Below are positions 1-64,000 of a DNA stretch of 64,000 bases, one piece after another; position 1 is the first letter of the stretch, and each line of letters starts with the position of its first letter. Origin of the DNA: an uncultured Fibrobacter sp. (GTDB taxonomy: Bacteria > Fibrobacterota > Fibrobacteria > Fibrobacterales > Fibrobacteraceae); contig CAMJHM010000005.1 in assembly GCA_946405515.1 (NCBI GenBank), forward strand, positions 1-64,000, read 5' to 3'. Both the position numbers and the translations under genes were made by a program. The notes beneath the pieces were generated by a model that was not told where the DNA came from, did not search any database, and was given only the letters and a program-made list of their open reading frames with translations.

Positions 1-42
1 CGATAGAAAATATTGGGTAAAATTGTCATAAAAAAACACGTT

Positions 43-71
43 TTGAGCACCCTTTCATTATTGTGTAAATT
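43..71 (+). promoter_or_regulatory. Probable sigma70-type promoter of the malic enzyme gene
   Basis: TTGAGC at 43-48 and TAAATT at 66-71 are separated by 17 bases. The same TAAATT -10 form recurs at other promoters in this window. The predicted start of transcription lies about 40 bases before the ATG at 116, leaving room for the AAAGGAG ribosome site at 104-110. Confidence 0.45.
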
Positions 72-115
72 TTTCTAAATTTGCGTTCCGAAAATTAAAG
101 CTCAAAGGAGTCAAT

Positions 116-2428
116 ATGGGCAAAGATTTAAAGGAAAAGGCTCTCGAATACCATTCCATGGGCAAGCCGGGCAAGATTGAAATTGTCCCGACCAAGCCGC
201 ACAGCACGCAGACCGACTTGGGACTTGCATACACGCCGGGTGTCGCTGTTCCGTGCCTTGAAATTGAAAAGGACCAGAACCTTGCTTATGAATACACCGG
301 CAAGGGCAACCTAGTCGCCGTGATCAGTAACGGTACAGCAGTGCTTGGACTTGGCGATATTGGCGCTTTGGCGGGCAAGCCGGTGATGGAAGGCAAGGCC
401 TTGCTTTTCAAGATTTATGCAGGTATTGACGTTTTTGATATCGAAATCAACGAAAAAGATCCGAAAAAGTTTATCGAAATCGTGAAGGGTATCGCTCCGA
501 CGTTCGGCGGCATCAACCTCGAAGACATCAAGGCCCCGGAATGCTTTGAAATCGAAGACACGCTCAAGGCGGAACTCGATATCCCCGTGATGCACGACGA
601 CCAGCACGGTACGGCGATTATTTCTTCGGCGGGCCTTTTGAACGCTATCGAAGTCGCTGGCAAGAGCATCCGCGACGTGAAACTCGTGGTGAACGGTGCT
701 GGTGCAGCCGCCTGTGCTTGCACGCGACTTTATTTGTCGCTTGGCCTCAAGAAAGAAAATCTCGTGATGTGCGACAGCAAGGGCGTTATCCGCAAGGACC
801 GCAAGGGCCTTACCGAAGCGAAGGCCTTCTTTGCGACCGACCGCACCGACATCGAAACGCTTGCCGACGCCATGAAGGGCGCCGACGTGTTCGTGGGCCT
901 CTCCAAGGGCAACATCCTCACGCGTGAAATGGTCCGCAGCATGGCCGACCAGCCGATCGTCTTCGCACTTGCGAACCCGACTCCCGAAATCAGCTACGAA
1001 GAAGCCATGGCGAGCCGTGGCGACTTGATTTTTGCGACGGGCCGCAGCGATTACCCGAACCAGGTGAACAACGTCATCGGTTTCCCCTACATCTTCCGCG
1101 GTGCCTTGGACGTGCGCGCCACCTGCATCAACGAACACATGAAGCATGCCGCCGTGCGTGCGATTGCCGCTCTCGCCCACCAGCCCGTGCCCGATGTGGT
1201 GAACATCGCCTACAACGCCCAGCGCTTTACCTTCGGCAAGGAATACTTGATTCCGAAGCCCTTGGACCCGCGCCTCCTTACGGAAGTTTCCATTGCCGTC
1301 GCGAAGGCTGCCATCGAGAGCGAAGTGGCCCGCAAGCCGATTACCGACTGGGATGCTTACTACGACAAGCTCCGTGACATGATGGGCTACGACAACAAGC
1401 TTATCCGCCAGTTCAGCGATACCGCCCGCAGCAACCCCAAGCGCGTGGTGTTTGCCGAAGGCGGAAACCTCAACATGCTCAAGGCCGCCGTGCAGGCCAA
1501 GATCGAAGGCATCGCGCATCCGATTCTGCTCGGTAACCCCGAACGCATCCAGATGATGGCGAACAAGGAACAGCTCGACCTCACGGGCATCAAGATTGTG
1601 AACCCGCGTTCGCCCGAAGAATTCGAACGCCGCCGCAAGTACGCCGCTGTTTACGCCGAAGAGAACGGCCGCAACGGCGTAACGTTCGAAGAAGCCCGCG
1701 ACGACATGTTCGAACCGAACCACTTCGGCATGATGATGGTGAAGGAAGGCGACGCCGACGCACTCATTACCGGCGGTTACTCCAAATACTCCGAGACCAT
1801 CGAACTTGCGAAGGACATCATCGGTATCCGCGAAGAATACAAGCACTTCGGTGCCATGCACATTCTGAGCACCCGCAAGGGAACGTTCTTCTTGGCCGAT
1901 ACGCTCGTGAACCGCGACCCCGATGCCGAAACGCTCGTAGACATCGTAAAGCTCACGCACGACGCAGTCCGCTTCTTCGCACACGAGCCCGTGATGGCAA
2001 TGCTCAGTTACGCGAACTTCGGTAGCGACAAGGAAGCGGCCCGCGGTACGGCCAACAAGGCCCGCGACGCAGTGCGCATGATCCACGAACAGTTCCCGGA
2101 CTACGTGCTCGATGGCGAAATGCAGGTGAACGTGGCGCTCGACAAGGAACTGCGCGACACGAAGTACCCCTTCAACAAGCTCAAAGGCCAGACGGTCAAC
2201 ACGCTCATCTTCCCGTGCCTTTCCTCTGCAAATACGACTTGCAAGATGCTCCTCGAGATGGGCGTGGGCGAATCCATCGGTCCCGTGCAGATGGGCCTGA
2301 ACAAGCCGGTGCACTTCACCGACTCCGATGCCTCCGTGCACGACATCTTCAACCTGACCGTCGCTGCCGTCATCGACGCGATTGTGCAGGAGAAGAAGGA
2401 CGAAGAAAAGAGCCGCAGGAAAAACTAG
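116..2428 (+). CDS. maeB: NADP-type malic enzyme with C-terminal phosphotransacetylase-like domain
   Basis: Oxidatively decarboxylates malate to pyruvate, producing NADPH; cytoplasmic. The 770-residue length matches the hybrid MaeB class. The N-terminal half carries the malic domain ([12 protein letters not shown] near residue 65, then the Lys-containing [13 protein letters not shown] stretch, and HDDQHGTA, the metal-binding segment near 160) followed by a Rossmann segment, [16 protein letters not shown]. From about residue 430 the protein turns into a phosphate acetyltransferase-like domain ([15 protein letters not shown] and [19 protein letters not shown]). In known MaeB proteins this domain is regulatory and binds acetyl-CoA rather than being catalytic. 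An AAAGGAG site precedes the ATG. It is a stand-alone transcription unit with a promoter and terminator of its own. With the monomeric isocitrate dehydrogenase further along, it is a likely NADPH source for the cell. The long antisense frame over it is a codon-bias shadow. Confidence 0.95.
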
Positions 2429-2455
2429 TAGCCAACAAGATTAGCAACTTATTTG

Positions 2456-2487
2456 AAAAGGGATGTGCCACAAGCACATCCTTTTTC
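2456..2487 (+). terminator. Rho-independent terminator after maeB
   Basis: AAAGGATGTGC and GCACATCCTTT form an 11-bp stem around a five-base loop and run into a T tract. It sits 30 bases past the maeB stop. Confidence 0.8.
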
Positions 2488-2588
2488 ACATACAGTACAC
2501 AGTGTACTATAAATAGAAATTATCCGTTTTACAACTAACAAAAAATTGCAAAAATTGGACAAAAATAGGAAAAATGTACTATAAACTA

Positions 2589-2617
2589 TTGACTTTTGAT
2601 TTTTCAAAGCGTATATT
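2589..2617 (+). promoter_or_regulatory. Strong sigma70-like promoter abutting the start codon of the TIGR02147 gene
   Basis: TTGACT (2589-2594), a 17-base spacer and TATATT (2612-2617). Only seven bases separate the -10 box from the ATG at 2625. The expected transcription start therefore coincides with the start codon and the mRNA would be leaderless. No Shine-Dalgarno sequence is present. The paralogue at 24502-25323 has the same design. Confidence 0.7.
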
Positions 2618-2624
2618 AGTTAAC

Positions 2625-3458
2625 ATGAAACCGATAATTGAATATCAAGATTATCACGCCTTTTTGAGCGACTACTACGAAGAACGCAAGAGGACTTCTG
2701 CTTTTTCGTGGCGAGAGTTTGCGAAAATTGCGGGATTCGTTTCGCCCTCCTACCTCAAGACGGTTTGCGAAGGCAAGACTAATTTAAGCAAGACGACTAT
2801 GGAACGCGTGGCCAAGTCGATTGGCCTTGTCGGTCACGAAGTAACATACTTCGAGGCGATGGTCCAGTTCGGCAACGCCAAAAAGGATTCACAAAAGAAA
2901 AAATTCCTGGACGTGATGCAGTCCATCGCCGTTGCGCACAAGGTCCACATCATCGACAAGGACGCCTTTGAATATTACGACAGCTGGAAAAATCCGGTCG
3001 TCCGCGAGCTTGCCCCCTTGATGCCAGGCGCCATGCCGGGAGAAATCGCCAAGATGTGCACGCAGGAAGTCTCGGCAATCGAAATCCGCAAATCGCTCCA
3101 GTTCCTTGAACGGAGCGGATTGCTCCGGCAGACGGCGGAAAACGTTTACGAGCAGACCGAAAAGTCTGTCGAAGGTTCCAAGGAAGGGCTCCCGCTCGCG
3201 ATACGCTCCATGCACCGAGAAATGGGCAATCTGGCCATTGATTCGTTGGACCGTTTCAGCGCAAGCGAACGAAACATTACCGGCATCACGATGGGCGTCA
3301 ACCGCGAAGCGTATGAAAAGATCGTCGCGGAACTTGACGCGTGCCGGAAAAGGATTACTGCGATCGCAGAGGCTTGCGGCGATATCACACAAGTTTACAG
3401 GTTGAATTTACAACTGTTCCCGCTTTCGAAAGAAGTTACGGGCAATAAGGAGGATTAG
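2625..3458 (+). CDS. TIGR02147 family putative transcriptional regulator
   Basis: A 277-residue cytoplasmic protein. It starts MKPIIEYQDYHAFLSDYYEE, and its paralogue at 24502-25323 begins almost identically, which fixes the start at the ATG at 2625 rather than the longer frame at 2574. Residues 25-70 (WREFAKIAGFVSPSYLKTV, then SKTTMERVAKSIGL) look like a helix-turn-helix of the XRE/DUF4423 type. The C-terminal part ends in the family signature around VYRLNLQLFPLSK. The family is known as a large paralogous group of Fibrobacter; its function is not established. Its last codons contain the GGAGG used to start the next gene, one base downstream. It therefore appears translationally coupled to the lipoprotein at 3460-5808 and is probably its regulator or partner (inference). 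Confidence 0.85.
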   Translation: MKPIIEYQDYHAFLSDYYEERKRTSAFSWREFAKIAGFVSPSYLKTVCEGKTNLSKTTMERVAKSIGLVGHEVTYFEAMVQFGNAKKDSQKKKFLDVMQSIAVAHKVHIIDKDAFEYYDSWKNPVVRELAPLMPGAMPGEIAKMCTQEVSAIEIRKSLQFLERSGLLRQTAENVYEQTEKSVEGSKEGLPLAIRSMHREMGNLAIDSLDRFSASERNITGITMGVNREAYEKIVAELDACRKRITAIAEACGDITQVYRLNLQLFPLSKEVTGNKED

Positions 3459-3459
3459 G

Positions 3460-5808
3460 ATGAGAACAAAATTTTATATAACATGCGGGGCCATTGCACT
3501 CGCGGCTACAGGTTGTCTGGACGATCAAAACGTTGCGGGGACATCGACTGAACCGAATACGGTCCAAGCTGACGGCAGCGTCCTGTGGGATCCGTCGAGA
3601 GGTGATTATCGAGTCGATTTTACAGCCAGTGTGGCAGCATTGCCTAAAGGCGCCGTCGCCGACGGTCATTGGTACTGGGATGCCAAAAGTGATGCAAAAA
3701 AAGGAGGCACGTCGTACATATCGTGGCCCGCTCAATTGACCGATGGAGCAGATTCCTTGTCGTCCGTTATTGATTCGTGTCAGGGGTTGTGCGGAACCGC
3801 CGTCTTGAAAAAAGGCTCGATGACCAGCAGCCCGTATGCAGGGGTGGGCTTTGTAATCGCGAGAGACGAAAGTGGGGAACCCGTTCCTGTCGATGTATCG
3901 AGCTGGGGCGGCGTTTGCATGACATATACGTCAGAAGCGAATCCATTGATTGTGCTTGATTTGGGGGACTCGCTTGAACATGAACTTGGCGACGAGTTGC
4001 CATCTGCATCTTTGACAAAATCAAAGGATGGATCCGAAATAACGAAATGTGTTAGTTGGGATGAGTTCGCGCTTTCGACCAAGTCAAATGAGCTTCCTAA
4101 ATCTTGGCAAGAGGTTGTTGGCGAAAAAGCAGCAAGTCAACTTCTCGGGTTGAAATTTAGAATCCAGGCCGATTCCGGCGAATATAAATTCAATGTCCGG
4201 CATGTCGGGACCAAGGTGAAAGATCCGCTAAAAACGGCTCACAGGAATCTCTCGTCCAGTTCTCAGGCGGAAACAAGTTCCTCATCCAGTATTTACACCA
4301 ATTGGCTTTTGCTGAGTGGTGACGACGGAAGCCTATGGACCCCGCTAAAAGATAAGGACCATGTCCAGTCATTGCTTTATACGTTCTATAAAGAGGATGA
4401 AGTGTCGGAAAGCTCGTACAGGCCCATGGAACAGGACGGCCGATGGTTCATAGAAACAGATGCAGCCCGTGGTGGAGAATCGTCTATCGCTTGGCCGGTT
4501 TCGCTTGGTGAAGACAGTTCTTTGGTTGGCGTTGTAGAATCTTGCAAAGGGCTTTGTGGTAGGGCATCTTTGAAACAAGGAACATCACAAAAAGCCCCTG
4601 CGGTGGCCGTCAGCTTTAATCTTGCCAAGGATTCTGCAGGGAACCCGACATATGTTGAAGCTTGGAACTGGCGGGGAATTTGTGTGGAATATTATTCAGA
4701 GACGGATATTTCGGTAGAACTTGTTTTGCCTGATTCGCTTCATAGAATATTGGATTACAACTTACCTGCTGCAAAACTTTCCAGGTCTTCGTCTATAGAG
4801 AAAACTTGCCTTCCTTGGGATGAATTCCGTTTGCCGGACGGAGTGGAAAATGTACCCCAATTTTTGAAAGAAAGCAAACAACTTGAGATCGACTCCACGG
4901 CAGACGAAAATCAATGGAAGTTGTATGTCGGAAGTCAAGCTTCATTGCAATTGGTCGGCTTAAGGTTTAAAATTCAAGCAGACGAGGGCGATTACAGTTT
5001 TGGGATTGGTGCAATCGGAAGCCAATTCAGAGAGTTTAAGAGCAATACGGATTTGCCTATTTGTATAAGCAACGGCAAAGGCTCGAAACCGTGTGTAGGC
5101 GACCTCATGACGGGAAATATTGGATTTCCTCGAGTCCGTACCGCTAGATATGCAAAGGGAATTTGGCCTTCGCACGCTGTCGAAGATGGCGAATGGTTTG
5201 TGGAAACGGATTCTGCAAAAGGAGGCCATTCATCCATGTCGCCATATCAGACATGGCTAGTACCCATCGAAGGTGCTCGCTTGGATTCATCCTCGTTGCC
5301 ATATGAATCAGTACTGGCACAACACCCTGATCTAACTTGCGGTATATGTCGCGGTATAACCTTGCAGCGGGAAGCGAAAAAAAGCGATGAATTGGAGAAC
5401 GACACGACAACGGGCGATGAATTGCTGCGCGAAGTAATGACGGACGACCCTTATGTTATTTTAGGTTTCAACTTGGCCAATGTTCCTGTCGATGTTTCAA
5501 ATTGGGGAGGCATGTGTTTTGAATATTTTAGTACAATTCCTCTAACAGTGGAACTTGATGTTAGCGATTCGCTAAATGCCGTATTCGGTGCCAATCCGTA
5601 TATTGTTTTGCCTGAATCGGAATGGCAAAAGTGTGTTCGCTGGAGCGATTTTGCTCTCCCGACCGAGCAGATTCCTTCGGAAAATTTGGAGGGCAGCGTC
5701 GGCGAAATCGCAGCAAAGCATTTATCGGCGATAAGGTTTGTAGTGCAGTCACATGAAGACACGGAAGTAGTTCTAAATATCGGCACGATTTCCACATACC
5801 ATTTTTAG
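3460..5808 (+). CDS. Lipoprotein with three tandem beta-sandwich-like domains, partner of the TIGR02147 gene
   Basis: A 782-residue predicted lipoprotein. The signal ends in a lipobox (LAATGC) and is followed by the tag AGTSTEPNT, close to the GATTEPNT tag of the other cassette lipoprotein. Three homologous units of about 200 residues follow, beginning near VADGHWYWDAK, EQDGRWFIETD and VEDGEWFVETD. Each runs through an S-C-x-G-x-C motif, a W-x-G-x-C-x-[YE]-[YF] motif (WGGVCMTY, WRGICVEYY, WGGMCFEY), a C-x-x-W-x-[DE]-F motif and a closing GLKFRIQADSGEY-like strand. A Ser-rich linker (SSSSQAETSSSSS) separates units 1 and 2. The pattern resembles galactose-binding or CBM-like beta-sandwiches, so binding plant polysaccharide at the cell surface is plausible but unproven. 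Its base composition is more AT-rich than that of the metabolic genes. Confidence 0.8.
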   Translation: MRTKFYITCGAIALAATGCLDDQNVAGTSTEPNTVQADGSVLWDPSRGDYRVDFTASVAALPKGAVADGHWYWDAKSDAKKGGTSYISWPAQLTDGADSLSSVIDSCQGLCGTAVLKKGSMTSSPYAGVGFVIARDESGEPVPVDVSSWGGVCMTYTSEANPLIVLDLGDSLEHELGDELPSASLTKSKDGSEITKCVSWDEFALSTKSNELPKSWQEVVGEKAASQLLGLKFRIQADSGEYKFNVRHVGTKVKDPLKTAHRNLSSSSQAETSSSSSIYTNWLLLSGDDGSLWTPLKDKDHVQSLLYTFYKEDEVSESSYRPMEQDGRWFIETDAARGGESSIAWPVSLGEDSSLVGVVESCKGLCGRASLKQGTSQKAPAVAVSFNLAKDSAGNPTYVEAWNWRGICVEYYSETDISVELVLPDSLHRILDYNLPAAKLSRSSSIEKTCLPWDEFRLPDGVENVPQFLKESKQLEIDSTADENQWKLYVGSQASLQLVGLRFKIQADEGDYSFGIGAIGSQFREFKSNTDLPICISNGKGSKPCVGDLMTGNIGFPRVRTARYAKGIWPSHAVEDGEWFVETDSAKGGHSSMSPYQTWLVPIEGARLDSSSLPYESVLAQHPDLTCGICRGITLQREAKKSDELENDTTTGDELLREVMTDDPYVILGFNLANVPVDVSNWGGMCFEYFSTIPLTVELDVSDSLNAVFGANPYIVLPESEWQKCVRWSDFALPTEQIPSENLEGSVGEIAAKHLSAIRFVVQSHEDTEVVLNIGTISTYHF

Positions 5809-5814
5809 TCTATG

Positions 5815-5850
5815 AAAAAGTCCTCCACGGCAATCACCGCGGAGGACTTT
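5815..5850. terminator. Bidirectional terminator between convergent genes
   Basis: AAAGTCCTCC(a)CGG and CCG(c)GGAGGACTTT form a long hairpin with A and T tracts on its two sides. It serves the lipoprotein gene from the left and the cellulase gene from the right. Confidence 0.8.
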
Positions 5851-5872
5851 CCACACCCAAATTCGAGGAAAG

Positions 5873-7993
5873 TTATTTCAGTATCACCTTATGCACAAAC
5901 TGCTGGCCGCCTTGTTTTACGACAAGCATTGCGGGGCCGCGGTAGTTGCTGCGCAGTTCAATGCGGTTCATTCCCTTGACCGCCGAGAATTCCTGGTGAG
6001 CCGTCACTTGGCCCATAGAATTCAAGAGCATCACCATGCCAACACCCGAACGGTTTGCTGTAAAGGTCGCAGCAACAAGGCCCTGACCGACATCCAGGCG
6101 AAGGCCCATAGCCTTTGCGACACGCGGCATGCAGATTCCGGTCTTATCATCTGTGGAACTTGCACCCCAGTCACCTGTAGCGTTCGCAGCGATAAGTTCA
6201 CCCGAAGCAATACCATCCAGCGAGGGTTTGCTCTTGTTGAAGTTCTGCAACGTATCGGCAGTGCCGTCAGCCTTCCAGAGAAGCATGTTGTCGAGGTACA
6301 TGTCACCCGTGAACTGCGTTCCGTACAAATTGATACCGATAGCATTCATCTTGGTAATGTCGACAATCGCAAGTTTACCTTCGCCATCGCCAAATTCAAT
6401 CTTATGGTTCGCTAGCGTAGTCAGGGTCGAGACGTTTCCGAGGCTCACTTCTTTCCACTTCCATTCGCCGGACATATTGAACACAGACACGCTAGCCCAA
6501 CCATCGGTACCGCAGCCTTCACGGGTTGCATCGGTACACGGGCCAGCAGACACTCCGTCGACACGCATATCAAACGAAATGGCGACATACTGGCTCCAAT
6601 CTGCATCACTCAAATTGATGCGCATGGTACCCGCCTCGCTCGTATCGGACTGTATAGTCTTGTAAACGATATGGAGCGCCTTATCTTCGGTCGAGACGCT
6701 TTCCTTGACGGTGGAATCGATGGTGTTGCCCGGAACGCTCGCCTGGCCATAAGCCTCGCGCATGGCGTTCAAGGTTTCCACATCGACGATGTCGCCCACG
6801 TTGCCGCCGAACTTGTTGACTTGGCGACGGATAATCGTGAAGTTGCCATCGCCTTCGTCACCGGTATCCCATACGCAGGGAACGAGACCGTTCTTCTTTG
6901 CCGAAGCGACCGTGTAGCCGTACCAAGCAGAACGCGCTTCGAGATGCGCCTTGAGGTTATCGCCGGAAAGGGCATTGAGACGCTTGACCGCACCCATCTC
7001 GCCAATCACGACCGGAATGCCATTGTCGTAGAAACGGGTCTTGAGGCCGCCGAACAACTCATCGATAGAACTTTTGGAACCGAGCGCCGTGCCGGAGCAA
7101 GTGTGCGCAGCATCGTTGCCCGGTGTTTTGTCTTCCCAGTAGTAGAACATTTTGCCCCAATCTTCGTCACCGCCGGTCATGAGCGAGAACTGGTAAGGGT
7201 AAAAGTGGATTTCGGCCATGGTGTAGCCAGCGCCCGCCGGATCTTCTGGGTACATCGAAGAAAGGAGCGGGGCCTTTTCGATTTCAGTACGCGGAGCCTG
7301 AACGACCACAATACGGGTAGCGTTGTTTCCACCGGTAGAGCGCACCGCCTTGAGGCATGCTTCATGATAGCTCTTGAGCACCTGCATACGAGCTTCGTCA
7401 AATGCCCACTGTCCATTGTCGGCACCGCCGTTCCACGGATCGTTCACACCAGGTTCGTTCGCAGATGCAAAAATTAGATGTTCGTCATATTCGGCAAACT
7501 TGGTCGCAATCTGCTTCCAATAGTTTTCCTGCTTAGCCGCAATCTCTGTTGCGACAACGGTCGTTTCGCCGCCCTTGTCAAAGCCCTGGCCATCAAACAC
7601 GTGGTCTTCGAGCCAGCCACCATCCCAGTGGCTGTTCAAGATGGCGTACATGCCGTTACCAATCACGAGATCGACAACCGTCTTGACGGTGTCAAGCCAG
7701 CCTGCGTTGATGGTGCCGTTAGAGGCATGGGTATCCCATGCGCACGGAATGCGGACGGTATTGAAACCAGCGTCCTTGATAGCCTTTACGTAGGCTGCAT
7801 CCGGGAACGGGTTGCCCCATCCTGTGGGACCACCTTGGTTGCCCGGAACTTCCATCGTGTTGCCGATGTTGTAGCCGAGGCCCATCTTGGGATAGATATC
7901 GACCGCTTTCGGGAGATTTTGCGCGTGCGTAAACACAGCAAGGGCAAGGGACGCCAAAATCACCGTACAACGAGAGACGTGATTGTATTTCAT
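5873..7993 (-). CDS. GH5 endoglucanase (cellulase) with CBM-like module and C-terminal sorting domain
   Basis: A secreted 706-residue enzyme hydrolysing beta-1,4-glucan. The start is the ATG at 7993, preceded by AAAAGGATCAACT; the upstream extension has no signal peptide character. Residues 1-24 form a signal peptide. The GH5 domain spans about 30-430. It shows YNIGNTME, the acid/base Glu180 in SANEPG, HFYPYQ near 263, and the nucleophile Glu332 in VVIGEMG. Residues 440-600 form a beta-rich, galactose-binding-like module (CBM11-like at best). The last 70 residues end LVVKQGGQQFVHKVILK, resembling the type IX secretion sorting domains at the ends of both xylanases here. It is monocistronic, with a CRP-type operator upstream. 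The GH5 assignment is firm; the subfamily and carbohydrate-binding family are not resolved by eye. Confidence 0.9.
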   Translation of the reverse strand: MKYNHVSRCTVILASLALAVFTHAQNLPKAVDIYPKMGLGYNIGNTMEVPGNQGGPTGWGNPFPDAAYVKAIKDAGFNTVRIPCAWDTHASNGTINAGWLDTVKTVVDLVIGNGMYAILNSHWDGGWLEDHVFDGQGFDKGGETTVVATEIAAKQENYWKQIATKFAEYDEHLIFASANEPGVNDPWNGGADNGQWAFDEARMQVLKSYHEACLKAVRSTGGNNATRIVVVQAPRTEIEKAPLLSSMYPEDPAGAGYTMAEIHFYPYQFSLMTGGDEDWGKMFYYWEDKTPGNDAAHTCSGTALGSKSSIDELFGGLKTRFYDNGIPVVIGEMGAVKRLNALSGDNLKAHLEARSAWYGYTVASAKKNGLVPCVWDTGDEGDGNFTIIRRQVNKFGGNVGDIVDVETLNAMREAYGQASVPGNTIDSTVKESVSTEDKALHIVYKTIQSDTSEAGTMRINLSDADWSQYVAISFDMRVDGVSAGPCTDATREGCGTDGWASVSVFNMSGEWKWKEVSLGNVSTLTTLANHKIEFGDGEGKLAIVDITKMNAIGINLYGTQFTGDMYLDNMLLWKADGTADTLQNFNKSKPSLDGIASGELIAANATGDWGASSTDDKTGICMPRVAKAMGLRLDVGQGLVAATFTANRSGVGMVMLLNSMGQVTAHQEFSAVKGMNRIELRSNYRGPAMLVVKQGGQQFVHKVILK

Positions 7994-8103
7994 AGTTGAT
8001 CCTTTTTTATTTATATACCAAAACATCCATAGGGATACACCCAAAGGATCTCACCACCATCCATAAATCTAAACTGATAATGGCCCAGCAAATCCATATT
8101 TAT

Positions 8104-8149
8104 TACATACAGAATGCTTTACTGGCCAAAGTGTGAAATAAATCACACT
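8104..8149 (-). promoter_or_regulatory. CRP/FNR-family operator and class II-like promoter of the cellulase gene
   Basis: A perfect palindrome (8130-8149) has the core TGTGA-N6-TCACA, the consensus for CRP-type regulators. On the minus strand its centre lies about 42 bases before the start point predicted from a TATGTA -10 box (8104-8109), the spacing of class II CRP-activated promoters. No good -35 box is present, as expected for an activator-dependent promoter. The rest of the gap between polA and the cellulase (7994-8181) shows nothing else. Confidence 0.6.
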
Positions 8150-8181
8150 AGGAGCATCCCTACAAAGCGCGAATCGAACGC

Positions 8182-10992
8182 TTAATGCGCTTCGAGCCAA
8201 TTTTCGCCAAAACCCACGCTCGCCACAAGCGGCACCTTGAGCTGCATGGCCCCTTCCATCTCGGATTTCACCATCTGGGCCATTGCATCCACCTGGTCGC
8301 GAGGACACTCGAACACGAGTTCGTCGTGGACTTGCAACATCATGCGGAGCGGGAAGTTTTCGTCGTTGATGCGCTTCTGGATGCGGATCATCGCAATCTT
8401 GATAAGGTCGGCGGCAGAACCCTGCACGGGAGTGTTTACCGCCATGCGTTCGGCCATCTGCGATTCCATACGGTCGGAGCTATCGATGCCCGCAATGTAG
8501 CGTCGGCGGCCCGAAAGCGTTTCCACATAGCCGTCGCGGTGGGCAGAGGTCTTGATATCTTCGATGTATTGTTGCACACCTTGATACATTCCGAAGTAAC
8601 CCTCGATAAAGTCCCTCGCCTGCCCCATCGGGATTTTCAAATCGCGAGAAAGGCGGAAAGCCGTCATGCCGTAAAGTACACCGAAATTCACCACCTTCGC
8701 ATCGCGGCGCATGTCGCTCGTAACGTCATTGATGTCTACCCCATAAATGGCGGCAGCAGTGCGGGCATGGATATCGATGCCTTCTTTGTAACTTTCGATA
8801 AGTGCCGCATCTCCGCTCAGGTGCGCAAGCATGCGGAGCTCGATCTGCGAGTAGTCCACCGCAAGGATCACATTGTCTTTGCCCTGCGGAACAAACGAAG
8901 CGCGAATTTTCTTGCCAAGGTCGCTGCGCACGGGGATGTTCTGCAAGTTCGGATCGCGGCTGGAGAGGCGACCCGTCGCGGTACCCCACTGGATAAAGCT
9001 CGTGTGAATGCGCTTGGTTTCCGGATTCACCAGCATCGGGAGCACCGTAATGTAGGTGCTTTGCATCTTCTTGAGTTCGCGGTACTCAATGACGGAGAAG
9101 ACAATCGGATGCGGGGCCTTGTAGCTAAGTTCCTCGAGTACGACCGCATCGGTACTCCTCTTCTTGATTTCGGGGAGGCCGAGCGTATCGAAAAGTACTT
9201 CGCCGAGTTGCTTAGGAGAGCCGATGTTGAACTCGAAACCCGCCATGTCGCAGATTTCTTTTTCCAGTTTTTCAATGCGGTGTTGCAATTCCTGTTCCAG
9301 CGTCTTGAGGGCAGGCACATCGATAGCGACACCGACCGTTTCCATCTGGTAGAGGACTTTCAACAGAGGCATTTCTTGTTCAAAGAAATACTTCACATAG
9401 TCAAACTTTTCAAGGTCCTTCTTGAGCGGTTCCCACAGGCGAAGCGTATAGACCGCATCTTCGGCACCATATTCCGTCGCATCCTTGATAGGCGTGCGGT
9501 TGAACGTAATCTGGTTCTTGCCACGCCCGATGAGATTTTCAATCGGAATCATCTCGTGCTGCAAGCGTTGCATCACCTGGTTGTCGAGCCCGAGGCCGGA
9601 TTGTCCCGGAGAGAGCATCCATGCGGCAATGAGCGTGTCGATGATGTTCGCCTTGTCGATGTCGCCCTGCGGAATCTTGAAAGCGCGAGCGAGCACATGC
9701 AAGTCAAATTTTGCATTGTGGAAAACGAGTTCGCGCGGTGATTGAATTAAATCTCTGAACCAATCCTTCGCCTTGTTGAAGTCGAAATTACCGTTCTTCC
9801 CGACCGGAAGCGGGAACCCGATTTCGTCGGAATGTCCAAGCGGGATGTAGTAACCCTTCGCCACCTTGCCATTGTCATCGGCAGCGGCAAGGCACAGCCC
9901 CACCAAATTACATTGCATCGGATCAAGGCCATCTGTCTCGGTATCAACGCCCACAATAGAAGATGCGGCAAATTCCGCCTTCATCTGTTCAAAAGCCTTA
10001 TCGTTGTCGACGCATATATAGGTCGGCAATTCATCCACAGGGAAGCTGGCGCGTTCCACCCCTTCTCCCAAAGCCTCACCATCGGCACCTTCACGCACGA
10101 ATCCCGTCTTGCTCGGGATATTTTCAAGCAATCGCAGCAAGCTGTTAATTTCGTGATCCTTGAACATCGCAGCAAGCGTATCCACATGTAGGCCGTTGTA
10201 TTCAAGAGCATCTAAATTCCCGCTAAAAGCGCGTTTGGTCTGGAGCGTCACCAGTTCTCGGCTCAAAAAAGCCTTCTCGCGGTTGTTCGCCAAGTTGTCA
10301 TGCAAACCTTTCTTTGTAATCTTGTCCAAGTTTGCGTACAAATTGTCCATGTCGCCATAATCGTTCAACAACTGGATGGCCGTCTTGGGGCCCACCTTCG
10401 GCACACCGGGAACGTTGTCGCTCGCATCCCCCATAAGAGCCAAGTAGTCGCGGATTTTCTCCGGCGGGAGCCCGTATTTTTCAAGCACTTGTTCTGGGCC
10501 AAAATCAATACCGTCGGCACCCTTCGTCAAGTGGAAAAGGTGAATTTTGTCGCTTACGATTTGCGACATATCCTTGTCTTTGCTCAAGATGACCACGTGA
10601 TCAAAACCCGCTTCAACGGCTGCCGTAGCGGTACTCGCCATCACGTCGTCCGCCTCGTAACCCGGCTCCGAGAGCAAAGGAATGCCACTCGCCTCAAGGC
10701 TTTCACCAAGGAGCGGCATCTGGGCAGCCATTTCTTCGGGCATGGGTCCACGATTTGCCTTGTAGTCGGGATAAAGTTCATGCCTGAAAGTCTTCGTATG
10801 CGCCACGTCGCGCGCAATCGCAAAATGCGTCGGCTTGTGCTTTGCGAGGATACGGAGGACGGCACCCCAGTAGCCGTGCATCATCGAGACCTCTTCACCC
10901 TGGCTGTTCTTGAGCGGGTTTTGCGAGTAAGCGTAGAACATGCGGAACGCGAGCGCGTAGGAGTCGAGCAAAAGTAGTGTCTTTTCGGGCAT
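8182..10992 (-). CDS. polA: DNA polymerase I
   Basis: Replication and repair polymerase of about 936 residues, with all three domains. The N-terminal 5'-nuclease/FEN domain shows EADDVMAS, SKDKDMSQ and GDASDNVPGVPKVGPKTA. A 3'-5' exonuclease domain keeps its acidic residues (VGVDTETDGLD, FHNAKFDLHVLA, YGAEDAVYT), so proofreading is probably intact. The family A polymerase domain has motif A (AVDYSQIELRMLAHLSGD), motif B (RRDAKVVNFGVLYGMTAFR) and motif C (LQVHDELVFE). The start is taken at MPEKTLLLLDSYA, which aligns with the family. An ATG seven codons upstream (11013) is the alternative; neither has a convincing Shine-Dalgarno. Confidence 0.95.
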   Translation of the reverse strand: MPEKTLLLLDSYALAFRMFYAYSQNPLKNSQGEEVSMMHGYWGAVLRILAKHKPTHFAIARDVAHTKTFRHELYPDYKANRGPMPEEMAAQMPLLGESLEASGIPLLSEPGYEADDVMASTATAAVEAGFDHVVILSKDKDMSQIVSDKIHLFHLTKGADGIDFGPEQVLEKYGLPPEKIRDYLALMGDASDNVPGVPKVGPKTAIQLLNDYGDMDNLYANLDKITKKGLHDNLANNREKAFLSRELVTLQTKRAFSGNLDALEYNGLHVDTLAAMFKDHEINSLLRLLENIPSKTGFVREGADGEALGEGVERASFPVDELPTYICVDNDKAFEQMKAEFAASSIVGVDTETDGLDPMQCNLVGLCLAAADDNGKVAKGYYIPLGHSDEIGFPLPVGKNGNFDFNKAKDWFRDLIQSPRELVFHNAKFDLHVLARAFKIPQGDIDKANIIDTLIAAWMLSPGQSGLGLDNQVMQRLQHEMIPIENLIGRGKNQITFNRTPIKDATEYGAEDAVYTLRLWEPLKKDLEKFDYVKYFFEQEMPLLKVLYQMETVGVAIDVPALKTLEQELQHRIEKLEKEICDMAGFEFNIGSPKQLGEVLFDTLGLPEIKKRSTDAVVLEELSYKAPHPIVFSVIEYRELKKMQSTYITVLPMLVNPETKRIHTSFIQWGTATGRLSSRDPNLQNIPVRSDLGKKIRASFVPQGKDNVILAVDYSQIELRMLAHLSGDAALIESYKEGIDIHARTAAAIYGVDINDVTSDMRRDAKVVNFGVLYGMTAFRLSRDLKIPMGQARDFIEGYFGMYQGVQQYIEDIKTSAHRDGYVETLSGRRRYIAGIDSSDRMESQMAERMAVNTPVQGSAADLIKIAMIRIQKRINDENFPLRMMLQVHDELVFECPRDQVDAMAQMVKSEMEGAMQLKVPLVASVGFGENWLEAH

Positions 10993-11136
10993 GTTCTGAA
11001 TGTAGAAAAACATAGGCGTCAGAAGCCTTTTTGTAAAGAACTTTACGTTCAATCCCCTCAAAAGGTTGTTTGTTTGTTTATAAATATTTACATTACAGTG
11101 TTTTTATGCTTTTAATTCTTTTTTTCATGTTACAAA

Positions 11137-11152
11137 TGTGACTTTCGTCACG
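11137..11152. promoter_or_regulatory. CRP-like half-palindrome upstream of the small lipoprotein
   Basis: TGTGA-CTTTCG-TCACG matches the TGTGA-N6-TCACA pattern in nine of ten informative positions. Its centre lies 46 bases before the ATG at 11191. A TAAATT -10 candidate (11161-11166) is only about 17 bases away, so the site would overlap the -35 region. That fits repression or an overlapping activator site. Confidence 0.4.
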
Positions 11153-11190
11153 CGAAATTTTAAATTATGCCGTGGTGAAATGAGGATAGG

Positions 11191-11448
11191 ATGAAAAAAC
11201 GAATTATACTACCCCTTGCTCTTTTTCTTGTAGCGACTTCTTTCGTTACTTGCGGCAATGAAACATCCAAGGTAGCTGGTGCACAGTCCAACAGCGAATA
11301 CCATGTTGCTAAAGACATCGACCTGTTCAAGTTCAGCTGCGATGTCTCCGAAAGCGAAACAATCGTCTACATCGAAGCCTCAGGGGAAACAGTCACTTGC
11401 CAATACGACAGCGACTTGGATGACTGGGCTTGGATTCCCAAGAAATGA
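11191..11448 (+). CDS. Small predicted lipoprotein, unknown function
   Basis: An 85-residue protein with a basic N-terminus (MKKR), a hydrophobic stretch and a lipobox-like VTCG at residues 19-22; the mature part is acidic and about 60 residues long. It carries two further Cys residues (FSCDV and TCQYD) that could form a disulphide. GAGGATAGG precedes the ATG. No family is recognised. It converges with the NAD(P)HX repair gene, whose stop codon abuts its own. A CRP-like site upstream suggests that expression depends on carbon or redox status (inference). Confidence 0.7.
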   Translation: MKKRIILPLALFLVATSFVTCGNETSKVAGAQSNSEYHVAKDIDLFKFSCDVSESETIVYIEASGETVTCQYDSDLDDWAWIPKK

Positions 11449-13155
11449 TCAAGGGGCGATAGTCGCCCTAGAAATCCTTTTGACAATATCTCCAGGGAGC
11501 ATTGAATACGGGCCGAGTTCATCTCGGGTTATTTTTCCTGCCTTTTGATGGAGCAAGGCCCCCAACACAGCCGCTTCTAGAGGTGCCAGACCCTGCGAAA
11601 GCAGAGCCACGATAATACCCGTAAGCACGTCGCCGGAACCGCCCTTGGCAAGGCCCGAATTGCAGGCCGGCACCACGTAGACACGCCCGTCGGGAATGGC
11701 GACGAATGTCGGCGCCCCCTTCAGAAGCAAGACTTTATTCGTAATCTGGGCAATATTGCGTAAGTGGGCCGGAAAATCAATGCTGCTTGCAGGAAGGGGG
11801 CCGAAAAGCCTTTCGCATTCCCGACGGTGCGGCGTAAGGACCGCCGGAATTGCAATTCCACGCAAAAACGATGCCGCTCCCGACGTGGTACTTGCGACGG
11901 TCTTGTTTAGAGAAGCAATCGCATTCAACGCATCGGCATCGATGACCATCGGGCATTTGATTTGCGGGAGAAGTTCAAGGACGGCATCACGAGTACATTC
12001 AGCACCAGATAACCCCGGCCCGATTGCAAACGCCTGACAATGCTTCGCCTTTTCCAAAATCTGCGGAATATGTGCCGGAGCAAGCGCCATTGCACGATCA
12101 TCGACAGAATCGGCATCCTGGCCCGACATATCCTGAAGGTTACAGAAAACGGGTTCCGAAAGTTTCGTCTGCAACACCGGCATAATGGAGTCGGGGCTGG
12201 CAAGCGTCACAAGGCCAGCACCGCTGCGGAGCGCAGCCCGAGTGCAAAGCACTGCGGCCCCCGGCATATTTCCCGAACCCGCAACAATCATGGCGCAACC
12301 CTGCTCGCGCTTGTCGCCCCATTCGTTGCGTTCCGGGAGCAACTGGGGAATCAGGGATTCTGTCGCCAAATAAATTTTTTCGTCGAATTTGCAGACAAGG
12401 GAATCCGGGTAAGCAAGCGGAGCGACCATCGCCCGGCCAAAGACCTTTCCGCCTTCTCGGACATAGGCATCGAGCCGCGGGAAACCGAACAACACCGTTT
12501 CCACGGCGTTGATACAGGGTTCTCGGCGCAAATGCTCGCGAGAGTCATAACCGGTGGGGGCGTCTGCCGCGACAACCGGAACGTTCCTGTTCCCGATGTC
12601 GCGGACTGCGGCCGCATACAATTCCCGCAATTCACCGGAGGCGCCATTCCCGAGCATACAATCCACGACCAGCGAGAACGCCGAGGCCGCAGCGGCACGG
12701 CGGGCCGGAAGGCCGTCGTGCAAAGACGCCCCCGTATACGGGACTAAGCGACCTCCCGCCAGTGCAAAATCATCCAGAGCCAGCTTTGCTTCGTTCTTGA
12801 ACTTTTCGGCGGCGGCAAGCGAATACACAGTGCAGGGGATTCCCGCTTCAATCAGCAGTTTCGCGAGCACAAGCCCGTCTCCCCCGTTATTGCCCCCGCC
12901 TACAAAAACCGCAACCGCCTTGCGCGGCGCCCCCTGCCCGGGCGCGCCATCCATATTTTCCAGAACATCCACGACATGCCGGTAAAGCGCAGCACCCGCC
13001 TGCTTCATGAGGCGATAGCCCGCATCGACAGCCGTTGAGCCGTCCCCAGCATCACGCGCCATTTCTTCTTTCGTTGCAGCGTCTAGCGCACGCATCGCGT
13101 CGGTGGAAAGTACAGGCGGGAGTTCACGGTAATTGAATTGTTCCAGGAGTTTCAT
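11449..13155 (-). CDS. nnr: Bifunctional NAD(P)H-hydrate epimerase / ADP-dependent NAD(P)H-hydrate dehydratase
   Basis: Repairs hydrated NAD(P)H, which forms spontaneously or through GAPDH side activity. The 568-residue length equals a full YjeF_N plus YjeF_C fusion. The N-terminal epimerase domain has the nucleotide-binding loop FVGGGNNGGDGLVLAKLL near residue 90. The C-terminal ribokinase-like dehydratase domain, from about 270, shows GSGNMPGAAVLCTRAALRSG, FAIGPGLS, VIDADALNAI, LTPHRRECERL and the ADP/substrate signature GLAKGGSGDVLTGII. The start at 13155 has no Shine-Dalgarno. Instead TATATT lies six bases upstream, so this mRNA may also be leaderless, although no -35 box is evident. Confidence 0.93.
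   Translation of the reverse strand: MKLLEQFNYRELPPVLSTDAMRALDAATKEEMARDAGDGSTAVDAGYRLMKQAGAALYRHVVDVLENMDGAPGQGAPRKAVAVFVGGGNNGGDGLVLAKLLIEAGIPCTVYSLAAAEKFKNEAKLALDDFALAGGRLVPYTGASLHDGLPARRAAAASAFSLVVDCMLGNGASGELRELYAAAVRDIGNRNVPVVAADAPTGYDSREHLRREPCINAVETVLFGFPRLDAYVREGGKVFGRAMVAPLAYPDSLVCKFDEKIYLATESLIPQLLPERNEWGDKREQGCAMIVAGSGNMPGAAVLCTRAALRSGAGLVTLASPDSIMPVLQTKLSEPVFCNLQDMSGQDADSVDDRAMALAPAHIPQILEKAKHCQAFAIGPGLSGAECTRDAVLELLPQIKCPMVIDADALNAIASLNKTVASTTSGAASFLRGIAIPAVLTPHRRECERLFGPLPASSIDFPAHLRNIAQITNKVLLLKGAPTFVAIPDGRVYVVPACNSGLAKGGSGDVLTGIIVALLSQGLAPLEAAVLGALLHQKAGKITRDELGPYSMLPGDIVKRISRATIAP
11453..11470. terminator. Possible hairpin at the convergent gene junction
   Basis: GGGCGA-TAG-TCGCCC is a short, strong stem inside the last codons of nnr, just past the lipoprotein stop. 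It has only weak T tracts, so a terminator role is uncertain. Confidence 0.35.
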
Positions 13156-13170
13156 GCTTTTAATATATAT

Positions 13171-13207
13171 AAAAAAGGACTTCTCCCATTTTGGAAGAAA
13201 TCCTTTT
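13171..13207 (-). terminator. Terminator after the downstream GH10 gene
   Basis: AAAAGGACTTCTCC pairs with GGAAGAAATCCTTTT across a short loop, giving a long AT-flanked stem 21 bases beyond the xylanase stop. It overlaps the promoter region of nnr, which is read the same way. Confidence 0.7.
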
Positions 13208-13227
13208 CGTTTAAATGAATCGAATAA

Positions 13228-14784
13228 TTATTTGAGAACCACGCGGCGGACGAGGCTGCTGGAGCCCGACTTCACGCGCACCACATAGAGTCCGCTGTTC
13301 ATGCTGGTGAGGCTGACGGTACCGTCAACCGCCTTGCCGCTAAACACCGGACGTCCCTGCAAGTTGAACACCTCGACAGTTGCACCCTTTACGGTAACGC
13401 TGAGCATACGGCCAGAAAGACTCATACCCAGCGGGACATTCACCCTGCGCACCTGAATGGGAGTATCATCGCCCACCTTCGTCGAATCTGCCGGAGCCGT
13501 GACCTTAGAGGAATCTCCCAGAGTAGCAACAACCTGCTGCGTGGAATCGCCCGGAGTCGTGGTCTTGGTAGAATCGGCCGTCTTCGTACTGTCAGTCGTC
13601 TTCGTGGAATCCGCCTTCTGCGTACTATCGGTCGGCGTCGAGGTAGAATCCTTCTTGGTCGTATCCGGGACAAAGCTTTCCTTGTACGGGTTCTTCACCG
13701 TCTCAGGCGGGTGGGCCTTGAAACTTGCGACGATACTATCATAGGCGGGCTTCTTCTTCAGGTTTTCATCATAGATAAGGCCTTTCTGCCTGTTCAACTG
13801 GCTTAGCCAGCTCCACTTGTCGGAGATACCCCAAATCAGGTACACGCCCATGTTCGGTTCTTCGAGGAACACGTCCATGAACTGGCGGTAGACCTGACCC
13901 TGACGGGCAAGATCTTCGGCACTGACGCTACGACCGCTCTTGAAACCGACATCCAGTTCGGTGATGTTCAGCTTGATGCCGAGCTTTGCGAGTTCCTGAG
14001 CAAAATGGCGGAGGCTATCAGGAGCACCGATAAATTCCTTGGCCGTCGTGACATCTTCGACGTGAGTCTGGGAACCCACGCAAGTGATAGGAATGCCATC
14101 CTTGACCCAGCGCTTCACCTGATCGAGAACGAACCCGGCCTTGGAACCGGGGCCAATTCCCTGTTCAATGGCATAGTCGTTATAGCAGAGTTCTGCATCC
14201 GGGTCGGCAGCGTGAGCCCAGACGAAGGCGGAATCCAGGAACTCGGCACCGATGGTTTCGAACCAGACGGAACCCTGGCTACGCCAGCCGTGAGTATTGT
14301 TGTCGTTCACGGCCTCGTTCACAACGTCCCATTCCTTGATATCACCCTTCCAGTGCCCCACAACCTTGTTAATATGGTTTTTGAGGATACCAAGAAGTTC
14401 CTGTTTATTGCGGTGGCTGTTCACCCAGCCCGGAACCTGACTGTGCCATGCAAGAGCATGACCACGAGCATACATGTTGTTCTGCTTGGCGTAGTTGACC
14501 ATCTTGTCGCCATTACCATAACTGAATCGTCCTTGGCTACCTTCGGTAGCATCGAACTTCATCTCGTTTTCAGCGACGACTGCATTGAACTCTGTTTTGT
14601 GAATTTTTTCGTAATCGGCTGGCAATCCGCCGCTAAACCATTGAGAATTGAGGATTGCGCCAATGTAGCGGCCACGTTCTTCGGCCAAGCTACGTAAAGT
14701 TTCCTGAGCACCGGCGACTGAGGCGCCAAAGCCAATTAAAGCGGCAACGAGCACCACCCTATGCGTAAATTGAGTTACCTTCAT
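13228..14784 (-). CDS. GH10 endo-beta-1,4-xylanase with Thr/Asp/Ser linker and sorting domain
   Basis: A secreted xylanase of 518 residues. The start is the ATG at 14784 (GGTTAAGGAAA upstream), giving a signal peptide that ends near ASVAGA. The GH10 barrel spans about 28-370. It has ARGHALAWHSQVPGW, acid/base Glu157 in WDVVNEA, HAADPDAELCYNDY, and nucleophile Glu276 in NITELDVGF. A linker of about 75 residues with repeated (D/A)STKT(T/A) units follows. The C-terminal 65 residues (VEVFNLQGRPVFSG to SSLVRRVVLK) form a type IX secretion sorting-like domain. It is a tandem paralogue of the gene at 15002-16483, with its own upstream region and terminator. The linker repeats cause low-complexity shadow frames on both strands. 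Confidence 0.92.
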   Translation of the reverse strand: MKVTQFTHRVVLVAALIGFGASVAGAQETLRSLAEERGRYIGAILNSQWFSGGLPADYEKIHKTEFNAVVAENEMKFDATEGSQGRFSYGNGDKMVNYAKQNNMYARGHALAWHSQVPGWVNSHRNKQELLGILKNHINKVVGHWKGDIKEWDVVNEAVNDNNTHGWRSQGSVWFETIGAEFLDSAFVWAHAADPDAELCYNDYAIEQGIGPGSKAGFVLDQVKRWVKDGIPITCVGSQTHVEDVTTAKEFIGAPDSLRHFAQELAKLGIKLNITELDVGFKSGRSVSAEDLARQGQVYRQFMDVFLEEPNMGVYLIWGISDKWSWLSQLNRQKGLIYDENLKKKPAYDSIVASFKAHPPETVKNPYKESFVPDTTKKDSTSTPTDSTQKADSTKTTDSTKTADSTKTTTPGDSTQQVVATLGDSSKVTAPADSTKVGDDTPIQVRRVNVPLGMSLSGRMLSVTVKGATVEVFNLQGRPVFSGKAVDGTVSLTSMNSGLYVVRVKSGSSSLVRRVVLK

Positions 14785-14933
14785 TTTCCTTAACCTCATT
14801 GTGGATAACTCTACAACCCAAACCATTTTTACTAAAAAATAATTCCTGTTGAGACAATATCAACGCTAAATTTTATTTAACGTTGCACATCTTTACAACT
14901 TTACAAGAAAAAGTGACGTTTTTCGCACAAAAA

Positions 14934-14945
14934 TGACATTTATCA
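14934..14945 (-). promoter_or_regulatory. Weak CRP-like inverted repeat upstream of the GH10 gene
   Basis: TGA-N6-TCA with a further C on one side lies about 155 bases before the xylanase ATG. That is a distance similar to that of the perfect site upstream of the cellulase. Further TGTG and GTCAC half-sites follow at 14913-14930. The match is partial and no clear -10 box sits at class II distance. Confidence 0.25.
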
Positions 14946-14948
14946 CGA

Positions 14949-14974
14949 AAATGGCGGGTAAAAACCCGCCATTT
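14949..14974. terminator. Terminator between the two xylanase genes
   Basis: AAATGGCGGG and CCCGCCATTT form a perfect 10-bp stem with an A/T-rich loop. It lies 28 bases after the stop of the upstream xylanase, indicating that the two paralogues are separate transcription units. Confidence 0.7.
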
Positions 14975-15001
14975 CTGTCGATGAAGAGAGAGAGTAAACT
15001 G

Positions 15002-16483
15002 TTATCGAAGTGCCACGCGGCGTTCCAGGGTCTTCGAACCGACCTTGACGCGGACGACATACAATCCGTCGGAAATCGCGGAAAGATCGACAGAGCCCTT
15101 GCTCGTAACGGCACTATAGACCGGGCGGCCACGCATATCGAAAACCTGGACCTTCGCATTCGAGGCCCCCACAATGGACAGCGTACGACCAACGAGGTTC
15201 ATGCGGACATCCGTCAATGTCGCTGTACCACGATGGATACTGACATTACCCGTATCGCTCACAACAGGACCCGGAGTGGCAATCGTATCCTGAGTTGTCG
15301 TGTCTTTAACAGTCGTGTCCTGAACGGCAGTCGTATCATGTGCCGAAGTATCCTGAGTTGTCGTATCCTGGACCGTGGTATCCGGCGTTGCAGCAGACTT
15401 ATACGGAGTTTTCACTTCCGAAGCAGGGTGAGCCTTGAGGCTTGCGATGAGGCTGTCGTAGGCCGGCTTGGCCTTGTACTGCTTGTCGTAAATGAGGCCC
15501 TGCGTCTTGCCCTGGGAAGCGTCAAGCCAACTGTGGGCATCGGTCACACCCCAAATCATGAATTCACCCATGTTCGGTTCTTCGAGGAACACGTCCATGA
15601 ATTGGCGATAGAGATGGCCCTGCTTGGCATAATCGGAAGCCCCCAGATTGTTTGCAGAGTTCTTCGGGAAACCGATATCCAGTTCGGTGATATTCAAGAC
15701 GACATCATGCTCGGCAAGAGCCTTGGCAAGAGCGCGAACGTTCTGGGGTGTCGTTTCGTGGGAAATTTCGATGTGGGTCTGCGTTCCCACGCAAGTGATA
15801 GGAATGTTATTCTGCTTCCAGCGCTTGACCTGATCCACCACGAAGCCAGCCTTGCTGCCCTGGCCGAGGCCCCATTCGATGGCGTAGTCGTTATAACAAA
15901 GTTCGGCATCCGGGTCGGCAGCATGAGCCCACACGAAAGCGGAGTCGAGGAATTCGGCACCAATCGTCTGGAACCAGACAGAGCCATTGGAACGCCAAGT
16001 ATGGTCATCATCGTTGACAGCCTCGTTCACCACGTCCCATTCGGCGATTTCACCCTTCCAGTGCCCGACAACATTGTCGATATGGTTCTTAAGAACGTCA
16101 AGGAGCTGTTTCTTGTCGCGAATATTGTTCACCCAGCCGGGAACCTGGCTGTGCCAGGCGAGGGCATGGCCGCGGACACGCATCTTGTTCGCCTTCGCAT
16201 ATTCAACCATCTTATCGCCCTTGGCGTAGCTGAACTGGCCTTTGTTGGGCTCCGTCGCATCGAACTTCATTTCGTTTTCGGCGACGACCGCGTTGAACTG
16301 CGTCTTGTGGATTTCCTCGAACTGAGATTCGATAGCGTTATTGAACCATTCGCTGTTCAGGATGGCCCCAATGTAACGGCCCCTTTCTTCGGCCAGACTG
16401 CGGAGCGTTTCCTGGGCAAAAATTGAAGTAGCAGTGGCACAGACCAATGCTGTACCAAGCATGATTTTAGAATATTTCATCAT
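15002..16483 (-). CDS. GH10 endo-beta-1,4-xylanase, tandem paralogue
   Basis: A secreted 493-residue xylanase closely related to its downstream neighbour. Both mature proteins begin QETLRSLAEERGRYIGAILN. The signal peptide is about 23 residues. The GH10 barrel shows VRGHALAWHSQVPGW, acid/base Glu154 in WDVVNEA and nucleophile Glu267 in NITELDIGF. A linker of repeated TTxQDT units follows. The sorting-like C-terminal domain runs from VQVFDMRGRPVYSA to KTLERRVALR. AAGGGTTGG lies before the start; the second ATG, one codon later, is equally possible. The barrels are strongly conserved between the copies while the linkers differ in sequence, so linker divergence has been faster since duplication. 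Confidence 0.92.
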   Translation of the reverse strand: MMKYSKIMLGTALVCATATSIFAQETLRSLAEERGRYIGAILNSEWFNNAIESQFEEIHKTQFNAVVAENEMKFDATEPNKGQFSYAKGDKMVEYAKANKMRVRGHALAWHSQVPGWVNNIRDKKQLLDVLKNHIDNVVGHWKGEIAEWDVVNEAVNDDDHTWRSNGSVWFQTIGAEFLDSAFVWAHAADPDAELCYNDYAIEWGLGQGSKAGFVVDQVKRWKQNNIPITCVGTQTHIEISHETTPQNVRALAKALAEHDVVLNITELDIGFPKNSANNLGASDYAKQGHLYRQFMDVFLEEPNMGEFMIWGVTDAHSWLDASQGKTQGLIYDKQYKAKPAYDSLIASLKAHPASEVKTPYKSAATPDTTVQDTTTQDTSAHDTTAVQDTTVKDTTTQDTIATPGPVVSDTGNVSIHRGTATLTDVRMNLVGRTLSIVGASNAKVQVFDMRGRPVYSAVTSKGSVDLSAISDGLYVVRVKVGSKTLERRVALR

Positions 16484-16695
16484 TCCAACCCTTATGGAAT
16501 TAGTTTAAGGTTTCTGCATAAAGAATAGTCTTTTTTTCAACAAAAAAAGCGTTTTTTTCTCTATTTTGGCATTTTTCGTGATAAAAAAAACACAAAACCG
16601 CCCAAAAAACGGCTTTACGCTTGATTTTTCTCAATTTTTCCCAAAAAAACACGAATTTCGAAGCATCCGCTTTTGTTTTTTTATACATTCAGGTT

Positions 16696-18477
16696 ATGCA
16701 ACCGCCAGCACTCAGACTATCGCATATCACCATCTCGAACCTTCGTTCCATACAAAACGAGACATTCCCTCTTAGCAGTTTTACGGCACTTATCGGCTAC
16801 AACAACGCCGGCAAGACGAACATCCTCATGGGTATCCGATGGCTGCTGGCCAACTTTTCTTTGGACATTTCTTACTTTGACGACCCGAACCGCGCCGTAG
16901 AAGTGGAAGGATACTTCGACGGTATTACCGATCAAATCTTGAACCGCCTGGGCGAAGAGAAGGCGCAGGAAGTGCGACCGTTCGTCAGCGGCTACGCAAT
17001 GCGCATCAAGAAGGTGCAGCGGATTCCAGGAGAAATTCCAGATAACATAGAACTCTGGGCATACGTTCCACCCAACAAGCGCGGCAGCGGTAAGAACAAC
17101 AAGGAATGGGTGCGCGTCAACGAGAAGTTCGTCTGCGCGTTCAACCGCATGTTCCCCGAATCCATCGCCATCTGGGATTTCGAAGGCAACCGCGCATTCA
17201 CCAAACTCCTGCACGAAATTTTCAAACCGCTAGAACGCCGTTATGGAGGCGAACTCAACGACGTTCTCGCACAGTTCAGCGAAATCCTTTCGCCAGGCAG
17301 CGATGAACGCGCCGAAGAACTCAAGGCATTTGACAAAGACGTGAATACGGCTCTGAGGCCACTTTTCCCAAGCGTCCATGTCGAACTCGACATCCCGATA
17401 CCGACACTCGAGACATTCCTCAAGACGGCCACCATCAAGGTCATCGACGAAGACGACGGATTCCAGCGAGACATTTCCAGAATGGGGGCCGGATCGCAAC
17501 GAGCTATCCAGATGGCGCTCATCCGCTACCTCGCCGAAATCAAGAAGCACCACAACAACCATTACCTGAGCCGCACCATGCTGCTCATCGATTCGCCCGA
17601 ACTGTACCTGCACCCGCAGGCCGTGGAACTCGTGCGCGTTGCCCTCAAGAACCTTTCCAACGAAGGCTATCAGGTGGTGTTTGCCACCCATTCCGCGCAG
17701 ATGGTCACCAGCGAAGACGTAAGCACTTCGCTCCTCATCCGTAAGAACAAGGATCGCGGCACCTTCATGCGCAAACGAATGGAAGATGCCGTGCGGCAAG
17801 TCATTCAAGATGCACCCAGCCAGTTGCAAATGCTGTTCAGCCTATCGAACAGCAACGAGCTTCTTTTTGCCGACTATGTGCTGCTGACCGAAGGCAAGAC
17901 CGAATGGCGCGTGCTGCCCGCCCTGTTTGAACGCATTACCGGACAATCCTTCGCACTCATCAAGTGCGCCCTCGTACGCCAAGGCGGCGTGAGCAACACT
18001 CGCAAGAGCATGCAAGTCCTCGAAGCCATGGACATGCCGGCGCGCTCTATTGTCGACCTGGACTATGCCTTTACAACGGCCACACGTGACGGGTTCCTCG
18101 AAGCGAACGACCCCGACATCAAAATGTGCCGCAACCTGTTCCGTGAACTCGCATTCCACAACCATCTGCGCCTAGTCAACGGGCTCCCCGTCAACAAGCA
18201 CAGCAACATCACCGCCGCCAAGGCCTACGCGATGATGGCCGCCATGCCCGAAGCGGAACGCCCCATCCGGAGCATCCACGCCAAGCTGCGCAGCCAGGGA
18301 ATCTGGGTATGGACAAAAGGCGCCATCGAGGAACACTTGGGTCTCGACGGCAAAAACGAAAACGTCTGGAACAACTTTATTGAACGCAGCAAGTCGCAGA
18401 ATTTCACGCGCACACTCCCCGACTACGAAAGTATCGAGGAACTCTGCCGCTGGATTATTGACGGCAGCAGAGGGTAA
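16696..18477 (+). CDS. OLD-like nuclease: AAA/SMC-type ATPase with TOPRIM domain
   Basis: A 593-residue protein. The start is the ATG at 16696 (MQPPALRLSHITISNLRSIQ), where the ABC-ATPase fold begins; the longer frame from 16621 adds only low-complexity sequence. The Walker A motif is GYNNAGKT at residues 34-41. A signature-like SRMGAGSQRA is followed by a Walker B-like LLIDSPELYLHP and the H-loop FATHSAQ. The C-terminal third holds a TOPRIM-like domain with LLTEGKTEWRVLPAL near residue 398 and IVDLDYAF near 452. This is the arrangement of OLD-family nucleases, some of which act in phage defence (for example P2 OLD and GajA). No UvrD-like helicase or other partner gene is adjacent, so it would be a class 1 (solitary) OLD. 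Its role here is not known; housekeeping repair is possible. Confidence 0.75.
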   Translation: MQPPALRLSHITISNLRSIQNETFPLSSFTALIGYNNAGKTNILMGIRWLLANFSLDISYFDDPNRAVEVEGYFDGITDQILNRLGEEKAQEVRPFVSGYAMRIKKVQRIPGEIPDNIELWAYVPPNKRGSGKNNKEWVRVNEKFVCAFNRMFPESIAIWDFEGNRAFTKLLHEIFKPLERRYGGELNDVLAQFSEILSPGSDERAEELKAFDKDVNTALRPLFPSVHVELDIPIPTLETFLKTATIKVIDEDDGFQRDISRMGAGSQRAIQMALIRYLAEIKKHHNNHYLSRTMLLIDSPELYLHPQAVELVRVALKNLSNEGYQVVFATHSAQMVTSEDVSTSLLIRKNKDRGTFMRKRMEDAVRQVIQDAPSQLQMLFSLSNSNELLFADYVLLTEGKTEWRVLPALFERITGQSFALIKCALVRQGGVSNTRKSMQVLEAMDMPARSIVDLDYAFTTATRDGFLEANDPDIKMCRNLFRELAFHNHLRLVNGLPVNKHSNITAAKAYAMMAAMPEAERPIRSIHAKLRSQGIWVWTKGAIEEHLGLDGKNENVWNNFIERSKSQNFTRTLPDYESIEELCRWIIDGSRG

Positions 18478-18502
18478 ATAGAAGTTCTAGAAAAGGGCTC
18501 CG

Positions 18503-19252
18503 TTACTCGGCACCTCGGCCAAAACGGATATAATCGATTTTTCCTACAAAGAATCGATTGGTATGTTCGCTTTGTTGCATTGCATCATAACCGATTCCGA
18601 GATCATAGTTATAATTAATAATATTGCCAGGATAAAAATCTGAGAGTGCAATCACTTCGTTGATCCAGATTAAGACCCTACCCGAAGAGAATTTTTCAAC
18701 AAAAATGTAACTCCATTTATCAAGGGGAAGCGTTCCTGCATCAAATATTGTCCACGTGCTACCGTCTTCTTCGTAATCTCGAATATGGAATTTTAACGAC
18801 CCATTATCCAAGCGCAATTGCCACCCACCATAGAAACCGCCAGGAGGCTCCGATACAATGATATTCTGCATATCATCAAATGCTTCTGGGTAAATTCGGG
18901 CTTCAATGAAAAACGCATTTGTCTCGAAAGTCTTACTCAACGGAATCTTCAAGCCAGAATGCCCATCCAAGACAAGATTTTCTCCATCACCCATAGGAGT
19001 TCCTTCACCTATTTCGGCATTATTCAACCCAAAGTAATCTTTCCCCAAGTTTTGAGGATCGTTGAATTCATAAGCAGCCGTATAGCTGAGCGAGCTAGAC
19101 TCTATATCCCTAAATTCTTTCGGATTTTCGACTTCTTCGTCTTCACCATTTCCAATTACAATCACTTCTGCTGAATGGTCGCGCGCGCTACAAGCACACA
19201 ATAAAGTCATCGAACCCAGCAATAAAGAACACCAAAGACCCAATCCTTTCAT
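18503..19252 (-). CDS. LamG-like lipoprotein, short tandem paralogue
   Basis: A 249-residue predicted lipoprotein. The start is the ATG at 19252, placed by an AAAAGGAG eight to nine bases upstream; a GTG three codons earlier overlaps that site. The signal runs to a lipobox (LLCAC). A short acidic spacer precedes a concanavalin A/LamG-like jelly-roll from about residue 60 to the end (YEFNDPQNLGKDYFGLN, GHSGLKIPL, FFIEARIYPEAFDDMQNIIVS, GGWQLRLDNGSLKFHIRDYEE, FVGKIDYIRFGRG). The jelly-roll is nearly the same as that of the neighbouring 19267-20568 gene. The latter's middle domain and Ser-rich linker are absent here. Such domains commonly bind polysaccharide or host surfaces; the ligand is unknown. 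Confidence 0.75.
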   Translation of the reverse strand: MKGLGLWCSLLLGSMTLLCACSARDHSAEVIVIGNGEDEEVENPKEFRDIESSSLSYTAAYEFNDPQNLGKDYFGLNNAEIGEGTPMGDGENLVLDGHSGLKIPLSKTFETNAFFIEARIYPEAFDDMQNIIVSEPPGGFYGGWQLRLDNGSLKFHIRDYEEDGSTWTIFDAGTLPLDKWSYIFVEKFSSGRVLIWINEVIALSDFYPGNIINYNYDLGIGYDAMQQSEHTNRFFVGKIDYIRFGRGAE

Positions 19253-19266
19253 TTCGGTCACTCCTT

Positions 19267-20568
19267 TTATTCTGAAACTTTTCCAAAACGGAGATAATCT
19301 ATTTTTCCTATAAAGAATCGATTGTTATGTCCGCCTTGAACCATCGCATCGTAACCGATTCCAAGATCATAAGTGACATTAACAGCATTTCCAGAATATT
19401 CTCCTGTGAAAGCAATCTCATTGTTAACCCAGATTTCCACCGTTCCTGACAAGGATCTTGCGACCAAAATAGTCGTCCATTCATTTAGGGGAACCGTTCC
19501 GGCATCAAATATGGTCCAATGGCTATTATCCTTTCCATAATCACGAAGATGGAATCTTAATTTCCCATTATCCAAGCGCAATTGCCACCCACTATAGCTA
19601 CTTCCAGGAGGTTCCGACACAATTATATTCTGCATATCATCAAATGCTTCTGGATAAATCCGGGTTTCAATGAAAAATGCGTTTGTCTTGAACGTCTCGC
19701 TCAAAGGAATCATCAAGCCAGAGTGACCATCCAAAACAATGTTGTCGCAATCACCTTCAGGGTGCCCTTCACCAACCTTGGCATCATTCAATCCAAAGAA
19801 ATCCTTCCCTATATTGTCAGGGTCATTGAATTCGTAAGCAACCGTATATTCGCGCGACTCAGGCAATACATCGGCCGGTTTCTCCGGGCATATTATTACA
19901 GCTTTTGACGAGCTAGACGCTCTTTCCGAAGAAAGCTCTGAAATCACAATTTCCATAGACGCACTCGAACGGCGGGATACAGAAGAACTGGAACTACGCG
20001 GTCGGGATGAGCTAGAACTGCGAGCAAATGACGAACTGGAGTTGCGGGATACCGACGAACTTGATTTTTTCGAATCCGGCTCACTTGTTCTGTTCAAATA
20101 AAGGGCATTCCCATCTTTTTCTTTACAAAGGCAAGGACTGATTTCAAAGGTATCACTTTTAAACGAATCAAATCCTTCAAACCAGAACGAGCATCCATCA
20201 ATATGAACTTCAAGGAAATCATTCTCTTCTGTATCGGGATCCATCACCAAAACACGAAAACGTCCGGTTTCTTCATCGTACGAGATTTCCCGCCCTTCCA
20301 TGTGGTTTGAGTAATCATACGCCACAGAACTGGCTTTAGTAAACAATTCATCTTTCATGAGGCTCAATGCGCCAAACGAATCGCTCCACTGTGCTTCGTC
20401 CAAAAGATCGCCATAGCGGTTTTCGCAGATTTCCATCTGTTTTTGCGCTTTAGCTTCTTCACCATCGTCAATTAAAATTACTTCTGTAGAATGTTCTTTC
20501 TTGCCACAAGCACACAATAAGGTTATCACACCCAGTAGCAGGAAACTCAAAGAAACTGATTTTGGCAT
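19267..20568 (-). CDS. LamG-like lipoprotein with Ser-rich linker, tandem paralogue
   Basis: A 433-residue predicted lipoprotein. The ATG at 20568 follows AAAAGGGG. The signal peptide ends in LLCAC. Residues 25-150 form a separate domain with paired Cys residues (CENRYGD; ISPCLCKEKD). A linker of about 55 residues, built of (S)nxxR units, resembles the surface linkers common in Fibrobacter. The C-terminal jelly-roll (YEFNDPDNIGKDFFGLND to FFIGKIDYLRFGKV) matches the adjacent shorter gene. The two genes are separated by 14 bases, and the second Shine-Dalgarno starts just after this stop, so they are likely co-transcribed. Substrate unknown. Confidence 0.75.
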   Translation of the reverse strand: MPKSVSLSFLLLGVITLLCACGKKEHSTEVILIDDGEEAKAQKQMEICENRYGDLLDEAQWSDSFGALSLMKDELFTKASSVAYDYSNHMEGREISYDEETGRFRVLVMDPDTEENDFLEVHIDGCSFWFEGFDSFKSDTFEISPCLCKEKDGNALYLNRTSEPDSKKSSSSVSRNSSSSFARSSSSSRPRSSSSSVSRRSSASMEIVISELSSERASSSSKAVIICPEKPADVLPESREYTVAYEFNDPDNIGKDFFGLNDAKVGEGHPEGDCDNIVLDGHSGLMIPLSETFKTNAFFIETRIYPEAFDDMQNIIVSEPPGSSYSGWQLRLDNGKLRFHLRDYGKDNSHWTIFDAGTVPLNEWTTILVARSLSGTVEIWVNNEIAFTGEYSGNAVNVTYDLGIGYDAMVQGGHNNRFFIGKIDYLRFGKVSE

Positions 20569-20632
20569 TTCGGTCACCCCTTTTCACCCAAAATATATAC
20601 AAATTCCTGAAAGATACAATAAAAAAGCAAAA

Positions 20633-20666
20633 AGACGACCTCTAAAAAACGTTTTAGAGGCCGTCT
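20633..20666. terminator. Terminator between icd and the LamG pair
   Basis: AGACG(a)CCTCTAAAA and TTTTAGAGG(c)CGTCT pair over a short loop. It sits 33 bases past the isocitrate dehydrogenase stop. Confidence 0.75.
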
Positions 20667-20698
20667 AAAAGTACACTCCATCAAAAGATGGTCAAATG

Positions 20699-22924
<2,226 letters not shown>

Positions 22925-22937
22925 TTAATTCAAGACT

Positions 22938-24500
22938 TTAAAGACGGCCATATCTTGAATCAAGCCAATCCCACAAATACAATTCGTAATCGAATTCTTC
23001 CTTGCCAACATAAGTCCATTCACCATAAGGGTCAATTCTTTCAAGGTTTTCTGGCTTGTCACAATTCCAATTTTCGCTCACATAAGTCGTTTTCACGATT
23101 GGCCGACCGACAATGCCCCATTCGGGGGAATCCGACAACAGGAACATCGAATAGTTCACCGAAGTATCTTCAGGGCACGATTGTCCACTCCTCACGAGAT
23201 CTGTCACTTGAATTTCATCCACGGTAATATTTGTCAATATATGCCCCTTCACGCCAACGTCCTTTATGACAATGATGTAAAAGACATTCGATTTCCATTT
23301 AAGCCAATCCATACCGGCCGGTACACCAACAGTCTGCGGGAAGAATTCGGCGACAAGCGAATCCGGCAAAACATATACGCCTTCTTTACGATACGCATCC
23401 GCTATTTGTCCACTAGGCAAGGTATTGTACGCCATTATATCAAAATCAATATATTCAGGAACACCGAACTCCACAAAATGGTAAGCGGAGCCATCCATTT
23501 CCACCACGTCATCTCCAGAGATACCGATGGTATCAGCAGCTACATTTTCAACATACGTTGCTTTGGACATAGAGAACTGCCATCTATACGCAAGTAGTGT
23601 CCGCTTTAAGTTCTGTCTCCAGTCCACCTGCAAAAAGTATAAAGACTTCAAACTATCAATAGCCAAGCTATCCAAATGGGGAGCAACATAATTTTCATCA
23701 TCGTAAGGGGCGTAATTTAAGGAATCTTCATGGCATTGTGCCTTATATTCTTCGGTATACGAATTCAATACATCGTCCGGACTTTTCCCTTCGGGGACAA
23801 AAGAAGCACACGCCATCTGCAAGATGTTCCAGCTACAAGCATCCCCGAAAAGCTTAAAGAGGCCTCTCGATTCGATACAGGACTGCTTGAATTGATTGAG
23901 GAATTCAGTACAAGAGACGCCATACCCCCAATAATCCCCAGATACCGTATTCATCACAACGGGAACGCCATCAACATCAACAATTTTGCTCGTGACCATG
24001 GTTTCATCTACATGATTTGATGTATAATCCGTGGCACAGTAAATAGAATCCCGGTACAATTCAGATGAAGCGCGTCCATAAACGCCATGACATGTATGGT
24101 CATACACATCGTACGACATGGCCCGTAATACGCCCTTCCGTTCTACTTGCGATTCCCTCGTAAACGACACGACATCACATATTTTTCGTCCATCCCTGCT
24201 CGGATAGCTGAATACTTGATCGTTCGTTATACCAAACGGCCTCGATCTAAAATATTTGTAATCAATTTCATCTAGTCCAGAATCCGGGAGGGCCTTCAAC
24301 GAATCATATCCTGACGAATCCAATAACGTGTAGAACGACTTTGCCAAAAGGACTTTCTGCTCTTCGTTCAATTCCGCAACGGGCGAGGTGTTCGGTTCAG
24401 TCGTTGCACCGCCAACGCCTTGATCGACACTTGAATCATTCGAACAGGACACCCAGAAAGCGGCCATTCCCGCTACAATCATTTTATATGCGATATTCAT
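22938..24500 (-). CDS. Lipoprotein partner of the second TIGR02147 gene
   Basis: A 520-residue predicted lipoprotein of unknown function. The N-terminus has a hydrophobic signal ending FWVSCS, then the tag GGATTEPNT shared with the lipoprotein at 3460-5808. The mature part is unrelated to that protein. It has about ten Cys residues, Tyr- and Asp-rich stretches, and no repeat unit that I can see (SYDVYDHTCHGVYGR, SCTEFLNQFKQSC, DEIQVTDLVRSGQSC). The ATG follows the stop of the upstream TIGR02147 gene by one base, and the GGAGG ribosome site lies in that gene's last codons. The same genetic junction with a different cargo suggests that the cassette diversifies its lipoprotein (inference). Confidence 0.75.
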   Translation of the reverse strand: MNIAYKMIVAGMAAFWVSCSNDSSVDQGVGGATTEPNTSPVAELNEEQKVLLAKSFYTLLDSSGYDSLKALPDSGLDEIDYKYFRSRPFGITNDQVFSYPSRDGRKICDVVSFTRESQVERKGVLRAMSYDVYDHTCHGVYGRASSELYRDSIYCATDYTSNHVDETMVTSKIVDVDGVPVVMNTVSGDYWGYGVSCTEFLNQFKQSCIESRGLFKLFGDACSWNILQMACASFVPEGKSPDDVLNSYTEEYKAQCHEDSLNYAPYDDENYVAPHLDSLAIDSLKSLYFLQVDWRQNLKRTLLAYRWQFSMSKATYVENVAADTIGISGDDVVEMDGSAYHFVEFGVPEYIDFDIMAYNTLPSGQIADAYRKEGVYVLPDSLVAEFFPQTVGVPAGMDWLKWKSNVFYIIVIKDVGVKGHILTNITVDEIQVTDLVRSGQSCPEDTSVNYSMFLLSDSPEWGIVGRPIVKTTYVSENWNCDKPENLERIDPYGEWTYVGKEEFDYELYLWDWLDSRYGRL

Positions 24501-24501
24501 A

Positions 24502-25323
24502 TTAAGCCTCCTTCCCCTTGGTCAGCGGGAACAGTTGTAAATTCAAGCGATAGACCTTTTCGTAATCTTTTTCCTTGGCGGCCATAGCAACCACCTGCTG
24601 CCGAAGCTCTTCCAATTTTTGCACCAGCCATTGGTACGTAGATTCCGACATGCCAAGCGTCACGCCCGCAATATGGCGGTTTTCCGGCGGTACATTGTCA
24701 ATCGCCGAGGTCGCGAGTTTCGACATTTGGCGGTTCATCGAGCGCAATGCCAGGGGAATCGCCTCAGAAGAACCCGTCACAATTTTTTCCGTCTGTTCAT
24801 AAGTATCCTCACCAATCTTTTTCAAGAAATCAGCATGGACCATAAAATCAAGAGACTGTCGGACCTCGGCGGCACTCACCACGGAATAGCAGTTGCGGGC
24901 AAGTTCCAGCGGTTTTGCGCCCGGCATGATCGGGGCGAGTTCGCGCATGACCGGATTCACCCACGATTCAAAATATCGAAACGCTTCGGAATCAACGACG
25001 CGCAAACGACTTTCTTTCGCAATCTTTTGCATTTCATGGAATGCGCGCGTTTTCTTTTCGTCACTCTTGGCATCGCCAAAGCGTTCCATCGCACGGAAAT
25101 AATCGCGGTCAGTTCCAACAAGCCCCATAGCATCGGCGACACCTTCGACACCATTCTTGCTCAAGCCGCTTTTCCGTTCGCAGACGAGCTTTATGTAGTT
25201 TGGCGAAGAGAAACCGGCCAACCGGGAAAATTCGCGCCAAGTAAACGCAGAACAGCGTTTGCGTTCCTCGTAAAAATCGCTCATGTACTTGCGATAGTCT
25301 TGATATTCAATTATTGGTTTCAT
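24502..25323 (-). CDS. TIGR02147 family putative transcriptional regulator, second copy
   Basis: A 273-residue paralogue of the gene at 2625-3458, with the same start (MKPIIEYQDYRKYMSDFYEE). The helix-turn-helix-like region is WREFSRLAGFSSPNYIKLV, with SKNGVEGVADAMGL near residue 60. A central conserved segment reads SWVNPVMRELAPIMPGA, and the protein ends VYRLNLQLFPLTKGKEA. Identity with the first copy is highest at the N-terminus, around the central NPV-RELAP-MPG motif and at the C-terminus. It is probably a cytoplasmic regulator acting on its own cassette. Its promoter repeats the leaderless design of the first copy, and it is coupled to the lipoprotein at 22938-24500 by a one-base gap. 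Confidence 0.85.
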   Translation of the reverse strand: MKPIIEYQDYRKYMSDFYEERKRCSAFTWREFSRLAGFSSPNYIKLVCERKSGLSKNGVEGVADAMGLVGTDRDYFRAMERFGDAKSDEKKTRAFHEMQKIAKESRLRVVDSEAFRYFESWVNPVMRELAPIMPGAKPLELARNCYSVVSAAEVRQSLDFMVHADFLKKIGEDTYEQTEKIVTGSSEAIPLALRSMNRQMSKLATSAIDNVPPENRHIAGVTLGMSESTYQWLVQKLEELRQQVVAMAAKEKDYEKVYRLNLQLFPLTKGKEA

Positions 25324-25329
25324 GCCTAT

Positions 25330-25358
25330 AATTTATAACAATCCATAGTTCAAGTCAA
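25330..25358 (-). promoter_or_regulatory. Leaderless-type promoter of the second TIGR02147 gene
   Basis: On the minus strand TTGACT (25358-25353), 17 bases, TAAATT (25335-25330), then six bases and the ATG at 25323. The CTATTGACT block is identical to that of the first cassette. There is no Shine-Dalgarno. Confidence 0.7.
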
Positions 25359-25399
25359 TAGATTTTATTATACAATAATTCAATTTTTAAGTAAAATTT

Positions 25400-25441
25400 A
25401 AAGATTTTTAAAAATCTTTTAAAAAAAATTTTTATTATAAT
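25400..25441. promoter_or_regulatory. AT-rich palindrome and -10 box in the gap before the Rpn gene
   Basis: A perfect 20-base palindrome made of AAAGATTTTT and its complement (25400-25419) is followed by TATAAT (25436-25441). The 251-base gap between the divergent TIGR02147 and Rpn genes contains nothing else that I can identify. The palindrome may be an operator, or simply AT-rich promoter DNA. Confidence 0.35.
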
Positions 25442-25574
25442 ACAAGATGTATTGTAGGGAGAATTTGACTTCGAAAAACACACAGTCCGCCTCCTCCATT
25501 TTTTTCAATTTTTTAGGACAAAAACTCCGCTAAAAACGTCTATAGGGGAAGAACATTCTATATGGAGACCCCTA

Positions 25575-26594
25575 ATGGAAAATACCAACCCTATGACAAA
25601 AGTAGACGAAACATCCGAGCCAAAACCGCACGACGCGTTCTTCCGCTGGCTTTTCGGCGACGTCGGACGGCTCCGGCACCTGCTGGTGCTTTCCGGCAAG
25701 GTGAACAGGGACATCGGCGAGTTCATCTCGGAAGTCAACCTCGACACGCTCGTGCGCATACCCGACTCGTATTCCGAAGTCGCGGAAACGGGGGAAGCCG
25801 ACCTCGCCTTCCGCGTGGAAGTCGCCTCGGGGGCACCGCTGCTCGTGGGCATCCTCGTGGAGCACAAGTCGGGGCGCGATTCCGGCACGCTCGACCAAAT
25901 CGCGCGATACGTGAATTCCGTGATGAAGATATACAGCGAGCACAGGGCTTTCAGCGGGCTCCCTACGATGGCCATCATCTTCTACAACGGGCGCGAGAAC
26001 TGGAACCCGCTCGGGAGCATCGAGGACAGGTATCCCTCGTGTTTCCGCGGGAGGATCCTCCCGTTCGCCTGCTCGTTCGTGAACATGATCGACATTCCCG
26101 ACAGCGACTGCCTCGCCTGCGAGGACACGGCCACGGGAATGGGCATCGTGGCGATGAAGTACGCCTACGACAGGGAACAACTGCTCCAGGTACTGCCGCA
26201 GTTCAAGGAGCCGCTGCAGCGGATGCCTTACGACAAGGCGGCTTGCCTGCTGGCGAAGATTAGTATATATTTGAAGGAGTACGTCACCAAGGACGTGCTG
26301 AAGGAGCTCGACATGGCATTCGTAAGCATCGGACAAAAATACGGTTTCGTGAGTGCCGGAGACGAATTCCGCAGGGAAATCGCGGAAGCGCGCGCGGAAG
26401 TGCAGGCGAAGACACAAGCCGAAGAACAAGCGAAGGCGCAGAAGCAAATTGCCAACGCACGCTCCGATGAGCAAGCGAAAGCAGAAGAAAACAAACTAGC
26501 AACAGCCCAGAAAATGGTCCGCGACGGAGTCATTTCCGTTGAAAATGCAATCTCCTACTTTGGGTATTCCAAGGAACAAATCCTTGCAAAATAG
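25575..26594 (+). CDS. Rpn family PD-(D/E)XK nuclease (often labelled transposase_31/YhgA-like)
   Basis: A 339-residue protein with the Rpn/YhgA-like nuclease fold at residues 15-230. It begins PHDAFFRWLFGDVGRLRHLL; the catalytic pattern is Asp76 in GEADLAFRVE, then Glu96-x-Lys98 in ILVEHKSG, followed by DQIARYVNSVMKIY. After a conserved helical region (DMAFVSIGQKYGFVSAGDEF), the C-terminal 80 residues form a Gln/Ala/Glu-rich coiled coil and end ISYFGYSKEQILAK. Rpn proteins are DNases; in E. coli some are toxic anti-phage proteins held in check by a small protein made from the 3' end of the same gene. This gene has the signals for such an internal product, and its 3' end is duplicated downstream. 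No terminal inverted repeats were found, so it is not treated as an insertion sequence. Confidence 0.85.
   Translation: MENTNPMTKVDETSEPKPHDAFFRWLFGDVGRLRHLLVLSGKVNRDIGEFISEVNLDTLVRIPDSYSEVAETGEADLAFRVEVASGAPLLVGILVEHKSGRDSGTLDQIARYVNSVMKIYSEHRAFSGLPTMAIIFYNGRENWNPLGSIEDRYPSCFRGRILPFACSFVNMIDIPDSDCLACEDTATGMGIVAMKYAYDREQLLQVLPQFKEPLQRMPYDKAACLLAKISIYLKEYVTKDVLKELDMAFVSIGQKYGFVSAGDEFRREIAEARAEVQAKTQAEEQAKAQKQIANARSDEQAKAEENKLATAQKMVRDGVISVENAISYFGYSKEQILAK
26243..26271 (+). promoter_or_regulatory. Candidate promoter inside the Rpn gene
   Basis: TTGCCT (26243-26248), a 17-base spacer and TATATT (26266-26271) lie within the coding sequence. They are followed by AAGGAG (26301-26306), six bases and an in-frame ATG (26313). 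All these elements are preserved in the duplicate copy. Confidence 0.5.
26313..26594 (+). other. Possible intragenic small ORF: C-terminal Rpn product (RpnS-like)
   Basis: An in-frame start at codon 247 of the Rpn gene, MAFVSIGQKYGF, would give a 93-residue protein with only the helical and coiled-coil part. It is preceded by a strong AAGGAG at ideal spacing and by an internal promoter candidate. In the E. coli Rpn systems such internal products bind and block the full-length nuclease. Whether it is made here is untested. Confidence 0.45.
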
Positions 26595-26631
26595 CGACGC
26601 GAACAAACCTAAATCAAACGCATTCATACGA

Positions 26632-26658
26632 ACGGTTCCCGAACGGGAGCCGTTTTTT
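26632..26658 (+). terminator. Terminator of the Rpn gene
   Basis: ACGGTTCCC-GAAC-GGGAGCCGT (one G-T and one T-G pair) followed by T6. It is repeated exactly in the duplicated copy. Confidence 0.8.
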
Positions 26659-26698
26659 CATTGCAAAAAAGCAGAAGAAATGCGCACGACGAGGCGGC

Positions 26699-26727
26699 TT
26701 GCCTGCTGGCGAAGATTAGTATATATT
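26699..26727 (+). promoter_or_regulatory. Duplicated promoter of the stand-alone Rpn C-terminal gene
   Basis: TTGCCT (26699-26704), 17 bases and TATATT (26722-26727), unchanged from the copy inside the Rpn gene. The predicted start of transcription leaves a leader of about 35 bases before the ATG at 26769. Confidence 0.55.
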
Positions 26728-26768
26728 TGAAGGAGTACGTCACCAGGGACGTGCTGAAGGAGCTCGAC

Positions 26769-26993
26769 ATGGCATTCGTTAGCATCGGACAGAAATACGG
26801 TTTCGTGAGTGCCGGAGACGAATTCCGCAAGGAACTCGCGGAAGCGCAAGCGAAGACACAAGCCGAAGAACAAGCGAAGGCGGAAAAAAACAAACTCGCA
26901 ACAGCCCAGAAAATGGTCCGCGACGGCGTCATTTCCATCGAAAACGCCATCTCCTACTTCGGGTATTCCAAAGAACAAATCCTTGCGAAATAG
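26769..26993 (+). CDS. Stand-alone copy of the Rpn C-terminal domain, candidate antitoxin
   Basis: A 74-residue protein, MAFVSIGQKYGFVSAGDEF to ISYFGYSKEQILAK, nearly identical to the end of the Rpn protein except for 19 missing coiled-coil residues. AAGGAG (26757-26762) lies six bases before the ATG. An open frame extends back to 26661, but its first codons are not homologous to Rpn and have no ribosome site, so the ATG at 26769 is preferred. It could be a decaying remnant. However, the reading frame is open, the substitutions are mostly conservative, the deletion is in frame, and its promoter and terminator are intact. Those points favour a functional small gene. The likely role, by analogy with E. 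coli RpnS proteins, is to bind the full-length nuclease and inhibit it. Confidence 0.6.
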   Translation: MAFVSIGQKYGFVSAGDEFRKELAEAQAKTQAEEQAKAEKNKLATAQKMVRDGVISIENAISYFGYSKEQILAK

Positions 26994-27030
26994 CGCCGCG
27001 AACAGGCATAAATCAAACACATTCATACGA

Positions 27031-27056
27031 ACGGTTCCCGAACGGGAGCCGTTTTT
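27031..27056 (+). terminator. Second copy of the Rpn terminator
   Basis: The same ACGGTTCCC-GAAC-GGGAGCCGT stem with a T5 tract, closing the stand-alone small gene. Confidence 0.75.
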
Positions 27057-27071
27057 GGTTTATACAATAAC

Positions 27072-27091
27072 GGGCCGATGCGAACCGGCCC
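27072..27091. terminator. Hairpin between convergent nuclease genes
   Basis: GGGCCG and CGGCCC around an eight-base loop lie 20 bases past the stop of the minus-strand PD-(D/E)XK gene. The T tract is poor, so termination is uncertain. Confidence 0.35.
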
Positions 27092-27110
27092 ATTGTCATT
27101 ATAGATACCA

Positions 27111-28025
27111 CTATTTAATGGCTGCCGCCCCGGCAATGATCTCTTCGGGAACGCCCATAGAACGGAGGTAATCTATCCGTTTAGCTGTGCGGTCGGAAGC
27201 TCTCTTTTCGGCTTCAGCTTCGCCTTCGGCACGGGAACGTTTCTTCTCGACGTATAATTCGTAGTTTCGGTCGCTCATGTTCTTTGCCTCGCTTATAAGG
27301 AAGTCCTCTGTAAAAATACTCAATTTCGCACATTCGTGCAAGTGGGCAAACATCGAGCCTTCCGGCACGGGGAGCGGACACTCCTTGTTCAGCCCGTCGA
27401 TTACACGAAGCCACTGCGCCAGCATACTGTTGTCGGAAAGGTATTTTCCATTCAGGAACTTGGGAATCTCGACAAGCGTGATGGTCTGCTTCTTGTAAAA
27501 TTCCTCGTTTTCCTGATTCTTGAGGCGCACATGATGCCGATAGTTGCTCGATTCGGGGAACCCGCTGAACATCTGGAGGCTCACGAGGTTCAAGTTACGG
27601 AGTTTGTAATCGTTGCCCTTGATACGACTCGCCACAGTATGCTTCGCGGTATAGAACACAAGGCGGTCACTGTAAGTTCCGTCGTCTACATGTTGCACCT
27701 CAAGGACGATGCGGTCCATACCCTGGTCCATCGCCACGATGTCTGAGATAATCTCCTTGCTGAACGCCCCGGGCACGGCAGGATTCACGAAAGCGAGACG
27801 CTCTATACAGTCGCTGCCACAGAGATTGAGTACCGCATTCAAGAAGTCTACGGTCATCCTCTCGTTCTCGGGGTTACCGAAAATCAATTTGAAGATGGAG
27901 TCGTTGTAGATGTAGACGAACTTGTACTTCTCGCGATACTTTGCAATACAGGCGGAAACGTCGCCGCCAGCCTTGTGAGTCTCATTGATGTCGGCAAGCA
28001 TGGCCGCATACTGTTCTTTTGTCAT
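27111..28025 (-). CDS. PD-(D/E)XK nuclease family protein (TIGR01784/PDDEXK_2-like)
   Basis: A 304-residue protein of the second branch of the Rpn-related group. Its N-terminal region reads NDSIFKLIFGNPENERMTVDFLNAVL, the typical opening of the family. The catalytic pattern is Asp95/Asp100 in IISDIVAMD and Glu109-x-Gln111 in VLEVQH, with DRLVFYTAKH after it. The mid region (VSLQMFSGFPESSNYRHHV, LVEIPKFL) is also characteristic. The C-terminus has a charged helix (KKRSRAEGEAEAEKRASDRTAK) and a short tip, YLRSMGVPEEIIAGA, comparable in position to the tip of the neighbouring Rpn protein. It lies convergent to the Rpn unit; the two nucleases are not close homologues. A role in transposition is only a database label; mobility is not evident. 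Confidence 0.8.
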   Translation of the reverse strand: MTKEQYAAMLADINETHKAGGDVSACIAKYREKYKFVYIYNDSIFKLIFGNPENERMTVDFLNAVLNLCGSDCIERLAFVNPAVPGAFSKEIISDIVAMDQGMDRIVLEVQHVDDGTYSDRLVFYTAKHTVASRIKGNDYKLRNLNLVSLQMFSGFPESSNYRHHVRLKNQENEEFYKKQTITLVEIPKFLNGKYLSDNSMLAQWLRVIDGLNKECPLPVPEGSMFAHLHECAKLSIFTEDFLISEAKNMSDRNYELYVEKKRSRAEGEAEAEKRASDRTAKRIDYLRSMGVPEEIIAGAAAIK

Positions 28026-28060
28026 TGTGGAGTCCTATTTGCGGGGACGCGCCCGCTGCG

Positions 28061-28083
28061 CAGGCGGGATTTTCTCCCGCCTG
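28061..28083. other. Stable hairpin in the 230-base gap upstream of the PD-(D/E)XK gene
   Basis: CAGGCGGG and CCCGCCTG form an eight-base stem over a seven-base AT loop, 36 bases before the minus-strand ATG. It has no T tract on either strand, so it is more likely a leader structure than a terminator. A weaker hairpin, GCTCC-TGACGG-GGAGC, lies at 28146-28163. Confidence 0.4.
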
Positions 28084-28175
28084 TACCTATAGACGAAATT
28101 GCCGACCCTTTTTTTCCAGAAAAAGATGTTTACAAGACAAAGAACGGCTCCTGACGGGGAGCTGTTTTATATAGC

Positions 28176-28199
28176 AAAAGGACCCCGAGAGGTCCTTTT
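28176..28199 (-). terminator. Terminator of the pilin operon
   Basis: AAAAGGACC and GGTCCTTTT form a perfect nine-base stem over a six-base loop, 57 bases past the stop of the giant pilin gene. Confidence 0.75.
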
Positions 28200-28216
28200 A
28201 TAGGCATTCAAATTCT

Positions 28217-28244
28217 GTTCAAATCACGCATTAGTGATTTGAAC
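28217..28244. other. Perfect inverted repeat just past the giant pilin gene
   Basis: GTTCAAATCAC and GTGATTTGAAC, 11 bp with a six-base loop. On the plus strand it is followed by T6, so it would stop transcription coming from the left. On the minus strand no T tract follows. Confidence 0.5.
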
Positions 28245-28255
28245 ACGGGTGTTTT

Positions 28256-31200
28256 TTATTTAACTACAACATTATTGCATTGTATACCAGAGGAAGTTCC
28301 ATTGAGGTATACAGTATAATTCTTGTCGCTTATATTTTTGCTAATAGTCGTAGACGTTGATATATTTCCAGATGTTACGAAATTGCTACCTTCTTTCACA
28401 ACATAAGAACAATTTGCACAATTCGTCACATCTATTTGGAGCCTGTAATTTGGAATCAAAGAGCATTTAGAGCCAATCAATGCTTTATTGCACTGTCTAT
28501 CACAACTAACCCGAGGTGTTTTTACCTTAAGTTCAGGATTAACGGGACAAGACACGTCTCCTTCCGTCAATCTAAATTCATATGTTCCTTTGTTTTCATT
28601 ATTAGCAATAAAGGACGGCGGCATATTAATAGTAAGATTACTGTTATTATACATCCCCGAATTTCCTTCTGTAATTATTGTCCCAGCCGAATTTGTAATG
28701 ATCCAGCGTTCATTTTCAGCAGTAAGGCCATTCACTTTAAACTTGATACCAGTTTCACCATATGCGTATTCTGCCTTGTTGAAAGAACAGCTACCAACAT
28801 CGCCCAAATAAGCCTTTTCATTCAGCGTCTTAGAACAAACTACATGATCATTGAATTCAAGTGTATATGTTCCGCTACCAGGAATATCCACAAACAAATC
28901 ATTACTAGAAGTGATAATATGAGGCCATCCAGACAAGCTCCCTGCGTTGCCTATCGTATTACCAGCATTATGTTTAAGATTCGCATTCCATTGGCAACTG
29001 CCATTGTGGCATTTGTTAAACCTAACCTTGAATTGTGCCGTCTTATTGGAGGCAATTTCATCTATAGTAGAGCCTTGATCATCCACAAAGGAGCATTCAA
29101 CAATATTATCATAGCTAAAGAACGGCTTCGCCTCACAAGTTTTGCCATTAATAGCAACTTCATACGGTTCATCCTTGTAAATATTGAAGCTAACATCAAT
29201 GGATGAATTTCCCGTTGGATCCGTCTTTCCTGAAGAGACCAAATTACCCAAAGCCGACTTAATCGTGTATTGACAATCAGCACAGTTAGTCGTAAACGAC
29301 AATGTTGCTTCGCCACCCCAAGTAGTTGTACTCCCAAAGCCGCAGTACGAGATTTCCGTTGCTTCGGGCTTGTAGGTTACACTGAAATCACAGCCACCCG
29401 TATAAGAAGCATCCTGATCTTGAGCGAAAACATGGAAATTGTACAACCTTGTTCCGGCCGCCCCCGAATCGGAGAAGGACAACGTAGAATGCCCATTATA
29501 GCCAGATCCTCGATCGAGTTCTTTACCGCCACTTGTTGAAATCGTCCAGTTGCAGTTTCCATCCTCGCAGCCACCTATTACAGGAGTAAAGGATACAACA
29601 TTCGAAGGATCCTGATTCGTAATGGGGGCAGCAAGGCAACCAGAAGTATTCATGGATGTTATTTTACGAGCAGTCCACAGATGAGAACATTCTTCATCTC
29701 CATCTCCATAAATTTTGAAGACAACTATATAATTGCAAACGCCCTGGCTGCACTCACTCATTCCTGCGGGAAGTTTATGACTGACAGTCACCTCTCTTTG
29801 ATACTCATAAGTTTGCGGCGTTCCTACTTGCTGTGAATTCACACTTATTACATTTCCAAGAGGGTCTGTATAGACGACTTTCACAGAATCAAGAATTGTT
29901 CCATTCCAATAACCACCGTCCCCAAAAGTAACGTCCGCTTTAAAGTATTTGCCATCTTCTTCTGTTACTATTCTTGGATTACTGCAAGTTCCCTTTTCAG
30001 GTTCTCCAACGACTTCAAACTTATATCCACTCGGACAAGAATGTCCCATCACATCAAGTTGGTATTCATAGACGTCTTTAGACAACTTATTCTCTGGCGT
30101 GTTGATGGAAACACTCGGATGCATCTGAGTCAAACCCGCATTTGAGATAATCACACCATTCACAGGATTGAGACCAAATTTTGACGGATAACGAAGCGTG
30201 TAAGGACAACCTTCCGGCGGACAATTAGCAACACTGAAACTAAATTGGGGGACTCCAGTGCCCTGTGGGACATATTGCAAATCTACAGAATTATTCACAT
30301 AGCACTGTATCTCCAACGGTTCATATTCCGCCGGATCAGTTGTACATTCGCCCAATACATCGCCCTTTTCATCCCTAGCAGCAATCTTGAATGCATATGT
30401 GTGTGCGAGAGATTGTCCATATACTTCATGTTTAAAATCCTGCACAAAACTTTCACTACAGGGTTTAGACACCCTAGTTCCAGAAACCTCATAGCCATCG
30501 GCAACTAAAACCATATCACAACCACCTTTAGCCCGTTCAGGATTGACAATATCAGCAGAAACCGTCCACGAAGAATCACTAAAACTATACGACGCATCAT
30601 TGCAAGTAATGTGAAATTCATGTCGGCAAGAGCTTTCCACATGATCAACAGCAAATGAAGATGAAACATCCTTGAAAAGGATAGCGTGCAATTTCTGAGG
30701 ATTGAAGCCATGCTTATCCGAGACAGAAGCGACATCAATACTGTATTTAAGGTCGCCCACCTGATCAACATCTAGTGCACTAATATTTTCATCTTCATCC
30801 ACCAAGTATGCTTTTATTTCAGATGTTGTTGGTTCGGTCAATGTAAACGAAACCACTGCATCGCGAACATTGTAAACTTTATCTAAGGTTACAACACTAT
30901 CAACGCCAGCATAGCAATATCCATTGCTCTTTTGAGAAAGCATTTCAGTAAACGACTCGCTACACTGTTCGTATTCGCCCACGATAAAATCTCCGCAACT
31001 TGCATCGTAAACATGAGAATTGTTATTATCTTCATCTCGTTTACAAACAACAATAATGGACGCTTCATTAACATAGCCACTGGTCTTGGAGGTTTGTATC
31101 GGATAACCATGATACCCTTCAGTTTCAAATAAATATTTATTAGAATTGAGAGCCCCAAGATTACCATAATCTCTTAATTTCCTTGACGAGAAATTATAAA

Positions 31201-34200
31201 GACCCTTACCACTCTTTCCATCCGAAGCGCAGGCGATCTCATCACCTAAATTATGGAAAAGATCCCAATAACCAACACTCTGAAGAATCTGGTGATATGT
31301 TTGTCCTCTAGGAATCGATTTCCCATATTCAAACTTATCAGGGCTAACGTCACAACCATTGTAATAATAGAACACTTCACAGGACTTATCTTCAAACCAT
31401 GAAGACCGCCCCACCCAAGGAGTCACATCAGCATTATAAGGGACCATACCTCCAATATAATTTGTCTTAAAAGAGCAACTAACCTTCGGAGTGTCCCAAC
31501 AATCTGCATCATAATCGTAGCTACGCCAGCCGATATCAAAAACCTCAAATGACGTAAATACGTATCCTGTAGGCAGACGTAACGAACTGCCAAAAAAATC
31601 AGCTAGATCATTGATTCCATTTATTATCTTTTCAAGCCCATCTGGAAGTTTAAAAACATACGGGATTTCAAACTTTAAACCAACATAATTATGTACTTTA
31701 TCTTCTAATGTTTTATTGTTAAACTTGTTCCTTATTGTTTCATCATTCAAATCAAACGTAGCCACAGCCATCGTAGACTCTTCAGAATCCCATAAGTAAT
31801 TCTTGCTCAAAACGGCCCTAATCACGCTGCCATTAACATCAACATTAAGGTTCAAACGGGATAAACGACTCGCAGTTGCAATCCATGAATCATTAGGTCC
31901 TTGATTAAAACGAACGTCATGGCAACGATTAATATCATTTTCTTGACCATTAACATAACAAAGACGAGCATAAGCAGTCGGTTCCTTTGCAACAACGTTC
32001 AAAGTGAAGTATTCTGTCGCATTCGCATTTGAACGAATAATAAGGCCATCGTTAATGAGTAGAGCTTCACCTATCTTAAGGCCCTTCTCTATCGTTTCAA
32101 TAGCATCATCAATTCCGTCTCTAATGAATTTTGGCACCCACCATTTATCCATTGATGGTCGTTTCTCTCTGAGGTCTTGTAATAATTTTTCCCATTCAGT
32201 TATTATCTGAGCAAGACCCGATGGGATATTCAACATTGCTGTCATCAATCCATTTGGGCCAGCATCAACTCGATTTAACATAACCGTAGGTTTACCAGTT
32301 TTCGTTTTAAGGAAAACACGACGTCCAAAGCCTTCCGGATGTTTTATTTTTCCTTCTCTATTATCTATTTGGGGAAATTTGAAGCCCCCATTGTCATCAT
32401 TCGAATAAACAACCAACCAATCCGAGCCGTCAAATTGCCCCTCATACGGATTTTGACCAACAGAACAATGAGTGGCATCATTTTTACATTTGTCGATACA
32501 CTCTTTATTATCTTCTATATCCGAAGCAATGCACCAGCCATCATCTGAGTTACTAACACTACTCTTAACATCCTGGAAGTTCGTATAGAAACAATGGGCA
32601 TCTTTCTGACCGAACCATGCCGTCACAGTATCAACACCACCAAGCAGCAGCATTCTGAATGGCCTATCACTTATTTTATCATCCGGCTTATAGTCCCCAC
32701 AAGATTTTCCATTACATGTCCAATACGAGAAATCGCCAGATCCTCTTGAGAAATACACCGTATCTCCGGCATAAAAATTGTATACACACAAATCCTCCGA
32801 ACAATCGAAATTGTTTGGAATGTCAGAACCTTTCCCTAATTCCTGATGCTTAACATTAATCGTACCTTTTCTTACTCCTTCCCGTTTCAAAAAGAGTGTA
32901 TTGCGTTTACGTTTCAATTCTGCAGGTAATTTATACTCACCATCCGGTGATTTTAATTGTATACTCTTTGTCGGAACATACGCCGTGCAAAGATTGTCTG
33001 CAGAAAGTACACTTTCCAAATGGACCTCGTTACCTCCAGTACGGCATTCCCATTTTTCATTTCTTGTCATCGGGACACATCCAAAACCGCGAGCAGTCAC
33101 CCACGTTGTCTTGCTTTCATCTACCAAACCACCACAAGAAGGTTCTCTTACCAACTCACTACATTTGATACCATACTTCTGCTCAAACTCATTTTCATCA
33201 ATTTCGCGGCAATTTACATCTTCACGAACCAAAGTGGCTACATTTTTCGTAAACACATGAGCTGTACGTTTATTTTCATCTCCAACGATGCATTTCTCGC
33301 AGCCTGTTATATGGAAATACACGCCAGCAGCATCACTTTGCAGATCCGACTTTACATTGAATACCGGTATCGGATTATTAATTCCAGAAGCAGTCGTTGT
33401 CACCGTGTAAACTTTAGTATTGGGACTTGACTCGGGATTATATACAACAAACGCTTCTGCCGGTTCAACATCCCAGCCATCAGCAGGACTAAACGAAATA
33501 GTCACAGTCATCGGTACATCGCTCTCTGTGGCAACAAGCCGTACAACCGTGTGACCACCCGGACCAATCTTCTTTTCTATATCATCATCATGGAAGTGGA
33601 CAGAAGAATTTTCACTGAGGCTTCCTTCTACAACGACAAAGACCGGTATTGGTTTCTCATTATTGCCATAAGCACACAAATATTTGCCTTCTGCCAAATC
33701 ACCACTACTCGTAAGCATTTGATCCCCTGTAGGAATTCCCGAGCATTGCATCTTAAAAGGATCTTTCGAAGCCTTCAAATTTCCATTCAGCCCCACTACA
33801 TTGTAATAGTCCGAAAAACGGCCACGGGCGTCACGAGGCAAATAAATAATTCGTGGCAACACAACCTCAGACGATGTAACGGTGCCGTAGTCCCCAGTTG
33901 TCTTCGGCAAAGGCTCCTTATTCCTATACTGGGATTCCATTTCAACAATCAACTGCGGTGACGTTGCGATGTGATAGGAATCTTCAGTCTGATAGGGATC
34001 AATGCCATAACCATCAAAGCCAGACACCGAGCCTGTAAAAGACCGACACGTACCCGACACATTATAATCACAAAGTATCGAAGATTTCACTAATCCCTTG
34101 AACAATGGTTCATTAAACGTTACATTCAATGTATTGTTATCCCCAAGCGTATTCAACTGAGAACAGCCCTGCATATAAACAGACCCATTCAATGGAGAAT

Positions 34201-35998
34201 TCTGCATCATGAATCCTCCGATATCGTCTACACTATAAACGAAGTAATTAGACCTTGCATTGCTATTATCCTTCGTCTTAAGAGATTTATTTTTCCACCC
34301 GTTCGGCAGATAGACCAAAACCTTCGCATCACCCGTCGTTTCGGGCAATTCAAGATCTTTAGTAGGATTCGAAGTTGAATTAATGACAAAAATAAAATTA
34401 CCATTGAGCTTTTCATTCGTAGGACTCCACACAGGAGCATGATCCCAACTGACAATAAGCCATATCTTGTCATAGAGCATATCCGCATTGTTGGCAATAT
34501 TATAACATGTATTAAGGGCATTTACGGGAGCCTCAATCTTATCATCCCATATTTCACTGCCACAGCCATTTTTCGCATTAACAGTGTGCACATAAGAGAC
34601 GCCACCTGTCGTCATCAGGCTCAGCAAATCCGTATTGAACGAGAGTTTATCCTTAGCAATTCTAGAAGTGCCGCAATCAATCTTTTCACTTTCGTCCGTA
34701 ATCATATCACGATAAGTCACCATACTATCGGCATTCCAATCCTGATATTGACTAGGTTCAAGTGCCGACATCAACCGTCCATTATAAGCAATATAAATAT
34801 TGCCGTTCTTAGACTTAGCACAAAAATTGTACAAGGAGCCGCAATCGTTTGCACCATTATAATAGTCAAACTGAGCAAGACAAAGAGTGTCATCAATATT
34901 ATTACCAAACAGAGTCTTACCAATATAATTGGCACCAATATTACCTGTAGCTGTCGAATTTTCTTTAATAAAAGCATTACTATCTACATGAAAGTAATAA
35001 TCATTTGACGACGCCGAAGTGGGGAAATTGAGTTTCCCATTCAGCACCAAATTCCTATGCATATTAATATAACTAGCGCTCGCTTCGGCCTTAAAATGGT
35101 CAATGTCCCCATTCGAGGTCACGTTGCCGTAAAAGTCAAACTTACCGCCAGTGACCTCGCTCGGTGAATAAAGGCCATTATTTTTCACATCGTCAGAACG
35201 ATCATTGACCTTCATTCCACCATTCAAGTAAGACGACCCATAAACGTTCATCTGGCTTGCGGTCGACGTTCCGTAAACCTTGCCCCCAACATACAAATTT
35301 CTACGTATAGTAAGGTTCTTCAAAAAAGACAAGTCTCCAGTCACATACAAATCCTTGATAGAACCTCCATTATTCACATAGAAATTTCCATCTAACACGA
35401 GATATTCAGAAGCTGATATAGAGTTCAAAGCCTGGCCTTTGGAATTCTTTATCGCAGGAGACTGTTTGATAAACGCCGAAGTCACATTAATAGCACCTGC
35501 TGTCGTAAGGCTGCCATGGAAAGCATCTTTGTATGCCACGTTATGAGCTTCCGAGGGGATTTCCGCCTGATACAAGCCACCCACGTTGAAGATAGCCACT
35601 TCGCTATATTTCACATTTTCTCTCGTAGTACCTAACGAGACAATCTTAACCTTATACTTCGAAGAGCTCTCGATGTTCACGCCCATAAGCCAAACACTAT
35701 CACTCGTCTTGCCTGACCTCACACTGGGCAGCACTGAATTCAGTAAAATCGGTTTTTTGCCTTCATCAAAATACTGCTTGATAACAGCACCCAAATCATT
35801 TCCATTGTAAGTCATCCATGAGCGAGCAGCCTCGATACCAGATAAAGCCGACTGGCGGGCTTCATTTAGCTGCAACCGGGCCGCAGAGGACATGCCAACG
35901 GAACTGAGCCACTTATACGTGGCAGTAGCCGCAATGGTGGCCACCATCATGAACAGCAGCACGGTTACAAGAGATACACCTTTTTTCATCTTTCTCAT
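28256..35998 (-). CDS. Giant PilX-like minor pilin fused to a modular Cys-rich surface region
   Basis: A 2,580-residue protein. The N-terminus, MKKGVSLVTVLLFMMVATIA, has the prepilin form: a short basic leader, a Gly and then a long hydrophobic helix. The following 150 residues (ARQSALSGIEAARSWM) resemble PilX/GspK-type minor pilins. Residues 200-300 contain a regular beta-helix-like stretch (GSIKDLYVTGDLSFLKNLTI). Residues 300-1890 are Cys-rich with no family that I recognise. From about residue 1899 to the end come some seven modules of about 100 residues, each with an opening Cys and most with a C-x(2-5)-C-x-[YW] motif. It is the last gene of the fimT/pilV/pilW-like operon. An assembled pilus tip carrying this adhesin would fit the gene order, like PilY1-type tips, but with pilin and adhesin in one chain. 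The gene is visibly more AT-rich than its neighbours. An ATG three codons in is an alternative start. Confidence 0.8.
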   Translation of the reverse strand: MRKMKKGVSLVTVLLFMMVATIAATATYKWLSSVGMSSAARLQLNEARQSALSGIEAARSWMTYNGNDLGAVIKQYFDEGKKPILLNSVLPSVRSGKTSDSVWLMGVNIESSSKYKVKIVSLGTTRENVKYSEVAIFNVGGLYQAEIPSEAHNVAYKDAFHGSLTTAGAINVTSAFIKQSPAIKNSKGQALNSISASEYLVLDGNFYVNNGGSIKDLYVTGDLSFLKNLTIRRNLYVGGKVYGTSTASQMNVYGSSYLNGGMKVNDRSDDVKNNGLYSPSEVTGGKFDFYGNVTSNGDIDHFKAEASASYINMHRNLVLNGKLNFPTSASSNDYYFHVDSNAFIKENSTATGNIGANYIGKTLFGNNIDDTLCLAQFDYYNGANDCGSLYNFCAKSKNGNIYIAYNGRLMSALEPSQYQDWNADSMVTYRDMITDESEKIDCGTSRIAKDKLSFNTDLLSLMTTGGVSYVHTVNAKNGCGSEIWDDKIEAPVNALNTCYNIANNADMLYDKIWLIVSWDHAPVWSPTNEKLNGNFIFVINSTSNPTKDLELPETTGDAKVLVYLPNGWKNKSLKTKDNSNARSNYFVYSVDDIGGFMMQNSPLNGSVYMQGCSQLNTLGDNNTLNVTFNEPLFKGLVKSSILCDYNVSGTCRSFTGSVSGFDGYGIDPYQTEDSYHIATSPQLIVEMESQYRNKEPLPKTTGDYGTVTSSEVVLPRIIYLPRDARGRFSDYYNVVGLNGNLKASKDPFKMQCSGIPTGDQMLTSSGDLAEGKYLCAYGNNEKPIPVFVVVEGSLSENSSVHFHDDDIEKKIGPGGHTVVRLVATESDVPMTVTISFSPADGWDVEPAEAFVVYNPESSPNTKVYTVTTTASGINNPIPVFNVKSDLQSDAAGVYFHITGCEKCIVGDENKRTAHVFTKNVATLVREDVNCREIDENEFEQKYGIKCSELVREPSCGGLVDESKTTWVTARGFGCVPMTRNEKWECRTGGNEVHLESVLSADNLCTAYVPTKSIQLKSPDGEYKLPAELKRKRNTLFLKREGVRKGTINVKHQELGKGSDIPNNFDCSEDLCVYNFYAGDTVYFSRGSGDFSYWTCNGKSCGDYKPDDKISDRPFRMLLLGGVDTVTAWFGQKDAHCFYTNFQDVKSSVSNSDDGWCIASDIEDNKECIDKCKNDATHCSVGQNPYEGQFDGSDWLVVYSNDDNGGFKFPQIDNREGKIKHPEGFGRRVFLKTKTGKPTVMLNRVDAGPNGLMTAMLNIPSGLAQIITEWEKLLQDLREKRPSMDKWWVPKFIRDGIDDAIETIEKGLKIGEALLINDGLIIRSNANATEYFTLNVVAKEPTAYARLCYVNGQENDINRCHDVRFNQGPNDSWIATASRLSRLNLNVDVNGSVIRAVLSKNYLWDSEESTMAVATFDLNDETIRNKFNNKTLEDKVHNYVGLKFEIPYVFKLPDGLEKIINGINDLADFFGSSLRLPTGYVFTSFEVFDIGWRSYDYDADCWDTPKVSCSFKTNYIGGMVPYNADVTPWVGRSSWFEDKSCEVFYYYNGCDVSPDKFEYGKSIPRGQTYHQILQSVGYWDLFHNLGDEIACASDGKSGKGLYNFSSRKLRDYGNLGALNSNKYLFETEGYHGYPIQTSKTSGYVNEASIIVVCKRDEDNNNSHVYDASCGDFIVGEYEQCSESFTEMLSQKSNGYCYAGVDSVVTLDKVYNVRDAVVSFTLTEPTTSEIKAYLVDEDENISALDVDQVGDLKYSIDVASVSDKHGFNPQKLHAILFKDVSSSFAVDHVESSCRHEFHITCNDASYSFSDSSWTVSADIVNPERAKGGCDMVLVADGYEVSGTRVSKPCSESFVQDFKHEVYGQSLAHTYAFKIAARDEKGDVLGECTTDPAEYEPLEIQCYVNNSVDLQYVPQGTGVPQFSFSVANCPPEGCPYTLRYPSKFGLNPVNGVIISNAGLTQMHPSVSINTPENKLSKDVYEYQLDVMGHSCPSGYKFEVVGEPEKGTCSNPRIVTEEDGKYFKADVTFGDGGYWNGTILDSVKVVYTDPLGNVISVNSQQVGTPQTYEYQREVTVSHKLPAGMSECSQGVCNYIVVFKIYGDGDEECSHLWTARKITSMNTSGCLAAPITNQDPSNVVSFTPVIGGCEDGNCNWTISTSGGKELDRGSGYNGHSTLSFSDSGAAGTRLYNFHVFAQDQDASYTGGCDFSVTYKPEATEISYCGFGSTTTWGGEATLSFTTNCADCQYTIKSALGNLVSSGKTDPTGNSSIDVSFNIYKDEPYEVAINGKTCEAKPFFSYDNIVECSFVDDQGSTIDEIASNKTAQFKVRFNKCHNGSCQWNANLKHNAGNTIGNAGSLSGWPHIITSSNDLFVDIPGSGTYTLEFNDHVVCSKTLNEKAYLGDVGSCSFNKAEYAYGETGIKFKVNGLTAENERWIITNSAGTIITEGNSGMYNNSNLTINMPPSFIANNENKGTYEFRLTEGDVSCPVNPELKVKTPRVSCDRQCNKALIGSKCSLIPNYRLQIDVTNCANCSYVVKEGSNFVTSGNISTSTTISKNISDKNYTVYLNGTSSGIQCNNVVVK
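28259..30304 (-). repeat. Seven tandem Cys-containing modules in the giant pilin
   Basis: Module starts, by their first Cys, are near residues 1899, 2004, 2122, 2217, 2300, 2398 and 2497. The internal motif appears as NCPPEGCPY, ECSQGVCNY, GCEDGNCNW, NCADCQY, KCHNGSCQW, a Cys-free version (ENERW) and NCANCSY. The spacing and the alternating hydrophobic strands suggest Ig-like folds with a disulphide. Confidence 0.65.
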
Positions 35999-36009
35999 AT
36001 TTTCTCGCT

Positions 36010-37326
36010 CTAGTCCCTAGGACCATTACTTGGCGTCGGAACCACCAGGGCCACATCACCCGATTCACCGTTCCTGCGCACTTGTATTTTAAACTTGAAC
36101 GCTTTGACTTTCGCCTTATCCGACATTACCGGTACATAGGAGTCTTCAAAAGTAAAATTCGACGATTCCACCCTATTCAATTCTAAATTACTGATGGTTA
36201 TCTTCCCCCTTGGAGCCATGGGAGAATAGAAGGCAAACGTAAATGCCATACAAAGATTTTCCTTGGGATTTTTCACGGAGAAACGCATGGAACGCTTGTT
36301 ATTCGCATTACCATCTGTCGGCGGATAGAACGGAAAGTCAGGCAATTCCGGATCCATCTGACCATCCATGTTGCGAAAACCAACGGCCATATGATCCATT
36401 TCTGGAGCAAATGAACGAAGTTTGTTTTCATCCAGATAAGGAATTTTAAACGTTATTTCATATTCTACATTGGGTTGAAGGTTCACCTTAGTACAAACAT
36501 CTGACCAAGATGAGCTAGGAGAAATATCACCCGTCCCGCCAACGACAAAGACCTGATTTGCCTTCTTGGAGGATTCTATTATCTTCTGCGTTTCCTCATC
36601 AAAATTAGATATAAAGTTCGTTAGGGTAATATGCGTACTACCTCGTTCCGGATCTCTGTTTACAGCGTAAAAGTCGGTTCCCTGAACACGAGGAAAAAAG
36701 CGAAAGGCCTGATCCGGCAGACTTGAAGTCGAAGGTAGCAACCTTGGGGAAACTCCAGCAACGGAACTATTGTAATCACTACTTACAACGGCAGGTTTCG
36801 CAGGAATAGCTTTAAACAACGCCACGTCATCCAACAATTCCACAGAAGCCGGGTCCGATTCAGGACATGTTTCGGGTGCAGACAGAAGCCTGTTTTTATC
36901 CCTATCAATCGTCTTACATGTGCGGAAAAGTTGCTTGCCGCGTTTGAACCAGGCAACCTCCTCAATAGAGAGGAAACGACCATCCGAATCATAGCGCATA
37001 CGTCGGGAAATTAGAGAATCACCATTTATGCGAAAAGACGAGGAATCGCCATTTTCAGCATCCATATAAACCAGGTTCGATTTGAAAAACACATCCGATG
37101 CAGAGCCGCTTCCCGATTCCTTCGCGCTTTTCGCGCCCATCTGGGAAATGTCTTCCTGTATAAGCATCCCCGCATCTTCTGCGGCTGCATTCGCCTTGAT
37201 CATGCTCTCGGTGCGGACTCGCATCTTGGTGCTGTTGCTGAACGCCTGGCCCGCCACGATGACAACCACACCGACAATAGCGATGTAGACCATGAGTTCC
37301 ATCAAGGTGAAGCCGGTTTTCTTCAT
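36010..37326 (-). CDS. PilW-like minor pilin
   Basis: A 438-residue type IV prepilin. The leader MKKTG is followed by FTLMELMVYIAIVGVVVIVA, with the Glu5 typical of pilins. The globular region is long and includes SRRMRYDSDGRFLSIEEVAWF, a PilW-like segment reporting on strand-rich pilin folds. Its ATG overlaps the pilV-like stop by four bases (ATGA), and 11 bases separate it from the giant pilin. It would be inserted in the inner membrane, processed by a prepilin peptidase and incorporated at the pilus tip or used to prime assembly. The prepilin peptidase and the assembly ATPases are not in this window. Confidence 0.8.
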   Translation of the reverse strand: MKKTGFTLMELMVYIAIVGVVVIVAGQAFSNSTKMRVRTESMIKANAAAEDAGMLIQEDISQMGAKSAKESGSGSASDVFFKSNLVYMDAENGDSSSFRINGDSLISRRMRYDSDGRFLSIEEVAWFKRGKQLFRTCKTIDRDKNRLLSAPETCPESDPASVELLDDVALFKAIPAKPAVVSSDYNSSVAGVSPRLLPSTSSLPDQAFRFFPRVQGTDFYAVNRDPERGSTHITLTNFISNFDEETQKIIESSKKANQVFVVGGTGDISPSSSWSDVCTKVNLQPNVEYEITFKIPYLDENKLRSFAPEMDHMAVGFRNMDGQMDPELPDFPFYPPTDGNANNKRSMRFSVKNPKENLCMAFTFAFYSPMAPRGKITISNLELNRVESSNFTFEDSYVPVMSDKAKVKAFKFKIQVRRNGESGDVALVVPTPSNGPRD

Positions 37327-37784
37327 CGCACCACACTCGAAACGTTAACCGACTGTTCGGAACCTTTGAAGTTCCATGACACCTTCACGTCCACCTGCTT
37401 GGCGTACACATGCTCGATGTTCGGGTCGTAGTTGGACTTTGTCGTGGCCTTGTATTCGTTGGCATTGCCCACGGTCACGTCGGCTTTGTATGTCACGGTG
37501 GAGGAGCCTCCCGTTCCACGGTCCCAAGACTTGACGATGTCGTTTTTGGAGAAAGACGTGATGGATGCGACCCCGACGGTCTTGAGGGAATCGATGATGT
37601 TCTGCGCCACTTCGACAGCGCCGTCACGGCCGCGGATTCTAAGGAGCGCTTCGCGGTTACCGACCTGCATGTGAAGTAAAGCGAGATACAAGAAGCCGAG
37701 CACGGCGGCGGAGATGAGGACTTCGACGATGCCGAAGCCGGAACGATTACCAAAAAGTTTCTTTCTAAATTCTTTCGCCAACAT
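37323..37784 (-). CDS. PilV-like minor pilin
   Basis: A 153-residue type IV prepilin. The leader of 16 residues ends NRSG and is followed by FGIVEVLISAAVLGFLYLALL, with Glu5 present. The remainder is a small pilin headgroup with a conserved QNIIDSLKTVG segment, typical of PilV/GspI proteins. Its start codon shares one base with the stop of the fimT-like gene and its end overlaps the pilW-like start, so the three genes are tightly coupled. The first-helix Glu and the size argue for a true minor pilin rather than a major subunit. Confidence 0.8.
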   Translation of the reverse strand: MLAKEFRKKLFGNRSGFGIVEVLISAAVLGFLYLALLHMQVGNREALLRIRGRDGAVEVAQNIIDSLKTVGVASITSFSKNDIVKSWDRGTGGSSTVTYKADVTVGNANEYKATTKSNYDPNIEHVYAKQVDVKVSWNFKGSEQSVNVSSVVR

Positions 37785-38320
37785 TACAGGCCCATCCAGT
37801 TCGCGCCGCTGTCATACGAAATCTGCGGAATGATATTGTTCTTGTTCTTTTTCTTAAGCGCCCTGGCCCGTTTCTCGCCGCTGCCGTACTTGACAACGAT
37901 GCAGCCTTCCACGGGCGCCGCGCTCAGGCCGAACTTGGGCTCGAAGGTGGCTCCGTTGACCCAACTCTTGGAGCAGTCCCCTCCACCGTTGGAGTTGTCG
38001 AAGCTGAGATTTTCGTTGCCTTCGAACTCGTACTTGCTGACCAGCGCACCCGTCGTCGAACCGCAGGCACCCTTGGTCGCCTGGATTCGCTTGCCGGAGG
38101 CCTTGACGCAGACTTTTTCGGAAAGACGGTTCGTCTCGTTGGCGACACGCTCCAGATAGGCGGAGACGTTGATGGCGGCATCCTTCACGCGGTTATTTAC
38201 AACCGCGCCGTGTAAGCTCGCGACACCCATCGCCGAAAGAATACCCATGATGGACACCACCACGAGTAGTTCAATCATCGTGAACCCTTTTTTCATCTCT
38301 CTCGAATGTAACATATGCAT
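37784..38320 (-). CDS. FimT/GspH-like minor pilin
   Basis: A 178-residue type IV prepilin. The ATG at 38320 follows AGGAG at nine bases. It gives a 12-residue leader ending KKG, then FTMIELLVVVSIMGILSAMG with Glu5. The headgroup contains four Cys residues that could form two disulphides (VCVKASG, ACGSTTG, GDCSKSW, GCIVVKYGSG). First gene of the minor-pilin operon, which runs fimT-like, pilV-like, pilW-like, giant pilX-like. GspH/FimT proteins can bind DNA in naturally competent bacteria; whether this one does cannot be judged. The start at MKKGFT (38296) is also possible but lacks as good a ribosome site. Confidence 0.8.
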   Translation of the reverse strand: MHMLHSREMKKGFTMIELLVVVSIMGILSAMGVASLHGAVVNNRVKDAAINVSAYLERVANETNRLSEKVCVKASGKRIQATKGACGSTTGALVSKYEFEGNENLSFDNSNGGGDCSKSWVNGATFEPKFGLSAAPVEGCIVVKYGSGEKRARALKKKNKNNIIPQISYDSGANWMGL

Positions 38321-38394
38321 ACCCTATTTCTCCTAAGTGGTTGTGAATCACAAAGTAAGAAATATCGCAGACAACTTTCGAACAGATAAGGAAG

Positions 38395-38427
38395 GGGAGC
38401 TCGCTTTTCGGAAGCAAGCCCCACCCT
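38395..38427 (-). other. Hairpin in the 5' leader of the pilin operon
   Basis: In the minus-strand leader GGGGCTTGCTT can pair with AAGCGAGCTCCCC, making an imperfect GC-rich stem that starts about ten bases after the predicted start of transcription. It may protect the mRNA or act as a regulatory element. It does not match the consensus of the c-di-GMP riboswitch classes as far as I can tell. Confidence 0.35.
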
Positions 38428-38440
38428 ACTTACTGACACT

Positions 38441-38469
38441 AATATAAGTAATTATTACGTTCACATCAA
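38441..38469 (-). promoter_or_regulatory. Promoter of the minor-pilin operon
   Basis: On the minus strand TTGATG (38469-38464), 17 bases and TATATT (38446-38441). The -10 box and the next three bases (AGT) equal those of the first TIGR02147 promoter. The leader to the ATG at 38320 is about 115 bases long. Confidence 0.6.
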
Positions 38470-38531
38470 GTGATTATGTTAACATTTTCTTACTCTTGGC
38501 ATAGAGTAAATATTTTTTAACACAAATAACG

Positions 38532-38563
38532 CAAAAAATGATGGCGGGCCGAAGCCCGCCATA
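38532..38563 (-). terminator. Terminator of the exported-protein gene
   Basis: ATGGCGGGC and GCCCGCCAT over a CGAA loop; on the minus strand it is followed by CATTTTTTG. It lies 40 bases past the stop at 38603. Confidence 0.75.
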
Positions 38564-38602
38564 TCGCATTAAATGGGATGTCGACCCGTCGGTCGTCTGT
38601 TT

Positions 38603-39169
38603 TTACTTTTTCTTCTTCTTGAGGCCCAGCGTTCCCTGCTTGTATTCGTGGATGCAGGTCACGGCGGCCATCTTGCAAGGCGTGGAGTTGTCGTAGTACA
38701 CCACGCGGTCGTTGCGGAAGAGTTCGATCACGAGGTTCTTGAAGTCGGCGCTGGTGCCCTTCATGAACACGCGGTCGTAGAAGATGTCCATGTCGCGGGT
38801 AACGACGGTAATCTTCACGTCGCCGCTGTACTGCCCGACCTTGCCCTGGATGTGCAGGCCGTAGGGAATCTCGGTGACCTTGAGGTACTTGAGGCTGCTC
38901 GGGACTTCGTAGCCGAGGTCGGCCCACGTAGCGGCCTTGCCTTCGTCGCGGAGATGGAACCACGGGGTAAGATCCTCGGTGTTCTCGCCGAGAGAGGCTT
39001 CGATGGCCTCGTTCAAGTTGACAAGGTAGCTATCGCGGATGAGGGCGAGTTCTTCCTTGAGGATGGTGAAGTTGTCTGGAGGTTCCGACCCGTCGTCAAC
39101 GGCAAAAGCCGGAACAAAGGACGCAAGGCACACGGCCAATGCAAAAATGAGGGAGGTTGTTTTTTTCAT
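38603..39169 (-). CDS. Exported protein of unknown function
   Basis: A 188-residue protein. The start is placed at the ATG at 39169 (MKKTTSLIFALAVCLASFVPAFA), which gives a clean signal peptide with an AFA cleavage site; the longer frame adds residues before it. The mature part has an acidic N-terminal helix (FTILKEELALIRDSYLVNLNEAIEASL), then a mixed region with TWADLGYEVPSSLKYLKVTEIP, and ends in a run of five Lys. The last part (CKMAAVTCIHEYKQGTLGL) resembles the variable tail of periplasmic or pseudopilin-like proteins, but no family is recognised. It lies between a tRNA gene and the pilin operon and is transcribed towards the latter, with its own terminator. Confidence 0.65.
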   Translation of the reverse strand: MKKTTSLIFALAVCLASFVPAFAVDDGSEPPDNFTILKEELALIRDSYLVNLNEAIEASLGENTEDLTPWFHLRDEGKAATWADLGYEVPSSLKYLKVTEIPYGLHIQGKVGQYSGDVKITVVTRDMDIFYDRVFMKGTSADFKNLVIELFRNDRVVYYDNSTPCKMAAVTCIHEYKQGTLGLKKKKK

Positions 39170-39218
39170 AAAATAAAAGTTAACAAAATTTGCTATATTT
39201 TCAAGGCAACTCACTGCT

Positions 39219-39301
<83 letters not shown>

Positions 39302-39339
39302 TTAAAAACAAAGGTTTTTCGTAAAATTTCGAGTAAAAC

Positions 39340-39765
39340 ATGATAGAATTCTACCCCAACAGCATTTACTACCCCCGCGAGGCGGTAGAAGAAAAGCTCG
39401 CCAAGGGCGAACTCGACAAGACTGAGAAACACCTGATGGGCTGGACCGAGCGCCATCGCGGCGAAATCTGGGACTGCGCCCGCGACGACGCGGAAAACCC
39501 GACCGACGAGATTTTGCTCGACAACCTGCGCGCCCTGCTCCTGTGCAAGGGCTCCCTGCAGCCTGCCGCCGAGATGGGCGACATGATCAAGGAAATCAAG
39601 AAGGAAGTCTGGTACAGGAACGAGAAGGAACACGAAGCCGCCGAAGAAGTGGCCGAGGAATGGCGTGCCAAGTACCTGGTGAAGTGGCGCGAAGCCCGCA
39701 TGTTCGAGGCGTTCATCCTCATCGAGAAACGCGCAGCCGAACTGCTCAAGATTCTGAGAGCCTAA
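39340..39765 (+). CDS. Hypothetical acidic helical protein
   Basis: A 141-residue cytoplasmic protein, mostly alpha-helical and charged (REAVEEKLAKGELDKTEKHL, EWRAKYLVKWREARMFEAF). It lacks Cys-based, membrane or nucleotide-binding motifs apart from three scattered Cys. The ATG at 39340 follows GAG at seven bases. It starts just downstream of tRNA-Leu and may be transcribed with it. The codon bias is that of the surrounding GC-rich genes, which supports it being real. No family is recognised. Confidence 0.6.
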   Translation: MIEFYPNSIYYPREAVEEKLAKGELDKTEKHLMGWTERHRGEIWDCARDDAENPTDEILLDNLRALLLCKGSLQPAAEMGDMIKEIKKEVWYRNEKEHEAAEEVAEEWRAKYLVKWREARMFEAFILIEKRAAELLKILRA

Positions 39766-39774
39766 CCCCCTCCG

Positions 39775-40284
39775 TCAGGGGCGGTTATCGTATTCCGCAA
39801 GCCAGCGGACCGGGAACCAGAATTCCGTTATGCCGTGCACGCTGCGCGGGTAAACCCAGTACGTCCTGATGTGGTGGATGAGTTTCCACTTGAAATCGTC
39901 ATCGTTGATGCTGCAGTACAGTATCTCGGGGTAGTCTATATGCCCCGTGGAATCGATCGTGAGCTTGAGGCCCACAAGGATATCCTCGTCATGGGTGCGG
40001 AAAAACGGCGTGGCAAGCCAGTGGAGCCCGGCGGCCCTGCCCTGCAGTGACTTCCCCAGTTTGAGCACGTCGCGACCGGCGCTGTTCTCCAGCACGTACA
40101 GGTCGTCGACGTCGGGCATGACGACGCGGCCCTTGTAGTACGACTGCGGCACGAACTCCTCTACTTCCTCCATGACCATGCGGGTCTTGGGGGGAGCATA
40201 ACGCGGAGGCGTGGTGACAAGGCCGTAAGCGATGACCAGGAACACCAGTGCGAAAAGAATTATAGGAATGTTGCGCTTCAGCAT
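39775..40284 (-). CDS. Membrane-anchored protein with TonB C-terminal-like domain
   Basis: A 169-residue protein. Residues 1-25 form one membrane anchor (NIPIILFALVFLVIAYG), followed by a short Pro-rich stretch. The C-terminal 80 residues (VGLKLTIDSTGHIDYPEI to EFWFPVRWLAEYDN) follow the strand pattern of TonB/AgmX C-terminal domains: a hydrophobic strand with G-x-I, then D-x-x-F, a helix and YW-x-YPRS. The topology matches a short energy-transducer-like or periplasmic adaptor protein, but the family is only suggested. Its ATG lies eight bases after the recJ stop, so it is the last gene of the envC-holB-recJ run. Confidence 0.5.
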   Translation of the reverse strand: MLKRNIPIILFALVFLVIAYGLVTTPPRYAPPKTRMVMEEVEEFVPQSYYKGRVVMPDVDDLYVLENSAGRDVLKLGKSLQGRAAGLHWLATPFFRTHDEDILVGLKLTIDSTGHIDYPEILYCSINDDDFKWKLIHHIRTYWVYPRSVHGITEFWFPVRWLAEYDNRP

Positions 40285-40292
40285 ACAGCCCC

Positions 40293-41993
40293 CTACTCAA
40301 TAGCCTTCACGCAAAGTTGGATAGTCTTCTTGTCGTTGTAGTAGTTCCACGTGGGCTCGAAGACAATGGACAGGGGCCTGTTCTTGCCGACAAGCACCTT
40401 GTTCTTGCGCAGGCCGAAACCGATGGCGGAATAGGACTGGCTCCCGGCCTGGGAAAGTTCCATCTGCAGGTGCCCACCGCGCAGTTCGCGCACACGGTGC
40501 ACCTTGACGCCTTCGGCACGGAACACCGGGTAAGGGAAGTTGCCGCCGAACGGCTCCATCAACTCGAAATAGTCGAGCACGGTGTGCGCCTTCGGGCGCG
40601 ACGGCGACGGGGCCACGGAAAGTTCACGCAGCGCGACGTCGATATCGTAGCGGTGGGCCTCGTCCACCTCGGGGCCGCCGCCGGTGTAGCCCTGCTCACG
40701 GGCGGCGGCTTCCAGCCGCTCCCGGAGTTCGTCAATCTTTGTCGCGGCAAGCGAGAAGCCGGCGGCGTTCGCATGGCCGCCCCAGCGTTCGAACAAGTCG
40801 CGCACGTCGAAAAGGGCCTTATGCCAGTTGAAACCGGGAACGGCGCGGGCGCTCGCATGCGCCATGCCGTCGATAATCGACAGCACCGCCGCGGGCCTGT
40901 GGAATTCCTGGGCGAGTTTCGCAGAGACAATGCCGATAACGCCCACGTGCCAGTTTTCACCCGCCACCACGATGACCTCGGGAATTTTTTCGCCGTACTG
41001 TTCGCGAACGTTCTTGAGCGCCATCTCGGTAATCTCGGATTCCTTCTGCTTGCGGCGGGCGTTCCAGTTCTTGAGTTCCGAAAGCAACGCCATCGCCTCG
41101 GTCTTGCTTGCACTCAACAACAACTTAAGTGCCGGGTCGGGCCGTTCCATACGGCCAGGCGCATTGAGGAGTGGCGCGTACTTATACATTACGTCGATGC
41201 CGCCCACACTGCTCGCGGACTTCATGAGCGAACTGTACATGGCCTGCAATCCCGGCCACTCGCTATTGCGCAAGTGTTCAAGACCAATCTTGGTGAAGCG
41301 TCTGTTTTCTGGAGTCATCTGCACAAGGTCGGCCAAAGTACCCAGGGCGACCAAGTCGAGATACCGCGTCGGTACGGGCCGGCCAAGCTTTGCAAACAGG
41401 GCACATACAAACTTGTACGAAACACCGACACCGCAGAGTTCTGGGTTCGGATAAGCGTCGCCCTCCTGGTGCGGATCGAGCAGTACATCGCACTGCGGCA
41501 GTCCATCACCGCTGGGCTGATGGTGATCCATGACCATGACACGCATCCCGAGTTCCTTGGCGTGGGCTATTTCTGCATTCGCCGTGATGCCTGTATCTAC
41601 CGTAATCAGGTTGCGCGCACCGGCCTCGTACATTTCGTCGACAGCGCTGACAGACAACCCATACCCGTCGCCAAAGCGGTTGGGCAGGCGCCACTGCGTC
41701 GCAATGCCGATTTCGGCAAGCGCCTTGCTGAGCAGCGTCACCGAGGTCATGCCGTCCAAGTCATAGTCGCCGAAGATGAAAATTTCTTCACCGCTCTTCT
41801 GGACATCCAAAAGCCATTCAACGGCCTCCCCCATGCCCTTCATGAGCATCGGGTCTGCGATGTCGCTGTCGCTGCCATACAGGAACTTGTATGCATCGGC
41901 CACATTCTTCACGCCACGCGACACGAGGAACCGGGCCACCAGGTGCGGCACCTTGAGTTCGCGAGCGAGCGTCGAGGCGACAAGTTCTTCCAT
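40293..41993 (-). CDS. recJ: Single-stranded-DNA-specific exonuclease RecJ
   Basis: A 5'-3' exonuclease for recombination and mismatch repair, 566 residues. The start is taken at the ATG at 41993, which shares one base with the holB stop (TGATG). The DHH domain has FGDYDLDGMTSVTLL with Asp76, Asp78 and Asp80, and VMDHHQPSGDG near residue 160 (the DHH motif). The DHHA1 part shows VIVVAGENWHVGVIGIVSAKLAQEF and the substrate loop ASARAVPGFNWHKALFDV. A C-terminal OB-like segment (GGHLQMELSQAG) closes the protein. Context with holB and polA-type repair functions is normal. A 605-residue antisense frame over it is an artefact of codon use. Confidence 0.93.
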   Translation of the reverse strand: MEELVASTLARELKVPHLVARFLVSRGVKNVADAYKFLYGSDSDIADPMLMKGMGEAVEWLLDVQKSGEEIFIFGDYDLDGMTSVTLLSKALAEIGIATQWRLPNRFGDGYGLSVSAVDEMYEAGARNLITVDTGITANAEIAHAKELGMRVMVMDHHQPSGDGLPQCDVLLDPHQEGDAYPNPELCGVGVSYKFVCALFAKLGRPVPTRYLDLVALGTLADLVQMTPENRRFTKIGLEHLRNSEWPGLQAMYSSLMKSASSVGGIDVMYKYAPLLNAPGRMERPDPALKLLLSASKTEAMALLSELKNWNARRKQKESEITEMALKNVREQYGEKIPEVIVVAGENWHVGVIGIVSAKLAQEFHRPAAVLSIIDGMAHASARAVPGFNWHKALFDVRDLFERWGGHANAAGFSLAATKIDELRERLEAAAREQGYTGGGPEVDEAHRYDIDVALRELSVAPSPSRPKAHTVLDYFELMEPFGGNFPYPVFRAEGVKVHRVRELRGGHLQMELSQAGSQSYSAIGFGLRKNKVLVGKNRPLSIVFEPTWNYYNDKKTIQLCVKAIE

Positions 41994-43117
41994 CACTTGG
42001 CCCCCTCGAATAGTTTTACCGCAAGGGCCTGGATGCACACACGCGGCGATGTACGGCGGCTCGCGATGCGCGACATAGTCTCCTGCACGTCCACCAGGGC
42101 GAGATCCACGGCATTCGCATCGATCTGCGGATAACGGGAAGTATCGACCTTGGCCGTCGTGTCGGCGATGCGGAGCGGAGCCCCTGCCATGCCACGGGCC
42201 ATGTCGGCCAGTAAGAACGACACCACTTCCAAAAAGCGGTTCGCGACGGCGGCATCCTCGATGCCCGCTTCTTCCAAATCAAAGAACAAGTCGGTGTAAT
42301 CGCCCGAAAGGGAAAGGTTCACGAACCTAGCCGACAGGTCGAGCCAAGCAGAAGCATGCTGCGCGTAATACATGGCCTTGCCGGGGGAACCCACAGAAAG
42401 CCCAACCACGTCGTCAGTGACGGCGGACTCGTCGTAGTCGTCGTGCGCATACTCCACCGCAATGTTGCGAACTTCGTCGTCGGTCAAAGGCAAAAGGTGC
42501 AAGGCGAGGCAGCGGCTGCGGATGGTCTGCAACAAACGTTCGCGGCTGCTGGTCGTCAAAATAAAGTAGGTGTCCGGCGGGACTTCCTCAAGTGTCTTGA
42601 GGAAGGCGTTCGCAGCGGAATCGTTCATGCGATCCGCTTCCGCGACAATAATCGTGCGAACGCGGTCGCCCTTGAGGGCGAATCCCGCCGTCATGTTGCG
42701 TATAAGGTCCACCGTTATACCCGCAGCGGCGCTGAACACGTCGATGCGGTAAGGGTTCTTCACAATTTCTTCGATGTAGGCTTGCTTGTAATCCTGAATT
42801 GTCTTCGCGGTGCTCCCCGCCGACACATCGGATGCGCTCCTAGCAGAGGATTCCTTGGATTCCATGGGAACGACCCAGCCATCGGTATTGCCCGGGTCGG
42901 CCGCCATCTTGCAACCGAAGCAATGCCCACAAGGCCTGGATTCCCCAGCGCTGCACTGCAGTGCCTTCGCGATTTCCATCGCGAGCGCCTTCTTGCCTAT
43001 GCCTACCGGCCCATCGATAAGAATCGCCTGCGGGAACCGGTTTTCACGGAGCGCAGCCATAAGACGGATGCGTTGCCGGTTCTGCGATGATGGGCCGTTC
43101 AAGCGATATTCAATCAT
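41993..43117 (-). CDS. holB: DNA polymerase III delta' subunit
   Basis: Clamp-loader subunit. The P-loop is IDGPVGIGKKALA near residue 38, and the zinc module has three closely spaced Cys (CGHCFGC) with a fourth upstream at QCSAG. The sensor 1/arginine region reads LKTLEEVPPDTYFILTTSSRERLLQTIRSRC. The start is set at ATG 43117, which overlaps the previous gene's stop by four bases (ATGA); the frame can start five codons earlier. The insertion between the zinc module and the next helix (MESKESSARSASDVSAGSTAKT) is Ser-rich and longer than in E. coli. The C-terminal domain is short. Confidence 0.85.
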   Translation of the reverse strand: MIEYRLNGPSSQNRQRIRLMAALRENRFPQAILIDGPVGIGKKALAMEIAKALQCSAGESRPCGHCFGCKMAADPGNTDGWVVPMESKESSARSASDVSAGSTAKTIQDYKQAYIEEIVKNPYRIDVFSAAAGITVDLIRNMTAGFALKGDRVRTIIVAEADRMNDSAANAFLKTLEEVPPDTYFILTTSSRERLLQTIRSRCLALHLLPLTDDEVRNIAVEYAHDDYDESAVTDDVVGLSVGSPGKAMYYAQHASAWLDLSARFVNLSLSGDYTDLFFDLEEAGIEDAAVANRFLEVVSFLLADMARGMAGAPLRIADTTAKVDTSRYPQIDANAVDLALVDVQETMSRIASRRTSPRVCIQALAVKLFEGAK

Positions 43118-44376
43118 TTCTGTTTCAACCATTCAAGAGGGTCCACGGTCTGTGTACCCTCGCTAACTTGGAAATACAATTTAATTCCATTTAAAGAAGC
43201 GATGTCACCGACGATGCCGATTTCTTCGCAATTCTGTACCGTTTTCCCCTCCTGCACACGGATGCTCTGGAGGTGCCCGTACACGGAATATGTTCCGCCC
43301 TCGTGCTCGATAATTACAGACGGACCGCGCCCGTCAATTTCTGCAACCATGGCCACGGTACCTGCCGCTGCAGCACGCACAGCAGAGCCCTTCTTGCCAC
43401 GGATTTCCACACCGAGGTTACGCGTGGTGATATGCAATACCGGATGTTCCTGCAAGCCATACTGGCTTATGACTTCGCCCTTGAGCGGCATGCACTTGGG
43501 GCCTGTCACCGGAGTCGTCACGGCGACCTGCGGTTTCTTCACAACCTTCTCTTCCTTCTCGGGCTTGCCGCCCTTGCCCTTCTTGGCCTTGGCCGCCTTC
43601 TCTTTCCTCTTACGTTCTTCTTCGGCCTTCTTCGCCGCCTCAATTTCTTTCTTGCGCTTTTCTTCGAGTTTCTTGATGAGGGCCTGCATCGTCTTCTGGT
43701 TGCGTTCAAATTCTTGCAGCGCCTTCTTCTGCATGTTCTTGTCTTGCTTGAGCGAGAGGAGCATTTTTTCTTGGCCACTCATCTGGGTCACGAGGCCCTT
43801 CTCCTCTTGGGCCTTGCGGCTACGCATCCTGTTCAAATCTTCCAAGTGCCCTTGTTCCGTCTTCTTCATCTCGTCGCGTTCTTCCATCATGCGCGAAAGC
43901 ATCAGCACCTGTTCACGATCCTCGTTGAGGATATGGTGTACCCAGTACACCTGCCTGTCTGGGTTACCTTTCTGCGAAAGGAGGTTATACAAAACGAGGG
44001 CTTCGCTCTGCCGGCCATTCACGTAGAGGCTGCGGATTCTGCGCCTCATGGCCTCCTTGCGTTCGACAATTTTGCGGTCAAGCGAATCGATATCGGCGGC
44101 AAGCCGCACCACGGCGCCCTGCACCATGGCCTCGCTCTTCGCCAGTTCGGCAATGTAGGTACGGGTCTGGTTGAGGTTCTGGTCCAAAAGCGAAATCGTG
44201 TTGAGGACGCCCTTCTCCTCACTTTCAAGCATCGCCAGTTCCTGGCGTTTTTTAGCGAGGTCTCCTTCGAGTTTCTTGAGAGCCTGCTTCTGCTCCTTGA
44301 TTTGCGCATCGGTCTTCTTGGGCGCAGCAAGCGGAAAACAGACCAACAAGCACAGGAGAATCGTGAACAGGCGCAT
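43114..44376 (-). CDS. EnvC-like murein hydrolase activator (coiled coil plus degenerate LytM domain)
   Basis: A 420-residue exported protein. The signal peptide is followed by a long coiled coil (residues 25-270: KQALKKLEGDLAKKRQELAMLE and a Lys/Glu-rich tail KKAEEERKRKEKAAKAKKG). The C-terminal LytM/M23-type domain begins MPLKGEVISQYGLQEHPVLH. The zinc ligands of active M23 peptidases are missing: the first-motif His is replaced in ITTRNLGVEIRG, and the final H-x-H is replaced by LYFQV, although YGHL remains. That is the state of EnvC, which activates amidases during cell separation. It lies six bases after ftsX, which supports an FtsX-EnvC partnership. FtsE is not adjacent. Confidence 0.8.
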   Translation of the reverse strand: MRLFTILLCLLVCFPLAAPKKTDAQIKEQKQALKKLEGDLAKKRQELAMLESEEKGVLNTISLLDQNLNQTRTYIAELAKSEAMVQGAVVRLAADIDSLDRKIVERKEAMRRRIRSLYVNGRQSEALVLYNLLSQKGNPDRQVYWVHHILNEDREQVLMLSRMMEERDEMKKTEQGHLEDLNRMRSRKAQEEKGLVTQMSGQEKMLLSLKQDKNMQKKALQEFERNQKTMQALIKKLEEKRKKEIEAAKKAEEERKRKEKAAKAKKGKGGKPEKEEKVVKKPQVAVTTPVTGPKCMPLKGEVISQYGLQEHPVLHITTRNLGVEIRGKKGSAVRAAAAGTVAMVAEIDGRGPSVIIEHEGGTYSVYGHLQSIRVQEGKTVQNCEEIGIVGDIASLNGIKLYFQVSEGTQTVDPLEWLKQK

Positions 44377-44382
44377 GGGTTT

Positions 44383-45270
44383 CTATTCCTGCTCGTTGCG
44401 TTTAATCTTGAGGAACCCGCGCACCGTGTGGAAGCTGAAATAGGTCGAGAGGGAAGATACCGCAAGTACGACGAGGAACAAAATCCCGCCAAACCCGTCG
44501 ACATAGCTACCGACAATCGGGAACGATTCCGTGAAGGCATCCACGACCATCCAAAGGACAATCACCGCCGAAACACTCCCGAACAAGCCCTGTGCAAGGC
44601 CTTCCAGCACAAAGGGGAACTGGATAAAGAACGTACTGCCACCCGCATACTTCATGTTCTCGACAAGCAACTTGCGCGAAAGCAGGGAAAGCCGCACCGA
44701 ATTGCAAATGATGAGCGAAAGCGTCACAAGCAAAAGGACGCATATCGTCACGGGCCAAAATACCATCTTGAACTTCCATTCGGCGATACGGTTTACCCAG
44801 TCCACGGGGGCCTGCACCTCCTCGAATACTCCGTCTCTCGCAATAGACTTGCGCACCTCGATGAGGTCAATCGGAGTCTTGCTCCTGTCGTCTAGCTTGA
44901 TGCGGAAAAACGGCGGGATGGGATTGTCTTCTACCAAGTCGAGCATGTCTCCCGAGAAATGCCTCCGGAAGTCGGCCAAGGCACTGTCGGCGCTCACGTA
45001 CTCGACGCTGTCCACGTGCTTCATGTGCAAAAGTCGCGAACGCACTGCCGCCACGGAATCGTCCGGAATGGGCCCCGGCAAAAACGCCTCGATAGCATAA
45101 AGCGACTTTTCGGTGTCGATGACGCGCATCGCGCCCCCAAGGAACAGCGAAGACGCCGCCAGCAACAGCGAGCAGAGGAATATCGTCACAAGGGAGGGCA
45201 AGATAACCGTGCGGTGCTGCTTCCATCCCCTGAAGGATTCCGATACTAAATAACCTAATTGACCTAACAC
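44383..45270 (-). CDS. ftsX: FtsX-like cell division permease
   Basis: An inner-membrane protein of about 295 residues with the FtsX layout. It has an N-terminal membrane segment (ILPSLVTIFLCSLLLAASSLF), an extracytoplasmic loop of about 130 residues (EAFLPGPIPDDSVAAVRSRL to VDWVNRIAEWKF), then three membrane segments. FtsX couples the ATPase FtsE to EnvC-type hydrolase activators; here the activator is the next gene. The start is uncertain. The frame opens at ATG 45303, which would leave only 12 bases to the divergent ybbR ATG. The GTG at 45270 leaves an AT-rich gap and yields the usual FtsX N-terminus, LGQLGYLVSESFRGWKQHR, so it is preferred. No Shine-Dalgarno supports either. Confidence 0.75.
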   Translation of the reverse strand: MLGQLGYLVSESFRGWKQHRTVILPSLVTIFLCSLLLAASSLFLGGAMRVIDTEKSLYAIEAFLPGPIPDDSVAAVRSRLLHMKHVDSVEYVSADSALADFRRHFSGDMLDLVEDNPIPPFFRIKLDDRSKTPIDLIEVRKSIARDGVFEEVQAPVDWVNRIAEWKFKMVFWPVTICVLLLVTLSLIICNSVRLSLLSRKLLVENMKYAGGSTFFIQFPFVLEGLAQGLFGSVSAVIVLWMVVDAFTESFPIVGSYVDGFGGILFLVVLAVSSLSTYFSFHTVRGFLKIKRNEQE

Positions 45271-45315
45271 AAAGCGAATAATAACTAAATTTAAGGGAGT
45301 CATTTAGGGGCGAAC

Positions 45316-46356
45316 ATGAAACACATCGCATTAAAGATTACAGCCTTCCTCTTCGGGATTGCCCTCTGGTTCTATGTCATCTCACTGAAGAATTTCCAGC
45401 TCGAGATAGAAGCCCCCATCATCCTCTCCAAGCTCCCAGAAACGCTCGCCATCGCCTCGAGGCCGCCGCAGAGCATGCCCATCACCGTAGAAGGCAGGCC
45501 GTTCGACCTCATCCGCATGCGCGCCCAGGAGACAAAGGCAGCAAGCATTGTCGTCGACCTGCACGATATCGAACTCGGCAGCCACCGCGTACACATTGGT
45601 TCCAAGAACTACTCCTCCCCGAACTTTCCGAACATCCATTACGTGGACTCCGACGAAAGGCTCAGCTTTATTGACCTCGACATCGACACGCGTATTGTCC
45701 GTAACGTTCCCATCAAGTCGAACGTGACTTTCCGGCCCGCCAGCGGTTATATCATCACCAGCGACCCGGTGCTCAACCCCGAAGGCCTCAACGTGTCCGG
45801 TGCACGCAACGCACTCATGCGCATTTTCGAAGTGCCCACCGATTCCATCCGCTACGATTCCGTCAAGGCGCCCGGCCGGTACACAGTGCCACTCCGCTTT
45901 GACCAGTTACCCGCCTACGTTGCACCAAACGATTCTTCAATCGAAATTTCCATTGATGTCCAAAAGGTTACAAACAAAGTATTCAAAAGCATTCCTGTCC
46001 ACCTGATTGGCCGTTACGACAAGAACGAGGTGAGCCTCGTGCCAAGCACCGTCGAGGTGGAAATCACCGGTGGCGAAAAAATTCTGGACACGCTCAAAGC
46101 CGAAGCGCTCGACCTGTTCGTCGAAATCAACCGTTTCACCATCGAAGACGTGGATAGCCTGCCTCCCACCGTAAGGCTCATACTCGACAAGAGCATCAAC
46201 ACCGACATGAGCATCAAGGGCATCCAAATCAAGCCCGACAAGGTGCGCCTGCAGAGGAAGATCCTGCAACCCACCACCGGAACGGGAGCCGATTCCACAC
46301 AGCCATCGAAGCCCACCGTATTCACGATGGACGACCTCGAAGAGGAGGGCAAATAG
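45316..46356 (+). CDS. YbbR-domain protein
   Basis: A 346-residue protein with one N-terminal membrane anchor (IALKITAFLFGIALWFYVI) and then several YbbR-type repeats of about 80 residues (FQLEIEAPIILSKLPETLAI, VPIKSNVTFRPASGYIITSDPVLNPEGLNVSG, SIPVHLIGRYDKNEVSLVPSTVEVEITG). YbbR (CdaR) proteins regulate the diadenylate cyclase CdaA in Firmicutes; here no cdaA is adjacent. The TAGGGG site lies six bases before the ATG. It overlaps the tsaD start by one base, so the two are co-translated. Function in this phylum is open. Confidence 0.8.
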   Translation: MKHIALKITAFLFGIALWFYVISLKNFQLEIEAPIILSKLPETLAIASRPPQSMPITVEGRPFDLIRMRAQETKAASIVVDLHDIELGSHRVHIGSKNYSSPNFPNIHYVDSDERLSFIDLDIDTRIVRNVPIKSNVTFRPASGYIITSDPVLNPEGLNVSGARNALMRIFEVPTDSIRYDSVKAPGRYTVPLRFDQLPAYVAPNDSSIEISIDVQKVTNKVFKSIPVHLIGRYDKNEVSLVPSTVEVEITGGEKILDTLKAEALDLFVEINRFTIEDVDSLPPTVRLILDKSINTDMSIKGIQIKPDKVRLQRKILQPTTGTGADSTQPSKPTVFTMDDLEEEGK

Positions 46357-47363
46357 TGCTCTGGCTCGGAATTGAATCCAGCTGCGACGAGACCGCCTGC
46401 GCCGTACTGCAAGATGAACCTCTCCAGGTGCTTTCGAACCCGCTATACAGCCAAATCGACGAGCATGCACTTTACGGAGGCGTTGTCCCCGAAATTGCGG
46501 CAAGGGCCCACCTGCAAAAGATTGCGCCCATCGCCGAAGCTGCCGTCAAAGAGGCGGGAATTTCGCTCAAGGATATCGACGCCATCGCCTATACCACGGG
46601 CCCCGGGCTCATGGGACCGCTACTCGTCGGTGCAAGTTTCGCCAAGGGGCTTTCTCGCGACCTGGGAATCCCGGCATACGGCATGAACCACCTCGAAGGC
46701 CATCTCGCGGCCGCCTGGCTCAGCAACCCCGATATCGAGCCGCCTTTCCTCACGCTCACGGTCTCAGGCGGGCACACAGAGCTCATCCTGGAAGAACCTG
46801 GGTTCAAGTACACAAGCATCGGCCGCACCCGTGACGATGCCGCCGGAGAAGCGTTTGATAAATGCGGCAAACTCATCGGCCTCAAGTACCCCGCAGGAGC
46901 GACCATCAGCAAGCTCGCCCAGGGGCACAACCGCAAGTTCGTGGACTTCCCGCGAGCACTGCATGTCCGCAACAACTGCGAATTCTCTTTCAGCGGCCTC
47001 AAGACGGCCGTGCTCCGCTACACGGAAACCCATGAGCCCGACTTTATCAAGGTCCACCTCGGCGACATCTGCGCTTCGCTTGAAGACGCCATCGTCGACA
47101 GCCTCGTGGAAAAGACTATCACGGCCCTCAAATTGACCAAAATGAAGACCCTGGTGGTCGGAGGCGGCGTGAGCGCGAACGCCTGGCTGCGCACACGCCT
47201 CCAGGACTACTGCAACCGTCACGGCATCCGATTCTGCATCCCCGACAGGAGCCTCAGCACCGACAACGGGGCGATGATTGCCGCCGCGGCCATCCGCCGC
47301 AACCGGCAGGGACTGCTCAAGTCTATCGACACCGTGAAACCATGGATGCCGTTAGCCCCTTAA
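46356..47363 (+). CDS. tsaD: tRNA N6-adenosine threonylcarbamoyltransferase
   Basis: Transfers threonylcarbamoyl to A37 of ANN-decoding tRNAs, acting with TsaB and TsaE. The 335-residue length is normal. The ASKHA fold is shown by IESSCDETACAVL at the N-terminus, GPGLMGPLLVGASFAKGL, the metal site NHLEGHLAAAW (His ligands), SGGHTELI and TRDDAAGEAFDKCGKLIGL, and NNCEFSFSGLKTAV. The start is a GTG that shares its G with the TAG stop of the ybbR-like gene. No terminator follows within 130 bases. tsaB and tsaE are not in the window. Confidence 0.95.
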   Translation: MLWLGIESSCDETACAVLQDEPLQVLSNPLYSQIDEHALYGGVVPEIAARAHLQKIAPIAEAAVKEAGISLKDIDAIAYTTGPGLMGPLLVGASFAKGLSRDLGIPAYGMNHLEGHLAAAWLSNPDIEPPFLTLTVSGGHTELILEEPGFKYTSIGRTRDDAAGEAFDKCGKLIGLKYPAGATISKLAQGHNRKFVDFPRALHVRNNCEFSFSGLKTAVLRYTETHEPDFIKVHLGDICASLEDAIVDSLVEKTITALKLTKMKTLVVGGGVSANAWLRTRLQDYCNRHGIRFCIPDRSLSTDNGAMIAAAAIRRNRQGLLKSIDTVKPWMPLAP

Positions 47364-47496
47364 AAGGCATACAAGTTCAATTTTTCGCCCTAATTTCTTC
47401 AAAATCCCGTATTTTTACTCACAGATTTTGAAATTTATGCGAAATCAAAAAAAATATTCTACTACCATGCTCCTGTAAAAATTATATTATACATGT

Positions 47497-47967
47497 ATGA
47501 GACACTGGGGTTTACATAAGCAATTTGAGCACCGGACTATCGGCCGGTGCGTTTTTGGCGTTTTAGCCCTCTGTGCCTTCCTGGCCTTCCCCGCTGCGGC
47601 CCAAGACCTGAACAAGAAAGTCAACGATGTAGATGTCTTCCGCCCCGAGAAGCGCGAGACCAGGGTCGAACTCGTCGATTCCAGCCAGAGCAATTCCATC
47701 AAGCTGAATGTCGACATCTTCGGCAGCTTAGACGTGCAATCCTACTACATCTTGTGGGACGAAGTAGACCTTTCTGAAGACATCAAGAAACTGATGACCA
47801 CCCGCGACTTCGCCCGCGACGAGTTCTTCATGCAGAACATCGACCGCGAGCAGTTCGAACAGGAACGCCTACTGCAACTCTTTGAAGACAAGAAGCGCGA
47901 ATACTTCAACATCTTCCCCGAAGAGGCGCTCAAGATGCTCGAAGACGAGCACAAGGACGACGACTAG
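47497..47967 (+). CDS. Exported protein of unknown function
   Basis: A 156-residue protein. A signal peptide follows a basic N-terminus (CVFGVLALCAFLAFPAAAQ). The mature part is acidic, with a beta-rich first half (DVFRPEKRETRVELVDSSQ, IKLNVDIFGSLDVQSYYIL) and a helical second half rich in Glu and Asp that ends HKDDD. No family is recognised. The ATG has no ribosome site; TATATTAT lies six bases before it, so the transcript may be leaderless, but no -35 box is visible. birA starts 12 bases after the stop and is probably cotranscribed. Confidence 0.65.
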   Translation: MRHWGLHKQFEHRTIGRCVFGVLALCAFLAFPAAAQDLNKKVNDVDVFRPEKRETRVELVDSSQSNSIKLNVDIFGSLDVQSYYILWDEVDLSEDIKKLMTTRDFARDEFFMQNIDREQFEQERLLQLFEDKKREYFNIFPEEALKMLEDEHKDDD

Positions 47968-47979
47968 CCGGAACCGCAG

Positions 47980-48819
47980 ATGGAAGCACACAAGTTCCAT
48001 GACTGGCAGGTATTCGGCTTCGACAGCGCACCGGCAAGACTCTTTGACGAAATCGGCAGCACGCACACACACATGAAGGAACAGGCCCGCGAAGGGCTTA
48101 TTCCGCCGGGCACCCTCTTTGTCGCAAATTCACAGAGCGCAGGACGGGGGCGGCACGAGAGGACCTGGAGTTCGCCCGTCGGCAAGAACCTCTACTTCAA
48201 CATTCTTATCCCACTCGAAGGCATTCCTGCGAAACGCTTCGCACAGATTACCCAGGTGGCGGCACTCACGTTCGCCGAAGTGTTCACCGGAATGCAGGAA
48301 CAACCCGCAAGCGACGGCACAAAGATTACCGTCAAGTGGCCCAACGACATTCTTTACGGCAAAAGCAAGTTCTGCGGGATCCTCTCCGAAATAGTCTATA
48401 TCCCGGCCAGCACGGTCAACAACTCGCACGGCAGGACGGTCCCCGCTCTTTCCATGGGAGTCGGCATCAACGTGAACAGCGAACCGGAAGACTACGCAGA
48501 ACTCAACCGCGAAATCACGACGCTCAAGGCGATTCTCGGCCGTGAAGTCGACCGCGAAAAGCTGCTCAAGGCCCTTATCGGGAGCCTGGAACGCGCAGTG
48601 AAGCAGTTCGCAGCATTCGGTATTACCCCGTGGGTGAACGCCTGGCGCAAAATGGACAAGTTCATCGGGGCCCCGGGCACGATCATCGAACTGGACATGA
48701 GCGGGCAACCCGTCCGCAAGCACGGCAAAATCCTCGACATGCAGGACGACGGAAGCCTGAAATTCGAATGTGACGACGGGACAATTGAAACCGTCTACAG
48801 CGCGGATTTGGAAATTTAG
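47980..48819 (+). CDS. birA: Biotin-[acetyl-CoA-carboxylase] ligase, catalytic domain only
   Basis: Attaches biotin to carboxylase carrier domains through biotinyl-AMP. The 279-residue protein lacks the N-terminal DNA-binding domain of E. coli BirA, so it does not act as a repressor. The biotin/AMP loop is SAGRGRHERTW, and the second signature is KWPNDILYGKSKFCGILSE, with GVGINVN after it. The last 45 residues (PGTIIELDMSGQPVRKHGKI) form the C-terminal SH3-like domain. A cytoplasmic enzyme in the same direction as tsaD. Confidence 0.92.
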   Translation: MEAHKFHDWQVFGFDSAPARLFDEIGSTHTHMKEQAREGLIPPGTLFVANSQSAGRGRHERTWSSPVGKNLYFNILIPLEGIPAKRFAQITQVAALTFAEVFTGMQEQPASDGTKITVKWPNDILYGKSKFCGILSEIVYIPASTVNNSHGRTVPALSMGVGINVNSEPEDYAELNREITTLKAILGREVDREKLLKALIGSLERAVKQFAAFGITPWVNAWRKMDKFIGAPGTIIELDMSGQPVRKHGKILDMQDDGSLKFECDDGTIETVYSADLEI

Positions 48820-48822
48820 GGA

Positions 48823-49041
48823 TTACTTTTTCCGTTTGAAGAACATGCTGCCGACAAGCGAGACGGCAAGCACAACGATCATCGCAGTGAGAGCGGTATC
48901 AGCGGCTTCCCTATTCTCGCCCGCAAGGCCGGTCTCGATAAGGACCACGAGTACGAGCGCGATGACGGCGGCAGTGGAGCCCATGCGTTCGAACATCTTG
49001 ATTTTGTCTTCGGTAGTAAAGGGCTTTTTAATAAAGGGCAT
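48823..49041 (-). CDS. Small membrane protein, two predicted helices
   Basis: A 72-residue protein with a charged N-terminus (MPFIKKPFTTEDKIKMFERM) and two hydrophobic segments (STAAVIALVLVVLIETGLAG and ALTAMIVVLAVSLVGSMFF), ending FKRKK. The GREN-like loop lies between them. Its start overlaps the end of the prenyltransferase gene by 14 bases and it is read in the same direction, so it may be a minor partner in that operon. No family recognised. Confidence 0.6.
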   Translation of the reverse strand: MPFIKKPFTTEDKIKMFERMGSTAAVIALVLVVLIETGLAGENREAADTALTAMIVVLAVSLVGSMFFKRKK

Positions 49042-49921
49042 TGACGTCGCCTCCCATGCAAATCCACACGATGAGCCCTGCCATCACGAGCACGCTGATG
49101 GCGACATTCGCCAAGAAAAAGTCGCGGTTCATGGCATCCAGGTCATCAGATTTTCTGAATAAATGAATATAAAGAACTGCAGCGGCCATGAGGCCCGATA
49201 CAATCCACCAGGGCAATCCCATACTCCAAATAAAACCAAACGCTCCACATAGAGCGAGCATGGCGATGTGGCTCCAGAAAGCAATCTGCAAGGCACGCTT
49301 GCGGCCAAAGCGGGCGGGCACCGAATGTAGCCCCATCGCACGGTCAATTTCTTCGTCCTGCGTCGCATAGATAATGTCGAAACCGCCCATCCAGAGCATG
49401 AGAATCACAAGCAGGAATATCGGGAACACGGCAAACTCGCCACGAATGGCAATCCAGGCGCCGAGCGGGCTCATTCCGATGGCGAAGCCGAGGAACCAGT
49501 GGCAAAGCCACGAGAAGCGCTTCCAGTACGAATACGAGAGCAGCAAAAGCCACACCGGAAGCGCGAGCGCGCCCGCGAGGGGCTGCAGCAAAAAGGCGAA
49601 CAACACGAACAGCAAACCGTTGACGGTGAGGAACGCGATGACCGAAGCCTTGCTCAGGCGCCCATCCGGCAAATGGCGTTTTGCAGTGCGCGGGTTCTTC
49701 GCATCGATATCGGCATCGGCAATGCGGTTGAAACTCATCGCGCTGTTGCGGGCAGTCACCATGCAGCCCACGATGAGCAAGACAATCCGCGCAGTCTCGG
49801 CAGCAGCCATACCACGGAAACCGTTTGCCGCCACCCACATGGAACCGAGGGCAAAAGGCATCGCGAACAGCGAGTGGCTGAAGCGAACGAGATGGCCGAA
49901 TTCGAGGATTTTGTGGAGCAT
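49028..49921 (-). CDS. UbiA-type prenyltransferase, probable menaquinone step (MqnP-like)
   Basis: A 297-residue integral membrane protein with about eight helices. The first Asp-rich motif is NRIADADIDAKNPRTAKR (DxxD, near residue 70) and the second is YATQDEEIDRAMGLHSVPARFG; both are diagnostic of UbiA enzymes. Adjacent genes encode a UbiX-type flavin prenyltransferase and a UbiE/MenG methyltransferase. In bacteria that make menaquinone through the futalosine route, a UbiA homologue (MqnP), a UbiX homologue (MqnM) and MenG complete the pathway, so this is the preferred role. The MenA-type role is the alternative. The gene has no ribosome site because of a C-rich repeat upstream. Confidence 0.8.
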   Translation of the reverse strand: MLHKILEFGHLVRFSHSLFAMPFALGSMWVAANGFRGMAAAETARIVLLIVGCMVTARNSAMSFNRIADADIDAKNPRTAKRHLPDGRLSKASVIAFLTVNGLLFVLFAFLLQPLAGALALPVWLLLLSYSYWKRFSWLCHWFLGFAIGMSPLGAWIAIRGEFAVFPIFLLVILMLWMGGFDIIYATQDEEIDRAMGLHSVPARFGRKRALQIAFWSHIAMLALCGAFGFIWSMGLPWWIVSGLMAAAVLYIHLFRKSDDLDAMNRDFFLANVAISVLVMAGLIVWICMGGDVNALY

Positions 49922-49928
49922 GAAGAAA

Positions 49929-49980
49929 AGTGGTTAGTGGTTGGTGGTTAGTGGTTAGGGATTTGGGGTTAGGGGGTTCC
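49929..49980. repeat. G/T-rich heptamer repeat between ubiA- and ubiX-like genes
   Basis: On the plus strand copies of GTGGTTA and close variants follow each other and pass into GGGATTTGGGGTTAGGGGG. It lies between the minus-strand UbiX-like stop and the UbiA-like start, where a Shine-Dalgarno would be expected; none is present. Confidence 0.7.
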
Positions 49981-50535
49981 CCATGGTTTTACGATTCCGG
50001 CGCAATCCGCAGCCGAACCCGCGCCCAAGTGCTTGAGGACTTTTGCGACAACGGTATCCACAAGGTCTTCGATGGAGGTTGGCTTGCTGTAGAACTGCGG
50101 CGAAGCAGGAATCACCACGGCACCGGCGCGAGTCACCCGTTCCATATTTTCGAGGTGAATCAAGTTGTACGGCATCTCGCGGGGTACAATTACCAACGGC
50201 CGGCGCTCCTTGAGGCACACGTCCGCGCTACGCACCAGCAAATTGTCCGACGTTCCCGCAGCAATGCACCCGAGCGTTCCCATGGAACACGGCACAACAG
50301 CCATGCCCGCATAGTCGGCAGAACCGCTCGCACATTCCGCAAAAAAATCGTCCACATTGAACACGCTATCGACATAATCAAAAAGCGCCTTTTGCCCTTC
50401 GTATTCCACGACTTCACGGCCCGGCGCCGTCACAATCAACGACACTTCATGCCCAAGGCGTTTCAAGTGCATCGCCGTGCGCATGGCGTAAATGGCCCCG
50501 CTCGCACCAGTCACCCCGAGAATATAGCGGCTCAC
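49969..50535 (-). CDS. UbiX-type flavin prenyltransferase (MqnM-like)
   Basis: A 188-residue flavoprotein that makes prenylated FMN for a UbiD-type decarboxylase. The N-terminus, YILGVTGASGAIYAMR, is the FMN-binding loop. MAVVPCSMGTLGCIAAGTSDNLLVRSADV and LVIVPREMPYNLIHLENM are class signatures. In the futalosine pathway this activity is called MqnM. The start overlaps the methyltransferase stop by four bases. The UbiD partner is not in the window. Confidence 0.9.
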   Translation of the reverse strand: MSRYILGVTGASGAIYAMRTAMHLKRLGHEVSLIVTAPGREVVEYEGQKALFDYVDSVFNVDDFFAECASGSADYAGMAVVPCSMGTLGCIAAGTSDNLLVRSADVCLKERRPLVIVPREMPYNLIHLENMERVTRAGAVVIPASPQFYSKPTSIEDLVDTVVAKVLKHLGAGSAADCAGIVKPWGTP

Positions 50536-51233
50536 GCTTCACCTCCCGCCGGCACAGACTTCCGGCGCAAAAGCACGCGGTACGCCACCCCGAAAAAGCA
50601 AGGTTTCACATGCACAAGTTCAAAGCCGTTCTTCTCTGCCAAGGCAACAAAGTCCGCCACAGGCAAAAAACGGATAATCGAATTCACCAAATATTCATAC
50701 GCATCCCGCTTGCTAAAGAACGCACCGAGCACTGGGATGAACAAGGGCGCAAGCCTCTTGTAGAAAAACTTGTTGAACACATTCCGTGGCGAAAAAAATT
50801 CAAGCACCTGCAAATAACCGCCAGCCGAAAGGACGCGAGCGGATTCCCGCAAGCCGCCTTCTGCATTAGGGAGATTACGCATTCCAAATCCGTTCAGGAT
50901 TACATCGAACGCACCGTCGGCAAAAGGCATCTTCATTGCATCAAGTTGCACAGGTACAGCCGACGTTTTCTTGCCCACGGCCCCCTTCAGCATGCCATAC
51001 GAAAAATCACCCAGAATGGCGACATCCTGTACACCGTTGAATTTCTCGTAAGTCGCCGCGAAGTCACCCGTCCCACCACAAAGGTCGAGCAAACGCTTGC
51101 CCGGTTTTATGCGTTTCAGCTCGCGGCAGCAGTTCCTGCGCCAAAGAATATCCTGGCAGCCGCTCAACGCATGATTCAAGAAATCATAGCGGTTTGCAAT
51201 TTCATCGAACATTTTGCGCACAGGGCTCTTCAT
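50532..51233 (-). CDS. menG: Demethylmenaquinone methyltransferase (UbiE/MenG)
   Basis: A 233-residue class I methyltransferase that methylates demethylmenaquinone with SAM. It opens MKSPVRKMFDEIANRYDFLNHALS, the UbiE opening. The SAM motif is LLDLCGGTGDFAATYEKF; LDAMKMPFADGAFDVILNGFGMRNL is motif II, and ARVLSAGGYLQVLEFFSPRN is motif III. It is the first gene of the three-gene quinone operon menG-ubiX-like-ubiA-like. A fumarate-reducing anaerobe would use the menaquinone as electron carrier. Confidence 0.92.
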   Translation of the reverse strand: MKSPVRKMFDEIANRYDFLNHALSGCQDILWRRNCCRELKRIKPGKRLLDLCGGTGDFAATYEKFNGVQDVAILGDFSYGMLKGAVGKKTSAVPVQLDAMKMPFADGAFDVILNGFGMRNLPNAEGGLRESARVLSAGGYLQVLEFFSPRNVFNKFFYKRLAPLFIPVLGAFFSKRDAYEYLVNSIIRFLPVADFVALAEKNGFELVHVKPCFFGVAYRVLLRRKSVPAGGEA

Positions 51234-51283
51234 GCCACAAATTTAGAAATATACCTAGCGCAAGCCACGCACAAAAAAGAAAA

Positions 51284-51305
51284 GCGCGGACTTAAAAGCC
51301 CGCGC
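51284..51305 (-). terminator. Terminator of the CotH lipoprotein gene
   Basis: GCGCGG and CCGCGC over a ten-base AT-rich loop, followed on the minus strand by a T-rich run. It lies 25 bases past the stop. Confidence 0.65.
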
Positions 51306-51329
51306 GAAAAATTTTGCTAAAAAACAATC

Positions 51330-53885
51330 TTACTTGAAGCTAGCTGTAATCGTCAAACCATCCGTAATCGTTGCACGGCAGGTTTCCGGCTTGCCTTCTA
51401 CGGCTTCGCAGCCCGACCAGCTCTTGAACACGGCACCATTCGTTGGCACGGCGGTCAGTTCCATCTGCATTCCATTGAAGAATTCGCCAGAATAGTTCGT
51501 AGGCGAGCTCGTTCCCGGCAGATGCATGCCTTCCATGAGCACAGAGCCATCACCATCGGCTTTAATCTTGACCGACACAAGTTTGGCATCTCCATCATCC
51601 TTGAAGAATTCGCCCTTGTAGAGGCTGACAACTTCACCATCGCGAGATCTTGCCCATTCCTTGAGACGATCACCCTTCCAGTCGAATCCGCCTGGATAGT
51701 ACATTTCATTCTGCTTGAATTTTTCAAGGTCCCTATCCTTTTCGGACGACGGAATGGTAGCGACCATCTGGTCGACGACCTTGCTCACATTATTACCATT
51801 CAAGTAGCCTTTCCACATAGCGCAGCTGCGGTTGATGAACAGGCGCTTGAAATCGGGGTTCTTGATAAGCTGGATGTACAGGTTGGCAAAGCAGCCGGTT
51901 TCCTTACAGAGGTGCTTACCGCCACCCTGCTTGATCCAGGTAAACATGTTAGTCCCGTCATTGAACTTTTCGCTATTCGGGTCTTCAACACCCCACTGCC
52001 AGCCAAAGCCATGGTCCAAGTCATAGACCATGAACTTCCAGGGCTGTTCCGGACTGCGCCAAGCGCGAACGTTGTTGTTCGGCCAGTCACCGTTGTGGAT
52101 GTAGATTTCGGCAGCCATGTAGTCGGCGAAGTTACCCACATCAATCAATTTCTTCGCTTCTTCGTATTTGGCGTTATTTTCACCAGAGAAATCGTTCGTA
52201 CCGATGAACTGGAGCATCTGTGCGTAAGCATCCGTAGTGCCGCCATTGGCATGCAAGCTGTCGTTCAGGTGCTTGACCATGTCAACCGTCTTGCTGTCAA
52301 TGCCGTAGTTAGATTCGACATAGCTTTCGTTGAAGCGTTCACGCATGTCGTGGATGCCGTAGTAACGGCCGTTATAGAACACGACCACCTGACGGCTATG
52401 CTGATAATCCACACCGCTGCCGTTCAAGATTTCACCGCCCATAGCATCTTCAACGTAGTCGCTCACGAAGCGGTTACCGTTGTTGCGGAGGTTGAAAGCC
52501 TTGTACTTGGTGACATTCGGGTTCGTCGGGAACAGCGGGTAGTTGATGCGCCCATTCTGGTACTTTTCACGCATCACAATGGCAACAGACTTCTTGTCCT
52601 TGACACGGCTCCAGTTACCCATGAGCGAAATGCCAGCATCGATTTCCCAAGTTTTTTCCTTAGAATCGCTGCCCTTCTCGAAATATTCCACATGGACCGG
52701 GCGTTCCACGTCGGCATACATGCCTCTCGGGCATTCCTCAGGATCAGAGGCTTCGCACTTGACGTAGTTCTCCCTGAAGAAGGCGGAGTCCACGGTCACA
52801 GCCACCACCGGCATCTTGACCTGTTCGTTGATGAAGTACGTGTTGGTGACAATTTCCTTCGTCAGGTAGCCATCCTTGTAAGCAGCGCAGCGCAGCACCA
52901 TGCTATGGTCGATGACCATGTCACTGTTGAATTCTTCGGAATCCTTGGTGGGAAGAGAGCCGTTCTTGGTGCAACGAATCTTGGTACCATCGGAAACCTT
53001 CGGTTTCTTCAAAGTAACCGTTGAGTTGTAGAAGCCGGCCTTCGCAGAGCCAAAATCAAACTTGGGAACGACGCCCTGATAAGCATCGGCTTCCGTGTTC
53101 GGGGCTTCGGGAGTGGGCTTGCTCATGTATCTCCAGAGACCGCCATCGATACGGCCCCAGCTCATGCCCGGTTCAAGCACCGGGAACTGGACGGTATCGC
53201 GCACCTGGTAATACTTGTCGATCAGGTAGATGGAGCCACCGTTCTTGTCAAGCTTCCAGTTGGTGTGCGTACGATAATGACGGTCACCGACATCCTTGGC
53301 TTCGGATGCCTTCGGAATGTTCTTTTTGGAGATGAACACATTGCGGAATGACTTAGGACGGATGACCTCGTTACTGAAAGCCCACTTGCGGGTTTTGTCG
53401 TAACTTTCAACAAGGTAATAACCGTTCAGGTCCGCGACTTCATCGCCGGCATTATAGATTTCAACCCATGCGGGATCATCGCCGTCTTCGTCAAGCCAGT
53501 CCAGGTTAACCGAAACAACTTCGGTTATACGCAATGCGGACTTACCCACCCAGTGAACGACCGTATCCCTAGGAACGTACACGATTTTTGTTTTCCAAAT
53601 AGTATCACCCTGTTCAGTGATATCTTCAATGGTCGAATGGACTTCTGGGTCCTTGATTTCAACGACCTTATTCACTTCGCCAGTCTTGGGATCTACAACT
53701 TCGGTAGTATCGATCCTTGGCGGAAGATTATCCGGATTATTCGGATTACTCGGATTACTCGGTAAATTGGAATCGGAAGAGGTAGGTTGTGTTACGTCCT
53801 CGCTTTCAGAATCCCCGCAAGCCAGCAAGAATCCAGCGACAGCCCCAACAGTCATTAGATTTCGAATCATTTTAAAGTAACGCAC
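51330..53885 (-). CDS. CotH-kinase-type lipoprotein with lamin-tail-like domain
   Basis: An 851-residue predicted lipoprotein. The start is placed at GTG 53885, five bases after AGGTGG; the signal (MTVGAVAGFLLACG) ends in a lipobox. A low-complexity Asn/Pro linker follows (SNPSNPNNPDN). The next 110 residues (ITEVVSVNLDWLDEDGDDPAWVEIYN) form a lamin-tail-like domain, common on bacterial surface proteins. The CotH-type atypical kinase region spans about 380-740. It has SLMGNWSRVKDKKSVAIVM, VVVFYNGRYYGIHDMRERFN, HNGDWPNNNVRAWR and the acidic MVYDLDHGFGW. The protein ends in a small beta-domain (MELTAVPTNGAVFKSWSG) with a conserved Cys pair. CotH kinases phosphorylate surface proteins in spore-formers; the target here is unknown. 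Confidence 0.8.
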   Translation of the reverse strand: MRYFKMIRNLMTVGAVAGFLLACGDSESEDVTQPTSSDSNLPSNPSNPNNPDNLPPRIDTTEVVDPKTGEVNKVVEIKDPEVHSTIEDITEQGDTIWKTKIVYVPRDTVVHWVGKSALRITEVVSVNLDWLDEDGDDPAWVEIYNAGDEVADLNGYYLVESYDKTRKWAFSNEVIRPKSFRNVFISKKNIPKASEAKDVGDRHYRTHTNWKLDKNGGSIYLIDKYYQVRDTVQFPVLEPGMSWGRIDGGLWRYMSKPTPEAPNTEADAYQGVVPKFDFGSAKAGFYNSTVTLKKPKVSDGTKIRCTKNGSLPTKDSEEFNSDMVIDHSMVLRCAAYKDGYLTKEIVTNTYFINEQVKMPVVAVTVDSAFFRENYVKCEASDPEECPRGMYADVERPVHVEYFEKGSDSKEKTWEIDAGISLMGNWSRVKDKKSVAIVMREKYQNGRINYPLFPTNPNVTKYKAFNLRNNGNRFVSDYVEDAMGGEILNGSGVDYQHSRQVVVFYNGRYYGIHDMRERFNESYVESNYGIDSKTVDMVKHLNDSLHANGGTTDAYAQMLQFIGTNDFSGENNAKYEEAKKLIDVGNFADYMAAEIYIHNGDWPNNNVRAWRSPEQPWKFMVYDLDHGFGWQWGVEDPNSEKFNDGTNMFTWIKQGGGKHLCKETGCFANLYIQLIKNPDFKRLFINRSCAMWKGYLNGNNVSKVVDQMVATIPSSEKDRDLEKFKQNEMYYPGGFDWKGDRLKEWARSRDGEVVSLYKGEFFKDDGDAKLVSVKIKADGDGSVLMEGMHLPGTSSPTNYSGEFFNGMQMELTAVPTNGAVFKSWSGCEAVEGKPETCRATITDGLTITASFK

Positions 53886-53915
53886 AATATCCACCTATAA
53901 AATAAAGAAACCATT

Positions 53916-53972
53916 CTACACGTTACCGTGTAGAAACAGCCCAATTCAATTCATCCTCTACTAAATCTAGTA
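53916..53972 (-). other. Two short hairpins upstream of the CotH lipoprotein gene
   Basis: CTACACG-TTAC-CGTGTAG (53916-53933) and CTACTA-AATC-TAGTAG (53957-53972) lie in the gap to tRNA-Phe. They could form leader structures of the minus-strand gene. No T tract follows. Confidence 0.35.
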
Positions 53973-54020
53973 GAAAATGAAGAAAAAATGAAAAAACATT
54001 GGTAATATCTTCTTTACACC

Positions 54021-54048
54021 TTGACAAGGAACACATTTTTGCTAAATT
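54021..54048 (+). promoter_or_regulatory. Promoter of tRNA-Phe
   Basis: TTGACA (54021-54026), 16 bases and TAAATT (54043-54048). The first base of the tRNA is 14 bases past the -10 box. Confidence 0.7.
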
Positions 54049-54062
54049 TGGTCTACCCAAAT

Positions 54063-54135
54063 GGTTCTGTAGCTCAGTTGGTAGAGCAGTGGACTGAAAA
54101 TCCACGTGTCGGCGGTTCAATTCCGCCCGGGACCA
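54063..54135 (+). tRNA. tRNA-Phe (anticodon GAA)
   Basis: A 73-base cloverleaf. The acceptor is GGTTCTG/CGGGACC with discriminator A; the anticodon stem-loop is GTGGA-CTGAAAA-TCCAC; the T arm is GGCGG-TTCAATT-CCGCC. CCA is not encoded. A terminator follows at once. Confidence 0.96.
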
Positions 54136-54137
54136 CG

Positions 54138-54168
54138 AAAAGCCTCCGGAAACGGAGGCTTTTTTTTA
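54138..54168 (+). terminator. Terminator of tRNA-Phe
   Basis: AAAAGCCTCCG and CGGAGGCTTTTTTT over a GAAA loop. Confidence 0.85.
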
Positions 54169-54231
54169 CCCAAAATTTACATGGTTCGACTGGTCTAGAA
54201 AAGCCCCGCTTTTGTAAGCAATCTACAGGCA

Positions 54232-54253
54232 CAAAAAAAGGCCCTTAGGGCCT
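54232..54253 (-). terminator. Terminator of the HD-GYP gene
   Basis: AGGCCC-TTA-GGGCCT overlaps the stop codon of the minus-strand gene and is followed by T7 on that strand. The rest of the 116-base gap to tRNA-Phe shows no gene. Confidence 0.7.
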
Positions 54254-55376
54254 AGATTCGCCTGTTACGGTATCCAGAGTAGAAAAGTTCCCAATGATCC
54301 AGAAGGACATCCACCAGTTCTGGTTGGAACTGCGTTCCGCGCTGTTTGATGAACTCGGCACGCACATCCTCTTCGGGCCAAGCTTCTTTATAGCAACGCG
54401 GGCAAGACAAGGCGTCCAGCACGTCGGCTACAGCGCAGATACGGCCAGAAAGCGGGATATCCTCGCCCTTCAGCCCGTCGGGATAGCCCGTGCCGTCCCA
54501 GCGTTCGTGGTGGGTCCCAGCAATCTCGGCGGCAAAGCGCAGCAGTTTGCGCTTAGAAGCACGCAGCATCTCGCGCCCAATGACGGAATGCGTCTTCATG
54601 ACAGCGAACTCCGTCGTGTTGAGGCGGCCCGGCTTGTTGAGCACCGCATCGGGGATGCCAATCTTGCCCAAGTCGTGCAGAGGCGCCGCAAGGCGAATCT
54701 TCTGGCAATAGGATTCCGGCAGGCCCATGAACTTCGCCAGGTTGTAAGAAACCTCGGCAACACGTTGAATGTGGTCGCCCGTCTCCTGACTGCGGTACTC
54801 GGACGCATCACCTAGAATATGGATGATATCCCTCTGGGTGGCCTCCAATTCGGCATTGAGCATCGTGGATTCCACAGTCTTTGCGGAATACACGGCGATA
54901 AGCGAAAGGTTTTCTAAATCCTTCGGAGTGAAATACCCCGGTTCACCCTGTTTGTTGATAGCCTGATAAACCCCCATGACCTTCCCGACAGAATTCTTGA
55001 GGGGAACAGCCAGCACGGACTTCGTGTGGTAGTGCGTCTTCTCGTCGCTGCGGCGGTCGAACCGCTCATCGTTGTATGCATCTTCCACAAGCAGGGACTC
55101 GCCAGTAGTCAAAGAATGCCCGGCAAAGCCCGCTTCCATCGGGATGCGGAGTTCGTCGACACCGTGGGCGACCTTGGTCCACAGTTCGCGTTTTTCCTTA
55201 TCCAAAAGCCACAGGGAACAGCGGTCAGAGCGTACGATGGAACGGCCCAAATCGTTCATGAGCACAAGGAGGCTGTCCACCTTGCGTTCCGAAGCAATCT
55301 TGGGCATGTACTCAAAAAGCAGATGAAGAATCCGCTGAGAGTCGTCCATTTCGTTTTTGTGCTCTTCCGTAGCCAT
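54252..55376 (-). CDS. GAF and HD-GYP domain phosphodiesterase-like protein
   Basis: A 374-residue cytoplasmic signalling protein. Start at ATG 55376, after AAGGTG. Residues 25-175 form a GAF domain (DRCSLWLLDKEKRELWTKVA, ESLLVEDAYNDERFDRRSDE, SVLAVPLKNSVGKVMGVYQAIN). Residues 185-370 are an HD-GYP domain. It has HDLGKIGIPDAVLNKPGRL (the HD pair), HSVIGREML, THHERWDGTGYPDGLKGEDIPLSGRI (the HHExxDGxGYP motif), and AVADVLDALS. Active HD-GYP proteins hydrolyse cyclic di-GMP; the metal residues seem complete. It is a single gene between two tRNA genes. A link to pilus or adhesion control is speculative. Confidence 0.88.
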   Translation of the reverse strand: MATEEHKNEMDDSQRILHLLFEYMPKIASERKVDSLLVLMNDLGRSIVRSDRCSLWLLDKEKRELWTKVAHGVDELRIPMEAGFAGHSLTTGESLLVEDAYNDERFDRRSDEKTHYHTKSVLAVPLKNSVGKVMGVYQAINKQGEPGYFTPKDLENLSLIAVYSAKTVESTMLNAELEATQRDIIHILGDASEYRSQETGDHIQRVAEVSYNLAKFMGLPESYCQKIRLAAPLHDLGKIGIPDAVLNKPGRLNTTEFAVMKTHSVIGREMLRASKRKLLRFAAEIAGTHHERWDGTGYPDGLKGEDIPLSGRICAVADVLDALSCPRCYKEAWPEEDVRAEFIKQRGTQFQPELVDVLLDHWELFYSGYRNRRI

Positions 55377-55418
55377 CACCTTAAAAGTATAAAACTTTTC
55401 AGCAAAATGGTTTACCTG

Positions 55419-55447
55419 TTGACACGGAAGATAAACTTTTTTACCTT
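55419..55447 (+). promoter_or_regulatory. Promoter of tRNA-Ser
   Basis: TTGACA (55419-55424), 17 bases and TACCTT (55442-55447), ending ten bases before the tRNA. Confidence 0.55.
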
Positions 55448-55457
55448 ACACACGCCT

Positions 55458-55538
55458 GGAGGAATAGGCTAATTGGTAAGTCAGCGGTCTTGAAAACCGC
55501 CGCCGTAAGGCTTGGGGGTTCGAGTCCCTCTTCCTCCG
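55458..55538 (+). tRNA. tRNA-Ser (anticodon TGA)
   Basis: An 81-base cloverleaf with a class II variable arm (CGCCGTAAGGCTT). The acceptor is GGAGGAA/TTCCTCC with discriminator G; the anticodon stem-loop is GCGGT-CTTGAAA-ACCGC; the T arm is GGGGG-TTCGAGT-CCCTC. CCA is not encoded. Confidence 0.93.
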
Positions 55539-55542
55539 CTAG

Positions 55543-55573
55543 AAAAGAGTCGGTTTGCGCCGGCTCTTTTTTT
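55543..55573. terminator. Bidirectional terminator between tRNA-Ser and comF
   Basis: AAAGAGTCGG and CCGGCTCTTT (one T-G pair) over a TTTGCG loop with T7 on the plus strand and A-rich flanks on the other. Confidence 0.8.
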
Positions 55574-55577
55574 ATTG

Positions 55578-56291
55578 CTAGGCACCGTAAAATTCCTGCA
55601 TGTCTGCAGCATAGTCGGCCGCAGCCGTGACCGGCTGGTCGTAGAGCAAGGTAAAGACTTTAACAGGCAGCGGGAAATTTCGCCCAAGAGCGCTCAGACA
55701 GGAGAACGTGGTCGCCCCCGTGGTGAACACGTCGTCCACCACGAAAACCGTTCCACGGGGTGGCAACCGCGCAGGCAGCGCCCTTTCGAAGGCACCCGCC
55801 ACGTTCCATTCGCGTTGCGAGCGCGACAGTTTGGTCTGCGATACCCGAAACGTCCTACGTCGGAGCCAGCGGCACACACGGCCGCCATACAGCTCGGCAA
55901 GCGCCCTCGCAATCATCTCGGCCTGGTTGTAGCCCCGCTCCCTGTAGCGCGCCCTATGAAGCGGCACAGGCACAAAGAAAAACGGTCTCGGGAGCGTATC
56001 CACAGTCTGGTGAATTACGCCTCCCGGCATCGCCGACGAGTGGCGCACCAGAAAGCGAGCCATCCCAGGTATCGATTTGTACTTGAGCGAATGGATAAGG
56101 CGCCGCGTGAGCGAATCCATCGGGTAAAGGCAGAACACGTCGGGCGCAGGAAAACTCATCCCAAGCGACTCGCGCTTCAGCCGGCGCTCGCAGTCCGGAC
56201 AAAGCCACGGGTCCAGTGCATCCGAACTTTTGCCGCAACCGAGGCAATCCATACCAAAAACAAAATTTTCTATGGTCCTAAGAACACCCAT
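55578..56291 (-). CDS. comF: ComF family phosphoribosyltransferase-like protein
   Basis: A 237-residue protein. The ATG at 56291 is preceded by AGGAGG at seven bases, so the longer frame is rejected. Four Cys residues form a zinc module near the N-terminus (CLGCGKSSDALDPWLCPDC). The PRPP-binding loop is VFVVDDVFTTGATTFSCL near residue 195. RERGYNQAEMIARALAE and SQTKLSRSQREWNVAGAF are ComF signatures. ComF proteins take part in DNA uptake in naturally competent bacteria. It lies downstream of rodA with a 105-base gap containing no clear terminator. Its role here is unproven, although a minor-pilin operon is present in the window. Confidence 0.85.
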   Translation of the reverse strand: MGVLRTIENFVFGMDCLGCGKSSDALDPWLCPDCERRLKRESLGMSFPAPDVFCLYPMDSLTRRLIHSLKYKSIPGMARFLVRHSSAMPGGVIHQTVDTLPRPFFFVPVPLHRARYRERGYNQAEMIARALAELYGGRVCRWLRRRTFRVSQTKLSRSQREWNVAGAFERALPARLPPRGTVFVVDDVFTTGATTFSCLSALGRNFPLPVKVFTLLYDQPVTAAADYAADMQEFYGA

Positions 56292-56396
56292 ATAAGGCCT
56301 CCTAAGGCTATAGACGTTTTTACGCGGGATTTTGTCCACCCCAAACGAAAAAAAACGGCAGACAGGCGTCTTTTCACGAATAAAGGGGATTACGGC

Positions 56397-57647
56397 CTAC
56401 TGATGGCCGTGGAGCCTCATGTTCACGAGGAAGCCGACCAAAACCATGCAGGTAAGCGCGAACGAGCCACCGTACGAGATAAACGGGAGCGGGAGACCCG
56501 TGACCGGCATGAGCCCCACCGTCATGGCGATGTTCACCACCACATGGAACAAGATAATTGTCGAGGCCCCCATCGTCACAAGGGTGACAAACGGGTCGGA
56601 AGACATCTTGCAAATACTCGTCGCTCGCCAGAGGAACAACGCAAAGAGCAACAGCACGAACGTACAGCCGAAAAAGCCGAACTGCTCGCCCAACACGCTG
56701 AAGATGAAGTCCGTATGTTCTTCGGGCAAGAACGCGAGGTTCGTCTGCGAACCGTTGCCGAAGCCCTTCCCCACCGCGCCTCCGGAACCGATGGCCGTGA
56801 TGGACTGCAACACCTGGTAGCCGTCACCCAGCGGGTCGCTCATGGGGTCAAGGAACGTGTTCACGCGCTTCTGCTGGTGCGGTTCGAGCATGTTCCACGC
56901 CATGGAACTCGCATACCCCGAAAGGATGTTCACCACAAGGATAGCCGCCATCAGCGCCTTGGGCAAGCGCCTACGGAACACGGCAAACACAACGAGGCAA
57001 ATGAAGGCACCCCACAGCACCTGGAAAAGGATAGACTGGGAATGCGAGAGCAGCACCGAGAACACTGGGCTTACCACAAGGAACAAATCCGTGAGCGAAA
57101 GCCCAGCAAAGAAAAACGCCACCAACGTCACCGCAATAAACACGAGCGCCGTACTCAAGTCCGGCTGTTTGAGCACAAGAGCGAACGGCACGATGAACAG
57201 CAGAGCAGGCACAACAAATGTCTTTAGTTTAAACAAGCTAACAGGATGTTTGGAAAGCCAGAACGATATGGTCAGCAGGTACGCAATCTTTGCAAATTCC
57301 GAGGGCTGCAACTTGAAAAAGCCGAGATCGATCCAACGCCCAGCGCCCTTCACCACGTCGCCCGCCAAGAAAAGCACAATGCAAAGCAATACGAGCGACA
57401 CGACATAGACAGGGAACGCAATATTCTTGAGCCAGTCAATCTTCACGAACACGATGCCGGCCGCAAGGAGGCTACCACCGAAAAAGTAGACTATCTGCTT
57501 GAACCAGAAGGTGTCGTACATGGGGATATCTTCGCCGGTCGTCGCGGAATACACCAAACAGACGCCGACGGTCATCAGCGCAAACGTGATGCCCAAGAAC
57601 AGCCAGTCGTACTTGAGCGACTTGTCTAGGAAGCGTCCCGAGCTCAT
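56397..57647 (-). CDS. rodA: Rod-shape peptidoglycan glycosyltransferase RodA
   Basis: A SEDS-family integral membrane glycosyltransferase of 416 residues that polymerises lipid II during elongation. The start is ATG 57647, which overlaps the mrdA stop by four bases; the frame extends to 57824, but only inside mrdA. Conserved SEDS segments are GAGRWIDLGFFKLQPSEFAKIAY, LKQPDLSTALVF, RVNTFLDPMSDPLGDGYQVLQS, AIGSGGAVGKGFGNGSQTNLAFLPEEHTDFIF and LPLPFISYGGSFALT. Last gene of the mreB-mreC-mreD-mrdA-rodA operon; it pairs with PBP2. Confidence 0.94.
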   Translation of the reverse strand: MSSGRFLDKSLKYDWLFLGITFALMTVGVCLVYSATTGEDIPMYDTFWFKQIVYFFGGSLLAAGIVFVKIDWLKNIAFPVYVVSLVLLCIVLFLAGDVVKGAGRWIDLGFFKLQPSEFAKIAYLLTISFWLSKHPVSLFKLKTFVVPALLFIVPFALVLKQPDLSTALVFIAVTLVAFFFAGLSLTDLFLVVSPVFSVLLSHSQSILFQVLWGAFICLVVFAVFRRRLPKALMAAILVVNILSGYASSMAWNMLEPHQQKRVNTFLDPMSDPLGDGYQVLQSITAIGSGGAVGKGFGNGSQTNLAFLPEEHTDFIFSVLGEQFGFFGCTFVLLLFALFLWRATSICKMSSDPFVTLVTMGASTIILFHVVVNIAMTVGLMPVTGLPLPFISYGGSFALTCMVLVGFLVNMRLHGHQ

Positions 57648-59497
57648 TTCTTGGTTTCCTCCTCCTCGATACCGAAATATGCCATAAGCACCTTGCGGGC
57701 CACCGGAGCGGACTTCGCGCCACCACCGCCCGCCGCCTCGAGAATCACCGCAACGGCAATCTGCGGGTCGTTGAGCGGGGCCACGGCAGCAAACCAGGCA
57801 TGCGTTTTCTCGCCCTTCTTCCATTCACCCGAACCGGTCTTGCCACCGACACGGATTCCGGGGACAGCGCCGCGCTTGCCCGTACCGCCCGGATGGTTCA
57901 CCACAGAATCGAGCGCGTTCATCAAAATGCGGTGTGTTTCGGGCTTCATGTGGCCCGAACGGATAACCTTGGGCTCGTAGCGGCGCACCAGCGTGCCGTT
58001 TTCGTCGCGCAGTTCCTTCATAAAGTGAGGCTGGTACACGCCCTTGTTCGTTGCGAGGGAGCCAATAAGCACAGCCTGCTGCAGCGGCGTCACAAGTTCA
58101 CCCTGGCCAATAGCGAGGTTCAAAATAAGGCCACGCGCCCAACGCCAACCAAGGCGCTTGTTTTTCGCATTGAACGAGGCCGAATCCGGGAGCCAGCCGC
58201 CCTTCTCGCCGGGGATATCCACGCCAAGGGGCTTCTCGCCCAAGCCGAAACGCCGGCCGAACTCGTTGATACGCGCCATGTCGATATCGAGACCCGCCTG
58301 GTAGAAGAACACGTCGCAAGAGAGGCGAAGGGCATGGACCACGTTCAAGTTGCCGTGGACACCCCAGCACTTTTGGTAGCGGGCACCATACTGGTAGCCG
58401 CCCGTACATGATTTCGGGTAATACTTGCTCTCGGAAAGGACCCCATATTCCAGGCCCGCCCCCGCCGTGACCAATTTGAACACCGATGCAGGCGTATAAG
58501 TACCGGATATGGCGCGGTTCGTGAGCGGACGCATGGAATCGAGCGCCACCTGGGCCCATCCCTTGTTGCGTTCGCGCTTTTTCAACGAGAAAATGTTCGG
58601 ATCAAGCCTCGGGGAACTCACCATGGCAAGAATTTCGCCATTTCGCGGGTCGATGGCCACAAGCGCCCCCTTCACCGAATCGGGAATCGCCTCTTCGGCC
58701 ACCTTCTGCAATTTCAGGTCAATCGTCGAAATCAGCTGCAAACCTGTAATCGGGGCCTGCGTTTCCACGCCACGCACCTGCCCTACCTCACGCCCGGCAG
58801 CATTCACCTCGACCAGTTTCAAGCCGTTCTTACCGCGGAACTCCTGGTCGTAACCCTGCTCCAAGCCTTTTTGGCCAATGCGGTCCCCCAGAGAATAGTT
58901 TTCGTATTCGGGCAACTTGAGCTGTTCTTCTGATATTTCGCTTGTGTAGCCGAGCACATGCGAGGCAAGCGTACCATAGGGGTACTCGCGGCGGGACTCA
59001 ATTTGCGTAATGACTCCAGGCAACTCAGAGGAATGTTCTTCGATAATGGCCACCTGTTCCGCAGTCGCATCCTCTAAAATGCGGATGGGACGCGTCTTGA
59101 TCCAATTGATACGCTGAAATGCCGTATCCAGGGAAAGGGAATCAAAAAGGAGTTCCCCATCCTTGTCCTTGATTTGCAGGAGCTTGTTGAGAATAACCTT
59201 GCGGTCTTCCTTCTTTTTGGGAAGGCTCATCGCATGGAGCGCAATTTGGTACGAAGGCCTGTTGCGCACGAGCACATTGCCGTTGCGGTCGTAGATGTAG
59301 CCACGTTCAGCCGTAAGCACCACCTTGCGCAAGCGGTTGTTCTCGGAACGCTGGAGATTCTCCTCGTAATGCGTAAACTGCAAAGAATACAGCCTGATGA
59401 CCAGGACCAAAAACAATAGGGCCACTCCGGCAAGGAACACGACGATATGCCAGTTCCTGCTCTGTACCGCCTCGTTATCTTGATTGTCATTTAGCAT
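57644..59497 (-). CDS. mrdA: Penicillin-binding protein 2 (elongation transpeptidase)
   Basis: A 617-residue inner-membrane transpeptidase with one N-terminal anchor (IVVFLAGVALLFLVLVIRLY). The pedestal domain follows (LRKVVLTAERGYIYDRNGNVLV). The catalytic motifs are SVFK in YTPASVFKLVTAG (Ser nucleophile), SCD in LRLSCDVFFYQAG (the SxN position has Asp) and KTG in RVGGKTGSGEW. Its start overlaps mreD by 11 bases. It works with RodA, its neighbour, in the elongasome. A Pro- and Ala-rich loop near 470 is normal for the family. Confidence 0.94.
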   Translation of the reverse strand: MLNDNQDNEAVQSRNWHIVVFLAGVALLFLVLVIRLYSLQFTHYEENLQRSENNRLRKVVLTAERGYIYDRNGNVLVRNRPSYQIALHAMSLPKKKEDRKVILNKLLQIKDKDGELLFDSLSLDTAFQRINWIKTRPIRILEDATAEQVAIIEEHSSELPGVITQIESRREYPYGTLASHVLGYTSEISEEQLKLPEYENYSLGDRIGQKGLEQGYDQEFRGKNGLKLVEVNAAGREVGQVRGVETQAPITGLQLISTIDLKLQKVAEEAIPDSVKGALVAIDPRNGEILAMVSSPRLDPNIFSLKKRERNKGWAQVALDSMRPLTNRAISGTYTPASVFKLVTAGAGLEYGVLSESKYYPKSCTGGYQYGARYQKCWGVHGNLNVVHALRLSCDVFFYQAGLDIDMARINEFGRRFGLGEKPLGVDIPGEKGGWLPDSASFNAKNKRLGWRWARGLILNLAIGQGELVTPLQQAVLIGSLATNKGVYQPHFMKELRDENGTLVRRYEPKVIRSGHMKPETHRILMNALDSVVNHPGGTGKRGAVPGIRVGGKTGSGEWKKGEKTHAWFAAVAPLNDPQIAVAVILEAAGGGGAKSAPVARKVLMAYFGIEEEETKK

Positions 59498-59972
59498 GCT
59501 TTGCCGGTTTCCCCATACTCAAGTAGAACACCAAGGCACCGACAAAAAGCGTGTATGCGCATTCCGGTAACGTTTCCTTGAAGAACAGGTTCGTGACGGC
59601 CTCCCCTTCCAGCCCAGTAAAGAAGAAGTACACCATATCACACACGAAAAAGGCGAGCCCGAGCACACCGACCTTGGTCGGGAAATTAAGCGTAAGGAAG
59701 CGTTCCTCGAGTTGTCCGACAAGGAATCCAATCAAGGTCATCGATATGGCATGCGCCCCGAGCCATTCCACCGGAGCATAGACATCCTGCGTAAAGCCCG
59801 CCAAGAAGCCCCAGAAACATCCCGAAGCCGGACCGCGCTTGATGGCTGCGGCAACGACAAAAATGATGACAAAATCCGGAGAAACGCCGAACATGCTGAT
59901 CCAGTCCGCAACCGTCGTCTGCAGGACAAAGCTCAACAAAAAGAGCACAAATGCCTTCAGCCACTTACTCAT
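59487..59972 (-). CDS. mreD: Rod shape-determining protein MreD
   Basis: A 161-residue integral membrane protein with about five helices (FVLFLLSFVLQTTVADWI, FVIIFVVAAAIKRG, GCFWGFLAGFTQDVY, MTLIGFLVGQLEERFL). The start is ATG 59972, which overlaps mreC by eight bases; the longer frame is inside mreC. MreD links MreC to the SEDS/PBP pair. The context makes the call secure despite weak sequence conservation in this family. Confidence 0.88.
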   Translation of the reverse strand: MSKWLKAFVLFLLSFVLQTTVADWISMFGVSPDFVIIFVVAAAIKRGPASGCFWGFLAGFTQDVYAPVEWLGAHAISMTLIGFLVGQLEERFLTLNFPTKVGVLGLAFFVCDMVYFFFTGLEGEAVTNLFFKETLPECAYTLFVGALVFYLSMGKPAKHAK

Positions 59973-60792
59973 CCAGCAACTCCTGAATGACCCATTCCGG
60001 ATCCTTCTGCATAATGAACACTTCCTCGAGCATGGAAATATCCTGGAACGGTGAAACATCCAATTTGCGCATCACGTCAAGATCTGCCCTGTTCACATCC
60101 TTCACGAGCCCCACTGGGATGCCCTTCGGGAATATGCCACCCAGGCCAGAAGTGATTAGCGTGTCGCCTTCCTTGACTCCAGCATGCGTAGGCACCATGG
60201 CCGAAAGCTTTTGACCATCGGCACTTTCGAGGAAGCCCACCACACGGGTGCGGCGCTCCATTACAGACAACTTAAGGTTTGGGTCCGAAATCAACTGGAC
60301 TCTGGAATGCGTGAACGAAGCCTTGGTCACCTTGCCCACCAAACCCTTCGTCGAAAACACGGGCATGTTTTCCTTAACACCATGGTAAGTTCCCCTGTTC
60401 ACGACGAGTGTCGTGAGGAACCGTCCCGGATTATGACCGACAACGCGAGCTGTCACGATGGGGAAATCCCACTTGTCATCAAACCGGACCAGCGTGTGGA
60501 GTCTAGCCAATTCTTCCAGACCCTCACTGGCATGGTAAAGTTCCTGGCGAAGCCGTGCATTTTCTTCTTTAAGCCGCTCGTTTTCGTCTACAACCGAACG
60601 GTATTCATTCAACGAAGACAGTGCTACCTGTGCCGGATAGAACACGGAACCGAGCACCGACGACACGATGCTCTCGCGCACCGTGTTGGGAGCCTCGCGC
60701 ATAAGCAATCCAAGCAGCATAAAAAAGACAAAGGCAACAATGCCATGTCTTTGGGTAAACAAGTCTAAAATAAAGCGGAACGCCTTACGCAT
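59965..60792 (-). CDS. mreC: Rod shape-determining protein MreC
   Basis: A 275-residue bitopic protein. A short cytoplasmic N-terminus precedes a membrane helix (IVAFVFFMLLGLLMREAP). A coiled coil follows (EYRSVVDENERLKEENARLRQELYHASEGLEELARL), then the periplasmic beta-domain (VVGHNPGRFLTTLVVNRGTYHGVKENMPVFSTKGLVGKV and GDTLITSGLGGIFPKGIPVGLV). The latter reads as the standard MreC signature. It lies 21 bases after mreB and is cotranslated with mreD. Confidence 0.94.
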   Translation of the reverse strand: MRKAFRFILDLFTQRHGIVAFVFFMLLGLLMREAPNTVRESIVSSVLGSVFYPAQVALSSLNEYRSVVDENERLKEENARLRQELYHASEGLEELARLHTLVRFDDKWDFPIVTARVVGHNPGRFLTTLVVNRGTYHGVKENMPVFSTKGLVGKVTKASFTHSRVQLISDPNLKLSVMERRTRVVGFLESADGQKLSAMVPTHAGVKEGDTLITSGLGGIFPKGIPVGLVKDVNRADLDVMRKLDVSPFQDISMLEEVFIMQKDPEWVIQELLDE

Positions 60793-60813
60793 CAGACTCC
60801 AACCAAACGGAAA

Positions 60814-61836
60814 TTAGTTGGACGAGGCGATAAGGACGGGACGATACTTGTCGAGATCTTCAAGAATTCGGGCAGCACCCTTGCATACACAAACGAGGGC
60901 GTCATCAATCACGTTGACGGACAGGCCCGTTTCCTTGCGGATACGTTCGTCGAAGCCACGCAACTGGGATGCACCACCCGTCATGATGATTCCCTTGTCC
61001 AAAATGTCGGAAGACAGTTCGGGAGGAGTCATGCTGAGAGCCTGCTTGACGGCTTCGATAATGGCCGTGACCGGTTCTTCCAATGCAGAACGGATTTCGG
61101 TGCTGGTAATGGTCATGGTGCGCGGAACGCCGGCGATAAAGTCGTGTCCCTTGACTTCCATGGAAAGTTCTTCTTCAAGCGGACTTGCAGAACCGATCTG
61201 AATCTTAATCTGTTCGGCAGTGCTCTCGCCCACGCAAAGGTTGTACATGGTGCGCAGGTGGCGCACAATGGCCTCATCCATCTCGTCGCCGCCCACACGC
61301 ACAGAAGCGTTGCAGACAGTGCCATTCAGCGCGATAACCGCGATATCGGACGTACCGCCGCCGATATCGACAATCATGTTGCCCACAGGGTCTTCCACAG
61401 GGATTCCCATACCCACGGCAGCAGCCATCGGCTCGTGTACCAGGTGAACTTCCTTTGCACCCGCCTGGCGTGCAGCGTCAATCACGGCACGTTTTTCCAC
61501 CTCGGTAATGCCCGAAGGAACACCGACCACCACACGAGGTTTCACCATCCACAGCGGGTATTTCTGCACGCGCTTGATGAACGTCTGGAGGAGGTTTTCT
61601 ACCAATTCGAAATCGGCAATCACGCCATCGCGCATCGGGCGCACGGCGCGACTTTCGCCGGGAGTACGGCCAAGCATCTTCTTGGCCTCGAAACCGATAG
61701 CCGAGACGCGATTGTTCTTGCTATCTACGGCAATCACGGTCGGTTCGTTGATGACAATACCCTGGCCCGCCACATGAACGAGTGTATTTGCGGTCCCCAG
61801 GTCAATACCTATATCACAAGAAAATAAGCCGAACAA
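60814..61836 (-). CDS. mreB: Actin-like cell shape protein MreB
   Basis: A cytoskeletal ATPase that positions the elongation machinery, 340 residues. It has the phosphate-1 loop DIGIDLGTANTLVHV, FVVGVPSGITEVEKRAVIDAARQ-like segment (PRVVVGVPSGITEVEKRA), the phosphate-2 loop IVDIGGGTSDIAVI and the adenosine motif IIMTGGASQLRGF. No ATG is available near the conserved N-terminus. A TTG at 61836 with AGGA eight bases before it gives MFGLFSCDIGIDLG, the usual MreB start; the frame upstream to 61893 also begins with TTG. First gene of the rod-shape operon. A promoter is probably in the 80-base gap to the lipoprotein gene, with TTGTAT near 61893 as a candidate -35 box. Confidence 0.95.
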   Translation of the reverse strand: MFGLFSCDIGIDLGTANTLVHVAGQGIVINEPTVIAVDSKNNRVSAIGFEAKKMLGRTPGESRAVRPMRDGVIADFELVENLLQTFIKRVQKYPLWMVKPRVVVGVPSGITEVEKRAVIDAARQAGAKEVHLVHEPMAAAVGMGIPVEDPVGNMIVDIGGGTSDIAVIALNGTVCNASVRVGGDEMDEAIVRHLRTMYNLCVGESTAEQIKIQIGSASPLEEELSMEVKGHDFIAGVPRTMTITSTEIRSALEEPVTAIIEAVKQALSMTPPELSSDILDKGIIMTGGASQLRGFDERIRKETGLSVNVIDDALVCVCKGAARILEDLDKYRPVLIASSN

Positions 61837-61916
61837 AATTATGGTCCTTTTTAAGGGGTTAAAACCAAATAATCCTATGTAAGAAAAATACAATTATTTG
61901 AGGTGCTCTGAGTGCG

Positions 61917-62279
61917 CTACCGCAAGGAATCCCCGCCAAAATAGAGTTTCTTGAAATAGCGGTCCCAATGGCGATAATGGGCGTCGTAGCGGTACTTGCG
62001 CTTCTCGTGCAACTTGATATCCTTGTACATGAAGAAATCCACCTCGGCGTATGCCGAATAGATTTCCGCCTTCGCACCTTCGAACAAACGAAAATCCTTG
62101 ATGCGGTAGTAAGGCGTATCGAGCAGTGCGGCACGGTCTCCAGACCCATGCAGATATTCCGCGACATTGAACTCGAGATCGTCCTGGAGGAAGGCTTCCA
62201 GCTTGGTCTCTATGCGCTCCGTGGGTTCGGAGCAACCAAGGAGCAAGGCGCATGCTATTGCAAAAAAGAAAAATTTCAT
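61917..62279 (-). CDS. Small predicted lipoprotein
   Basis: A 120-residue protein with a hydrophobic start and the lipobox LLLGCS. The mature part is amphipathic and Tyr/Arg-rich (EKRKYRYDAHYRHWDRYFKKLYFGG). No family is recognised. TATATT lies eight bases before the ATG and no Shine-Dalgarno is present, so the transcript may be leaderless. An overlapping frame at 61894-62319 on the same strand has no signal peptide and is dismissed. Confidence 0.65.
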   Translation of the reverse strand: MKFFFFAIACALLLGCSEPTERIETKLEAFLQDDLEFNVAEYLHGSGDRAALLDTPYYRIKDFRLFEGAKAEIYSAYAEVDFFMYKDIKLHEKRKYRYDAHYRHWDRYFKKLYFGGDSLR

Positions 62280-62326
62280 GGCGAAAAAATATAAATCTTG
62301 GTCCGGGGAAAAACACCATAAAAAAA

Positions 62327-62351
62327 GAAACGCGCCCTTGAGGCGCGTTTC
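62327..62351. terminator. Terminator of the outer-membrane protein gene
   Basis: GAAACGCGCC and GGCGCGTTTC over a five-base loop, 19 bases past the minus-strand stop, with T-rich sequence on the minus strand. Confidence 0.75.
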
Positions 62352-62369
62352 CCGTATTTAGGATTTCAA

Positions 62370-63659
62370 CTAGAAGGAGTAAGTTGCAGAAATTCTGGAG
62401 AACAGACGGCCTTCGCCCTGGAACGGATTGCGGAAGAGCAAGTCTTCGGCAACGGTCACGTCAATCTTCAATTTCTCTTCGATGTTGATACCGAAGCCGA
62501 AGCCGACATGGTCGTCCGCTGTGCCATCAGCAAGCGGGTTCGTAGCAAAGAAGTTGCCGTTGTCGCGGCAGATACCGTTGTTGCCGGTATTCTTCGAATC
62601 TACGTCGCACTGCGTGTAGAGAATGGACTTCTGACCGCCAACGCGGATGACAAACCAATCCCACCAGATATTGCGTTCGATACCGAAGCTAATCATGCCG
62701 CCGATGTCGCTACGCTTGTCCCAGTTCGGGTCGTCCTCGTTCTGGGAATCATAGAGGCTCTCACCCGTCGCGTAGTTGAACGTCCAGTCGTGGGCCTTCA
62801 GCTGGTTCCAGATGAAGTCGCCGCCCAACCAGAAGAAGCCGCGGTCCAAGGCAACGTTGATGCCGAGGCCGACCTGGGCATGCTTGTCGTCGATGCCCGG
62901 AGCCTGGATGAGGTTCATGGAGAACGCCGGTACGAGTTCGCCGTCGATAGCGTCGAGGCTAAAGAACGCACGGGAATTGGCGAGGAAGGAGAAGTCACCA
63001 TCGTCAAAGAAGTTCTTGTGTTCGGGGCCGTACTGGATACGGGCGAGGCCGAAGCTGAATTCGAAGTCGATGCTGCTGCCGAACTGGAGGTTGAGGCCTG
63101 CATCGGCCTGCACAATAGAAGCAAACGCATCAGGGACTACCTGGTAGGAGCCATCTTCTGCCTTGTCGCCACCATCCTGGTGAGCGATGTAAACATGCAA
63201 GCCCCAAGCGTCGCCGTTAGAAAGCGAACCGCCCAAGAAGCCATCGAAGTTCGTCACGGTTTCCGGGACACGCGAAGTGTCGTTTACGGCGTCACCAACG
63301 ACGCGAGTCGGCAGATACTTGGCGAGAGGCGATGTACGCCCGAACAAGCCACCAATAGAAAGACGCGGATCCGGATTGCCTTCGTCACCGAGAGAAACCG
63401 AGAAGATACCGCCAAAGTTCGGATGCTGAGGATCGAGGTTCGTCCCACGTTCCACGTCCTGCGTATAAGGACCGAATTCACCAATCAAGTAGTTCGGGTA
63501 GAGATTGATGTTTGCAGGATTATCGAAAATACTCACGTCATCCATGATGTACGTTGTATTCTTGCCCATTGATTCAATACGGGCAAAAGTCGCAAAGGCA
63601 GAACCGACTCCCAGAATGCCGAATGCCATGCCTACTGCAGCAGCTGATTTGAAATTCAT
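62370..63659 (-). CDS. Predicted outer-membrane beta-barrel protein
   Basis: A 429-residue protein with a signal peptide (AAAVGMAFGILGVGSAFA). Alternating strands follow (LSIGGLFG, FDGFLGGSLSNGDAWGLHVYIAH, LNLQFGSSIDFEFSFGLARIQYG, VGFGFGINIEEKLKIDVTVAEDLL). The C-terminus is an aromatic residue (SRISATYSF), as expected for BAM-dependent insertion. A Cys pair sits in a predicted loop (TQCDVDSKNTGNNGICRD). CAGGAG precedes the ATG. The protein resembles the conserved Fibrobacter outer-membrane proteins of unknown ligand; porin or FadL-like function is possible but unsupported. Confidence 0.75.
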   Translation of the reverse strand: MNFKSAAAVGMAFGILGVGSAFATFARIESMGKNTTYIMDDVSIFDNPANINLYPNYLIGEFGPYTQDVERGTNLDPQHPNFGGIFSVSLGDEGNPDPRLSIGGLFGRTSPLAKYLPTRVVGDAVNDTSRVPETVTNFDGFLGGSLSNGDAWGLHVYIAHQDGGDKAEDGSYQVVPDAFASIVQADAGLNLQFGSSIDFEFSFGLARIQYGPEHKNFFDDGDFSFLANSRAFFSLDAIDGELVPAFSMNLIQAPGIDDKHAQVGLGINVALDRGFFWLGGDFIWNQLKAHDWTFNYATGESLYDSQNEDDPNWDKRSDIGGMISFGIERNIWWDWFVIRVGGQKSILYTQCDVDSKNTGNNGICRDNGNFFATNPLADGTADDHVGFGFGINIEEKLKIDVTVAEDLLFRNPFQGEGRLFSRISATYSF

Positions 63660-63759
63660 AGAGAACTCCTGTTGAAAAACCTGCTATAAAGTTAATTTTA
63701 TTTAACCATAAAAACAATAGATTGTAACAAATTTGCTCTTTTTTTTGGATATTTTCTAC

Positions 63760-63794
63760 AAAAAAAGGACCGAGTCAAACTCGGTCCTTTTTTC
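63760..63794 (-). terminator. Terminator of the TonB/AgmX-like gene
   Basis: GGACCGAGT and ACTCGGTCC over a CAA loop, with A7 before and T6 after, giving strong termination in both directions. It lies between the partial gene and the outer-membrane protein gene. Confidence 0.85.
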
Positions 63795-63808
63795 AAGCTT
63801 TCCAAAGA

Positions 63809-64000
63809 TTATTCGGAGAACGTGAACGGAATGGTTACCGTCGTGTTACCGGACTTCACCTTGCTGAACTTCCAGCGGCTGACGGCATTCTTGATTTCGC
63901 CATCAAATTCGCCGTAACCAGTGGTGGAAGAAGCAATGGAGATGCTGATAACTTCGCCACCCGGAGCAATCGTGAACTTCAAGGTAACCTTACCCTGGAA
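63809..64000 (-). CDS. C-terminal end of a TonB/AgmX-type protein (partial, runs off the window)
   Basis: The last 63 residues of a minus-strand gene. GKVTLKFTIAPGGEVISISI, then GYGEFDGEIKNAVSRWKFSK, and the final strand VTIPFTFSE follow the TonB/AgmX C-terminal pattern (strand with G-x-V, helix with WKF, and PFxF). Such domains in Fibrobacter-like bacteria occur in energy transducers and in gliding or motility-type periplasmic proteins. The N-terminal membrane and linker regions are outside the window, so the exact type cannot be told. A strong terminator follows the stop. Confidence 0.7.
   Translation of the reverse strand, partial: FQGKVTLKFTIAPGGEVISISIASSTTGYGEFDGEIKNAVSRWKFSKVKSGNTTVTIPFTFSE

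What the first reader, a model, noticed from the sequence alone, without database searches (positions are those of the whole stretch)
26230..27057. An Rpn nuclease followed by a duplicated, self-contained C-terminal gene: a candidate toxin/immunity pair
The 3' end of the Rpn gene is duplicated in tandem. The duplicated unit begins a few bases upstream of a promoter-like TTGCCT-N17-TATATT, keeps the AAGGAG-ATG and ends with the copied terminator, so it is a complete gene for a 74-residue protein without the nuclease domain. Reported E. coli Rpn systems use a small C-terminal protein, made inside the gene, as inhibitor of the toxic nuclease. Here that inhibitor seems to have been split off as its own gene, with a 19-residue in-frame loss in the coiled coil and otherwise few changes. 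I know of no described Rpn locus with a free-standing duplicated RpnS. The sequence facts are direct; the function is inferred.
Basis: partly seen in the sequence, partly recalled or inferred. Interest (0 to 1): 0.85.

Follow-up and report, generated by a model that had tools for sequence, protein, structure and literature searches.

The report
Free-standing spare tail of Rpn nuclease
Next to a toxic-type DNA-cutting gene of a gut Fibrobacter sits a small complete gene copied from that gene's own end; the arrangement is already known from E. coli, but here the copies look like interchangeable 'spare tails' that usually do not match their neighbour, which questions the simple toxin-plus-antidote reading.

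Summary
An intact Rpn (PF04754) nuclease gene (25575-26594) is followed by a tandem copy of its 3' end (26686-27056). The copy is a complete unit: TTGCCT-N17-TATATT, AAGGAG-ATG, a 74-codon ORF, terminator. The novelty claim is wrong: free-standing duplicated RpnS genes are described downstream of E. coli rpnE (ypaA) and rpnC (PMC10327210).

New here:
(1) All 88 Fibrobacter rpn genes tested keep the in-gene -10 box TATATT (1.5 expected from codon usage), with conserved -35 TTG and RBS: strong evidence for an internal RpnS promoter.
(2) Free-standing tails recur in the genus, intact, with dN<<dS.
(3) The neighbouring tail usually differs in helix length or end type: 9 of 10 Fibrobacter pairs, 6 of 6 E. 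coli rpnE/ypaA pairs. In the one published test (RpnC), one extra 4-residue repeat abolishes inhibition, so the 19-residue loss argues against S being its present neighbour's antidote.
(4) Tail cassettes move between large-gene and small-gene positions of different species (99.0% identical cassette inside 77-94% flanks).

Best reading: a real, expressed RpnS paralogue, probably immunity to other or former tail specificities and a recombination donor. Function is inferred.

The parts
25575..26594 (+). L: full-length Rpn (YhgA-like) PD-(D/E)XK nuclease gene, 339 aa
   Evidence: PF04754 E 7.7e-14, residues 17-217; open frame; start codon chosen from the ORF list
25800..25868 (+). Catalytic motif codons D76 (25800-25802) and E96-H-K98 (25860-25868)
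   Evidence: the corresponding columns (D, E-H-K) are invariant in the N-domain alignment of Fibrobacter Rpn genes
26243..26271 (+). Internal promoter inside L: TTGCCT (26243-26248), 17 nt, TATATT (26266-26271)
   Evidence: pattern; TATATT in 88/88 homologous genes against 1.5 expected from codon usage; synonymous-site excess at the -35 TTG, the -10 box and the RBS
26313..26594 (+). Predicted internal RpnS (93 aa) with RBS AAGGAG 26301-26306 and ATG 26313
   Evidence: sequence; RBS bases conserved beyond codon expectation
26630..26655 (+). Intrinsic terminator of L
26686..27056 (+). Duplicated unit S (promoter to terminator)
26699..26727 (+). Copied promoter of S: TTGCCT-N17-TATATT
   Evidence: identical in G059 and G021, and also kept in G012
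26769..26993 (+). S: free-standing RpnS-like gene, 74 aa, RBS AAGGAG 26757-26762
   Evidence: intact ORF; dN 0.023, dS 0.35 against the L tail; predicted long helix plus two short helices
27029..27054 (+). Copied terminator of S
27111..28025 (-). Convergent neighbour: PDDEXK_2 / TIGR01784 Rpn-family gene; a PDDEXK_2-type gene end is also found convergent in G012, G059 and G021 (synteny marker, not part of the S mechanism)

Best explanation
S is a functional free-standing RpnS gene that arose by copying the internal promoter-to-terminator unit of an rpn gene. It makes a small helical protein (long dimerisation helix plus a short helical end) from its own promoter. Because its helix is 19 residues shorter than the tail of the adjacent nuclease, it most likely does not neutralise that nuclease, which encodes its own matched internal RpnS. 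It more likely neutralises Rpn nucleases with a matching tail (a former or future allele of this locus, or one arriving by gene transfer) and serves as a donor cassette when recombination between the direct repeats gives the nuclease a new tail, so that an antidote for the new specificity is already in the cell. Shown: gene structure, promoter conservation, intact and constrained ORFs, tail mismatch, cassette movement between S and L positions. Inferred: expression, binding specificity, immunity and donor role.
For: TATATT present in 88/88 L genes against 1.5 expected; codon-corrected conservation at the -35 TTG, -10 and RBS while many nearby third positions show little excess. S units in the G000/G012/G059/G021 locus and, independently, in G036/G038 begin just upstream of the -35. 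All the tandem S ORFs examined are open; orthologous S pairs have dN/dS about 0.05-0.36, including S genes with no rpn nuclease domain detected within the fetched flank. Tail mismatch in 9/10 Fibrobacter pairs, no better than random pairing, and in 6/6 distinct E. coli rpnE/ypaA pairs; one added 4-aa repeat abolishes inhibition in RpnC. Cassette of G012 S against G000 L 193/195 identical while 5' flank is 94.4%, 3' flank 76.7%, N-domain 89.8%; 64 cassette sites join G012 S to G000 L and 2 to its own L, whereas the 5' flank is 5 to 1 the other way. Sequence homologous to the end of a type-2 tail (CGCCGCGAACAGGCATAA) is left after the stop of type-1 tails. E. coli strains with a single gene carry the large gene with the small gene's end.
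Against: No expression or binding data. The repeat-number rule was shown for RpnC only, and these coils are not 4-residue repeats. In G059, L and S tails are identical, as a cognate antitoxin would be (it may be a recent duplication or conversion). The low dN/dS between window L and S could have been acquired while both cassettes were inside nuclease genes. The 3' flank of the cassette exchange is mixed (11 against 8 sites).
Confidence: 0.5

Rival explanations
1. Cognate toxin/antitoxin pair: S is an extra dose of antidote for the adjacent nuclease, made from its own promoter.
For: RpnS inhibits RpnL in E. coli and the free-standing RpnES is made; G059 has identical L and S tails; S shares the conserved MAFVSIGQKYGFVSAGDEFR start and the C-terminal end with L.
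Against: 19 residues missing in the helix that sets specificity; mismatch in 9/10 Fibrobacter and 6/6 E. coli pairs; L already encodes a matched internal S with conserved promoter and RBS.
Confidence: 0.22
2. By-product or silent cassette: rpn loci recombine often and leave copies of the 3' end; S is DNA material for tail switching and its protein has no role.
For: Cassette exchange and mosaic flanks; E. coli strains in which the two genes are fused.
Against: Promoter, RBS, ORF and terminator all kept; no broken ORF among the tandem copies seen; S orthologues under purifying selection, also where no nuclease domain was found nearby.
Confidence: 0.15
3. Regulator: S acts through its helix-turn-helix-like fold or mixed dimers on Rpn expression or on many Rpn proteins, regardless of helix length.
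For: HTH-like structures, and E. coli RpnA-S (7th0) at rank 2, among the weak fold matches; PMC10327210 reports an HHPred relation of RpnS to HTH motifs.
Against: Model confidence is modest (pLDDT 70) and no fold match reaches E < 1; no operator-like site was looked for or found.
Confidence: 0.1

Closest known systems
E. coli rpnE-ypaA (rpnE-S) and rpnC plus downstream rpnC-S (PMC10327210)
   Same: full-length Rpn nuclease gene followed by a free-standing copy of its RpnS end, arisen independently at each locus; helix-length variation; loss by fusion
   Different: in E. coli MG1655 the copy begins with its RBS right after the large gene's stop (operon-like, as in Fibrobacter G018, G043, G069); here the copy carries its own promoter and the large gene's terminator lies between, so it is a separate transcription unit; coil units are 7- or 11-residue rather than 4-residue; tail types are exchanged between positions
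Gene-within-gene RpnL/RpnS antitoxin (RpnA-S, PDB 7TH0)
   Same: small C-terminal protein made inside the nuclease gene; long first helix plus short helices; variable-length helix
   Different: no sequence match in the PDB set and only a weak fold match to 7TH0
Orphan C-terminal/immunity modules of CDI and Rhs polymorphic toxins (general knowledge, not tested)
   Same: downstream displaced specificity modules that can recombine into the main gene
   Different: an intracellular defence nuclease, not a secreted toxin; here the module itself is both tail and candidate antidote

Membership tests
Rpn / YhgA-like nuclease (PF04754, COG5464) | PF04754 domain above cut-off | tested here: met
   52.2 bits against a cut-off of 21
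Rpn / YhgA-like nuclease (PF04754, COG5464) | PD-(D/E)XK catalytic residues | tested here: met
   D76 and E96-H-K98, columns invariant in the alignment
Rpn / YhgA-like nuclease (PF04754, COG5464) | DNA cleavage and toxicity | not testable with these tools
   needs protein or expression assays
RpnS internal antitoxin | internal promoter, RBS and start codon in the nuclease gene | tested here: met
   88/88 TATATT; synonymous-site excess at -35, -10 and RBS
RpnS internal antitoxin | compact three-helix fold with a long first helix | tested here: inconclusive
   model pLDDT 70: long helix 15-52 then two short helices; 7TH0 at rank 2 but E 2.1, TM by target 0.69
RpnS internal antitoxin | helix repeat number equal to that of the nuclease it inhibits | tested here: not met
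   window S 74 aa against in-gene tail 93 aa; rule from the RpnC experiment in PMC10327210
RpnS internal antitoxin | binds and inhibits RpnL | not testable with these tools
   needs co-purification and SOS or growth assays
DUF4351 (PF14261), a Pfam name used for some free-standing RpnS | Pfam match | tested here: not met
   no Pfam family above cut-off for S

The most novel reading that the evidence does not exclude
Fibrobacter (and probably E. coli) rpn loci are a specificity-switching defence system. Free-standing RpnS genes are a bank of alternative tails; recombination between the conserved promoter/RBS segment and the 3' end swaps the nuclease's tail, and the pre-existing small gene protects the cell from the new nuclease. 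This would explain why neighbours so often mismatch and why S of one species equals the L tail of another.
Probability: 0.3. Interest if true: 0.78.

Novelty: new variant of a known kind. Interest (0 to 1): 0.52.

Why it matters
Free-standing RpnS genes are published as second copies of the antidote. The length mismatch seen in two phyla, plus cassette exchange between small-gene and large-gene positions, suggests a different role (immunity to other specificities and a tail donor) and makes it directly testable by a small L-by-S matrix. The codon-level promoter signal gives a simple genomic test for gene-within-gene antitoxins in genomes without any expression data.

Tried and rejected
Assembly or strain-mixture artefact: rejected, because orthologous loci in three further genomes carry the same unit with different sequences. 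Decayed full-length second rpn gene: rejected, because the S unit starts just upstream of the -35 with no nuclease remnant, and the same boundary appears in an unrelated subfamily, G036/G038. Known RNA element in the unit: none in Rfam. PADLOC defence models: no hit for L, S or the neighbour. PDB sequence search with S: no relative. The sigma-70 pattern scan alone is uninformative (2 found, 1.7 expected in shuffles). A first dN/dS attempt on the orphan S genes failed for a regular-expression reason and was redone.

Full report
The window comes from a Fibrobacter genome assembly. The gene at 24502-25323 is a TIGR02147 (Fsuc_second) protein, and the named relatives of S are all rumen or gut Fibrobacter. 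The genome searched as 'own' is 77% complete in 174 contigs and holds one PF04754 gene.

Observation. The gene at 25575-26594 is an Rpn/YhgA-like nuclease (PF04754, 52 bits). Its catalytic D76 and E96-H-K98 fall in columns that are invariant in the alignment of Fibrobacter relatives. Its last 428 bases are present again as 26686-27056 with 57 nt missing. The copy holds TTGCCT-N17-TATATT, AAGGAG-N6-ATG, an open frame of 74 codons and the terminator hairpin. L tail and S differ by 13 synonymous and 4 amino-acid changes over 74 codons (dS 0.35, dN 0.023).

Prior knowledge. PMC10327210 shows that E. coli Rpn genes make an internal C-terminal protein, RpnS, that blocks the toxic full-length RpnL. 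It also reports that a second RpnS copy lies downstream of rpnE (ypaA) and, in some strains, of rpnC, with independent origins. The arrangement is therefore not new. The same paper shows for RpnC that adding a single 4-residue repeat to one partner abolishes inhibition and adding it to both restores it.

Internal promoter. I took 88 Fibrobacter L genes that contain the amino-acid motif K-I-x-x-Y-L and are 180-280 codons into the frame. All 88 spell TATATT there. Codon usage of the same genes predicts 1.5; Leu is TTA in 53 of 88 against 4% background. A position-by-position comparison with codon expectation shows peaks at the -35 TTG (T at 94% against 25% expected), at TATATT 17 nt further on, and at the RBS; many other third positions nearby show little excess, although some downstream positions (for example a Ser codon after the start) also deviate. 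The genes are related, so counts are not independent, but the contrast within the same genes is a built-in control. An internal promoter for RpnS is thus strongly supported in this phylum. No transcript was measured.

Free-standing tails are recurrent. Of about 116 full-length L loci with downstream sequence, eight have a same-strand tail copy directly after them: the window, G012, G059, G052, G018 (two copies), G043, G036 and G023. Further copies were found in G021, G038, G069 and G067 and at loci where no nuclease domain was detected in the flank fetched. All the tandem ones have open reading frames from the RBS-linked start. Two layouts occur. In one, S begins just upstream of the -35 of the copied promoter: G000, G012, G059, G021 and, in a different subfamily, G036 and G038. 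In the other, S overlaps or follows the end of L, as E. coli ypaA does: G018 first copy, G043, G069. Orthologous S genes evolve with dN well below dS: G043/G069 0.037 against 0.70; G036/G038 0.093 against 0.63; orphans L189/L190 0.030 against 0.26. The highest ratios are about 0.4-0.5 for comparisons that cross tail types or involve recently exchanged cassettes.

Neighbours do not match. Lengths of the tail from the internal ATG (L / S): window 93/74, G012 85/85 but of different end type, G059 81/81 identical, G052 78/77 of different type, G018 87/78 and 76, G043 76/98, G036 66/73, G023 78/95 of different type, G069 76/98, G038 80/73. One pair of ten matches; random pairing gives 0.5. Differences within a type are 7, 11 or 22 residues, units that keep coiled-coil register; the window's 19 can be read as 8+11 or 4+15. 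In E. coli rpnE/ypaA I sampled nine strains with both genes in which the L tail could be read, giving six distinct combinations: repeat numbers of L and S are 0/1, 3/1, 5/2, 8/1, 8/4 and 5/1, never equal. Three single-gene strains carry the large gene with the small gene's ending. By the published RpnC rule the neighbour S should not be an inhibitor of L. This is inference by analogy; the rule has been tested for one protein.

Cassettes move. In the orthologous locus, the coil-plus-end cassette of G012 S is 193/195 identical to the tail of window L, although the nuclease domains are 89.8% identical, the 5' flanks 94.4% and the 3' flanks 76.7%. Sites joining G012 S to window L versus to its own L are 64:2 in the cassette, 1:5 in the 5' flank and 8:11 in the 3' flank. 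After the stop codon of type-1 tails the sequence CGCCGCGAACAGGCATAA remains, the homologue of the last codons of type-2 tails, so the type-1 end replaced the inside of a type-2 tail. Tails therefore recombine in and out of both positions.

Mechanism. The most economical account is that S is an expressed RpnS paralogue whose specificity belongs to other tails, that it protects against nucleases with such tails, and that it doubles as a donor for tail replacement. Steps shown: structure, promoter conservation, constraint, mismatch, exchange. Steps inferred: expression, binding specificity, protection, switching within a lineage. The simple reading of S as extra antidote of its neighbour remains possible (G059 is compatible with it) but is less likely for this window. 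The structure model of S (pLDDT 70) shows a long helix and two short helices, and RpnA-S (7TH0) is the second fold match, but at an insignificant E-value.

Verdict.

Noticed in passing
L087, L112, L183, L198, L201, L207, L237-L246 (Fibrobacter rpn genes outside the window): A 65-66 nt imperfect hairpin (AAACCC...GGAAAAGCAAGCTTTTCC...GGGTTT) is inserted at the same site just after TATATTT in rpn genes of several subfamilies. It ends or shifts the nuclease frame but leaves the RpnS RBS and ATG; 11 of the 12 full-length copies found in 80 genomes lie in or next to rpn genes.
   Followed up: partly
L184, L187, L189, L190: An orthologous orphan RpnS gene without a detected rpn nuclease domain nearby, in four genomes, with a conserved upstream sequence and terminator but different C-terminal end types (L187 differs).
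   Followed up: partly
L195, L202, L205, L196: Nuclease domain and tail separated by a stop or frameshift while the tail ORF with its RBS stays open: another route to a free-standing RpnS, or simple decay of the nuclease.
   Followed up: no
window 27111-28025: Convergent second Rpn-family gene (PDDEXK_2, TIGR01784) with its own short helical C-terminal end; whether it also has an internal start was not examined.
   Followed up: no
window 28256-35998: 2580-codon ORF whose start looks like a type IV pilin-type signal (KKGVSLVTVLLFMMVATIA), a very large surface-type protein.
   Followed up: no
L223 and 5,371 E. coli genomes: Nearly all complete E. coli genomes (5,371 of 5,426) have an rpnE match. 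RefSeq calls the free-standing gene variously a pseudogene, a hypothetical protein or an 'Rpn/YhgA-type helix-turn-helix domain-containing protein'.
   Followed up: partly
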